From Lachnospiraceae bacterium (GTDB lineage: Bacteria > Bacillota > Clostridia > Lachnospirales > Lachnospiraceae), in NCBI GenBank assembly GCA_017428265.1, contig JAFRRD010000031.1:1-41045 (forward strand): DNA of 41,045 nucleotides. The letters are read 5' to 3'. The position numbers and the translations under genes were made by a program. Below the pieces are notes generated by a model that searched no databases, was not told the DNA's origin, and was given only the letters and a program-made list of their open reading frames with translations. Shown in pieces: positions 1 to 41,045 of this stretch. Every line of letters begins with the position of its first letter. The stretch's first letter is position 1.

Positions 1-144
1 CCGCTGTCGATGGGCATCCCGTCGCTCACCTTCGGCCTGTACGTGGGCGACGGCGAGCACACCAGAGAAGAGTGGCTGGAGATCCCGTCTCTCGTGAAGG
101 GACTGGAGATCGCGTTCAAGATGGTACTGCCTCACTTCGAATAA
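1..144 (+). CDS. M20-family metallopeptidase, C-terminal fragment
   Basis: Only the last 47 codons are in the window; the gene starts to the left. The reading frame is open from base 1 and ends with TAA at 142-144. The tail reads as a PepT/M20 dipeptidase C-terminus: a 'GIPSLTFGLYVGDGEHTREEW' type stretch, where the His and Glu of 'GEHT.EEW' belong to the metal site of the family, followed by a helix ending in HFE. M20 enzymes hydrolyse di- or tripeptides in the cytoplasm using two zinc ions. Only 13 bases separate it from the next gene, so the two are probably cotranscribed. The family call is fairly secure; the exact substrate cannot be told from this fragment. Confidence 0.7.
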   Translation, partial: PLSMGIPSLTFGLYVGDGEHTREEWLEIPSLVKGLEIAFKMVLPHFE

Positions 145-157
145 CAGGAAACAAAGC

Positions 158-1384
158 ATGAAAACAGAACGCAGCTACCCGAAGTTCACGGTCACGAAGA
201 AGGCGGAGGCAGCGCTTGCGGGCGGGCATCCCTGGGTCTATGACGCGGAACTGCTCGGCACGGAAGGCGAGCCGGAAAACGGCGGCCTCGTGGACGTGGT
301 GAGCCTGAAAGGGAAATACCTAGGCACCGGGTTTCTCAGCGAGAGCTCGAAGATCCGGATCCGCATCATTTCGCGGAATGCCAACGATACGTTTGACGAA
401 GCCTTCTGGAGAAGGCGGCTTTCCTATGCCTGGAACTACCGGAAGACCGTGATGCGGGACGACATATCCGCCTGCCGGATCATCTTCGGCGAAGCGGATC
501 AGTTCCCGGGACTTACCGTGGACCGCTACGGGGAGATCCTGGTGACGCAGACTCTGAGCCTCGGGATGGAGAAACGGAAGGACCTGATCTTCCCGCTGCT
601 GGTGCAGGTCCTCAGGGAGGACGGACAGAAGATAAGCGGCATCTTCGAGCGGAACGACGTCGCGATCAGGGGGCTGGAAGGCCTCCCGGAAAACAAGGGC
701 TGGTACGTCCTGCCCGGGGAGAGCGTGCCGGATAGCGCGGTCACCGAGATCGTCGAGAACGGCGTCCGCTACAAGGTAGACGTCGAGAACGGCCAGAAGA
801 CGGGCTTCTTCCTTGACCAGAAATACAACCGCCTGGAGGTGGCGAGACTGGCAAGAGGGCACCGGGTGCTGGACTGCTTTACCCATACCGGGAGCTTCGC
901 GATGAACGCGGTCATGGGCGGCGCGGTGAGTGCGACGGCGGTCGACGTCTCTGCTTCCGCAATCGAAATGGCGAAGGAAAACGCGCGGCTGAACGGCCTT
1001 GAAGACCGCATGGATTTCATCGTTGCAGACGTGTTCGACCTGCTGCCGAAACTGGAGGAAGAGGGGAGCCCCTACGACTTCATCATCCTCGATCCGCCGG
1101 CTTTCACAAAGAGCCGGAAGACGGTAAATAATGCCCTGCGCGGCTACAAGGAGATCAACAAGCGGGCCATGCACCTGCTCCCGCGGGGCGGGTATCTTGC
1201 GACCTGCAGCTGCAGCCACTTCGCAGACGAAGAGCATTTCAAGGCGATGCTTGCGGAAGCAGCAGCCGAGGCAGGCGTCTCGCTCCGGCAGATCGAAGGG
1301 CGGAAACAGTCGCCCGACCACCCCATCCTCTGGGGCGTCCCGGAGACGGATTATCTGAAATTTTTCCTGTTTCAGGTCGTATAA
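158..1384 (+). CDS. Class I SAM-dependent rRNA methyltransferase, RlmI family
   Basis: The 408-residue product matches the RlmI/YccW family, which methylates the C5 of a cytosine in 23S rRNA. The N-terminal 80 residues look like a PUA RNA-binding domain ('GGHPWVYDAEL'), a middle part follows, and the last 200 residues are a Rossmann methyltransferase. Visible motifs are the SAM-binding 'VLDCFTHTG' (residues 237-245), the 'DPPAF' motif at 312-316, and 'TCSCSHF' with Cys350 and Cys352, near the expected place of the catalytic cysteine. The start ATG has an AGGAA-like site upstream. Length is normal (about 400). The family is clear; the modified base is inferred from the family and orthology to E. 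coli RlmI is not proven, so no gene symbol is given. Confidence 0.88.
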   Translation: MKTERSYPKFTVTKKAEAALAGGHPWVYDAELLGTEGEPENGGLVDVVSLKGKYLGTGFLSESSKIRIRIISRNANDTFDEAFWRRRLSYAWNYRKTVMRDDISACRIIFGEADQFPGLTVDRYGEILVTQTLSLGMEKRKDLIFPLLVQVLREDGQKISGIFERNDVAIRGLEGLPENKGWYVLPGESVPDSAVTEIVENGVRYKVDVENGQKTGFFLDQKYNRLEVARLARGHRVLDCFTHTGSFAMNAVMGGAVSATAVDVSASAIEMAKENARLNGLEDRMDFIVADVFDLLPKLEEEGSPYDFIILDPPAFTKSRKTVNNALRGYKEINKRAMHLLPRGGYLATCSCSHFADEEHFKAMLAEAAAEAGVSLRQIEGRKQSPDHPILWGVPETDYLKFFLFQVV

Positions 1385-1421
1385 ACAGCAACAATAATTT
1401 ATTTCAAAGGAGAAATTCACC

Positions 1422-2165
1422 ATGAAACCGCTTATCGGCATCAGCTGCTCGATCAAATGTCTGGAAAAGTCCGCTAATTTCACCCTGCTGCCGCAACAGT
1501 TCCATTTCCTCGGCGAAGCCTACACGAACGCCGTGGAACGCGCGGGCGGCATTCCCGTGATCCTGCCTTCCTTTGAGGATCCGGAACTCATGAAGGAAGC
1601 TGTCGGACGTCTGGACGGTGTGATCCTTTCCGGCGGTGCGGACATCGACCCGGCGCTCTTCGGCGAGCGTATCATCAGCGGCGTCGGCCCCATCGATTTC
1701 CGCCGCGATCAGGCGGAGGCCGTGCTGACGAACTTCGTGCTGGACGAGACGGACCTGCCGGTCCTCGGCATCTGCCGCGGCATGCAGCTCCTGAACGCGG
1801 TCCGCGGCGGCAAGGACATCCAGGACCTGAAGTCCGAAGGCTACGCGGAACACCGCCTCAGCATGTATCAGAGGAATATTCCTTCCCATGACGTGGACCT
1901 CGTGCCCGGCAGCCGCATCGCGGAGATCATGGGCAGCACGCGCGTCCGGACCAATTCCTTCCACCATCAGGCGGTGAGGACGGCGGCGCCCGGCTGGACC
2001 GTCACCGGCCATGCCGCAGACGATCAGGTGATCGAAGCCATGGAAGTGCCCGGCGAGCGTTTCCTCCTCTGCGTCCAGTGGCATCCCGAAGGGCTGGTCA
2101 ACAATGACGAGGAGCAGGCCCTTTTCCGTGCACTCGTGAATGCCGCGAAGGCGCACCTTGGCTGA
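1422..2165 (+). CDS. Gamma-glutamyl-gamma-aminobutyrate hydrolase family (peptidase C26)
   Basis: A 247-residue class I glutamine-amidotransferase-like hydrolase of the C26 (PuuD) family. The catalytic triad is visible: nucleophile Cys118 in 'GICRGMQLLN', and His221 and Glu223 in 'QWHPEG'. The N-terminus 'PLIGISCSI' and the 'LSGGADIDP' loop are typical of the family. Family members cleave gamma-glutamyl amide bonds, for example gamma-glutamyl-GABA in putrescine breakdown or folate polyglutamates; the actual substrate is unknown because no putrescine genes are adjacent. The start ATG has a good AAAGGAG site. It lies 37 bases after the methyltransferase and upstream of the separately promoted glycine operon, so it is probably the last gene of the left-hand transcript. 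Confidence 0.85.
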   Translation: MKPLIGISCSIKCLEKSANFTLLPQQFHFLGEAYTNAVERAGGIPVILPSFEDPELMKEAVGRLDGVILSGGADIDPALFGERIISGVGPIDFRRDQAEAVLTNFVLDETDLPVLGICRGMQLLNAVRGGKDIQDLKSEGYAEHRLSMYQRNIPSHDVDLVPGSRIAEIMGSTRVRTNSFHHQAVRTAAPGWTVTGHAADDQVIEAMEVPGERFLLCVQWHPEGLVNNDEEQALFRALVNAAKAHLG

Positions 2166-2200
2166 GACGGAGGAAATCCGCTTCCGCCCGCTTTTTGCCG

Positions 2201-2230
2201 TTGACAAAGCGCTGCGGAGGGTGATAGACT
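2201..2230 (+). promoter_or_regulatory. Sigma-70-type promoter of the glycine cleavage operon
   Basis: A perfect -35 box TTGACA (2201-2206) is followed after 18 bases by TAGACT (2225-2230), a 4/6 match to the -10 box. It lies 34 bases before the first riboswitch aptamer, as expected for a riboswitch leader. The start of transcription would be near 2237. Confidence 0.7.
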
Positions 2231-2263
2231 GATTTCAGCAAAATTCGAAAAAGTCGGTTGAAC

Positions 2264-2414
2264 GGTTCGGGAGAGAGCGCTTTTTTCGTGCGCCGCCGAA
2301 GGGGATAAAAACTCTCAGGCAAAAGGATCGGATCGGGACGAAACTCCGAAAAGTGTGATCTATACACGCCGAAGGTGCAACCCGCAAGGGGAATCTCTCA
2401 GGCTTGAAACGGAG
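2264..2414 (+). ncRNA. Tandem glycine riboswitch (two aptamers)
   Basis: Two consecutive glycine aptamers. Aptamer 1 spans 2264-2334: its closing stem pairs GGTTCGG (2264-2270) with TCGGATC (2328-2334), and the conserved core includes GAGAG, 'GCCGAAGG' and 'ACTCTCAGGCAAAAGGA'. Aptamer 2 spans 2344-2414: its closing stem pairs CTCCG (2344-2348) with CGGAG (2410-2414), with core 'GCCGAAGG' and 'TCTCTCAGGC'. The short linker and double architecture are typical of gcvT-type glycine riboswitches. The 3' strand of the aptamer-2 closing stem abuts the following terminator, so glycine binding should disfavour termination and turn the operon on, as in the known Bacillus switch. The ON direction is inferred. 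Confidence 0.93.
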
Positions 2415-2448
2415 GCATGAAGACCTTTGGTCTTCGTGCCTTCTTTTT
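2414..2448 (+). terminator. Rho-independent terminator, riboswitch expression platform
   Basis: GGCATGAAGACC (2414-2425) pairs over 12 bp with GGTCTTCGTGCC (2429-2440) around a TTT loop, followed by TTCTTTTT. Its base shares G2414 with the aptamer-2 closing stem and can extend by A2413-T2441, so the two structures compete at their base. Confidence 0.85.
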
Positions 2449-2466
2449 ACGTTTTTCGCAGATAAT

Positions 2467-2483
2467 GAACGCTCGGAGCGTTC
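2467..2483 (+). other. Short hairpin just upstream of the gcvT ribosome-binding site
   Basis: GAACGCT (2467-2473) and AGCGTTC (2477-2483) form a perfect 7-bp inverted repeat with a three-base loop. It lies between the riboswitch terminator and the GGGAGG ribosome-binding site at about 2490-2496. It has no T run, so it is not a terminator; it may stabilise the read-through mRNA end or act on translation. Confidence 0.45.
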
Positions 2484-2501
2484 GAATAAGGGAGGGTCCG
2501 A

Positions 2502-5147
2502 ATGAGTGAACTGAAACGGACACAGCTTTATGACATCCATGTGGCGGCAGGCGCCACGATGGTGGACTTCGGCGGCTGGGAGATGCCGGTGCAGTACCCG
2601 ACGGGTATCGTGGCCGAGCATCTGTACACCCGCAGCAAATGCAGCCTCTTTGACGTCTCGCATATGGGGCGCCTGCTGGTGGAGGGATCCGAACGGGTCG
2701 CTTTCCTGCAGCACGTCGTGAGCGCGAACGTCGAAGGCCTTCTGCCCGGCCGCGCGATGTACTGCATCCTGCCGGATGAAGACGGCAGCGCCGTGGACGA
2801 CGCCTACCTCTACCGCTTTGAGGAAGACCGTCTGCTGCTCGTCGTGAATGCCGCGAACATCGACAAGGATCTGACGCATTTAAACGGACTGATCGGCGGC
2901 TATGACTGCAGGATCACGAACATTTCCGCGGACTGGGCCTGCATAGCGGTCCAGGGGCCGGCCAGCAAGGACATGCTGATGACGCTTTCGGGCGGCGTGC
3001 CGGTCACGGAACCCATGAAGAATTACGTGAATACCGTGCAGTTGGAAGGCCGGGAAGCTAAGATCGCCAAGACCGGCTACACCGGCGAACCGCTCGGCTA
3101 CGAGGTCTTCGTGAAGACGGAAGACGGCGCCTGGCTGTGGAACCGCCTCTGCGAACTCGGCGCCCGCCCGGCCGGTCTCGGCGCCCGCGATACCCTGCGC
3201 CTCGAAGCGGGACTTCCGCTCTACGGCCATGAGATGGGGAAGGATCCTGAAGGCGTCCCGATGCCCGTCTATTCCGCGCCGGTCGCCCGCTTTGCCGTGA
3301 GTTTCGCGCCGCAGAAGGGCGAATACATCGGCCGCGCCGCGCTGGCAAAACAGTACGAAGCCTACCAGCGGATCATGAACCGCGACGACAGCGACAATTC
3401 AGCTCTGCCGCGCCGCATCCAGTGCATCGCGCTCCTTGACCGCGGCGTCATGCGCGCGGGCATGCCCCTCTATAAGGGCGACAGGCAGGTCGGCTGGGTC
3501 ACCAGCGGGACCATGGTGCCTTTCTATAAGGCAGAGGGCGAAGGCCTCGAATCCGTGATCACTGAAGAGGTCATGAAGCGTGCGATCGGCATGGCCTACG
3601 TCGACAGCGACATCCGTCCGGACGACGAAGTGGAAGTGGATATCCGCGGAAAGCGCATCCGTGCCGTCATTGCGGAACGCCACCTCGATACCATGGCGCC
3701 GCCTTTTGCGCGCCCGATCATTTACGGCTACACGCTCGCAGAGCACGCACCGGAAGAGGGAAGCCGCCTCGAAAAGGCCGTCCGCCTCATCGGAAAGGCT
3801 GCGGACAACCACGAGTGGCGCCAGCGCCGCTGCATCAACCTGATCCCTTCGGAGAACACGCCTAGCCGCGCCGTAAGGCTCCTTTCCTCGTCCGATCCGA
3901 GCGGCCGCTACGCCGAACACAAGACCGTGAAGTCCTTCTATGACAAGGACATTTTCTACTACCAGGGCACGAAGTTCATCGACTGGGTCGAGCAGCAGCT
4001 GGTGGAGGAGATGAAATATTACCTCGGTTCGAAGGAGGCTGAGACGCGCGTCACCAGCGGCCAGATGGCCAACACGGCAGTCTTCTCGGCCCTCATGGAT
4101 TTCAAGAACCGCCTGAACCGCAAGGTGACGCCCAAACGCCTCGGCTACGTTCTGAACAACCACATCATCAAGGGCGGGCATCTTTCGGCGCAGCCCATGG
4201 GCGCGCTGCACGACTACATCGCCGTGGATCCCGTGACCGAGCAGAACGCGATCGTCAACTTCCCGGTCTGCCCCGACAACATTTATAAGATCGACGTCGA
4301 GGAGACCAAGAAGGTCATTGCCGAGTACAAGCCCGAACTGATCATCTTCGGCAAGAGCATGGTGCTCTGCAAAGAGCCCGTGGCCGCGATCCGGAAGTTC
4401 GTGGACGAACAGGGCATCAAAACCACGATCATGTACGACATGGCGCACGTGCTCGGCCTCATCGGCCCGCACTTCCAGGAACCCTTCAGGGAAGGCGCGG
4501 AGATCGTGACCGGCTCGACGCACAAGACCTTCTTCGGCCCGCAGCGCGGCGTGATCGGCACGAACTGGGACGAAGACGATCTGAAGTACGAGCTGTGGGA
4601 GACCATCCAGAGACGCGTCTTCCCGGGCAGCGTTTCCAACCACCACCTCGGCACGCAGCTCGGCCAGCTCATGGCGGCTTACGAGATGAACACCTTCAAG
4701 GATGAGTACCAGAAGGCAGTCGTTTCGAACGCAAAGCACTTTGCGAAGGCTCTCGCGGCACGCGGCCTCACGGTCGAAGGCGACCCGGCCATGGATTACA
4801 CCGAGACCCACCAGGTGATCGTAAGCGTCGGCTACGGCAAAGGCGCAGAGGTCGCTGAGCGGCTAGAGCGGAACAACATCATCGTGAACTACCAGGCGAC
4901 GCCCGACGAGGAAGGCTTCACGGCCTCCGGCGCGCTCCGCATGGGCGTTTCCGAGATGACCCGCTTCGGCTTCGGTCCTGCGGAATTCGATAAGGTGGCC
5001 GACCTCATCGCAGACTGCGTCCTGAACGGAAAGGAAGTCGGTGAGGATGCTGCCGCGCTCCGCGGCGGTTACACCGCCATGCGCTACTGCTTCAGCGACG
5101 AAGAACTCGGCGAAGCGCTTGACCGCCTTGCCGGCATGCTGAAATAA
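2502..5147 (+). CDS. Fused aminomethyltransferase (GcvT) and serine hydroxymethyltransferase-like protein
   Basis: An 881-residue fusion. Residues 1 to about 410 are GcvT, the tetrahydrofolate-dependent T protein of the glycine cleavage system: 'DFGGWEMPVQY', 'FDVSHMG', the 'VDD' motif with the presumed catalytic Asp, and 'RDTLRLEAGLPLYGHEM'. From about 425 on it is a PLP enzyme of the serine hydroxymethyltransferase family: 'IPSENTPSRAV', 'SGQMANTAVF', and the PLP lysine K675 in 'TGSTHKTFFGPQRG'. The SHMT half is divergent: the usual YAEGYP segment reads YAEHKT (470-475). GcvT makes methylene-tetrahydrofolate from glycine; SHMT uses it with a second glycine to make serine, so the fusion could couple both. 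No stop or frameshift lies between the halves. The start is set by GGGAGG at 2490-2496. It is the first gene behind the glycine riboswitch. Confidence 0.92.
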   Translation: MSELKRTQLYDIHVAAGATMVDFGGWEMPVQYPTGIVAEHLYTRSKCSLFDVSHMGRLLVEGSERVAFLQHVVSANVEGLLPGRAMYCILPDEDGSAVDDAYLYRFEEDRLLLVVNAANIDKDLTHLNGLIGGYDCRITNISADWACIAVQGPASKDMLMTLSGGVPVTEPMKNYVNTVQLEGREAKIAKTGYTGEPLGYEVFVKTEDGAWLWNRLCELGARPAGLGARDTLRLEAGLPLYGHEMGKDPEGVPMPVYSAPVARFAVSFAPQKGEYIGRAALAKQYEAYQRIMNRDDSDNSALPRRIQCIALLDRGVMRAGMPLYKGDRQVGWVTSGTMVPFYKAEGEGLESVITEEVMKRAIGMAYVDSDIRPDDEVEVDIRGKRIRAVIAERHLDTMAPPFARPIIYGYTLAEHAPEEGSRLEKAVRLIGKAADNHEWRQRRCINLIPSENTPSRAVRLLSSSDPSGRYAEHKTVKSFYDKDIFYYQGTKFIDWVEQQLVEEMKYYLGSKEAETRVTSGQMANTAVFSALMDFKNRLNRKVTPKRLGYVLNNHIIKGGHLSAQPMGALHDYIAVDPVTEQNAIVNFPVCPDNIYKIDVEETKKVIAEYKPELIIFGKSMVLCKEPVAAIRKFVDEQGIKTTIMYDMAHVLGLIGPHFQEPFREGAEIVTGSTHKTFFGPQRGVIGTNWDEDDLKYELWETIQRRVFPGSVSNHHLGTQLGQLMAAYEMNTFKDEYQKAVVSNAKHFAKALAARGLTVEGDPAMDYTETHQVIVSVGYGKGAEVAERLERNNIIVNYQATPDEEGFTASGALRMGVSEMTRFGFGPAEFDKVADLIADCVLNGKEVGEDAAALRGGYTAMRYCFSDEELGEALDRLAGMLK

Positions 5148-5198
5148 AACATATCACGATACAACATCGAAATTCATTTGCCCACAGGAGGAACAATC

Positions 5199-5576
5199 AT
5201 GAATTATCCCGCAAGCTTACAGTATTCCCGCGACCATGAATGGCTCAGTCAGGAAGGCGACATCGCCGTTATCGGCATCACCGACTTTGCCCAGCACGAG
5301 CTCGGTGACGTCGTGTTCATCAATCTGCCCGAGGTCGGCGACGAAGTGACCGCGGGCGAAGCTTTCGGCGACGTTGAATCCGTGAAGGCCGTGTCCGATC
5401 TGCTCAGCCCGGTCACCGGTATCGTTGCGGAGATCAACGAAGAACTGATGGATTCCCCGGAACTGCTGAACGACGATCCCTATGCCAACTGGATCATCAA
5501 GGTGGAACAGGTGACGGATACCGAAGAACTGATGAGCGCCGCGGCCTACGCGGATCTGTGCGAAACGGAGGCATAA
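5199..5576 (+). CDS. gcvH: Glycine cleavage system H protein
   Basis: A 125-residue lipoyl carrier protein that shuttles the aminomethyl group between the P, T and L proteins. The lipoylation lysine is K63 in 'GDVESVKAVSDLLSP', and the family signature 'HEWL' (13-16) and 'ITDFAQHELGDVVF' are present. I chose the ATG at 5199 because AGGAGG lies 8 bases upstream; an in-frame ATG at 5178 has no ribosome-binding site and would add seven unrelated residues. Length is normal for GcvH (about 125-130). The gene is 51 bases after the fusion gene and one base before gcvPA. Lipoate attachment enzymes and the L protein (dihydrolipoamide dehydrogenase) are not in the window. Confidence 0.95.
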   Translation: MNYPASLQYSRDHEWLSQEGDIAVIGITDFAQHELGDVVFINLPEVGDEVTAGEAFGDVESVKAVSDLLSPVTGIVAEINEELMDSPELLNDDPYANWIIKVEQVTDTEELMSAAAYADLCETEA

Positions 5577-5577
5577 G

Positions 5578-6894
5578 ATGGGCAGTTACATCCCTTCTTC
5601 CGAAGCGGAAAGACGGGAGATGCTGGAAGCCCTCGGCATGGAAAGCGTCCGGGAACTCTATAAGGACGTTCCGGAAAGCGTACTGCTTGACCGGCCGCTT
5701 AACCTGCCGGAAGGCCTCAGCGAGATGGAAGTGCGGGCAAAGCTCGAGGACATGGCGAAGCTCAACAGGAACTACAGGATCATCCTGCGCGGCGCCGGCG
5801 CCTACGACCACTACATCCCCTCCATCGTCCGCTACATCCCCGCGAAAGAAGAATTCCTGACGGCCTATACGCCATATCAGGCAGAAATGAGCCAGGGCGT
5901 GCTGCAGTCCATTTTCGAGTACCAGACCATGATCTGCGAACTGACCGGGATGGACGTGTCGAACGCCTCGGTCTACGACGGCGCGAGCGCGGCGGCTGAG
6001 GCAGCTGCGATGTGCCGCGACCGGAAGCGGAGCGTCACCCTGATCTCCGAAACCGTCCATCCTGACGTCATCAACACGGTCCGTACCTACTGCTACGGTG
6101 CGAATGCCGAACTGAAGGTCGTGCCGGCGAAGGATGGGAAGACCGACCTTGCCGCCCTGAAGGAAATGCTCGCGGCCGATACCGCCGGGGTGATCTTCCA
6201 GCAGCCGAACTTTTTCGGCCTCTTTGAGGACGCGGAAGAGATCATCGCCGCGGTCCACGAAGCCGGTGCGATGGCGGTCATGAGCTGCAATCCGATCGCG
6301 CTTGCCGTCATGAAGACGCCGGGCGAACTGGGTGCGGACGTTGCGGTCGGTGAAGGCCAGCCTCTGGGACTTCCCCTTGGCTTCGGCGGCCCGTATCTCG
6401 GCTTCATGGCGACCACGCAGAAGCACATGCGGCGCCTGCCCGGCCGCATCGTCGGCGAGACTGTCGACAGCCGCGGCGGCAAAGCCTACGTCCTTTCCCT
6501 GCAGGCAAGAGAGCAGCATATCCGCCGGGAAAAGGCCAGCTCCAACATCTGCTCGAACGAGGCGCTCTGCGCCCTGACGGCCGGCCTGTACATGGCGACA
6601 ATGGGCCCTGACGGCATGGCCGAAGTTGCCCGCCAGTGCATGGCGAAGGCGCATTATCTGGCGTCAAAACTCGTCGAAGCCGGCTGCCGGCTGGAGTACT
6701 CCGGCAGATTCTTCCATGAATTCGTGACCCGGCAGGAGAACTGCCGGGAGATCCTCGGCGCGCTTTCCGATGAAGGTATTCTGGGCGGCCTGCTGCTTCC
6801 TGACGGCGAAAGCATCCTCTGGTGCGTGACCGAGAAGGCATCGAAAGAAGCGCTGGATGAAGTCGCGGACATCGTAAAGGAGGCACTCGCATGA
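5578..6894 (+). CDS. gcvPA: Glycine dehydrogenase (aminomethyl-transferring) subunit 1
   Basis: The 438-residue N-terminal half of the split P protein, as in Bacillus and Clostridia. Together with GcvPB it forms the PLP-dependent glycine decarboxylase that releases CO2 and loads the aminomethyl group on GcvH. Family features include 'YIPSSEAERREML' at the N-terminus, 'GAGAYDHYIPSIVR', 'TAYTPYQAEMSQGVLQSIFEYQT', 'YDGASAAAEAA' and 'GGPYLGFMA'. This subunit has the aminotransferase fold but no PLP lysine, as expected. The ATG is one base after the gcvH stop, and the gene ends in an ATGA overlap with gcvPB, so translation is probably coupled. Confidence 0.95.
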   Translation: MGSYIPSSEAERREMLEALGMESVRELYKDVPESVLLDRPLNLPEGLSEMEVRAKLEDMAKLNRNYRIILRGAGAYDHYIPSIVRYIPAKEEFLTAYTPYQAEMSQGVLQSIFEYQTMICELTGMDVSNASVYDGASAAAEAAAMCRDRKRSVTLISETVHPDVINTVRTYCYGANAELKVVPAKDGKTDLAALKEMLAADTAGVIFQQPNFFGLFEDAEEIIAAVHEAGAMAVMSCNPIALAVMKTPGELGADVAVGEGQPLGLPLGFGGPYLGFMATTQKHMRRLPGRIVGETVDSRGGKAYVLSLQAREQHIRREKASSNICSNEALCALTAGLYMATMGPDGMAEVARQCMAKAHYLASKLVEAGCRLEYSGRFFHEFVTRQENCREILGALSDEGILGGLLLPDGESILWCVTEKASKEALDEVADIVKEALA

Positions 6895-8297
6895 AACTGA
6901 TTTTTGAAAAAAGCATGCCCGGCCACCGCTCGGATCTTCTGCCGGCGCTTGACGTTCCGGCTTTTGACCTTCCCGTGTCCATGAAGCGCGCGGAAAAGCC
7001 GGCTCTGCCGGAACTTTCCGAGACCGAAGTTTCCCGCCACTATACCGAACTGGTGCAGCAAGTGCATGGCGTCAACTGCGGCTTCTATCCGCTCGGCTCC
7101 TGTACCATGAAATACAACCCGCGCATCGACGAGGAAACGGCGGCGCTTGAAGGATTCACGCACGTCCACCCGCTTGCGGACGCACGCGATACCGCCGGCT
7201 GCCGCAAGGTGCTGGAGACCGCGAAGGAACTGCTCTGCGAGATCACGGGCATGGACGACATGACCTTTGAACCCGCGGCCGGCGCGCACGGCGAATTCAC
7301 CGGCGTGCTGCTGATCAAGCAGTACCACAAGTCTCGCGGCGACGAGGCGAGACGGAAGATCATCGTGCCGGACTCCGCGCACGGGACCAATCCCGCGACC
7401 GCGGCCATGTGCGGCTTCGACGTCGTGAACATCGCCTCCGGTCCCGACGGCCTGGTCGATCTGGACGCCCTGAAGGCGGCGCTCGGTCCGGACGTGGCCG
7501 GCCTCATGCTGACCAATCCGAACACCGTCGGCCTCTTCGACAGCAACATCCTGGAGATCACCAGACTCGTGCACGAGGCAGGCGGCCTGTGTTACTACGA
7601 CGGCGCGAACCTGAACGCGGTCATGGGCGTGGTCAGACCCGGCGACATGGGCTTCGATTGCGTGCACCTGAACCTCCACAAGACTTTCGCGACGCCTCAC
7701 GGCGGCGGAGGACCCGGCGCCGGCGCGGTCGGCTGCAAAGCCTTCCTTGCGGACTTCCTGCCCCGCTCCGTGACCATGGACGGTCCCGGCCGCCTGCAGG
7801 TCAGAAGCTTTGCCGGCAACTTCCTCGTGGTCGTGAAAGCCCTCACCTACATCCTGACCCTCGGCCGGGAAGGCATTCCGGAGGCCGCCGAAAACGCGGT
7901 CCTGAACGCGAACTACCTGATGGAAAAGATCAAGGGCACCTTCGAGCCCGCCTTCGACCGCGTGTGCATGCACGAATTCGTACTGACGCTGGATAAGTAC
8001 AAAAAAGAGACCGGCGTCTCCGCTCTGGACGTGGCCAAGTCGCTGATCGATTACGGCATGCATCCGCCGACAATGTACTTCCCGCTGATCGTGCACGAAG
8101 CACTGATGCTGGAACCGACGGAGACGGAAAGCAAGGCCACGCTCGACGAAGCCGCAGAGATCTTCCGCAAACTGTACAAGCAGGGCTTTGAAGATCCGGA
8201 GACCATGAAGACCGCCCCGCATCACGCAGCCATCGGAAGGCCTGACGAAGTCAGGGCAGCGCGAAACCCCGTCCTGCGGTGGAAGAAGGAAGTGTAA
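6891..8297 (+). CDS. gcvPB: Glycine dehydrogenase (aminomethyl-transferring) subunit 2
   Basis: The 468-residue C-terminal half of the split P protein. It carries the PLP lysine K264 in 'HLNLHKTFATPHGGGGPG', and 'YPLGSCTMKYNPR', 'HEFVLT' and 'MHPPTMYFPL' are all family hallmarks. It forms the active site with GcvPA. The start overlaps the gcvPA stop by four bases (ATGA), with AAAGGAGG about 10 bases upstream. Length is normal (about 480). It is the last gene of the glycine operon, followed after 8 bases by a strong hairpin. Together the operon supplies T, H and both P subunits plus an SHMT-like domain; only the L protein is missing and is presumably shared with other dehydrogenases elsewhere. 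Confidence 0.95.
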   Translation: MKLIFEKSMPGHRSDLLPALDVPAFDLPVSMKRAEKPALPELSETEVSRHYTELVQQVHGVNCGFYPLGSCTMKYNPRIDEETAALEGFTHVHPLADARDTAGCRKVLETAKELLCEITGMDDMTFEPAAGAHGEFTGVLLIKQYHKSRGDEARRKIIVPDSAHGTNPATAAMCGFDVVNIASGPDGLVDLDALKAALGPDVAGLMLTNPNTVGLFDSNILEITRLVHEAGGLCYYDGANLNAVMGVVRPGDMGFDCVHLNLHKTFATPHGGGGPGAGAVGCKAFLADFLPRSVTMDGPGRLQVRSFAGNFLVVVKALTYILTLGREGIPEAAENAVLNANYLMEKIKGTFEPAFDRVCMHEFVLTLDKYKKETGVSALDVAKSLIDYGMHPPTMYFPLIVHEALMLEPTETESKATLDEAAEIFRKLYKQGFEDPETMKTAPHHAAIGRPDEVRAARNPVLRWKKEV

Positions 8298-8305
8298 AGA
8301 AAAAC

Positions 8306-8355
8306 GATAACGCAATGCGTCCCGGAAGAAATCTTCCGGGGCGCATTGCGTTATC
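8306..8355. terminator. Strong hairpin closing the glycine operon
   Basis: GATAACGCAATGCG (8306-8319) pairs perfectly with CGCATTGCGTTATC (8342-8355), and an inner CCCGGAAG/CTTCCGGG stem continues it around AAAT. On the + strand it is followed by only a short pyrimidine run; on the - strand it would be followed by GTTTTTCTTT. It most likely ends the glycine transcript with moderate efficiency. Confidence 0.65.
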
Positions 8356-8375
8356 CGGCTTTCCTGCGCTATAAT
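8346..8375 (+). promoter_or_regulatory. Candidate promoter for the DUF5058 gene pair
   Basis: A perfect -10 box TATAAT (8370-8375) lies 18 bases after TTGCGT (8346-8351), a weak -35 box matching three of six positions. The -35 box is embedded in the 3' arm of the preceding terminator hairpin. The predicted start is near 8382, about 25 bases before the gene. Confidence 0.55.
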
Positions 8376-8405
8376 TGCGGTATCAGCTTCAAAGGAGGCT
8401 TTCCC

Positions 8406-9152
8406 ATGCTCAAAACGCTGAACAGTCCCACCATGTATCTGATCTGCGGCGCCATCGTCTTATTTGTCGCCGGGGTCTCGGTCTTTTTCATGGTCCGCGC
8501 CTGGCGCGCCGGTATCGCCATCGGCATGGATAAGACGAAAATGAAGCGCACGATCACGGCCAGTGCCACCTTCTCCGTACTGCCGAGCCTGGGCATCCTG
8601 CTCGGCGTCATCGCGCTTTCCGGCGCCCTCGGCACGCCCCTGCCCTGGCTGCGCCTCTCCGTCATCGGCGCCCTGCACTATGAGACCCAGGTGGCTGAAG
8701 CCGCGGCGGAAGCGGCAGGCCTGTCCGGTCTTTCCGCCTCGGAAATGACGCCGACGGCCTTTGTCACAATTGCCTTCCTCATGGCGGTCTGTATCATGTG
8801 GGGCATGGTCTTTTCTGTTTTCTTCAGCAAGAAATACCTGAAGAAGCTCGGCGCGGGCGGCGCGAAGACGGCCAAGGCCGGCGGCTTCGGCGACGCTGCC
8901 ATGACAGCGATGTTCATCGGCCTCGTCTCGGCTTACATCGGCAGCTATATCGGCGGTTTCGTGTCTGAAAAAGGCCTCTTCACGTTTAAGGGCAGCTGGA
9001 TGCCGCTGCTCGTTGCCGCAGTCTCCGCGGCCGTGATGGCGCTGTTCATCCGGATCGAAGAAAAGAAGAAGGCCGAGTGGGTGGAAGGCTTTGCCCTTGC
9101 TGCCAGCATGCTCGCCGGCATGGCTGCCGCAGCGATCGCGGCCGCGCTGTAA
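8406..9152 (+). CDS. DUF5058 family polytopic membrane protein
   Basis: A 248-residue very hydrophobic protein that I match to the DUF5058 family; the biochemical role is unknown. I count about six membrane segments: near residues 11-33, 55-75, 115-140, 160-185, 192-212 and 222-246. Conserved-looking polar stretches are 'MDKTKMKRTI' in the first loop and 'GALHYETQVAEAAAEAAG'. The start is the ATG at 8406 because AAAGGAGG lies just upstream; an in-frame ATG at 8346 lies before the likely promoter start and is discarded. It is followed after 12 bases by a second membrane protein gene, so the two are cotranscribed and probably work as one complex, possibly a transporter (inference). Family assignment is from memory of sequence style. 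Confidence 0.65.
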   Translation: MLKTLNSPTMYLICGAIVLFVAGVSVFFMVRAWRAGIAIGMDKTKMKRTITASATFSVLPSLGILLGVIALSGALGTPLPWLRLSVIGALHYETQVAEAAAEAAGLSGLSASEMTPTAFVTIAFLMAVCIMWGMVFSVFFSKKYLKKLGAGGAKTAKAGGFGDAAMTAMFIGLVSAYIGSYIGGFVSEKGLFTFKGSWMPLLVAAVSAAVMALFIRIEEKKKAEWVEGFALAASMLAGMAAAAIAAAL

Positions 9153-9164
9153 GGAGGTGCGAAG

Positions 9165-9863
9165 ATGGAAGAGAAAAGAATCGTCCTTACGGAAGAAGAG
9201 AAAGCGAAAACCTTCGAGACCTACAATGAGCGTACGCACGTCATCGGCCGCGTCGTCTGCATTGCCACCCTGATCCTGCTGACCGGGGCGCCCTTCCTTA
9301 TGGGAGCTTTCCTCGGCGCGATGCCGGACTTCAAGGCGGTCGGAAGAGGCTTCCTCTCGATCGGCATCGTCTATTTCGTGAGCTGCATCGCGGAATTCCT
9401 GGTCTATACGCCCATGCTCGGCGCGGGCGGCACCTATCTTGCCTTCATCACCGGGAACCTCATCAACATGAAGATTCCCTGCGCCATGAACGCGAGGGAC
9501 ATCGTGGGCGCGAAGACTGGCACCGCGGAGAACGAGATCATTTCCACGCTGTCGATCGCGACTTCGTCGCTTGTCACCATCCTCGTGCTGGCGGCAGGCG
9601 TCGCGCTGCTCATCCCGCTGCAGCCCATCCTGCAGAATCCGGCGCTCCAGCCCGCCTTCGACCAGGTCGTTCCGGCCCTTTTCGGCGCCATGGCGTACAA
9701 GTACTACCGGAAGAACATCGGCACGGCCGTCTGGCCGCTCCTTATTATGAGCATCCTGTTCATGCTGGTGCCGAGCCTTACCGGTTCCACGAGCTTCATG
9801 ATCATCCCGAGCGGCGCCATCGCGATCCTGGTTGCCTGGATGAAGTATAAAAAGACGAAATAA
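9165..9863 (+). CDS. Polytopic membrane protein, partner of the DUF5058 protein
   Basis: A 232-residue membrane protein that I cannot name. The N-terminal 30 residues are charged and cytoplasmic in style, then about six hydrophobic segments follow (roughly 32-53, 63-85, 87-103, 127-152, 172-190 and 192-224). The glycine-rich 'GAGGTYLAFITGNLINMKIPCAMNAR' stretch between segments resembles a re-entrant loop of a transporter. 'GTAENEIISTLSIATSSLVT' is another well-structured region. It has an AAGGAGG ribosome-binding site and sits 12 bases after the DUF5058 gene. A two-subunit permease is the simplest reading, and the position next to the glycine operon hints at an amino-acid substrate, but neither is shown by the sequence. 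Confidence 0.6.
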   Translation: MEEKRIVLTEEEKAKTFETYNERTHVIGRVVCIATLILLTGAPFLMGAFLGAMPDFKAVGRGFLSIGIVYFVSCIAEFLVYTPMLGAGGTYLAFITGNLINMKIPCAMNARDIVGAKTGTAENEIISTLSIATSSLVTILVLAAGVALLIPLQPILQNPALQPAFDQVVPALFGAMAYKYYRKNIGTAVWPLLIMSILFMLVPSLTGSTSFMIIPSGAIAILVAWMKYKKTK

Positions 9864-9874
9864 AGACAGTGAAA

Positions 9875-9907
9875 TAAAACGGCGCGGGAGTTTCCCGCGC
9901 CGTTTTA
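9875..9907. terminator. Bidirectional terminator between convergent genes
   Basis: TAAAACGGCGCGGGA (9875-9889) pairs with TCCCGCGCCGTTTTA (9893-9907) around a three-base loop. The A tract on the left and T tract on the right let it work on both strands, serving the rightward membrane-protein pair and the leftward ROK gene. Confidence 0.85.
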
Positions 9908-10030
9908 TGATGTTTTCCGATATCGGTTAGGCCATCCCCGCACGGAACGCACCTCTGATCGTTCGCGGATGCTCCTGCAAAGCATCGCTCCGGCAGCTGC
10001 TTTCCGTTTACGGTCCGGTCATGCCCGGGC

Positions 10031-11428
10031 TTACTCTGCTTCGGGACCGCACATAGGGAGAGAGGCCGCGGCAGCGGATTGTCCGACACGGCGGAAACGT
10101 TCGTCCGGAAGAGCCAGAGAGAGCGGAAGCTCCGGGTACTCGTCGCTCAGGACGTCCCGGCAGGTCCTGACGATGATCTCGCCGCCTTTTCCGGACATGA
10201 CGCGCCCGAGCAGGAGCACGTTTTCACAGGCATACAGATCGTAATAATACGCTAGCGAATGCGCCAAATATACGCCGATGCTGCGGTAAACGGCCGAAGC
10301 CCGCGGATCGTCGGCTTCGGCAAGGGCCTGTACGGCCTTCAGCTTTTCGGCCGGAGAGAGAGCTTCGTCAAGGTCGATGCCTGCGGCAGGCGCCAGCTTG
10401 ATGACGGCGTCCTGGGAGAAATACTTGACGCCGCAGCCGATGTCACCGCTCCACTCGTCACGCAGCGCGCCGGGTGCCGCATCGACGGGAATGAAGGCCA
10501 GTTCGTTCAGCCAGCCCGTGATCTGGCCTGATGCATCTACGAAGCCCGCGGCTTCACTCGTGCCCATGGCAATGCCGAGCAGATCGTTCTTCTTCAGGCT
10601 GAGCGCGCCGGCAAGTGCCGTCACGTCCCCGTCGTTTGCAACACTGAGAGGAATGTCACCGAAGGTGTCGCGGACTGCCCGGATGTAGATGTCGCGCACT
10701 TTCAGCGCCTGCACATCTTCCGGCACCTTAAGGAAGAGAGAGGCGATCATCGTGCGGTTGTTCAGAAAGATCCCCGCCGAGGACACGCCCACGGCATCCA
10801 CACGCGGCAGGTGGGCGGCGGCGGAGCGCAGTGCGGAAACGATGCCCTCGTAATGGTAGTCGGGGTCGGTCTGCGTCTTCGGGAACCAGACGACCTCTTC
10901 GGAAAAGACCGGCTTGCCGTCGATCACAGCCGAGACCTTGCGGTCGCTGCCCCCGGCGTCGAAGCCGATGCGGCAGCCCTCGAGATGCCCGCCGATCGTC
11001 TGCGGCAGGTCGCGCGTTTCCGGAAGCACGTCCGTCTTCACGACCTCAAAGGGATGCTCAAAAACTCTCGCCATAAAGCCCCGGTCAAAATCCCGGGAGC
11101 CTCCTTCGGCATAGGCCTCCTTCAGATAGCGGAAGACCTCCTCGCTGCCGCGCACATGAATGCGCCATCCGCCCTTCATCCACAGCAACGTTTTCACGGC
11201 ACGGTCGATGTAATAGAAGTCTGCCTCGCGCATTTCAGGCGTTCCGTGGATAAAGGTCTCAAGCGAAGCCGCCTGGCCGTCATTCCGTTCCACGGCAATG
11301 CCGACCTTCTGCGTAGCTCCGCGGAGGAAGGCCTTGTTGAATACGTGAAGCGGGATAAAACCCGGGTCAAGCTCGGGAAGATTGCGGTAAGTGTATGCAA
11401 TGCCAAGATGTTCCATAAACGTTCTCAC
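10031..11428 (-). CDS. ROK-family protein (putative sugar kinase) with N-terminal extension
   Basis: A 465-residue protein whose part after about residue 150 is a ROK (repressor, ORF, kinase) fold. The phosphate loop reads 'GFDAGGSDRKVSAVIDG', the catalytic Asp is in 'NDGD', and 'GIAMGTSEAAGFVD' follows. The usual ROK zinc motif CxCGxxGC is reduced to 'SGDIGCGVKYFSQ', keeping one Cys. ROK enzymes phosphorylate N-acyl amino sugars or hexoses; the first 150 residues have no known domain to me. It has no helix-turn-helix, so it is a kinase-like rather than repressor-type ROK protein. The GTG start overlaps the regulator stop (GTGA); an ATG four codons downstream is the alternative. It probably acts with the amino-sugar genes transcribed divergently. 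Confidence 0.78.
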   Translation of the reverse strand: MRTFMEHLGIAYTYRNLPELDPGFIPLHVFNKAFLRGATQKVGIAVERNDGQAASLETFIHGTPEMREADFYYIDRAVKTLLWMKGGWRIHVRGSEEVFRYLKEAYAEGGSRDFDRGFMARVFEHPFEVVKTDVLPETRDLPQTIGGHLEGCRIGFDAGGSDRKVSAVIDGKPVFSEEVVWFPKTQTDPDYHYEGIVSALRSAAAHLPRVDAVGVSSAGIFLNNRTMIASLFLKVPEDVQALKVRDIYIRAVRDTFGDIPLSVANDGDVTALAGALSLKKNDLLGIAMGTSEAAGFVDASGQITGWLNELAFIPVDAAPGALRDEWSGDIGCGVKYFSQDAVIKLAPAAGIDLDEALSPAEKLKAVQALAEADDPRASAVYRSIGVYLAHSLAYYYDLYACENVLLLGRVMSGKGGEIIVRTCRDVLSDEYPELPLSLALPDERFRRVGQSAAAASLPMCGPEAE

Positions 11429-12291
11429 TTTTGCGCTGCCGGAGGGTCAGCCGACTCCGGCCGGTGATGTCTGGCATCCGCCGATGTTTTCAGCCCCAGG
11501 GCAGACAGCGTCGCCGAGTGTGCAGACATGGCGGATGAATAGTTTTCACTGATCAGGTTGGAATATAAGAGGTCAAGCATAAACAGCAGCGGGAGCTGGG
11601 GTGATACGACGATCCCCGAAGCCAGGTCCCGCATGGTGCCTGTATGCAGGACAATGTCGCAGCTGCTGTCCGGATCGTGCGAAGCCGTGATCAGGACGGT
11701 CCGCGCTCCCTTCGAACGCGCAAGCTTAAGCGCCTGCAGGATCTCCTTTGTCGCGCCGCTGACGGACAGAGCGATCAGCAGGCTCTTTTCGGTCAGCAGT
11801 GAGGTCATGATCCTCAGCATATGGCTTTCAGTGGCGACTTCCACGTTCAGACCGATACGCAGCAGGCGCATCCGGTATTCCAGCGCGGAGATCCCGGAGT
11901 AGCCGATCCCGCAGATCAGAGTCCGATCCGCTTCGGAGATGTATCCGGCGACCTGCCGGACCGCTTTCTCGTCGACAAATGCGGAGGTCCTTTCCAGCAG
12001 ATAGCGGTAGGAGGTCTCCACCCGGCCCATCTCGGGATCGGTCAGAGGCGTTTTTTCCGATACTGCAGGTTCGGGATAGGAGAAGCGGAGCTCACGGAAG
12101 CCATGAAAGCCGCAGCGCTTGGCAAAACGCGTAAGTGCTGCTTCGGAAATGAACAGCTCGCGCGCTATCGCACCGGAAGAAGGAAGCTCGTTTCCGCGAT
12201 AATACAGCAGATAATCAGCGACTCTTCTTTCCGTCGGACTGAAGCTTTCGTACTGTTCCCTGATCCTGTGTCTGATGAGATCCGTGTTCAT
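11425..12291 (-). CDS. RpiR/MurR-family transcriptional regulator (HTH plus SIS domain)
   Basis: A 288-residue regulator. Residues 1-75 are the RpiR-type helix-turn-helix ('SFSPTERRVADYLL', 'SEAALTRFAKRCGFHGFRELR'); residues about 100-240 are a SIS sugar-phosphate isomerase fold, with 'ICGIGYSG' (126-133) and 'LSVSGATKEILQAL' forming the ligand site. Such regulators sense phosphosugars, for example MurNAc-6-phosphate or glucosamine-type phosphates. It is transcribed away from the hyuA-nagA operon, with 282 bases between them holding both promoters and repeated CTTTCA/TGAAAG half-sites, so it very likely controls that operon and itself. The start ATG has GGAAGG upstream. The C-terminal tail after 265 is low-complexity and unassigned. 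Confidence 0.88.
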   Translation of the reverse strand: MNTDLIRHRIREQYESFSPTERRVADYLLYYRGNELPSSGAIARELFISEAALTRFAKRCGFHGFRELRFSYPEPAVSEKTPLTDPEMGRVETSYRYLLERTSAFVDEKAVRQVAGYISEADRTLICGIGYSGISALEYRMRLLRIGLNVEVATESHMLRIMTSLLTEKSLLIALSVSGATKEILQALKLARSKGARTVLITASHDPDSSCDIVLHTGTMRDLASGIVVSPQLPLLFMLDLLYSNLISENYSSAMSAHSATLSALGLKTSADARHHRPESADPPAAQK

Positions 12292-12350
12292 TCCGGGCCT
12301 TCCGTTTCCTGTGATCCGACAGCCGGAGCCGCCGGTGATCGACTGCCTAC

Positions 12351-12379
12351 ACTATAGCCGATTGCTGCAGAAAATGCAA
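12351..12379 (-). promoter_or_regulatory. Promoter of the regulator-ROK operon
   Basis: On the minus strand TTGCAT (complement of 12374-12379) is separated by exactly 17 bases from TATAGT (complement of 12351-12356). Transcription would start near 12344, about 50 bases before the regulator ATG. Confidence 0.65.
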
Positions 12380-12392
12380 TAAAAAACCGCAT

Positions 12393-12463
12393 CTTTCAAT
12401 CAGTTCTTTCATAGGGTGTGAAAGTTCTTTCGTGCTGCGGCGCGGCCTTCCTTTTTGTGAAAG
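12393..12463. promoter_or_regulatory. Cluster of CTTTCA/TGAAAG half-sites, candidate RpiR operator
   Basis: Half-sites occur at 12393-12398 and 12406-12411 (CTTTCA), 12419-12424 (TGAAAG), 12427-12432 (CTTTCG) and 12458-12463 (TGAAAG). The first three are spaced exactly 13 bases start to start, and 12419-12432 is a near-perfect palindrome TGAAAG-TT-CTTTCG. All lie between the two divergent promoters. Binding by the neighbouring RpiR-type regulator is inferred. Confidence 0.55.
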
Positions 12464-12487
12464 CCCAATCAATCTTGCGGCATGTTA

Positions 12488-12516
12488 TGGACAAATAAAG
12501 AAAAAATGAATATTAT
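12488..12516 (+). promoter_or_regulatory. Promoter of the hyuA-nagA operon
   Basis: TGGACA (12488-12493), 5/6 to the -35 consensus, is followed after 17 bases by TATTAT (12511-12516), 5/6 to the -10 consensus, in a notably AT-rich stretch. The start would be near 12523, leaving a leader of about 50 bases. Confidence 0.65.
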
Positions 12517-12573
12517 ATAAATCGAAGATTTATCAGTTCGAACCGCAATACCATACAGCAAAAGGGGAAGCAG

Positions 12574-14721
12574 ATGAAAGTCAGGATCGGCATTGATGTA
12601 GGCGGTACCTTCACGGACGCGGTGGCCGTCAATAACGATACGTATGAAATAATCGGCATGGTAAAGGTGCCGACGACCCACGACGCGCCGCACGGCGTTG
12701 CCGAAGGGATCATCCAGGCTCTGCACCAGGTCATTGATCAGAATCATATCAATGTGGACGACGTCTGCTTCATCGCGCACGGCACGACACAGGCGACGAA
12801 CGCTCTGCTGGAGGGGGATGTTGCCCGGGTCGGCATCGTGACGATCGGCAGCGGCCTCGAGGGCAGCAAGTCGAAGAGCGATACCAACATCGGTTCCATC
12901 GAACTGGCAAAGGGCAAATTCCTGACCACGGAAAATGCCTTCGTTGACAGCAGCGATCCGGCGGCGATCGATAAGCAGATCCTTGCCGCACTGGATGATT
13001 TGAAGACCAGAAAGACCGAGGCCTATGTCGCAGCGGAGGCCTTTAGTGTAGACAGGCCGGAGCACGAAGAACGCGTGATGGCGCTCTGCGCGGAAAATGA
13101 TCTTCCCGCGACGGCAACGAACCATATTTCCAAACTGTACGGGCTGCGCGTGCGAACCCGCACGGCCGTGGTCAACGCGAGTATTCTGCCCAAGATGCTG
13201 GACGCCGCCAATATGACCGAAGAGTGCATCAAGGAAGCCGGGATCAAGGCACCGCTGATGATCATGCGCTGCGATGGCGGCGTCATGACGGTCGATGAAG
13301 TGAGACGCCGCCCCATCCTGACGACGCTTTCCGGCCCTGCGGCAGGCGTTGCCGGCGCGATGATGTACGAAAAACTGACCATCGGCCTCTTCTTCGAGGT
13401 CGGCGGCACCTCCACCGACATTTCCTGCGTGAAGGACGGCAAGGTCGTCGTCAAATATGCGGAGGTCGGCGGCCACAAGACCTACCTCAATTCGCTGGAC
13501 GTGCGCACGGTCGGTATCGGCGGCGGTTCCATGGTGCAGCTGGAGGGCGGAAGGGCCGTCAACGTCGGTCCGCGGAGCGCACATATTGCCGGCCTGAAAT
13601 ACGAAGTCTATACGGATTCCTCGGATATTGAGAGCCCGGTTTTGAAATCTGTCCGCCCGAAGGAGGGCGATCCCGAATACGCGTATATCGAATGCGCGAA
13701 CGGGAAGAAATACGCCCTGACCCTGTCCGGCGCCGCCAATATCTGCGGCTACGTGAAGGAAGGTGACTATGCCGCCGGGAATGTGGAAGCCACCCGTAAG
13801 GCATGGACACCGCTTGCCGCGAATATGGGCATCTCAGTTGAGGAGGCCGCCCGCAAGGTCCTCGAATTTTCCGCGGCCAAGAACGGCGCAGTGGCAGCAG
13901 CCCTCATCAAGGATTACAATATGGATTCCCGCACGACCGTCTTCGTGGGCGGCGGCGGAGGCGCCTCCGTGGTCGTGCCGCATCTGGCCGAGACCATGGG
14001 ACATAAATTTAAGATCGCGAAGAACGCTCCGGTCATCTCCACGATCGGCGTGGCTCTGGCCATGGTCCGCGACATGGTCGAGCGCACCATCCTGAACCCG
14101 ACCGAGCAGGAGATCCTGGAAGTCCGCCGCGAGGCGGAGAAGCTGGTCCTGGAAGCCGGCGCAGATCCGTCCTCCATTGAGATCTCCATTGAGATCGACA
14201 ATAAGCGGAACATTGTGCGGGCTACGGCGATCGGCGCCACCGAGCTGCGCACCAAGAACCTGCTCGACAAGGAACTGAGCGACGACGAGCTCCTCGCCAA
14301 GGCCGCTGAGCAGATGAATGCCGATAAAGAAAAACTGAGGATCACCGGCCGCAGCGACCATATGCTCGCCGTGCAGTACGACAAGGTAGAAAAGAGCCTG
14401 CTGATCTTTAAGAAGCGGACCACGCCGCTTGCCCTGATCGACGACGAAGGCGTGGTGCGCATCCAGAAAAAGGACGGCCACGTGATCGCAACGCCCGCCT
14501 CCGGCTGGAAGAAGGCCGTACGGAAGATGCTCGGCGAATATGCCGTCTACGATGACCGCGGCCATCAGCTGCCGAACCTCTACATCGTGGTCGGCAAGAA
14601 GATCATCGACCTGACCGGCCTTGTGGAAGACGCACAGGCGATTTCTATCGCCGAGGTCGAAATGGCGGCTGTGAAGGATGAGGAACCCATCCTCGTCGTG
14701 GCCAGCCACCCGAACGATTAA
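12574..14721 (+). CDS. Hydantoinase/oxoprolinase family protein (HyuA type)
   Basis: A 715-residue protein of the HyuA family, with the actin-like ATPase N-terminus 'IGIDVGGTFTDAVAV' (residues 5-19), 'AHGTTQATNALLEG', 'RCDGGVMTVDE', 'TLSGPAAGVAGA' and 'EVGGTSTDISC'. HyuA proteins open cyclic amides such as 5-oxoproline, hydantoins or N-methylhydantoin with ATP, or serve as ATPase subunits of carboxylases, usually with a HyuB partner. No hyuB is present here. After about residue 505 the sequence continues for 210 residues in a region I do not match to the standard family end. It is the first gene of the operon, with a GGGGA ribosome-binding site. The reaction is unknown; activation or ring opening of a lactam substrate is a reasonable inference. 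Confidence 0.85.
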   Translation: MKVRIGIDVGGTFTDAVAVNNDTYEIIGMVKVPTTHDAPHGVAEGIIQALHQVIDQNHINVDDVCFIAHGTTQATNALLEGDVARVGIVTIGSGLEGSKSKSDTNIGSIELAKGKFLTTENAFVDSSDPAAIDKQILAALDDLKTRKTEAYVAAEAFSVDRPEHEERVMALCAENDLPATATNHISKLYGLRVRTRTAVVNASILPKMLDAANMTEECIKEAGIKAPLMIMRCDGGVMTVDEVRRRPILTTLSGPAAGVAGAMMYEKLTIGLFFEVGGTSTDISCVKDGKVVVKYAEVGGHKTYLNSLDVRTVGIGGGSMVQLEGGRAVNVGPRSAHIAGLKYEVYTDSSDIESPVLKSVRPKEGDPEYAYIECANGKKYALTLSGAANICGYVKEGDYAAGNVEATRKAWTPLAANMGISVEEAARKVLEFSAAKNGAVAAALIKDYNMDSRTTVFVGGGGGASVVVPHLAETMGHKFKIAKNAPVISTIGVALAMVRDMVERTILNPTEQEILEVRREAEKLVLEAGADPSSIEISIEIDNKRNIVRATAIGATELRTKNLLDKELSDDELLAKAAEQMNADKEKLRITGRSDHMLAVQYDKVEKSLLIFKKRTTPLALIDDEGVVRIQKKDGHVIATPASGWKKAVRKMLGEYAVYDDRGHQLPNLYIVVGKKIIDLTGLVEDAQAISIAEVEMAAVKDEEPILVVASHPND

Positions 14722-14730
14722 GGAGCAGTC

Positions 14731-15282
14731 ATGAGCAGCTTTCCTTTTCCGAGCAAGAGGCTTGCCATGGAAGAGATCAGAAACGATTACATGTACAAGA
14801 AGATGCTGCGAAACGGGATCGATGTGGATGCTGCCGCAGAGCGGGCCTGGGAGACCGGCGCGCAGGCGGCAAGGGATTTCTACGAAGAGACCGGCGGCGA
14901 GACGGATTTCCGCAAGATCGCCCGCAGCAAAGGCCTGAAGATCGAACGGGTCTACAAGGACAATGTGATTGCGGGCATGCGTTATTTCGCCGAATACGAG
15001 ACCAATAAGAAGGTCATGGTGCTCTACACCGAGTCGATCAAAAAGTGGGCGGCGAAAAACGAATTATCCGAGGGCAAGGCGGAAAATCTGATCCTGGCCC
15101 ATGAGTATTTCCATCATCTGGAAAACATCAAACTGGGACTGACCAGCAAACAAGTGGAGCTGCCGTCTCTCAACCTCTTCGGCCTGAAGCTCGGAAAGAC
15201 CGGCGTCCGCGCCCTCTCCGAGGTCGGCGCCCACGCCTTTGCAAGGACCTATTTCGAACTGGCAAAACGCATCACTTACTAA
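14731..15282 (+). CDS. Small zinc-peptidase-like protein (ImmA/IrrE-like)
   Basis: A 183-residue protein with a zincin motif H124-E-Y-F-H128 in 'LAHEYFHHLE' and a downstream 'SEVGAHAFA' in which Glu164 could be the third zinc ligand. That layout (HExxH, then E..A..FA) resembles the ImmA/IrrE (DUF955) metallopeptidases. No signal peptide or membrane segment is visible, so it is probably cytoplasmic. Its gene begins 9 bases after hyuA with a TAAGGAG site, so it belongs to the operon. ImmA-type enzymes usually cleave a repressor, but no partner Xre-type regulator is nearby; here it may process an operon product or be a hydrolase of the pathway. Function unknown. Confidence 0.6.
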   Translation: MSSFPFPSKRLAMEEIRNDYMYKKMLRNGIDVDAAAERAWETGAQAARDFYEETGGETDFRKIARSKGLKIERVYKDNVIAGMRYFAEYETNKKVMVLYTESIKKWAAKNELSEGKAENLILAHEYFHHLENIKLGLTSKQVELPSLNLFGLKLGKTGVRALSEVGAHAFARTYFELAKRITY

Positions 15283-15291
15283 GTACTCCAT

Positions 15292-15323
15292 CGGCCGGAC
15301 AAAGGGGGAAAACAGCCCGGCCG
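15292..15323 (+). other. Intercistronic hairpin before the permease gene
   Basis: CGGCCGG (15292-15298) pairs with CCGGCCG (15317-15323). It is followed by AAAAAAT, not a T run, so it is not a terminator for the + strand; an mRNA-stabilising role is possible. Confidence 0.4.
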
Positions 15324-15353
15324 AAAAAATAACTCATTTTTAAAGGAGGAATT

Positions 15354-16670
15354 ATGGACATTCGTGCTATTCTGATCATCGTGTTCTTCCTGGCCATCGC
15401 GGCCCTGATGATCACAAGAAAACTGCCGACCTTCATCGCCCTGATCGTGATGGCCCTCGGCATTGCCCTGATCGCCGGCGTTCCGCTCGTTAAACCCGAA
15501 GGTGCGGAGACCGACCAGAGCCTGCTGACCTATATTCTGGCCGGCGGCGCTGCGCATATGGCTGGCGCCATGGCGGCGATCTTCTTCGGCGGCTGGTACG
15601 GCCGCATGGTCACCCAGACCGGCGTCTCCCGTGCTCTGATCACCAAGGCTGCCGAGCTCGGCGGTGACCGCCCGCTCATCATCTGCCTGGTGCTCTATGC
15701 CGTGCTGAGCTTCCTGTGGACCAACCTGTCGGGTCTTGGCTCCATCATCATGACCGGTTCCATCGCGATCCCGATCATGCTGTCCGTCGGCATCCCGACC
15801 GTTCTGGCCGCCTCCATTTTCCTGCTGGCTGTCACCACGGGCTTCAACTTCAACCTGTATCAGTGGAAATCCTTCGAGCAGCTGACCGGTGTTGAACGCG
15901 CCGATATGCAGCACTTTGCCACGATCCTGTTCTTCATCACCCTGGTCGTCTCTGTGGCGTTCATTATCATCCAGTTTAAGAAGAACGGCATTAAGTTCGC
16001 GTTCGCGGCCAAGGCCGAAGAGACCGATACCGCGGAAGACGAAGAAGAATTGATCAAGGGCTGGAGAGGCGTGCTCTGCATGATCTCCCCGTTAGTGCCG
16101 TTAGTGCTCGTCATGGCCTTCAAGATCGAGATTATCCCGGCCTTCCTGTGCGCCATCATCTGGCTCGCCATCTTCTCTCAGGGCGGCTTTGCCAAGAAGA
16201 TGAACGTCCTGTCCAAGACGGCTCACAAGGGCCTGCAGGACGTGGCCATGGTCATCTGGCTGTTAGTCGGCATCGGCATCCTGGTCCGTGCGGTCATGCA
16301 CCCGGACACCAAGGCTGTGCTGCAGCCCATGCTTCAGAACATCATGCCTACGAGCCGCATCCCGTTCATCCTGTTCTTTGCCCTGCTTGCACCGCTGTCT
16401 CTGTACCGCGGCCCGCTGAACCTGTTCGGCATGGGCTCCGGCATCTGCGCACTGCTGGTCAGTGCCGGCATCTACACGCCTCTTCAGGCTATGGGCGGCT
16501 TTGTGGCTGCCGAGCGTCTGCAGAGCGTCGGCTGCCCGACCAACTCCCAGAATGCCTGGACCTGCTCCTATGTCGGGCTGGACGTCAACGAAGTTACCAA
16601 GAAGCTGCTGCCCGCTCTGTGGCTGATGGCTGCTGCCGGTGCCGTAGTAGCCGGCTTCAGCTACCTGTAA
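15354..16670 (+). CDS. Ion-transporter-superfamily permease (GntP/citrate-transporter-like)
   Basis: A 438-residue membrane protein with about 11-12 hydrophobic segments and a charged cytoplasmic loop near residues 220-240 ('EETDTAEDEEELIKGW'). Features typical of IT-superfamily carriers (GntP, CitMHS, DctM types) are the repeated segment pairs, 'LPTFIALIVMALGIALIAG' at the start, 'GGWYGRMVTQTGVSRALI' and 'RGPLNLFGMGSGICALL' in the second half. Members move gluconate, citrate and other organic anions by cation symport. AAAGGAGG lies upstream of ATG 15354. It is the only transporter of the operon and so the likely entry route for the substrate, which would then be an acidic compound, such as a sugar acid or N-acyl amino sugar acid (inference). 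Confidence 0.75.
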   Translation: MDIRAILIIVFFLAIAALMITRKLPTFIALIVMALGIALIAGVPLVKPEGAETDQSLLTYILAGGAAHMAGAMAAIFFGGWYGRMVTQTGVSRALITKAAELGGDRPLIICLVLYAVLSFLWTNLSGLGSIIMTGSIAIPIMLSVGIPTVLAASIFLLAVTTGFNFNLYQWKSFEQLTGVERADMQHFATILFFITLVVSVAFIIIQFKKNGIKFAFAAKAEETDTAEDEEELIKGWRGVLCMISPLVPLVLVMAFKIEIIPAFLCAIIWLAIFSQGGFAKKMNVLSKTAHKGLQDVAMVIWLLVGIGILVRAVMHPDTKAVLQPMLQNIMPTSRIPFILFFALLAPLSLYRGPLNLFGMGSGICALLVSAGIYTPLQAMGGFVAAERLQSVGCPTNSQNAWTCSYVGLDVNEVTKKLLPALWLMAAAGAVVAGFSYL

Positions 16671-16684
16671 GCTTCCCGTCAGAC

Positions 16685-16710
16685 GGGGGCACGCCTCTTC
16701 GCGTGCCCCT
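16685..16710 (+). terminator. Weak hairpin after the permease gene
   Basis: GGGGGCACGC (16685-16694) pairs with GCGTGCCCCT (16701-16710) around CTCTTC. The following GCCTTCCTTCC is pyrimidine-rich but lacks a proper T run, so termination would be partial and could set downstream expression lower. Confidence 0.45.
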
Positions 16711-16740
16711 GCCTTCCTTCCGCCTGACGCGCCCCCTCGT

Positions 16741-16819
16741 TGAGCGGCTGCCTGAGCCGAAAGCTCAAATCATCAATCGTGAGATGCCGGCCTTCCTCTC
16801 CAGAGGGCTGGTTTCTCAC
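16741..16819 (+). promoter_or_regulatory. Structured leader with two stem-loops inside the operon
   Basis: First stem: TGAGC/GCTCA with inner GGCT/AGCC (16741-16767). Second stem: GTGAGA (16779-16784) pairs with TCTCAC (16814-16819), and GCCGGCC with GGCTGGT inside it, capped by CTCT/AGAG. They lie in the 171-base gap before the TIM-barrel gene, the longest gap in the operon. No riboswitch class is recognised. Confidence 0.4.
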
Positions 16820-16841
16820 CTTATCTGAAAGCGGTGAAATC

Positions 16842-17534
16842 ATGAAGTTTGAGAAAATACTGAAGGAAAATCCTTTTACCCTGGTCGTTTCTCTGCCCAA
16901 CAACAAGCTTGACCTTGCCAGAGCCGCGCTGGATGCCGGCGCCGATGCCGTCAAGGTCCATATCAATGTCCTGCATGCGGCGAGCGGCAACCTTTTCGGC
17001 GATTTTGAACACAACCGCTCCTTTCTGACCGATCTGGTGAAACTTGCCGGAGACCGCCCCGTCGGCGTGGTGACCGGTGGCGCCGACGAGCACCTTACCG
17101 AGACCGAGCTGCCCGAATTTGAAGGCATCGGCATCGATTTCTTCTCCTGCTACAGCGAGCATCTGCCTGTCTTCATGCTGAAATCGCAGAAGCTGACGAA
17201 GATGGTCGCGATCCATGATACTTACGATGAGATCCTTGACGCCGTCGCAGATTCCGAGATCGACGTTGTCGAAGCAAGTATCATGAAGACCACTGAATAC
17301 GGAAAACCCTTACGTTATTTTGATGTATTGCAATATCGGAAGATCTGCCAGGCGGTGAAGCAGCCTGTGCTGGTCCCTACCCAGAAGGGCATTCGTCCCG
17401 AGGAAGTTTTCGCTCTTAAGGCTGCAGGCTGCAGAGCCGTCATGATCGGCGCCAATGTGATGCGCGATCAGAGCGCCGAGGCCTGCTACGAAGCCACGCT
17501 CGCGTTCCGCAGGGCAGTGGATGCACTGAAATAA
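16842..17534 (+). CDS. TIM-barrel protein with phosphate-binding motif, function unassigned
   Basis: A 230-residue soluble protein with the repeated strand-helix pattern of a beta/alpha barrel: 'FTLVVSLPNN', 'AGADAVKVHI', 'RPVGVVTGGAD', 'GIDFFSCYSEHLP', 'KMVAIHDTYDE', 'IDVVEASIMK', 'QPVLVPTQKGI' and 'GCRAVMIGANVM'. The last two resemble the phosphate-gripping loops of HisA/TrpC/NanE-type barrels. It may be an epimerase or aldolase acting on a sugar phosphate; ManNAc-6-phosphate epimerase (NanE) is the most tempting idea but its hallmark residues are not clearly present. The ATG at 16842 is preferred over an in-frame upstream ATG at 16740, since the extra 34 residues are not barrel-like and span the leader hairpins. 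The ribosome-binding site is weak (AAAGCGGTGA). It is 13 bases before the flavoprotein gene. Confidence 0.6.
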   Translation: MKFEKILKENPFTLVVSLPNNKLDLARAALDAGADAVKVHINVLHAASGNLFGDFEHNRSFLTDLVKLAGDRPVGVVTGGADEHLTETELPEFEGIGIDFFSCYSEHLPVFMLKSQKLTKMVAIHDTYDEILDAVADSEIDVVEASIMKTTEYGKPLRYFDVLQYRKICQAVKQPVLVPTQKGIRPEEVFALKAAGCRAVMIGANVMRDQSAEACYEATLAFRRAVDALK

Positions 17535-17547
17535 AGGGACTGTAAAA

Positions 17548-18897
17548 ATGAAGGAATACAATTTTGACATTGCCGTGATCGGCGGCGGCCCTTCGGGCGT
17601 CTGCGCTGCGGTCTCCGCAGCCAGAAGCGGGGCGAAAGTCCTGATCGTGGAGCAGTACGGCGTTCTCGGCGGCATGTCCACTATGGGGCAGGTCGCCCCC
17701 TGGATGACCTTCCATGACATGCAGGGCGTCCAGGTAGTGAGGGGCCTCGGACAGGAGATCGTAGACCGCCTGACCGCGCGCGGCATGTGCCGCGGCCATG
17801 TGCGCGATACGATGGGAGAGACCTACAGCGTCACGCCCTTTGACAACGAGGGCCTGAAGCTGGTCCTTGCGGAAATGTGCCGGGAGGAAGGGATCACGCT
17901 CCTTTTCCATACCTTCGTATTCGGGGCGGAGACCGAAGACCGGAGAATAAAATATCTTCGCGCCGCCAACAAGAACGGCGAGGTCCGGATCCGTGCGAAG
18001 GTCTATATTGACGGCTCCGGCGACGGAGACATTTTTGCCATGACCGGCTGCTCGTATGAAAAAGGCCGTGAGGGCGACCATCTGATGATGCCCTGCACCA
18101 CGAACTTCTCCATGTACAACGTGGATTTTGTGAAGATCCGCGACTTCATGCTGGCGCATCCCGAGGATTTCCACGACAAGACCGATATGACCGCCATGCG
18201 CGAGACAGGCGCCCTGCCCGACTGCGTTTCCGGCTTTTTTGAAGAGTGGAAGCGCGGCCAGGAGGAACTGGACATGCATATCCTGCGGGAACGCATTCTG
18301 TTCTTCCGCGGCGTCCGCGACGATATCGCGACCGTCAATACGACCCGCCTGACCGAGGTGGACTGTACGGATGCCGATTCCATGAGCAATGCCGAAGTCG
18401 AGCTGAGAAAGCAGGTCTGCCAGGTGGCGGAGCTGCTGAAAAAGTATGTGCCCGGCTTTGAAAAGGCCGAGATCCTTGGCATCGCGCCAATTGTGGGTAT
18501 CCGCGAAGGCCGCCGCCTTGCAGGCGAATACGTCCTGACCGGCGACGATCTCAGAGCGGCGAAGCGCTTTGACGACGAGATCGCCGTTTACGGATATCCC
18601 ATCGACCAGCACCATCCGGACGGGGCCGGGTTTACCCAGTCCACCATTCCTGCCTACGGCATCCCCTACCGCACGCTTGTGCCGAAGGAGATCGACAACC
18701 TGCTCGTTACCGGACGCTGCATTTCCTGCGACCGCGAAGCCCAGAGCTCACTCCGCACGACGCCTGGCGTGATGGCGATCGGCGAGGCCGCCGGTGCTGC
18801 GGCAGCCGAGGCGGCAGAGAAGAATATCCCGGTACGGAACGTGGACATTCCGGTACTGCAGGCTCTCTTAAGAAGCCGCGGCGCTTATCTGGACTGA
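17548..18897 (+). CDS. FAD-dependent oxidoreductase
   Basis: A 449-residue flavoprotein of the 'FAD_oxidored' type. The N-terminal dinucleotide fold is 'DIAVIGGGPSGVCAAVSAARSG' style with GxGxxG at residues 12-17, then 'VLIVEQYGVLGGMSTMG', a family hallmark. A middle strand 'YIDGSGDGDIFAMTGCSYEKG' and a C-terminal 'LLVTGRCISCDREAQSSLRTTPGVMAIGEAAGAAAA' bind the FAD. No iron-sulfur cysteine cluster or membrane segment is visible. Such proteins oxidise or dehydrogenate diverse small substrates, often beside Gfo/Idh genes in sugar clusters. It is followed 31 bases later by the vestige of what looks like a second flavoprotein. Confidence 0.82.
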   Translation: MKEYNFDIAVIGGGPSGVCAAVSAARSGAKVLIVEQYGVLGGMSTMGQVAPWMTFHDMQGVQVVRGLGQEIVDRLTARGMCRGHVRDTMGETYSVTPFDNEGLKLVLAEMCREEGITLLFHTFVFGAETEDRRIKYLRAANKNGEVRIRAKVYIDGSGDGDIFAMTGCSYEKGREGDHLMMPCTTNFSMYNVDFVKIRDFMLAHPEDFHDKTDMTAMRETGALPDCVSGFFEEWKRGQEELDMHILRERILFFRGVRDDIATVNTTRLTEVDCTDADSMSNAEVELRKQVCQVAELLKKYVPGFEKAEILGIAPIVGIREGRRLAGEYVLTGDDLRAAKRFDDEIAVYGYPIDQHHPDGAGFTQSTIPAYGIPYRTLVPKEIDNLLVTGRCISCDREAQSSLRTTPGVMAIGEAAGAAAAEAAEKNIPVRNVDIPVLQALLRSRGAYLD

Positions 18898-18928
18898 AGC
18901 GTCCGAAGAGACAGATAAGGAGCGAAGG

Positions 18929-19008
18929 ATGTACCGGATCGCCATCATAGGCGCAGGCGCTGCCGCGCCTCTGCCGAAAGCGGCGCGGTGACCGTCCCGG
19001 AGCAATAA
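18929..19008 (+). pseudogene. Vestigial start of a second nucleotide-binding flavoprotein
   Basis: After a good GGAGCGAAGG ribosome-binding site, ATG 18929 begins 'MYRIAIIGAGAAA', a classic dinucleotide-binding start, but then runs into a stop after 20 codons. In another frame the DNA continues as 'RASAESGAVTVPEQ' and ends in TAA at 19006-19008, which fits the second strand of the same fold. So the piece looks like the first 25 residues of a Rossmann flavoprotein with a frameshift and then a deletion of everything downstream. Confidence 0.55.
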
Positions 19009-19049
19009 AATATTTTCAGAGATCCAAAGGATCATCGGAAGGAGATATT

Positions 19050-20045
19050 ATGTCGATCAAAGTTGCCGTTATCGGCATGGGGCAGATGGGCACCCATCAT
19101 GCCAACAATTACCTGAAGATCCCGCAGGTCGAGCTCTACGCCTGCTGCGAATGGAACGACAAACGCCGCGCCGAGGTCGCGGAGGAGTACGGCTGCAAGG
19201 TCTTCAAGGACTATAAGGAATGTCTGGCCGATCCCGAGATCGACGCCGTCAGCATCGTGCTTCCGGACAATATGCACCGTGAAGCCGTGGAGTATGCTGT
19301 GAAATACGGCAAGCACATCCTGCTGGAGAAGCCGCTCGCCAAGGAACTGGAAGACGGAAAAGCACTGTACGAGCTGACGAAGGACTATGACAGGGTCTTT
19401 ACCGTCGGTTTCCTGCTCCGCTACGATTACCGGTTCGCTGCGATCAAAGAGGCGCTGGACAAGGGGGAGCTTGGCGACATCATCCACATTTACGCACGCC
19501 GCAACAGCCCGATCGTCGGGCCGCGCCGCTATATCGGAGCTTCCGACCTGTCCATGCACGTCATGATCCACGACATCGACTACATCAACTGGTTTATGAA
19601 CTGCAGACCGGTCAGCGTATTCGCTAAAGGCCGGAGCGTCCTGCTGGCCGAGCACGGCATGAAGGACGTGATCTATGCGATCGTGACCTACGAAAACGGT
19701 GCCATCGCGAACCTTGAGGCCTGCTGGGTGCTGCCGGAGAATTCGCCGACCATCATCGATGACCGCTGCGAGATCGTTACCACGAACGGCGTGGCGTATG
19801 TAGAGCCCTGCGACAAGGGCATCAAATTCGTGACGCCGCAGAAGATCCTCTACCCCGACAGCCGCCACTGGAACTATGTGAACGGCCTGCCGCAGGGCGA
19901 CCTTTCCGAGGAGATCATGGGCTTTATAAACTGTGTGGTCTCCGGAAGGAAACCGGTGGTCAACGTAGAGGAAGCCTACCTGGCGCTGCAGGTGGTCGAT
20001 GCCATCGAGCGCTCCATGAAGGAAGGCCGGGAAGTTACGCTGTGA
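19050..20045 (+). CDS. Gfo/Idh/MocA family oxidoreductase
   Basis: A 331-residue NAD(P)-dependent dehydrogenase. The N-terminal Rossmann fold is 'KVAVIGMGQMGTHHANNY', the 'LLEKPLAKELEDGKAL' motif contains the conserved EKP lysine, and the C-terminal domain has 'HDIDYINWFMNCRPVSVFAKG' with the family His-Asp pair. Members oxidise or epimerise hydroxyl groups of inositols, sugars, amino sugars and N-acyl sugar derivatives. AAGGAG precedes ATG 19050. It sits between the flavoprotein remnant and the AGE epimerase, inside the same operon. Length is normal. A paralogous but frameshifted gene lies at 24037-25043 on the other strand. The substrate is not predictable from sequence. Confidence 0.88.
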   Translation: MSIKVAVIGMGQMGTHHANNYLKIPQVELYACCEWNDKRRAEVAEEYGCKVFKDYKECLADPEIDAVSIVLPDNMHREAVEYAVKYGKHILLEKPLAKELEDGKALYELTKDYDRVFTVGFLLRYDYRFAAIKEALDKGELGDIIHIYARRNSPIVGPRRYIGASDLSMHVMIHDIDYINWFMNCRPVSVFAKGRSVLLAEHGMKDVIYAIVTYENGAIANLEACWVLPENSPTIIDDRCEIVTTNGVAYVEPCDKGIKFVTPQKILYPDSRHWNYVNGLPQGDLSEEIMGFINCVVSGRKPVVNVEEAYLALQVVDAIERSMKEGREVTL

Positions 20046-20127
20046 CTGCATTCCGGCTGCGGGACGGAGAGCGCGTGCGGCGCCTGTCTGCAGCCGCATA
20101 TCATCAGAAAAAAAGGAGGCCTCTCTC

Positions 20128-21330
20128 ATGGACCGAGAAAAAATTAGGGAAAGCCGCAGATGGGTCCGGGAGGAACTGGACCGCTGCGTGGGTTTCTGGC
20201 TGAAAAACGGAATGGATCCGGTAAACGGCGGGGTCTATACCTGTCTGGACCGGGAGGGCCGCGTGTTTTCGACCGATAAAAGCGTCTGGATGCAGGGGCG
20301 ATGCGCCTGGATCTTCGCCTGGCTGTGCCGTTGCTACGGCGTCAGGGAGGAATGGCTCGCGGCGTCGAAGAGCTGCCTGGACTTCATGGAGGCACACTGC
20401 CTGAATCACGGGGCGGGGGACCGCATGTATTTCACCGTGACGGCAGACGGAAAGCCGCTGCGCCAGCGCCGCTACTATTTCTCGGAATCCTTCTACGCAA
20501 TGGCGAATGCGGAGTATTACGGCGTGACCGGCGACAAAGACTGCCTGGAACGTGCCCGCCGCGCCTATGACCTGTACTGGGATCTGGCGCACGGCATGAA
20601 GGATCCGACCGGGCTCGGTCCGAAGACGATCCCGGAAACCAGGACCAGCCGGGTGTTCGGGATCCCGATGATCTGCCTGAACATGACGGGCGTTCTGCTG
20701 CGTACCGACCCGGAGCGCCGCACACTGTACGAGGAGCGGGCGGCAGCCTGCGTGGACGAGATCTTCCGCTACCATGTGAAGGATGATCTCGGCTGCATTC
20801 TGGAAAACGTCGGCCCTGACGGCGAGGCGCGTCTGGATATCACCGAGGGCCGTATCGTCAATCCCGGCCACGATATCGAGGGCGTCTGGTTCCTGCTTGA
20901 GCAGGCTGGGCGGATCGGGAACAAAGACCTGGTCCGGAAGGCGGAGACCGTCTTTACCCGGGCGATCGAAGCCGGCTGGGACCGCGAATACGGCGGGCTG
21001 CTGTATTTCATCGATGCGAAAGGCTGTCCCCCTGAAGCCTACGAGCACGACATGAAGCTCTGGTGGCCGCATAACGAGATACTGATCTCCTCGCTGATGC
21101 TGTACCGCGATACCGGAAAGGAAGAGTACCTCGGCTGGTTTTACCGGACGCTGGATTACTGCCGTGAATATTTCTCGGATCCGGAATTCGGAGAATGGTT
21201 CGGTTATCTCAGAAGAGACGGCCGGCCGACCGAGCCGCCCTGCAAGGGCTCGACCTTCAAGGGACCCTTCCATCTGCCGCGTATGCTCAGCATGGTGGAT
21301 CTGATGATGGGCGAACTGCTCGGAGAATAA
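20128..21330 (+). CDS. AGE family epimerase/isomerase (N-acylglucosamine 2-epimerase-like)
   Basis: A 400-residue (alpha/alpha)6-barrel protein of the AGE family, which interconverts N-acetylglucosamine and N-acetylmannosamine or related mannose/glucose pairs. Typical stretches are 'FWLKNGMDPVNGGVYTCLDREG', 'KSVWMQGRCAWIFAWL', 'YYFSESFYAMANAEYY', 'NPGHDIEGVWFLLE' with the conserved His and Glu, 'GGLLYFIDAKG' and 'KLWWPHNEILISSLMLY'. AAAAAGGAGG lies 9-18 bases before ATG 20128. Length is normal (about 390-400). Next to NagA it suggests conversion of an N-acetylmannosamine-type intermediate to an N-acetylglucosamine-type one that can be phosphorylated and deacetylated (inference). Confidence 0.88.
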   Translation: MDREKIRESRRWVREELDRCVGFWLKNGMDPVNGGVYTCLDREGRVFSTDKSVWMQGRCAWIFAWLCRCYGVREEWLAASKSCLDFMEAHCLNHGAGDRMYFTVTADGKPLRQRRYYFSESFYAMANAEYYGVTGDKDCLERARRAYDLYWDLAHGMKDPTGLGPKTIPETRTSRVFGIPMICLNMTGVLLRTDPERRTLYEERAAACVDEIFRYHVKDDLGCILENVGPDGEARLDITEGRIVNPGHDIEGVWFLLEQAGRIGNKDLVRKAETVFTRAIEAGWDREYGGLLYFIDAKGCPPEAYEHDMKLWWPHNEILISSLMLYRDTGKEEYLGWFYRTLDYCREYFSDPEFGEWFGYLRRDGRPTEPPCKGSTFKGPFHLPRMLSMVDLMMGELLGE

Positions 21331-21381
21331 GCGGAAAGCGCGTCCCGGCCGGGACATGCTCCGCATATTGAGGTAAATGTG

Positions 21382-22509
21382 ATGCTGTTTGGAAATGCAA
21401 GGATATTTGCGGGCGGCAGACGTTTCATCCGCGGCGGCTTCCGGGTCGAAAACGGTCGTTTTCTTTCCGTCGGCACGGAGGAAGGAGAGTCGCCGGAGGC
21501 GCGTGACCTGCAGGGCATGACGGTCATTCCGGGCCTTGTGGACATCCACACCCACGGCAATTCCGGGGAGGATTTTTCCGAGTGCAGCGAAGAGGGGCTG
21601 CGCAAAATGGCGGCGTTTCTTCTCCGGAGGGGGATCACCTCCTTCATGCCGGCATCGATGACGCTGCCGGAGGAGGTCCTGACAAAAGCTTACCGCACGG
21701 CGAAGACCGTACATGACGCTCCGCAGGAGGGGGAAGCCCGTCTCGTCGGCATCAATATGGAGGGTCCCTTCTTCTCAGAAAAAAAGAAAGGCGCGCAGAA
21801 CGCGGCCTATCTGAAGAAGCCGGATATTGATCTGTTCCTGCGCCTGAACGAAGCTTCCGGCGGACTCATCCGAATTGCCGATCTCGCACCGGAGCTGCCC
21901 GGGGCCGCCGAATACACCGCTGCTGTTTCGAAATGTTGCACTGTCTCCGCGGCGCATACCGATGCGGATTACGAGCAGGCAAAGGCAGTCTTTGAAGCCG
22001 GAGCGACCCATCTGACGCACCTCTTCAACGCGATGCCGCCGCTTCTCCACCGGGCGCCTGGTGTCATCGGCGCGGCGGCGGAAAGGGAAAGCGTCTTTGC
22101 GGAGCTGATCTGCGACGGGATGCATGTGCATCCGAGCGCGGTACGGGCGGCATTCCGTCTCTTTCCCGGCCGAATCTGCCTGATCTCCGACGCCCTGCGC
22201 TGCACGGGCATGCCGGACGGAAAATATATGTTCGGCGGACAGGAAATCTTCCTGAAGGACAGGATCGCCCGTCTTGCAGACGGCACCATTGCAGGCTCGG
22301 CCGCGGACCTATTCCAGTGCCTGCGGAATGCAGTCTCCTTCGGAATTCCGGAGGAGGAAGCCGTCCGGGCTGCGACGGTTAATCCGGCAGGGCAGGCGGG
22401 ATGTGTCGATATCGGCCGGATCGCCGCCGGACAGCGGGCTGATTTTCTGATCTGCGGGCCGGAGTGGGAGCTGCTTGAGGTCTGGAAAGACGGAAAGCGC
22501 ATGGTGTAA
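21382..22509 (+). CDS. nagA: N-acetylglucosamine-6-phosphate deacetylase
   Basis: A 375-residue amidohydrolase that removes acetate from N-acetylglucosamine-6-phosphate to give glucosamine-6-phosphate. Metal ligands are the pair H56 and H58 in 'DIHTHGN', the Glu of 'NMEGPFFSEKKKGAQN', the His of 'SAAHTDAD' and the His pair of 'GATHLTHLFNAMPP'; the catalytic Asp is in 'LISDALRCTGMP'. All are as in known NagA. I chose ATG 21382 because GAGG lies 8 bases upstream; a GTG at 21379 would add only one residue. It is the last gene of the operon and its 3' end forms the 5' arm of the terminator. The glucosamine-6-phosphate deaminase NagB is not in the window. Confidence 0.92.
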   Translation: MLFGNARIFAGGRRFIRGGFRVENGRFLSVGTEEGESPEARDLQGMTVIPGLVDIHTHGNSGEDFSECSEEGLRKMAAFLLRRGITSFMPASMTLPEEVLTKAYRTAKTVHDAPQEGEARLVGINMEGPFFSEKKKGAQNAAYLKKPDIDLFLRLNEASGGLIRIADLAPELPGAAEYTAAVSKCCTVSAAHTDADYEQAKAVFEAGATHLTHLFNAMPPLLHRAPGVIGAAAERESVFAELICDGMHVHPSAVRAAFRLFPGRICLISDALRCTGMPDGKYMFGGQEIFLKDRIARLADGTIAGSAADLFQCLRNAVSFGIPEEEAVRAATVNPAGQAGCVDIGRIAAGQRADFLICGPEWELLEVWKDGKRMV

Positions 22510-22530
22510 GACCGTGCGCTTTCTTTTTTT
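22493..22530 (+). terminator. Rho-independent terminator of the hyuA-nagA operon
   Basis: GAAAGCGCATGGT (22493-22505) pairs with ACCGTGCGCTTTC (22511-22523) around GTAAG, with one mismatch, then seven Ts. The 5' arm lies inside the nagA coding end. Confidence 0.88.
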
Positions 22531-22531
22531 C

Positions 22532-22539
22532 TATTTAGT
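22532..22539 (+). repeat. Left copy of the 8-bp target duplication
   Basis: TATTTAGT abuts the left end of the insertion sequence and recurs at 23974-23981 abutting the right end. Confidence 0.9.
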
Positions 22540-22564
22540 GGTTCTAAGTCAATAGTTGGGGTGG
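22540..22564 (+). repeat. Left terminal inverted repeat of the ISL3 element
   Basis: Begins GGTTCTAAG and ends GTTGGGGTGG. Matches the complement of 23949-23973 at 19 of 25 positions. Confidence 0.85.
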
Positions 22565-22680
22565 GACTTTCCAAAAGTCCCGCTCCTTCTTGTGTTATAA
22601 GCGGTTTGAATAACGCAGCATCGAATGGAAAGATTCGAAGCATGGAAAACAAACCTTCAAGCGCCAAGATTGTTACAGGG

Positions 22681-23859
22681 TCAGGTTGTCGTGAGAAGAA
22701 TGCGTGTCCGGAACCGGTCAAAGCGCCTGATGCCGAAGGAAATGCGCTTCAGGACTTTGATCTTGTTGTTAAAGCCCTCGGTAGGTCCATTGCTGATGAA
22801 ATCGAAACGGAAGGCGTTTAAGATCTCATGGGACCAGTTGGCGAAGGTGGCTGCGCATTTTTCAAAGTGCTTGATGCCTGAACAGTGGGCTTCTTCGATC
22901 CAATCCATAAAGGCCGTGCGTTGATCACGGAACTTACGAATATTGAAAATCTCGAGAAACTTTTCTTTCAGGCGGTGAGCTCTGCGAAGATCATCATTAT
23001 AAAGGAGCATGATATCGCAGGCTTTCTTTTGTTCTTCATTGAGCGAAGCATACCGTTTAGTCAGAATGCTGTGGCTGCGTTTATAGTATCTGCGGCGATC
23101 GACAGCCATCCTTCTTTGCAGGTCCTTTCGGACATTTTCAAGAGCCCAGAAAACCTGTCTTGTGAAATGATAGCGATCAATGACGATCCTGGCAGCCGGG
23201 AAGTAAGACCTGGCGAGATCGACATAAGGTCGGCACATGTCACAGGAAAAGAATTCGACTTTCAGGCGTTCATGCCGTGGGATATCTTTAAAATACTGTG
23301 CCAGGTGGATGCTGTTGCGATCCGGGAGGATATCCAGGACCTTATGTTTGCGGGGATCGACCAGGATACATTGGAACTTCTGCCGGGCAGCATTACCTTT
23401 GAATTCATCAATTGAGAGAGCATTTCCCAGCTTGGGGCGGTCATAGGAGATCGTGTCGAGGATCCTGTTCACCGTTGCGGAGGAAATATTCGCTCTTTTA
23501 GCGATGCTCTGAACGCTCTGTACCTCGTGCAGTTCAGCGGCCACAAAAGCCGTCATCCGGACAGTTCGCTGCTGATAGCGGGCCAAAAACGGGTAGGTTT
23601 CCAGAAAACGCTTTCCGCAGCGGCAGGTATACCGGCGTTTGCGAAGTTCAAGGAAACAGCGCTTGCCCTGTAGCGGCAGATCCTTGATGTATTGTGTTCG
23701 ATAATCATGGATCTTCGATGTTGTCCTCCCACAGGCCGGACAGACCTGCCGAGTTGGCTTGGTTTCCAATGTAACGACGACATCTTCGCTGCTCTGAGAA
23801 ACTTTTTTTACAATTACCCCTTCCAGATTCAGTAAATCTTTGATAAGATGACTATGCAT
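22681..23859 (-). CDS. ISL3-family transposase
   Basis: A 392-residue DDE transposase. The N-terminal zinc finger has 'CPACGRTT' and 'YTCRCGKRF' cysteine pairs, followed by a helix-turn-helix ('SVQSIAKRANISSATVNRILD') and the DDE domain: first Asp in 'SIDEFKGN', second in 'ARIVIDRYHF', and the Glu in 'SNGPTEGFNNKIKVLKR', all hallmarks of the ISL3 family. I chose the ATG at 23859 because GGAGG lies about 10 bases upstream; the frame is open for 12 more codons but without a good site. Length is normal and no stop interrupts it, so the element should be competent. It is the only gene of the element. Confidence 0.95.
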   Translation of the reverse strand: MHSHLIKDLLNLEGVIVKKVSQSSEDVVVTLETKPTRQVCPACGRTTSKIHDYRTQYIKDLPLQGKRCFLELRKRRYTCRCGKRFLETYPFLARYQQRTVRMTAFVAAELHEVQSVQSIAKRANISSATVNRILDTISYDRPKLGNALSIDEFKGNAARQKFQCILVDPRKHKVLDILPDRNSIHLAQYFKDIPRHERLKVEFFSCDMCRPYVDLARSYFPAARIVIDRYHFTRQVFWALENVRKDLQRRMAVDRRRYYKRSHSILTKRYASLNEEQKKACDIMLLYNDDLRRAHRLKEKFLEIFNIRKFRDQRTAFMDWIEEAHCSGIKHFEKCAATFANWSHEILNAFRFDFISNGPTEGFNNKIKVLKRISFGIRRFDRFRTRILLTTT

Positions 23860-23948
23860 CTTTTTGCACCTCCAGGTGTGGTTTGTCGGGACCATTGGCG
23901 CTTGGAGGTTTTTCTTATTCTAACGCAAAAATGTTGGGACGGATACCT

Positions 23949-23973
23949 CCACCCCAACATTTATTATAGAACC
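23949..23973 (-). repeat. Right terminal inverted repeat of the ISL3 element
   Basis: Read on the minus strand it begins GGTTCTATAATAAAT and ends GTTGGGGTGG; it adjoins the right target duplication. Confidence 0.85.
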
Positions 23974-23981
23974 TATTTAGT
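23974..23981 (+). repeat. Right copy of the 8-bp target duplication
   Basis: TATTTAGT directly follows the right inverted repeat and equals 22532-22539. Confidence 0.9.
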
Positions 23982-24036
23982 TGAATGTAATACAGTGCGG
24001 AGTCGACCGTGAGCATCATTGCTTAACGCTGCTTCC

Positions 24037-25043
24037 TTACACACCGGCTGCCTGGTCCAGGAGTATTTCCTTTCCGCCCGCCTTCATGGAGCTATCGATC
24101 GCGCAGAGGACTCTCATCGCCTCAAAACCGTCCTCTGCCGTGGCAAGGACGGGCGAGTTCCCCAGAACGGTACGGGCAAAGCCCTCCAGCATGTTGCGCC
24201 GAAGGCCGACCCGGTAATTGCCGATCTCATACTCCAGAATGCCGGGAATGCTGTATTCCTTTGCCGTCGCCTTCTGCATGATCGGATCGGCTGTATTGGT
24301 CGCGATGGTGCCTTCCGTACCGGTCACAGACATCGTTACGCCCGCCATGATCGGGTAGGTATCGGGATAGATCCAGTTCCCTTCGAAGCTGCAGACGGCT
24401 CCGCCCTCCAGGATCACCTCAGCCTTGATTACGTCGTAGGTATCGATCCCCATGGAGACCAGCTTCTTTTTGATTCCCGTGGCACGGACCCTGACCGGCT
24501 TCTTGTTGAAGATCCACAGGATCGCGTCGATCGAATGGGACAGCAAAAACCAGGACGGCGAACTCCTGGCGGCCCATTTCAGCATCTTTGTCGGGACAAA
24601 GATGCGGTTGATGGAGGTCGCCTGCGACGATATCAGCTCGCCGCATTCTTCATGTTGATGTAGAACGGAAGAAAATGGAACAGGTGCGCCATCTGGACCA
24701 GGTTGCCGTTTTCATGCATGGCTTCCAGCATGCGCCGCCCGTCCTCCGGATCCGTGGCAAAGGGCTTTTCCAGCATGATGGCTTTTTTCGCTTTGCAGCA
24801 GGTGATAAAGGGCTCCGCGTGCAGACCGTCCGGGGTGGCAATGATGACTGCGTCAAGCGGCTCGTGATCCAGCATTTCCTGTACATTGGTGTATGCCGCT
24901 GCCCCGACGGATGCCGCAAGCGCTTCTGCCGCTTCAGGGAAGACGTCGCACACGGCAGAGACCTTCATATAAGGGCTGTCCTTTGTACTGGCGGCATGGG
25001 CTTTGCCCATGGTCCCGCATCCGATGATGCCAAGCTTCAACAT
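24037..25043 (-). pseudogene. Gfo/Idh/MocA family oxidoreductase, frameshifted
   Basis: Two frames together encode a complete Gfo/Idh/MocA protein of about 335 residues. The N-terminal part (24633-25043) starts after AAGGAGG with 'MLKLGIIGCGTMGKAHA', contains 'VIIATPDGLHAEP' and the 'MLEKPFATDPEDGRRML' motif, and stops after 'FYINMKNAAS'. The DNA then continues in another frame as 'ELISSQATSINRIFVPTK' and on through 'HSIDAILWIFNKKPV' to the normal C-terminus at 24037. Restoring one base in the GCGGCGAGCTG stretch near 24640-24650 joins both parts exactly, so a single-base deletion is the likely lesion. A sequencing error is the alternative. Both halves keep conserved residues, so the damage, if real, is recent. 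Confidence 0.85.
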
Positions 25044-25241
25044 CGTTTTTCCTCCTTATTACCCCTTTCCCTCCCTCGCCGCCGGCCGGCGATACGGTAG
25101 TAAACGTGCGCGATGAATCGTGCGCCTGTAACATTACTGGGCGTCACGGTGAGGTTTGGAACGCGCCCCGCGTTCCGATCCTGGTGCGGCTCATTCTCAA
25201 CCGCTGAGATCACGCCCGCTCCGGCGGTTACTCTCTGAAAA

Positions 25242-25697
25242 TCATTCAATCAGGTCGGTGGTCCAGTTGAGTTCCTGGATCTTCTCGTCGAGTTCGCGCA
25301 GTTCCTTGGAAAGCCCGTCGAGCTGCTTCTGGAGCTTTGCGACGGAGACCGTGCTCTGGATCACGATCTCGCTGCGCGAATAGCGGTCCACCGTGGAGCT
25401 TGCCGTATCCAGAAAGCTTCTTAAGATGGATAGTTTCAGCTTCAGCGCATCGCGCCGTGCCAGCATTTCCGTCATGGTAACGCCGTCCGCAGCCGTCCGG
25501 CTGTTGGTCAGATTGATCGCCGCAATGAGCGCTTCCTGGCGGCTGCAGAGCGCATCCAGCTCTTTCAGAAGAGCATTGGGATCCTCGGCAGGCTTCTGGC
25601 CTTCCTGGACCTTCGCGTTATTGTTCATCCGTACGGCCAGCTGCTGCAGGCGCTTCTGCACGTCGGCCCGTTCCGATAAGGCATTCGCAAGTTTCAT
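25242..25697 (-). CDS. DIP1984 family protein
   Basis: A 151-residue, strongly helical protein that I match to the DIP1984 family ('septicolysin'-annotated group), whose role is not established. Charged heptad-like stretches at residues 1-30 and 120-150 ('LQKQLDGLSKELRELDEKIQELNW') predict coiled coils; the middle has 'CSRQEALIAAINLTNSRT' and 'MLARRDALKLKLSILRSFLDTASS', which are the family signature. No signal peptide or membrane segment is seen. The start ATG at 25697 is preceded by GGAGG; the frame stays open far upstream, but that extension is antisense to nudC and not protein-like. It is divergent from nudC, with 141 bases between them. Confidence 0.75.
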   Translation of the reverse strand: MKLANALSERADVQKRLQQLAVRMNNNAKVQEGQKPAEDPNALLKELDALCSRQEALIAAINLTNSRTAADGVTMTEMLARRDALKLKLSILRSFLDTASSTVDRYSRSEIVIQSTVSVAKLQKQLDGLSKELRELDEKIQELNWTTDLIE

Positions 25698-25743
25698 ATC
25701 ATCCTCCGTCATCCGCCCGCGGGCGGTCATTTTTCGTACCTTC

Positions 25744-25749
25744 AGTATA
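25744..25749 (-). promoter_or_regulatory. Candidate -10 box for the DIP1984 gene
   Basis: TATACT on the minus strand lies 46 bases before the ATG. No convincing -35 box at 16-18 bases is seen (TTCCTT is the best), so this is only a partial promoter call. Confidence 0.4.
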
Positions 25750-25779
25750 GCGCGGACGGCGTCAAAAAGGAAGAGCAAC

Positions 25780-25808
25780 TTGACTTTTTCTCCCCTGCGG
25801 ATTACCAT
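25780..25808 (+). promoter_or_regulatory. Promoter of nudC
   Basis: TTGACT (25780-25785), 5/6 to the -35 consensus, is followed after 17 bases by TACCAT (25803-25808), 4/6 to the -10 consensus. The start would fall near 25815, about 24 bases before the ATG. Confidence 0.6.
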
Positions 25809-25838
25809 CGAAGCAAACTGAAACGCAGGAGATGCAGC

Positions 25839-26666
25839 ATGATCCAGGATATCGCACCGCATGTTTACGATAACGCATTCGCCCACAGAAGAGAAGCCCG
25901 GCCGGACGATGCCGTCCTCATCACGAAGGACGAAAAAGCCGTTCTGATCCGGGAGACCGAAGACGGCTTCCGCTTTCCGACAGTCGCCGAAGTCGGTGAC
26001 ATGCCGCTGCGCTTTGGCTTCCTGATCGACGGCATCGCCTACTTTTTCGGCGAAGAAGGCGTCGAAATGGAAGGCTTTTCCTACGCGAAGCAGGCGGAAT
26101 TCCGCGTGAAGAAACCGGGCTACCTGGCCTTCGCGGCGGTCACAGGCTTTCAGCTCGTCCGCTGGATGCATACGCAGAATTTCTGCGGCGCCTGCGGAAC
26201 GAAACTTGAGCCGAGCACTTGGGAACGCGCCTTCGTCTGTCCGAAATGCGGCAGGATCAATTATCCGCGCCTGAACCCGGCGGTCATCGTCGCGGTCCTG
26301 CATGAGGACAAGATCCTGGTGACGACCTACTCTGACCGGCCGAGCAAGGGCATGGCCTGCATCGCAGGCTTTGCGGAAATCGGCGAGACGATCGAAGAGT
26401 GCGTACACCGCGAGGTCTTCGAGGAGACAGGGCTCAGGGTGAAGAACCTGCACTTCTACAAGAGCCAGCCCTGGTCATTTACCGATACGCTGCTGTTCGG
26501 CTTCTACTGCGAACTGGACGGCGACGACGAGACCGTTCACGTAGACCCGACCGAACTGAAGGAAGGCCACTGGATCAGACGTGAGGACATGCCGGACCGG
26601 AGCGGCGAGGCCAGCCTCACGGCGGAAATGCAGGAAATGTTCCGCCGCGGGCAGGAACTGAGATAA
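25839..26666 (+). CDS. nudC: NAD(+) diphosphatase (Nudix hydrolase)
   Basis: A 275-residue NudC-type protein that cleaves NAD(H) to NMN and AMP and, in E. coli, removes NAD caps from RNA. A zinc ribbon is formed by C116, C119, C134 and C137. The Nudix box spans residues 177-199 (G-x5-E-x7-REVxEETGL), and downstream 'SQPWSFTDTLLFGF' is the NudC subfamily signature that distinguishes it from other Nudix enzymes. Length is normal (about 260-275). CAGGAG lies just before the ATG. It is the first gene after its own promoter; the next gene hslO is 133 bases further on, behind a large hairpin. Confidence 0.93.
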   Translation: MIQDIAPHVYDNAFAHRREARPDDAVLITKDEKAVLIRETEDGFRFPTVAEVGDMPLRFGFLIDGIAYFFGEEGVEMEGFSYAKQAEFRVKKPGYLAFAAVTGFQLVRWMHTQNFCGACGTKLEPSTWERAFVCPKCGRINYPRLNPAVIVAVLHEDKILVTTYSDRPSKGMACIAGFAEIGETIEECVHREVFEETGLRVKNLHFYKSQPWSFTDTLLFGFYCELDGDDETVHVDPTELKEGHWIRREDMPDRSGEASLTAEMQEMFRRGQELR

Positions 26667-26696
26667 AAAACACCCAACATTTCGCCCCTGACGAAT

Positions 26697-26769
26697 GCCC
26701 GGCTGAGGGACTTTCCGGCAGGTCTCTGACCGTACGGGCAGCCGGTCTGCCGGGGAGCCCTCAGCGGGC
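26697..26769 (+). promoter_or_regulatory. Large RNA hairpin in the hslO leader
   Basis: GCCCGGCTGAGGG (26697-26709) pairs with CCCTCAGCGGGC (26758-26769) over 12 bp with one bulged G; inside, CCGGCAG (26715-26721) pairs with CTGCCGG (26747-26753), and ACCG with CGGT closes a top loop. No T run follows, so it is not an intrinsic terminator. It lies 31 bases before the hslO ATG. Confidence 0.55.
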
Positions 26770-26799
26770 AAGGCAGCAATAATAAAGAAAGGAACAACC

Positions 26800-27750
26800 A
26801 TGACTGAACATACGAACAGAGAAGATTACGTCGTAAGCGCGATCGCCGCGGGCGGACACATCCGCGCCTACGCGGCCACGACGCGCGCGATGGCAGAGGA
26901 AGCAAGAGTGCGCCATGACCAGAGCCCGGTCGTCACCGCCGCCCTCGGACGGCTCATGACCGGCGCCGCCATGATGGGCGTCCAGATGAAGGAGGCCGCG
27001 GGAAAGATCACGCTGACGGTCAAGGGCGACGGCCCCGTGCAGATGCTCACCGCCGTCGCGGATACCGAAGGAAACGTCAAGGCCTACGCCGCCGAGCCCC
27101 AGGCGATTGCCCACTCGTCAAACGGCAAGCTGAACGTTAAGGGCATCGTCGGAAAAGGCGAGCTTACCGTCGTCAAGGACATCGGCCTCAAGGAACCCTA
27201 CGTAGGGACGACGCAGCTCGTGAGCGGCGAGATCGCCGAAGACCTCACCTACTACTATGCCGTTTCCGAACAGACGCCCACCGTGATGGCCTTAGGCGTC
27301 CTTATGAATAAGGACAATACCGTACGGCAGGCCGGCGGCTTTATGCTGCAGCTCATGCCGGACGCTTCCGACGAGCTTGCCGAGGACCTCGAAAACATCG
27401 TCCTTGCCCTGCCGCCCATCACCTCCATGCTGGACGAAAACGAAACGCCCGAAGAGATCCTTGAAGACATTCTCGTGCATTTTGGCTACGAAGAACTGGA
27501 AAAGAAGCCGGTCCGCTTTTGCTGCGACTGCAGCCGGGAAAAGATCGCCCTCGCTCTCGCGGGCCTGAACAAATATGACATGCTGGACCTCATGGTCTCC
27601 CAGAAGGAAGTCGAGGTCAGGTGCGACTACTGCGGCACCGCCTATACCTTTGACCGCGAAGAAATGAAGACACTCTATAAGAAATTCCACAGAGCCGGAA
27701 AAGATGACCGAAAAGAAGAAAACAAAACCGAAGAAAACGGAGAACAGTAA
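26800..27750 (+). CDS. hslO: Hsp33 redox-regulated chaperone
   Basis: A 316-residue cytoplasmic holdase that is switched on by oxidation of four zinc-bound cysteines. The N-terminal domain shows 'AVAALGRLMTGAAMMG'-like family sequence ('VTAALGRLMTGAAMMGVQMK'), and 'KGDGPVQMLTAVADTEGNVKAY'. The C-terminal switch has the 'CDC' pair in 'FCCDCSREK' and 'CDYC' about 30 residues later, matching CxC-x27-32-CxxC. The last 20 residues are a charged Lys/Glu tail. AAAGGAAC precedes the ATG. The 3' end overlaps the next gene by 47 bases in another frame. Confidence 0.95.
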   Translation: MTEHTNREDYVVSAIAAGGHIRAYAATTRAMAEEARVRHDQSPVVTAALGRLMTGAAMMGVQMKEAAGKITLTVKGDGPVQMLTAVADTEGNVKAYAAEPQAIAHSSNGKLNVKGIVGKGELTVVKDIGLKEPYVGTTQLVSGEIAEDLTYYYAVSEQTPTVMALGVLMNKDNTVRQAGGFMLQLMPDASDELAEDLENIVLALPPITSMLDENETPEEILEDILVHFGYEELEKKPVRFCCDCSREKIALALAGLNKYDMLDLMVSQKEVEVRCDYCGTAYTFDREEMKTLYKKFHRAGKDDRKEENKTEENGEQ

Positions 27751-28864
27751 GAAAAATACGCGGAAGACCCCGGAAAAGCCGGTGCCCGTGCGTGTTCTCG
27801 TGCTCCGCTTCCTGCTTGCCCTGATTCCCGGGGCGGCAGCATTTGCCCTGCTGAAATACTCGGAGAGCCACAAGGATTTCTCCGAGTGGTTCGCGCTGCG
27901 CGTGCAGCCGCTTTGGCAGGGCTCTATGGGGCGCTTTACCTCGCTTTTCCCCTTCTCCGTCAATGAGATCGTGATCTATCTTGCGATCCTTGCCGCGGTT
28001 TACTTTCTCGTGCGGGACATCACGCGCCTCTTCAGGGGCACCGCAAAGAGACTCTGGCTCTACCTGTGGCTCCGCGACGCCGTGCTGGTGGGCGGCATTC
28101 TCTTTCTCATGTCCACTGTCGGGAGCGGCGTCAACTTCTCGCGTTATACCTTCGCGGAGAAGACGGGGCTTTCGACCGCCGGCGGCACCGTGGACGAACT
28201 GGAGGCGCTCTGCCGGGAGATGGTAGCCGGCGTCAACCGCTATGCGGATCTCGTGGAGCGGGATGAGGACGGCTGCTGCGCCGTTTCCGACAGCCTTGCG
28301 AAGGACTCCGTCACGGCCATGAAGAAACTCGCGGAGACCTATGCTTTCCTGGATGTTTACTATCCGCGTCCCAAGGCGATCCTCTGGTCCGAATTCATGT
28401 CCCATGCCAATTTCACCGGCATCTACTCGCCCTTCACCGGTGAGAGCCAGTACAACGCCAACGCGCCGGACTACGGCAAGCCGCACACCGTCTGCCATGA
28501 ACTCGGCCATGCGGCGGGCTTCGAGCGGGAAGACGAGGCCAACTTCATCGGCTTCCTTGCCTGCCTGGAATCGGGCGACCCGACCTTTGCCTACAGCGGA
28601 TATCTCCTCGGCTACATCTATGCGACGAATGCGCTCTACAGTGCGGACTACGACCGCTTTGTCCTGGCGCGGAAAGGCCTCGATCCGAGAGCGAGCCACG
28701 ACCTGGACGTCAATACCGAATACTGGAGTCACTATAAGGGCAAGGTCGCCGAAGTCACGGACCATATCAACAACAGTACCCTGGAATTCCACGGCGTCGA
28801 GGACGGTGTCAAGAGCTACGGGCGGGTCGTCGATCTGATGATCGCCTGGTACCGCGAAAAATGA
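27704..28864 (+). CDS. DUF3810 membrane protein with zinc-peptidase motif
   Basis: A 386-residue protein of the DUF3810 type. The first 30 residues are a Lys/Thr-rich cytoplasmic tail, followed by three hydrophobic segments (about 29-48, 88-108 and 126-144) and a large soluble domain. That domain has H265-E-L-G-H269 in 'VCHELGHAAGF', then 'EDEANFIGFLAC' with the likely third ligand Glu, a gluzincin layout. 'SPFTGESQYNANAP' before it is typical of the family. It is presumably a membrane-bound metallopeptidase with unknown substrate. ATG 27704 lies within the hslO end (47-base overlap, GGAAAAG site), suggesting translational coupling; a GTG at 27782 after the hslO stop is the alternative start. 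Confidence 0.75.
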   Translation: MTEKKKTKPKKTENSKKNTRKTPEKPVPVRVLVLRFLLALIPGAAAFALLKYSESHKDFSEWFALRVQPLWQGSMGRFTSLFPFSVNEIVIYLAILAAVYFLVRDITRLFRGTAKRLWLYLWLRDAVLVGGILFLMSTVGSGVNFSRYTFAEKTGLSTAGGTVDELEALCREMVAGVNRYADLVERDEDGCCAVSDSLAKDSVTAMKKLAETYAFLDVYYPRPKAILWSEFMSHANFTGIYSPFTGESQYNANAPDYGKPHTVCHELGHAAGFEREDEANFIGFLACLESGDPTFAYSGYLLGYIYATNALYSADYDRFVLARKGLDPRASHDLDVNTEYWSHYKGKVAEVTDHINNSTLEFHGVEDGVKSYGRVVDLMIAWYREK

Positions 28865-28900
28865 CCTGCAGCCGCGCCTGAACGGTGCGGCGGGGAGCAA

Positions 28901-29851
28901 ATGATGTTTGACGTTTTCAGAAATCTTCTGAACCCGCTGCTCTATATTTTCCTGTTCATTGCGATCGGCTTCGCGCTGAGGAGGCTCAGGCTGCTGCCGG
29001 ATAACGCAGCGGCAGTTTTATCGCGCCTGGAAAGTGATTTCATCATCCCGGGCATGGTCCTGAATTCCTTCATCCACCACTGCACGGTCGCGTCGATCCG
29101 TTCGTTTTCCGGGCCGATACTGCTGTGCTTCGGCCTCCAGATCGTGATCATTCTGCTGTCCGGGCCGCTGTCAAAACTGTTCGTGAAGGAAGGCTATTAC
29201 CGGAACCTCTACCGCTACCAGCTGATCTACGTCAGCTGGGGCTTCATGGGCTACGCACTGGTCCAGTCGCTGTTCGGCGCCGAGACACTTTATTATTTCA
29301 TTCTTTTTGCGCTGCCGATGAACGTCGGCTGCTACGTTTACGGCGTGCCCCTGCTGACGCCGCACCGGGAAGGCGTCTCTGCGCTGAAGAACCTCTTCAG
29401 CCCCTCCCTGATGGCAACCCTGGCAGGGGCAGTGCTGGGGCTTGCCGGTTTTGCCGAGGTCATGCCGAAATTCCTGGACGACACGCTTTCCGCATGTGCG
29501 AACATGTTCAGCCCCGTTGCGATGCTGCTGACCGGCTTTACGATCGGCGGCTTCGTCCTGAAGGAAATGTTCACGGACCGGAAGGCCTGGCTGCTCTGTC
29601 TGATCCGCATGGTCCTGATGCCGCTGCTCCTGCTGCCGATCGCGTATCTTGCCGGGGCAAATGAGCAGGTCCTGACCTTCGTCCTTTTCATGCACGCGAT
29701 GCCGATGGGACTGTTCACGGTGATCTATCCGCCGCGCTACGGCATGGACGCCAAGCCCGGTGCTTCGATGGTCCTGGTTTCCTACCTGCTGTGCTCGGTC
29801 ACGCTGCCCGTGTTTTACGCGCTTTTGCTGAAGGTCCTGGGGACAGGCTGA
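28901..29851 (+). CDS. AEC family transporter (first of a tandem pair)
   Basis: A 316-residue membrane protein with about ten hydrophobic segments, of the auxin efflux carrier (AEC) family. Recognisable parts are 'YIFLFIAIGFALRRLRLLPDNAAAVLSRLESDFIIPGMVLNSF'-type N-terminal sequence, 'YRYQLIYVSWGFMGYALVQSLFG' and the C-terminal 'HAMPMGLFTVIYPPRYG'. Family members export or import small organic acids and amino acids, for example malate or malonate. The start may be ATG 28904, which is better spaced from GGGGAG at 28892-28897 than ATG 28901. It is 36 bases after the DUF3810 gene and is followed by a clear paralogue. Confidence 0.85.
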   Translation: MMFDVFRNLLNPLLYIFLFIAIGFALRRLRLLPDNAAAVLSRLESDFIIPGMVLNSFIHHCTVASIRSFSGPILLCFGLQIVIILLSGPLSKLFVKEGYYRNLYRYQLIYVSWGFMGYALVQSLFGAETLYYFILFALPMNVGCYVYGVPLLTPHREGVSALKNLFSPSLMATLAGAVLGLAGFAEVMPKFLDDTLSACANMFSPVAMLLTGFTIGGFVLKEMFTDRKAWLLCLIRMVLMPLLLLPIAYLAGANEQVLTFVLFMHAMPMGLFTVIYPPRYGMDAKPGASMVLVSYLLCSVTLPVFYALLLKVLGTG

Positions 29852-29879
29852 GCAGAGCGGGCAGTCATTCCGAAACTCG

Positions 29880-29893
29880 GGCGGGATCCCGCC
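29880..29893. repeat. Perfect 14-bp palindrome between the AEC genes
   Basis: GGCGGGATCCCGCC is its own reverse complement. It sits directly before the ribosome-binding site (AGGAG) of the second AEC gene and may fold in mRNA or be a binding site. Confidence 0.4.
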
Positions 29894-29911
29894 TGACAGG
29901 AGACAGTCAAT

Positions 29912-30871
29912 ATGCTGACGGTTTTCGAGGGGCTTCTGAGCCCGATGCTCTACATGCTGTTTTTCATCGCGGCAGGCTTTGTCCTGCGGCGTCTTAAGGT
30001 GCTTCCGGACAATGCCGCCCTCGTTCTGTCACGGCTGGAAAGCAGCCTCATCATCCCCGCGATGATCCTGAACGCCTTCATCCGCAACTGCACGCTCGAA
30101 TCGATCCGGGCAAATTATCCGGCGATGCTTCTGTCCACCGGGCTGGAGATGGTGCTGATCATCGTTTCCCGGCCCCTGTCCGGACTTTTCGCGAAGGCGG
30201 GCTATGAGCGGGACCTTTACCGCTACGAGCTGATCTACACGAATACGGGCTTTTTCGGATATGCACTGGTGCAGGCCGTGTTCGGGGCGGAGATCCTCTA
30301 CCACTACATGCTCTTTGTCCTGCCCATGACCATGGGCTGTTATACGATAGGCGTATCGATGCTCATGCCTGCAGGTCGTGACGCGAAAAGCCAGTGGAAG
30401 CGCCTGCTGAATCCCTCGATGATCTCGATCGCAGCCGGTATCGCGCTCGGACTGCTGGGAGTCGGGAAGATCCTGCCGCCCTTCCTGTCGGATGCCCTTT
30501 CCGCGGGCGCAGGCATGTTCAGCCCGCTTGCGATGCTTCTCACCGGCTTTACGGTCGGCGGCTTCGCTCTGAAGGACATGTTCGGGGACAAACGCTCCTA
30601 TCTGATGATCCTGATCCGCATGGTTCTGCTGCCTGTGGCAGCTGTCGGACTTGCTTACCTTTCCGGCGCCGACGACCGGATCCTGATCTTCGCGCTCTTC
30701 GTGCACGCGCTGCCGCTGGGACTGAATCCGGTGATCTATCCGCCGCAGTACGGAAAGGATGCAAGACCCGGCGCCTCTATGGCGCTGCTGTCGACGCTTT
30801 TCGCCCTGATCTCACTGCCGCTGTTCTATGCCCTGCTGCTGAAACTCCTCGGCGCCCTGCTGACGGCGTGA
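29912..30871 (+). CDS. AEC family transporter (second of a tandem pair)
   Basis: A 319-residue paralogue of the preceding carrier, colinear over its whole length ('FFIAAGFVLRRLKVLPDNAALVLSRLES', 'YRYELIYTNTGFFGYALVQAVFG', 'HALPLGLNPVIYPPQYG'). Roughly half or more of the residues agree by eye, so the pair comes from a tandem duplication that has diverged well. CAGGAG lies upstream of the ATG. It may have a different substrate from the first copy or form part of one system; both are inferences. The gap between the copies (60 bases) has the 14-bp palindrome GGCGGGATCCCGCC at 29880-29893. It is followed by a short hairpin and the uvrB promoter. Confidence 0.85.
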   Translation: MLTVFEGLLSPMLYMLFFIAAGFVLRRLKVLPDNAALVLSRLESSLIIPAMILNAFIRNCTLESIRANYPAMLLSTGLEMVLIIVSRPLSGLFAKAGYERDLYRYELIYTNTGFFGYALVQAVFGAEILYHYMLFVLPMTMGCYTIGVSMLMPAGRDAKSQWKRLLNPSMISIAAGIALGLLGVGKILPPFLSDALSAGAGMFSPLAMLLTGFTVGGFALKDMFGDKRSYLMILIRMVLLPVAAVGLAYLSGADDRILIFALFVHALPLGLNPVIYPPQYGKDARPGASMALLSTLFALISLPLFYALLLKLLGALLTA

Positions 30872-30917
30872 CCTCCCGTCCCCCGGTGAGGCGGTTCATA
30901 AACTCTTAAGATTTCTC

Positions 30918-30943
30918 CGCCGGCGGCTTTCTTGCCACCGGCG
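30918..30943 (+). terminator. Hairpin after the AEC genes, probable weak terminator
   Basis: CGCCGGCGG (30918-30926) pairs with CCACCGGCG (30935-30943) with one mismatch, followed by TTTCTCT. It overlaps the -35 box of the next promoter. Confidence 0.5.
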
Positions 30944-30960
30944 TTTCTCTATGTTATAAT
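30932..30960 (+). promoter_or_regulatory. Promoter of the uvrB operon
   Basis: TTGCCA (30932-30937), 5/6 to the -35 consensus, then exactly 17 bases and a perfect TATAAT (30955-30960). The start would be near 30967, about 45 bases before the uvrB ATG. An inverted repeat GTGAAA (30969-30974) / TTTCAC (30985-30990) falls at the start of the transcript. I see no LexA box of the Firmicutes type nearby. Confidence 0.78.
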
Positions 30961-31011
30961 GATACTTTGTGAAAGTGGGGGAATTTTCACGAAGAGGAGA
31001 GACATTGCAGC

Positions 31012-33009
<1,998 letters not shown>

Positions 33010-33013
33010 CGCT

Positions 33014-35867
<2,854 letters not shown>

Positions 35868-35875
<8 letters not shown>

Positions 35876-37397
35876 ATTTGACAACAATAAACGCACGGAC
35901 GATGACGTGGATACCGATATCCTCGACGCGGTCGACGAAGAGAAAAAAGACGCGCCCGGAGCGCCCGAAAGCGGAAACGGCTCGGGCAGCGGCTCCGGCG
36001 AAGAACCGCCGAAGCGCCGCACCGAACGCTACTGCAGCATGTGCCACCGCCCGGAAAGCAAAACGAGCGGTATGATGCAGCTGCCCGGCGGCTTCAATAT
36101 CTGCACGGACTGTATGCAGAAGTCGTTCGACAGCTTCAATCAGAGCGGGCTGGACATCAACAGCCTGCCGAAGATCCCGATCGGCCGCATCGAACTCGGC
36201 CGCATCCGGCCCGAGCAGGTGCAGCAGGGCATGAAGAAGAAAAAGACCGAAGCGGAGAAGCAGGCCGAGCGCCTGACCATGAAGGACATCCCGCGCCCGC
36301 ACCGCATCAAGGCGATGCTGGACGAGTACGTGGTCGGCCAGGAACGGGCCAAGAAAGCCATGTCCGTTGCGGTCTACAACCATTACAAACGCGTCTTCTG
36401 CGAGAAGAAGGACGGCATCGAGATCGAGAAGTCGAACATGCTGATGATCGGGCCGACCGGCTCGGGCAAGACCTATCTCGTGAAGACGCTTGCGAAGCTC
36501 CTCAAGGTGCCGCTGGCGATCGCGGACGCGACCAGCCTGACCGAAGCCGGCTACATCGGCGACGACATCGAGAGCGTGCTGTCGAAGCTCCTCGCGGCGT
36601 CGGACAACGACGTCGACCGCGCCGAACACGGCATCGTTTACATCGATGAGATCGACAAGATCGCAAAGAAGCAGAACATGACGAGCCGCGACGTTTCCGG
36701 CGAATCGGTGCAGCAGGAACTCCTGAAAATGCTCGAGGGCACGCGGATGGAGATCCCGGTCGGCGCGACCAGCAAGAACCCGATGGTGCCCACGACCGTG
36801 ATCGATACGAGCAACATCCTCTTCATCTGCGGCGGCGCCTTCCCCGAGATGGAAAACATCATCCGCGAGCGCCTGAACAAGGCCTCCGCCATCGGCTTTG
36901 CCGGCGAACTGAAGACCGGCGAGGGCGGGGCGGACGATCCCGACATCCTGATGAAGGCCACGATGGACGACCTCCGGAAGTTCGGGATGATCCCCGAATT
37001 CCTCGGCCGCCTGCCGGTGCTGGTGACGCTTGAAAACCTGACCCGGGATTCCCTCGTCCGCATTCTGAAGGAACCGAAGAACGCGATCCTGAAACAGTAT
37101 GTGAAGCTTCTCGCGATGGACGAGGTGGACCTCCGCTTTGAGGAAGGCGCGCTCGAACTGATCGCCGAGAAGGCCATGGAAAAGAAGACCGGCGCCCGCG
37201 CGCTCCGCGCCATCCTGGAGGAATACATGCTCGACATCATGTACGAGATCCCGAAGGACGACAACATCGGGCGCGTCACGATAACCCGGGAATACCTCGA
37301 GAAAAAGGGCGGCCCGAAGATCGAACTGCGGGGCCAGTTCGCTCTGCCGGACAATGCGGCCGGGATCGGTGAAGGCACGCCGAAGGAGACGGTATGA
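35868..37397 (+). CDS. clpX: ClpX-type AAA+ unfoldase, atypical
   Basis: A 509-residue ClpX-family protein, about 80-90 longer than usual. An acidic, Ser/Gly-rich tail of 50 residues precedes the zinc domain (C56, C59, C79, C82), and the linker to the ATPase is long and Lys-rich. The AAA+ core has Walker A 'GPTGSGKT' (195-202), Walker B 'VYIDEIDK' (D260, E261) and the ClpP-docking loop IGF at 342-344. Two substrate-contact signatures differ from standard ClpX: the pore loop is GYIG (228-231) not GYVG, and the RKH loop reads SKN (302-304). Hence it may be a paralogue with its own substrates. I start at ATG 35868 behind AGGAGG; the in-frame ATG at 35793 is deep inside uvrA. No clpP is nearby. 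The stop overlaps mazG (ATGA). Confidence 0.85.
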
Positions 37398-37810
37398 AGC
37401 GTGAACTGAAGGAACGCTATGACATGGACGAGCTCCGGGAGATCATCCACGAGCTCCGCGGCGAGGGGGGATGCCCCTGGGACCGCACGCTCAACTATGT
37501 GACGCTGAAGCCTTTCATCCTGGACGAGTCGCAGGAGGTGCAGGAGGCTGTTGACCGCGGCGACATGGAGAACCTCTGTGAGGAACTCGGCGACGTGCTG
37601 CTGCAGATCCTGCTCTACAGCGACATGGCCGACGCGGACGGGTATTTCAGCTTTGACGACGTCATTACGGCCTGCGCTCAGAAGATGGTGCGCCGGCATC
37701 CGCACGTCTTCGGCGACGAGAAGGCGGACACGCCCGAGGAGGCACTGAACATCTGGCACCGGGTCAAGGCAGAGGAAAAGGCGGCCCGCAGGGCGGCAAA
37801 AGGAGAATGA
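37394..37810 (+). CDS. mazG: MazG-type nucleotide pyrophosphohydrolase
   Basis: A 138-residue single MazG domain that hydrolyses non-canonical or excess nucleoside triphosphates to monophosphates. The family opening 'LRGEGGCPWDRTLNYVTLKPFILDES' and the metal-binding acidic residues in 'ESQEVQEA' and 'CEELGDVLLQ' (ExxE ... EExxD) are present, then 'KMVRRHPHVFGD'. The Bacillus orthologue YabN carries an additional methyltransferase domain that is absent here. The ATG overlaps the clpX stop by 4 bases; the next gene follows after one base. Position before rqcP and divIC matches the Firmicutes yabN-yabO-divIC order. Confidence 0.92.
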   Translation: MKRELKERYDMDELREIIHELRGEGGCPWDRTLNYVTLKPFILDESQEVQEAVDRGDMENLCEELGDVLLQILLYSDMADADGYFSFDDVITACAQKMVRRHPHVFGDEKADTPEEALNIWHRVKAEEKAARRAAKGE

Positions 37811-37811
37811 A

Positions 37812-38051
37812 ATGCGGCTGGACAAATATCTGAAGGTCTCGCGCCTGATCAAGCGGCGCACCGTAGCGAACGAAGCCTGCGATGCGGGCCGGGTCACGGC
37901 CAACGGCCGCCCGGTAAAGGCCTCCTATGAGGTCAAGCCCGGCGACGTCCTGGAGATCGGCTTCGGCAACCGTGCCGTGAAGGTACGGGTCCTGAGCGTG
38001 CAGGAGACCGTGCGCAAGGAAGAGGCCGACGGCCTGTTCGAATATCTGTAG
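37812..38051 (+). CDS. rqcP: S4-domain RNA-binding protein RqcP (YabO)
   Basis: A 79-residue S4 domain protein: 'MRLDKYLKVSRLIKRRTVANEACDAGRV' is the classic S4 RNA-binding start, followed by 'VNGRPVKASYEVKPGDVLEI'-type sequence. Both length and position (directly after mazG, before divIC) match Bacillus RqcP/YabO, which helps the ribosome quality-control factor RqcH add alanine tails on stalled 50S subunits. Hsp15 is the related Gram-negative protein, but is longer. The gene begins one base after the mazG stop, with AGGAGAAATG-like spacing. RqcH is not in the window. Confidence 0.88.
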   Translation: MRLDKYLKVSRLIKRRTVANEACDAGRVTANGRPVKASYEVKPGDVLEIGFGNRAVKVRVLSVQETVRKEEADGLFEYL

Positions 38052-38061
38052 AGGTGTACCC

Positions 38062-38427
38062 GTGAACAAGAACGAAGAGCAGTTTGAAGAGCGCATGGCC
38101 GAGGCCCGCATCGAGCGGGAGGCCAAGGCGCAGAAGGCCCGCCGGGAACGCCGGCAGCGCAGGGCTTCGGTCATCGCGCTGGCGGTGGTCGCGCTGTTCC
38201 TGATCGTCGGCATGGGCATTTACATCCGTTCACTGAAGCAGAAAGAGGCGGGATATCTGGCCCGCGAGAGCGAACTGGCCGCCGAACTGCAGCAGGAGGA
38301 GAGAATTGCCGAACAGCTGGATCTGGAGACGCGCCTGAGACAGACGCTGAAGTACATTGAGCAGGTGGCGCGTGAAAAACTCGGCCTGGTCTTTCCGGGC
38401 GACGTCATCGTCAAACCGGGCGAATAG
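38062..38427 (+). CDS. divIC: Septum formation initiator family protein (FtsB/DivIC)
   Basis: A 121-residue bitopic membrane protein. The first 33 residues are highly charged (cytoplasmic), residues 34-52 form one membrane segment ('VIALAVVALFLIVGMGIYI'), and the rest is an extracellular coiled coil ('ELAAELQQEERIAEQLDLETRL') ending in 'EQVAREKLGLVFPGDVI', the FtsB/DivIC signature. It takes part in the divisome with FtsL and DivIB. The start is GTG at 38062, preceded by GAGGTG. It sits where divIC lies in other Firmicutes, between rqcP and tilS, but here without yabP and yabQ. Confidence 0.88.
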   Translation: MNKNEEQFEERMAEARIEREAKAQKARRERRQRRASVIALAVVALFLIVGMGIYIRSLKQKEAGYLARESELAAELQQEERIAEQLDLETRLRQTLKYIEQVAREKLGLVFPGDVIVKPGE

Positions 38428-38432
38428 AAGAA

Positions 38433-39881
38433 ATGAAGACCGGACGGATGAGCACGGAAGTCCGGGAAAGAAAGAGGCAGAGCCTGATGGAACGGCGGAC
38501 GGCGGAATACATCCGGAAACATGAGCTGCTGGCTCCGGGCGAGCGCGTTGTCTGCGCGCTTTCCGGGGGCTGTGATTCCGTCTGCCTGCTTTTGCTTCTG
38601 ACGAAACTTGCCGGGGAACTCGGGCTCGGCGGGGTCTCGGCCCTGCACGTTCATCACGGGATCCGCGGCGAAGAGGCGGACCGCGACGAAACTTTCTGCC
38701 GGGCGCTCTGCGAAAGGCTCGGCGTGCCGCTGACCGTGCGGCATGAGGACATTCCGGCGATCGCCGCGGAAAGCGGAGAGAGCCTTGAGGAAGCCGGGAG
38801 GCGCCGCCGCCTGGAGATTTTTGTCGAAGAGGCAAAGCGGCTCGGCGCGAAGGTGGCAGCCGCCCATCATCTGAACGATCAGGCGGAAACCCTTCTCTTC
38901 AACCTGATCCGCGGGACAGGCCCGGCCGGCCTTGCCGGCATGAAGCCGCTCCGCGAAGATGACAGAGGTTTTACCCTGATCCGCCCGCTGCTGTGGGCTT
39001 CGCGGGAGGAGACCGAGGCGTATGTCAGGGCCCGGGGTGAAAGCTGGTGTGAGGATCAGACCAACCGTTCCGGGGACAATGACCGGAGCTGCCTGCGGAC
39101 AGAAGTCCTGCCCGTGCTGGAAGACCTCCGGTCCGGCGCCGCGCGGCATATCGCGGCCCTGGCGGAAAAGCAGGCGGCGCAGGAGGCCTTCCTGGACCGG
39201 CTGGCAGACAAAGCACTGGCCGCGGCAGGCCGCCCGGACGGGAGCCTGGACACAGACGTCCTCCGCAGCGAAGACCCGGTCCTCCGGCAGCGCAGCCTGG
39301 CCCTCTGGCTCGAACGAAACGGCGGGCTCAGGGACGTCGGCGAAGTGCATTTTGCCGCGCTGGAAGACCTGCTCGAAGGCCAAAGCGGCAGGCGGACCGA
39401 TCTTCCCGGAGACCGCAGCGTCCTTCGCGAACAACAGGGCCTGCGCCTGATCTCCGGCACTGCACATGACGGCGCATCCGCCGCAGAAGAAGACCGCAAC
39501 ACCGACCTTTCGGCAGACTTTTCGGTGACGGTATTTCCCGCCGGGAAAAACCCGGAGATCCCGAAAAAAGAGTATACGAAACGGCTGGATTATGATACAA
39601 TTACTGGAACGCTGTGTTTCCGCACGAGGCGAAAAGGCGATTATCTGACGCTTCCGGGCGGAGGCAGGCAGAGCCTGCAGGACTTTTTCGTCAACGAAAA
39701 GATCCCGCTGGGCGAACGGGACAAAGTACCGCTCGCGGCGGACGGCAGCCACGTCCTGTGGATCGTGGGACACCGCATTTCCGCAGCGGCAAAAATAACG
39801 GACAACACCAATACGATCATTGAGATCCGATACGGGGGAGATTATGAAAAAACATCATCTTGGGGTTCTGATCAGCAGTGA
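38433..39881 (+). CDS. tilS: tRNA(Ile)-lysidine synthase
   Basis: A 482-residue enzyme that attaches lysine to C34 of the AUA-reading isoleucine tRNA, changing its codon from AUG to AUA. The PP-loop ATP motif is SGGCDS at residues 44-49; 'LHVHHGIRGEEADRDE' and 'AAHHLNDQAETLLFNLIRGTG' are hallmark motifs. The C-terminal domain 'RRKGDYL...SLQDFFVNEKIP..ERDKVPLAADG' completes the family. Start at ATG 38433 with an AGAAG-like site; downstream ATGs at 38448 and 38487 are alternatives, since the first 18 residues are poorly conserved in style. It overlaps hpt by 38 bases. Confidence 0.93.
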   Translation: MKTGRMSTEVRERKRQSLMERRTAEYIRKHELLAPGERVVCALSGGCDSVCLLLLLTKLAGELGLGGVSALHVHHGIRGEEADRDETFCRALCERLGVPLTVRHEDIPAIAAESGESLEEAGRRRRLEIFVEEAKRLGAKVAAAHHLNDQAETLLFNLIRGTGPAGLAGMKPLREDDRGFTLIRPLLWASREETEAYVRARGESWCEDQTNRSGDNDRSCLRTEVLPVLEDLRSGAARHIAALAEKQAAQEAFLDRLADKALAAAGRPDGSLDTDVLRSEDPVLRQRSLALWLERNGGLRDVGEVHFAALEDLLEGQSGRRTDLPGDRSVLREQQGLRLISGTAHDGASAAEEDRNTDLSADFSVTVFPAGKNPEIPKKEYTKRLDYDTITGTLCFRTRRKGDYLTLPGGGRQSLQDFFVNEKIPLGERDKVPLAADGSHVLWIVGHRISAAAKITDNTNTIIEIRYGGDYEKTSSWGSDQQ

Positions 39882-40380
39882 AGAAGTCGAAGCGCGCATC
39901 CGCGAAGTCGCCGCGCAGATCAGCAGGGATTATGAAGGCAAGCAGCTTCATATGATCTGCATCCTGAAGGGCAGCGTCCCGTTCATGTGCGAACTGGCCA
40001 AATACATCACGGTTCCGGTGACCTTTGACTACATGAGCTGCTCGAGCTACGGCGGCGGCACGGTGTCCAGCGGCGCGGTCCGCATGAACAAGGACCTGGA
40101 CGAGCCGATCGAGGGACGCCACGTCCTTATCATTGAGGACATCATCGACTCCGGCAACACGCTGTGGTACCTGCAGGATATCCTGGCCCGCCGCAGACCG
40201 GCTTCCCTGAAACTCGCGACCCTGCTTGACAAACCGTCGCGCCGGGTGCATCCGGAGGTTGTGGTGGACTACTGCGGCTTTACCATTGAGGACAAATTCG
40301 TGGTCGGTTACGGCCTGGACTATGACCAGTACTACCGCAACCTGAACTACATCGGCTACGTGATCTTTGACGAGGAATAA
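39844..40380 (+). CDS. hpt: Hypoxanthine phosphoribosyltransferase
   Basis: A 178-residue purine salvage enzyme that makes IMP or GMP from hypoxanthine or guanine and PRPP. The PRPP motif 'EDIIDSGNT' is at 98-106, the 'LKGSVPFM' loop at 41-48 and the C-terminal '[14 protein letters not shown]' base-binding segment is present. I chose ATG 39844 because GGGGGAG is right upstream; an in-frame ATG at 39820 lies further into tilS and has no site. It overlaps the tilS end by 38 bases in another frame, so translation may be coupled. The tilS-hpt-ftsH order is the common one in Firmicutes. Confidence 0.95.
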
Positions 40381-40394
40381 TTAAGGAGTTTTTT

Positions 40395-41045
40395 ATGAAC
40401 CAGAACCAGCCGCAGATGCAGCGCCGAAGCCCCGGAATCGCGATCCTGCTGCTTGTGGTGCTGTCCATCGTGTTCTATGCCATTGCGCTGGGCGGAAACC
40501 GGAACAGTAAGGAAGTGTACCTGAGCGAGTTCATCGACTGTCTGGAGAAAAACATCGTGACGGACGTGACCATCAAACAGAACACCGACGTACCGACCGG
40601 CACAGTCTATTTCAACATCGACGACGACAAGACCAATTACTACTTCTATACCGGCGACACCGGCGAAGTCCAGGTCATGCTGATGCAGTACCAGAACAAC
40701 GGTGCCAAGCTGAAATGGACGATGACCGACGTGCAGTCGAAGACGGACGTGTGGACGATCATTTCGATCGTGCTGACGGTCGGCGTGCTGGCCTTCGTGG
40801 TCATCATGCTGGTCCGCGCGAACGGCGGAGGCGGCGCGAACGCGAAGATGCTTGACTTCGGCAAGAGCCGGGCGACGCTCGTGAAGGGAAGCAAGACGAC
40901 CTTCAAGGACGTGGCCGGCTTGCAGGAGGAAAAAGAGGACCTCGAGGAGATCGTGGATTTCCTGAAGGATCCGAAGAAATACACCGACCTCGGCGCGCGG
41001 ATCCCGAAGGGCATCCTGCTCGTCGGCCCGCCCGGCACCGGCAAG
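40395..41045 (+). CDS. ftsH: ATP-dependent zinc metalloprotease FtsH, N-terminal part
   Basis: The first 217 codons of ftsH; the gene runs off the right end. FtsH is a membrane-anchored AAA+ protease that degrades membrane and regulatory proteins. Two membrane segments are visible (about residues 14-33 and 119-141) flanking an extracytoplasmic domain of some 85 residues. The AAA region begins with '[28 protein letters not shown]' style sequence and the window stops at the Lys of the Walker A motif GPPGTGK (211-217). TAAGGAG lies upstream of ATG 40395. The zinc-protease domain lies outside the window. Confidence 0.95.

Follow-up and report, generated by a model that had tools for sequence, protein, structure and literature searches.

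The stretch of DNA analysed here, 41,045 nucleotides of a Lachnospiraceae bacterium contig (the window), encodes a genuine and recurrent fusion of the T-protein GcvT with an enzyme of the serine hydroxymethyltransferase (SHMT) family. We consider it likely that this 881-residue protein is a natural bifunctional aminomethyltransferase/SHMT, predicted to complete the conversion of two glycines to serine in a glycine-induced operon. The T-protein/SHMT fusion is undescribed in the literature that we searched for it, a search whose reach mostly did not extend to subscription papers. The fusion gene and its surroundings comprise the following features.

2201..2230, + strand: sigma-70-like promoter match (TTGACA, 18 bases, TAGACT), 10/12 matches in a consensus scan only
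2258..2340, + strand: glycine riboswitch aptamer 1 (Rfam RF00504, 62.7 bits, gathering score 32)
2344..2414, + strand: glycine riboswitch aptamer 2, in tandem (Rfam RF00504, 36.7 bits, gathering score 32)
2411..2448, + strand: intrinsic-terminator-like hairpin, candidate expression platform (pattern scan; RNA fold of 2341-2455, z -4.15)
2502..3731, + strand: GcvT (T-protein) half of the fusion, residues 1-410 (Pfam GCV_T and GCV_T_C; NCBIfam PRK00389 and TIGR00528 above cut-off; PDB 1yx2 and 1woo; presumed catalytic Asp D100)
3717..3776, + strand: linker, residues ~406-425, weakly constrained (pN; low-confidence stretch of the structure model)
3765..5144, + strand: SHMT-family half, residues 422-881, PLP lysine K675 (Pfam SHMT; best PDB match 4bhd/4uqv; residue comparison)
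5199..5576, + strand: gcvH (listed ORF 5178-5576 above the NCBIfam gcvH cut-off; GGAGG precedes the ATG at 5199)
5578..6894, + strand: gcvPA (NCBIfam PRK00451, 573 bits)
6891..8297, + strand: gcvPB (NCBIfam PRK04366, 677 bits)

Domain architecture of the fusion protein

The fusion gene (2502..5147, + strand) is a single open reading frame of 881 codons that starts with ATG. Pfam places both halves in this one frame, with GCV_T, which covers the folate-binding domain of GcvT, at residues 9-248 (E 8.8e-74), GCV_T_C, the C-terminal barrel of GcvT, at residues 358-394 (4.5e-12) and SHMT at residues 433-836 (1.2e-41; 143 bits versus a cut-off of 27). An uninterrupted 881-codon frame joining GcvT to an SHMT-family enzyme had been proposed in a sequence-only reading of this DNA, and both its coordinates and its domain borders (about residues 1-410 and 425-881) proved correct. 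The GcvT half exceeds the NCBIfam cut-offs for PRK00389 (322, cut-off 300) and TIGR00528 (263.8, cut-off 235.85). The SHMT half scores 267.4 bits with the NCBI SHMT model PRK00011, which is under the curated cut-off of 335.

Reality and distribution of the junction

We scanned genome_contigs using aligned SHMT halves as the query; 473 relatives were confirmed, and the 80 best of them were retained. The GcvT-SHMT junction was found in all 80 of these best loci, and in 78 of them a single frame aligns to either half over more than 200 residues. Of the other two, L124 is interrupted by a frame break within its GcvT half, with the junction itself in one frame, and L125 begins inside the gene, at the end of its contig. 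Because the same junction recurs in 80/80 loci, chance or an error of sequencing or assembly that joined two genes is excluded. The 80 loci include one from the complete genome of Oscillibacter valericigenes Sjm18-20, and the junction is also seen in the single-contig genome G241. We found nothing in favour of a merger of two neighbouring genes by such an error, which has next to no probability. The loss of a stop codon between the halves through a sequencing error, against which the sequence-only reading had cautioned, thus did not occur.

Both halves are under purifying selection. In five pairs, Nei-Gojobori ratios of the SHMT half ranged over 0.03-0.21 and those of the GcvT half over 0.07-0.24; the SHMT half had the smaller ratio in four pairs. 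The linker, at only 20 codons, showed pN of 0.29-0.59 in four pairs (0.02 in the fifth), compared with 0.03-0.21 in the halves.

Carriers among the best 80 of the 473 relatives are labelled mostly as Oscillospiraceae or Clostridiales, plus the genus of the window; they include O. valericigenes Sjm18-20, O. ruminantium GH1, many Oscillospiraceae, Clostridiales and Clostridia MAGs, Candidatus Faecousia and MAGs labelled Mogibacterium. The three nearest relatives of the window fusion are MAGs labelled Lachnospiraceae (94-98%). Among plasmid records, 863 had any match and Vescimonas fastidiosa alone exceeded 60% identity; there the fusion lies on an 861-kb replicon and is annotated simply as gcvT. 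In a 100-genome sample of the window's family the fusion was absent from the 99 other genomes, and it was present in 5/390 other genomes of the class sample (one being G241) and in 1/397 other genomes of the phylum sample. The same architecture, when searched for across Clostridia as had been suggested, is therefore recurrent, many of its carriers being gut-dwelling or acetate-forming Clostridia; the sample searched contained one case from beyond this class. The gene order in G241, gcvH-fusion-gcvPA-gcvPB, fits the gcvHTP operon reported in PMC8407422, and we infer that G241 is Acetobacterium woodii.

We saw no unfused close relatives of the fusion-type SHMT in these partial genome samples. 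When the SHMT half was used as a query against 391 class genomes, five genomes besides its own, with frames of 884-924 codons, scored 700-733 bits, after which scores dropped to 143. For the SHMT-half profile in 398 phylum genomes the drop was from 936 (G692, frame of 918) to 160, and with the whole fusion as a query against 100 family genomes it was from 2035 (own genome) to 211.

A glycine riboswitch and a conserved operon

A tandem glycine riboswitch precedes the fusion, which is the first gene of its operon and is followed by gcvH, gcvPA and gcvPB; downstream of gcvPB are a DUF5058 gene and a gene without a Pfam match. The placement of the fusion behind a glycine riboswitch, already noted in the sequence-only reading, is borne out by two RF00504 aptamers above the gathering score and by the H and split P proteins encoded in the operon. 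The terminator-like hairpin consists of 15 pairs at 2411-2443 followed by TTTTT. Since it overlaps the last (3') strand of the aptamer 2 P1 stem, it suggests a transcription switch that would be turned on by glycine.

In one set of loci a glycine riboswitch above the gathering score was found upstream of the fusion in 9/9 cases, and in a second set upstream of the fusion operon in 9/11 fusion loci (it was absent at L205 and L207). A glycine riboswitch also precedes the unfused gcvT of G101, a relative from the same genus that is described below. Among the best 80 of the 473 relatives, 48 loci have full flanks. Homologues of gcvH, gcvPA and gcvPB were each found in 46 of these, and an lpdA homologue (dihydrolipoyl dehydrogenase) was found downstream in 34, a count that leaves out a 35th match (L160), which is upstream and only 23%. 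Thus, most of the glycine-to-serine set is usually encoded together. Queries for lpdA, cyclo-ligase and transporter genes gave no match within the window.

We also considered an operon link with 5-formyl-tetrahydrofolate cyclo-ligase (FCL), as seen in V. fastidiosa. This link is not general: weak FCL-like matches were found in 2/48 full-flank loci and in four of all 80 best loci, each time upstream of the fusion.

The fusion and other SHMTs in the same genome

The genome of the window (2.16 Mb, 95% complete) has one PF00464 match and one PF01571 match, both in the fusion gene. A standalone glyA or gcvT, which the sequence-only reading had left to be looked for, was found in neither case in this 95%-complete genome; the same searches found the two families in 14/14 and 11/14 control genomes. 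Fifteen relatives from the genus were compared. Twelve have a fusion-type SHMT half, with the junction seen in eleven and the gene in pieces at contig ends in G106, and none of the twelve has a second SHMT over the family cut-off of 27 bits (six have a further match of 17-25 bits, under that cut-off). In G101 the same operon encodes a GcvT that lacks the SHMT half, and G101 is the sole genus relative with an ordinary SHMT (495 bits). G110 has the GcvT part only, at a locus that ends at a contig end, and no SHMT match, and neither the fusion nor any SHMT was found in G114 (67% complete). The pattern in the genus turns on a single switch, that in G101.

Beyond the genus the picture is mixed. We checked the genomes of 50 of the best 80 loci, for which completeness is not given, for a further SHMT. 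No unfused SHMT match above 33 bits was present in 30 of them, including G577, which has two fusion-type matches, and two genomes whose weak matches barely exceed the Pfam cut-off (32.4 and 28.6 bits). The other 20 also carry an ordinary SHMT, and all six fusion genomes examined outside the genus keep one. Strict mutual exclusion of the fusion and the ordinary SHMT outside the genus is thus rejected. In 200 genomes sampled from the O. valericigenes family, the fusion type is present in 15 (in 6 of these without a second match), 148 have other SHMTs only and 37, all among the 185 lacking the fusion, have no SHMT match; therefore, it is not unusual for a genome to appear to lack SHMT, and such a lack is no proof of need. 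The window genome may also be able to make and consume serine and glycine in other ways, because it contains serC, PGDH-like genes (under the model cut-off), a Beta_elim_lyase-family gene that may encode a threonine aldolase and an SDH_alpha-family gene without an NCBIfam name.

Origin of the two halves

In a PDB sequence search the best match of the SHMT half was the Methanocaldococcus jannaschii SHMT (4bhd/4uqv) with 198 bits; the next match scored 117. We built an SHMT tree of 53 rows from the window, 18 of the 99 fusion rows, two PDB chains and 32 of the 78 standalone-labelled rows (the 78 include the partial fusions L044 and L124 as well as repeats). In this tree the 19 fusion halves cluster together (100/100), and their cluster groups with the M. 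jannaschii SHMT and four divergent standalone proteins (100/100), to the exclusion of the 29 other SHMT rows. The SHMT half thus branches deeply as a lineage of its own, on the side of the M. jannaschii enzyme and apart from ordinary GlyA. The archaeal affinity is a lead rather than proof, because branches are long, the tool warned that long branches meet and the bootstrap was unsettled.

The GcvT tree combined the window with 30 of the 98 fusion rows and 21 of the 24 standalone-labelled rows, with L046 (the same gene as L201) and the partial fusions L045 and L124 left out. Fusion GcvT halves fall on one side of a branch with 67/73 support, found in 71% of bootstrap trees, and in a wider set that includes the free GcvT of G101 the support is 100/100. 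The free GcvT of G101 falls on the fusion side with a long branch (1.58), and its exact place is unsure. G101 has thus likely lost the SHMT half, although this uncertain place keeps the loss short of proof, and G101 could also represent a lineage older than the fusion. The simplest reading of these trees is a single old fusion that would have spread partly by transfer.

Conserved residues and activity of the SHMT half

Residues were compared in a 67-row alignment of the window and 66 of the best 80 loci (of 473 relatives), which leaves out six partial or frame-broken loci, L086, L109 and six further loci. D99, D100 and R229 of the GcvT half are invariant in this alignment. D100 aligns with residue 96 of the Thermotoga maritima T-protein (1woo), which we take to be the catalytic Asp, and R229 presumably belongs to the GARD motif; with D100 and R229 in all 67 rows, the catalytic Asp and this motif are both present.

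In the SHMT half, Y470, E472, Y486, Y487, H560, S619, D646, H649, K675 and R813 are invariant in the 67 rows. Nine catalytic positions (Y470, E472, Y487, H560, S619, D646, H649, K675 and R813) are identical in 19/19 aligned fusions, and ordinary SHMTs have the same PLP and catalytic residue set at the positions compared. The folate side differs: Y797 and Q798 are found in 19/19 fusions, versus K and N in 28/28 ordinary SHMTs (presumably K346 and N347 of the Escherichia coli enzyme, by our assumed numbering and residue roles). R235 of ordinary SHMT is replaced by Q681, a Q that is also found in all five M. jannaschii-type rows, and the SHMT half has three insertions relative to ordinary SHMTs.

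An AlphaFold model built with 67 sequences has a mean pLDDT of 76.7 and a pTM of 0.70. Confidence is low in the linker (398-402 and 411-414), and in the SHMT half ten-residue blocks at 471-490, 511-580 and 671-710 have a mean pLDDT below 60. In Foldseek searches the N-terminal half matched the T-protein 1woo (TM by target 0.89). The best match of the C-terminal half was 4bhd (E 9.3e-27, TM by target 0.74, rmsd 10.8, with the model at low confidence in parts).

The divergence of the SHMT half might indicate a PLP aldolase or transaldolase that uses another aldehyde or carrier, similar to threonine aldolase or fluorothreonine transaldolase, rather than a folate-dependent SHMT. The changes at Y797/Q798, the three insertions, the deep separate branch, the score under the NCBI SHMT cut-off and a match to the fluorothreonine transaldolase model TIGR04506 are in line with this. 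However, the TIGR04506 score is 146.6 bits with a curated cut-off of 650, and E472 and Y486/Y487, which we take to correspond to Glu57 and Tyr64/Tyr65, folate contacts in E. coli SHMT, are kept in 19/19 fusions, whereas four related standalone proteins have Cys at the position of this Glu. The operon also serves the neighbouring step, and in G101 the SHMT half is absent alongside an ordinary SHMT. We regard an aldolase or transaldolase as improbable.

Alternatively, the SHMT half could be weak or inactive and serve as a dimerising scaffold for the T-protein, with glycine and C1 units obtained by other routes. T-protein typically occurs as a monomer and SHMT as a dimer, parts of the SHMT half are modelled with low confidence, and an ordinary SHMT accompanies the fusion in 20/50 genomes and in 6/6 outside the genus. 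A scaffold role is nevertheless more improbable still, given that the PLP lysine and the other catalytic residues checked are invariant in 67 rows and that in four of five pairs the SHMT half has the lower Nei-Gojobori ratio of the two halves. SHMT activity of the C-terminal half is very likely, and bifunctionality of the whole protein is very likely as well.

Less easily accommodated by a bifunctional aminomethyltransferase/SHMT are the missed PRK00011 cut-off, the residues Y797, Q798 and Q681, the lack of lpdA in the window, the coexisting ordinary SHMTs and the poor model in much of the SHMT half.

Proposed reaction and its direction

As a bifunctional enzyme, the protein would work as follows. 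The N-terminal half would take the aminomethyl group from lipoyl-H protein, yielding 5,10-methylene-tetrahydrofolate and NH3, and the C-terminal half, as a divergent PLP-dependent SHMT, would form serine by transferring this C1 unit to a second glycine, or catalyse the reverse. With the H, PA and PB proteins encoded in the same operon, one glycine-induced transcript would specify most of 2 glycine -> serine + CO2 + NH3.

Both reactions are reversible, and the same bifunctional protein could operate mainly in the opposite direction, as a serine-driven or CO2-fixing supply of C1 units and glycine of the kind proposed for acetogens. The serC and PGDH-like genes of the window genome would suit this direction. 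So would two points made in PMC8407422: A. woodii translates its cleavage-system genes more on fructose, and serine-derived glycine is proposed to feed methylene-THF into acetogenesis. However, the glycine riboswitch and the overlap of P1 with the terminator-like hairpin, with the ON logic suggested above, fit induction by glycine, i.e. glycine use. A mainly reverse operation is unlikely, and flux probably runs mainly from glycine to serine.

A more far-reaching version of the bifunctional enzyme, which we put forward tentatively and think rather doubtful as a whole, is a dedicated channelling machine. The SHMT half, carrying the altered folate-side residues and extra loops, would take methylene-tetrahydrofolate mainly from the T half of the same chain, bound folate would shuttle between the sites so that cleavage and synthesis proceed as one reaction, and this SHMT lineage would have displaced ordinary GlyA in at least one genus.

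A recurrent natural fusion of consecutive folate enzymes with a labile shared product makes the question of methylene-tetrahydrofolate channelling directly testable. It also reveals a hidden SHMT: one annotated record, that of V. fastidiosa, says gcvT only, and because the gene is named only gcvT, genomes with the fusion could seem to lack glyA and mislead metabolic models. According to PMC8407422, expression of the A. woodii cleavage genes in Eubacterium limosum increased the growth rate 2.25-fold, and section 8 of that paper names GcvT just as an aminomethyltransferase. If G241 is A. woodii, this transfer would also have moved an SHMT-type enzyme, which would be both a confounder when that result is interpreted and a ready starting point for tests. 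The fusion may serve as a part for engineering of the reductive glycine pathway.

Comparison with known systems

The N-terminal half shares the fold, the catalytic Asp and the operon partners of T-protein GcvT (1woo, 1yx2) and meets the NCBIfam cut-offs. GcvT is normally a free protein of about 360 residues, whereas the fusion carries a PLP enzyme at the GcvT C terminus. The closest solved relative of the C-terminal half by sequence, and its best SHMT match by Foldseek, is the M. jannaschii SHMT (4bhd, 4uqv), with which it shares a C-terminal tail and the Q in place of R235. The M. jannaschii protein is an archaeal standalone enzyme reported to use tetrahydromethanopterin, whereas the fusion half has its three insertions and the folate-side Y797/Q798. 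Ordinary bacterial GlyA is more distant, with ~25-31% identity to the fusion half and a position on the other side of a 100/100 branch.

A GcvT domain is likewise joined to another enzyme on one chain in sarcosine oxidase alpha, dimethylglycine oxidase and TMAO demethylase. All three were matched in the PDB by sequence, and sarcosine oxidase alpha and dimethylglycine oxidase also by fold. In those enzymes the partner is an oxidase or demethylase that produces the C1 unit, whereas the partner in the fusion would use the methylene-tetrahydrofolate product.

Unfused and fused forms in other genomes

The operon order riboswitch-gcvT-gcvH-gcvPA-gcvPB is also present in G101, a genome of the same genus as that of the window. 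There, GcvT stops at the point where the SHMT half would start, and an ordinary SHMT is carried on a separate contig. The G101 loci are:

6329-7897, minus strand: locus L201
2499-4088, minus strand: locus L202

An 861-kb replicon of Vescimonas fastidiosa, labelled as a plasmid, bears the fusion together with the glycine cleavage operon, accompanied by lpdA and 5-formyl-tetrahydrofolate cyclo-ligase. The product annotation of this fusion names GcvT alone.

NZ_AP023416.1, 366692-369337: V. fastidiosa fusion (locus L033)

Two fusion-type SHMT matches, held in long frames of 886 and 980 aa, were found in a single genome (G577, the genome of locus L148; C3 and C9), which apparently encodes two fusions. 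Some fusion copies are interrupted by a frame break or an in-frame TAG (loci L124 and L044, and C20 of genome G1123); this may reflect assembly error or decay. When the SHMT half of the fusion was used as the query, 37 of the 200 genomes sampled from the family of Oscillibacter valericigenes had no SHMT match, for which incompleteness, divergence or true loss may be responsible.

Genes beyond gcvPB in the window

Both genes directly following gcvPB are retained in a near relative (locus L086).

8346-9863: DUF5058 protein and a gene without a Pfam match
10031-11428, strand opposite to the hydantoinase/oxoprolinase-like gene: weak ROK-family match
11425-12291, strand opposite to the same gene: RpiR-like regulator
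12574-14721: hydantoinase/oxoprolinase-like gene

Standalone relatives of the Methanocaldococcus jannaschii SHMT

Several standalone proteins (L062/L203, L063, L188/L204 and L189) group with the M. jannaschii SHMT, the closest solved relative of the fusion's SHMT half. All carry Cys at the position equivalent to Glu57 (E. coli SHMT numbering), and further folate-side positions are also altered. These proteins are probably PLP enzymes other than SHMT.
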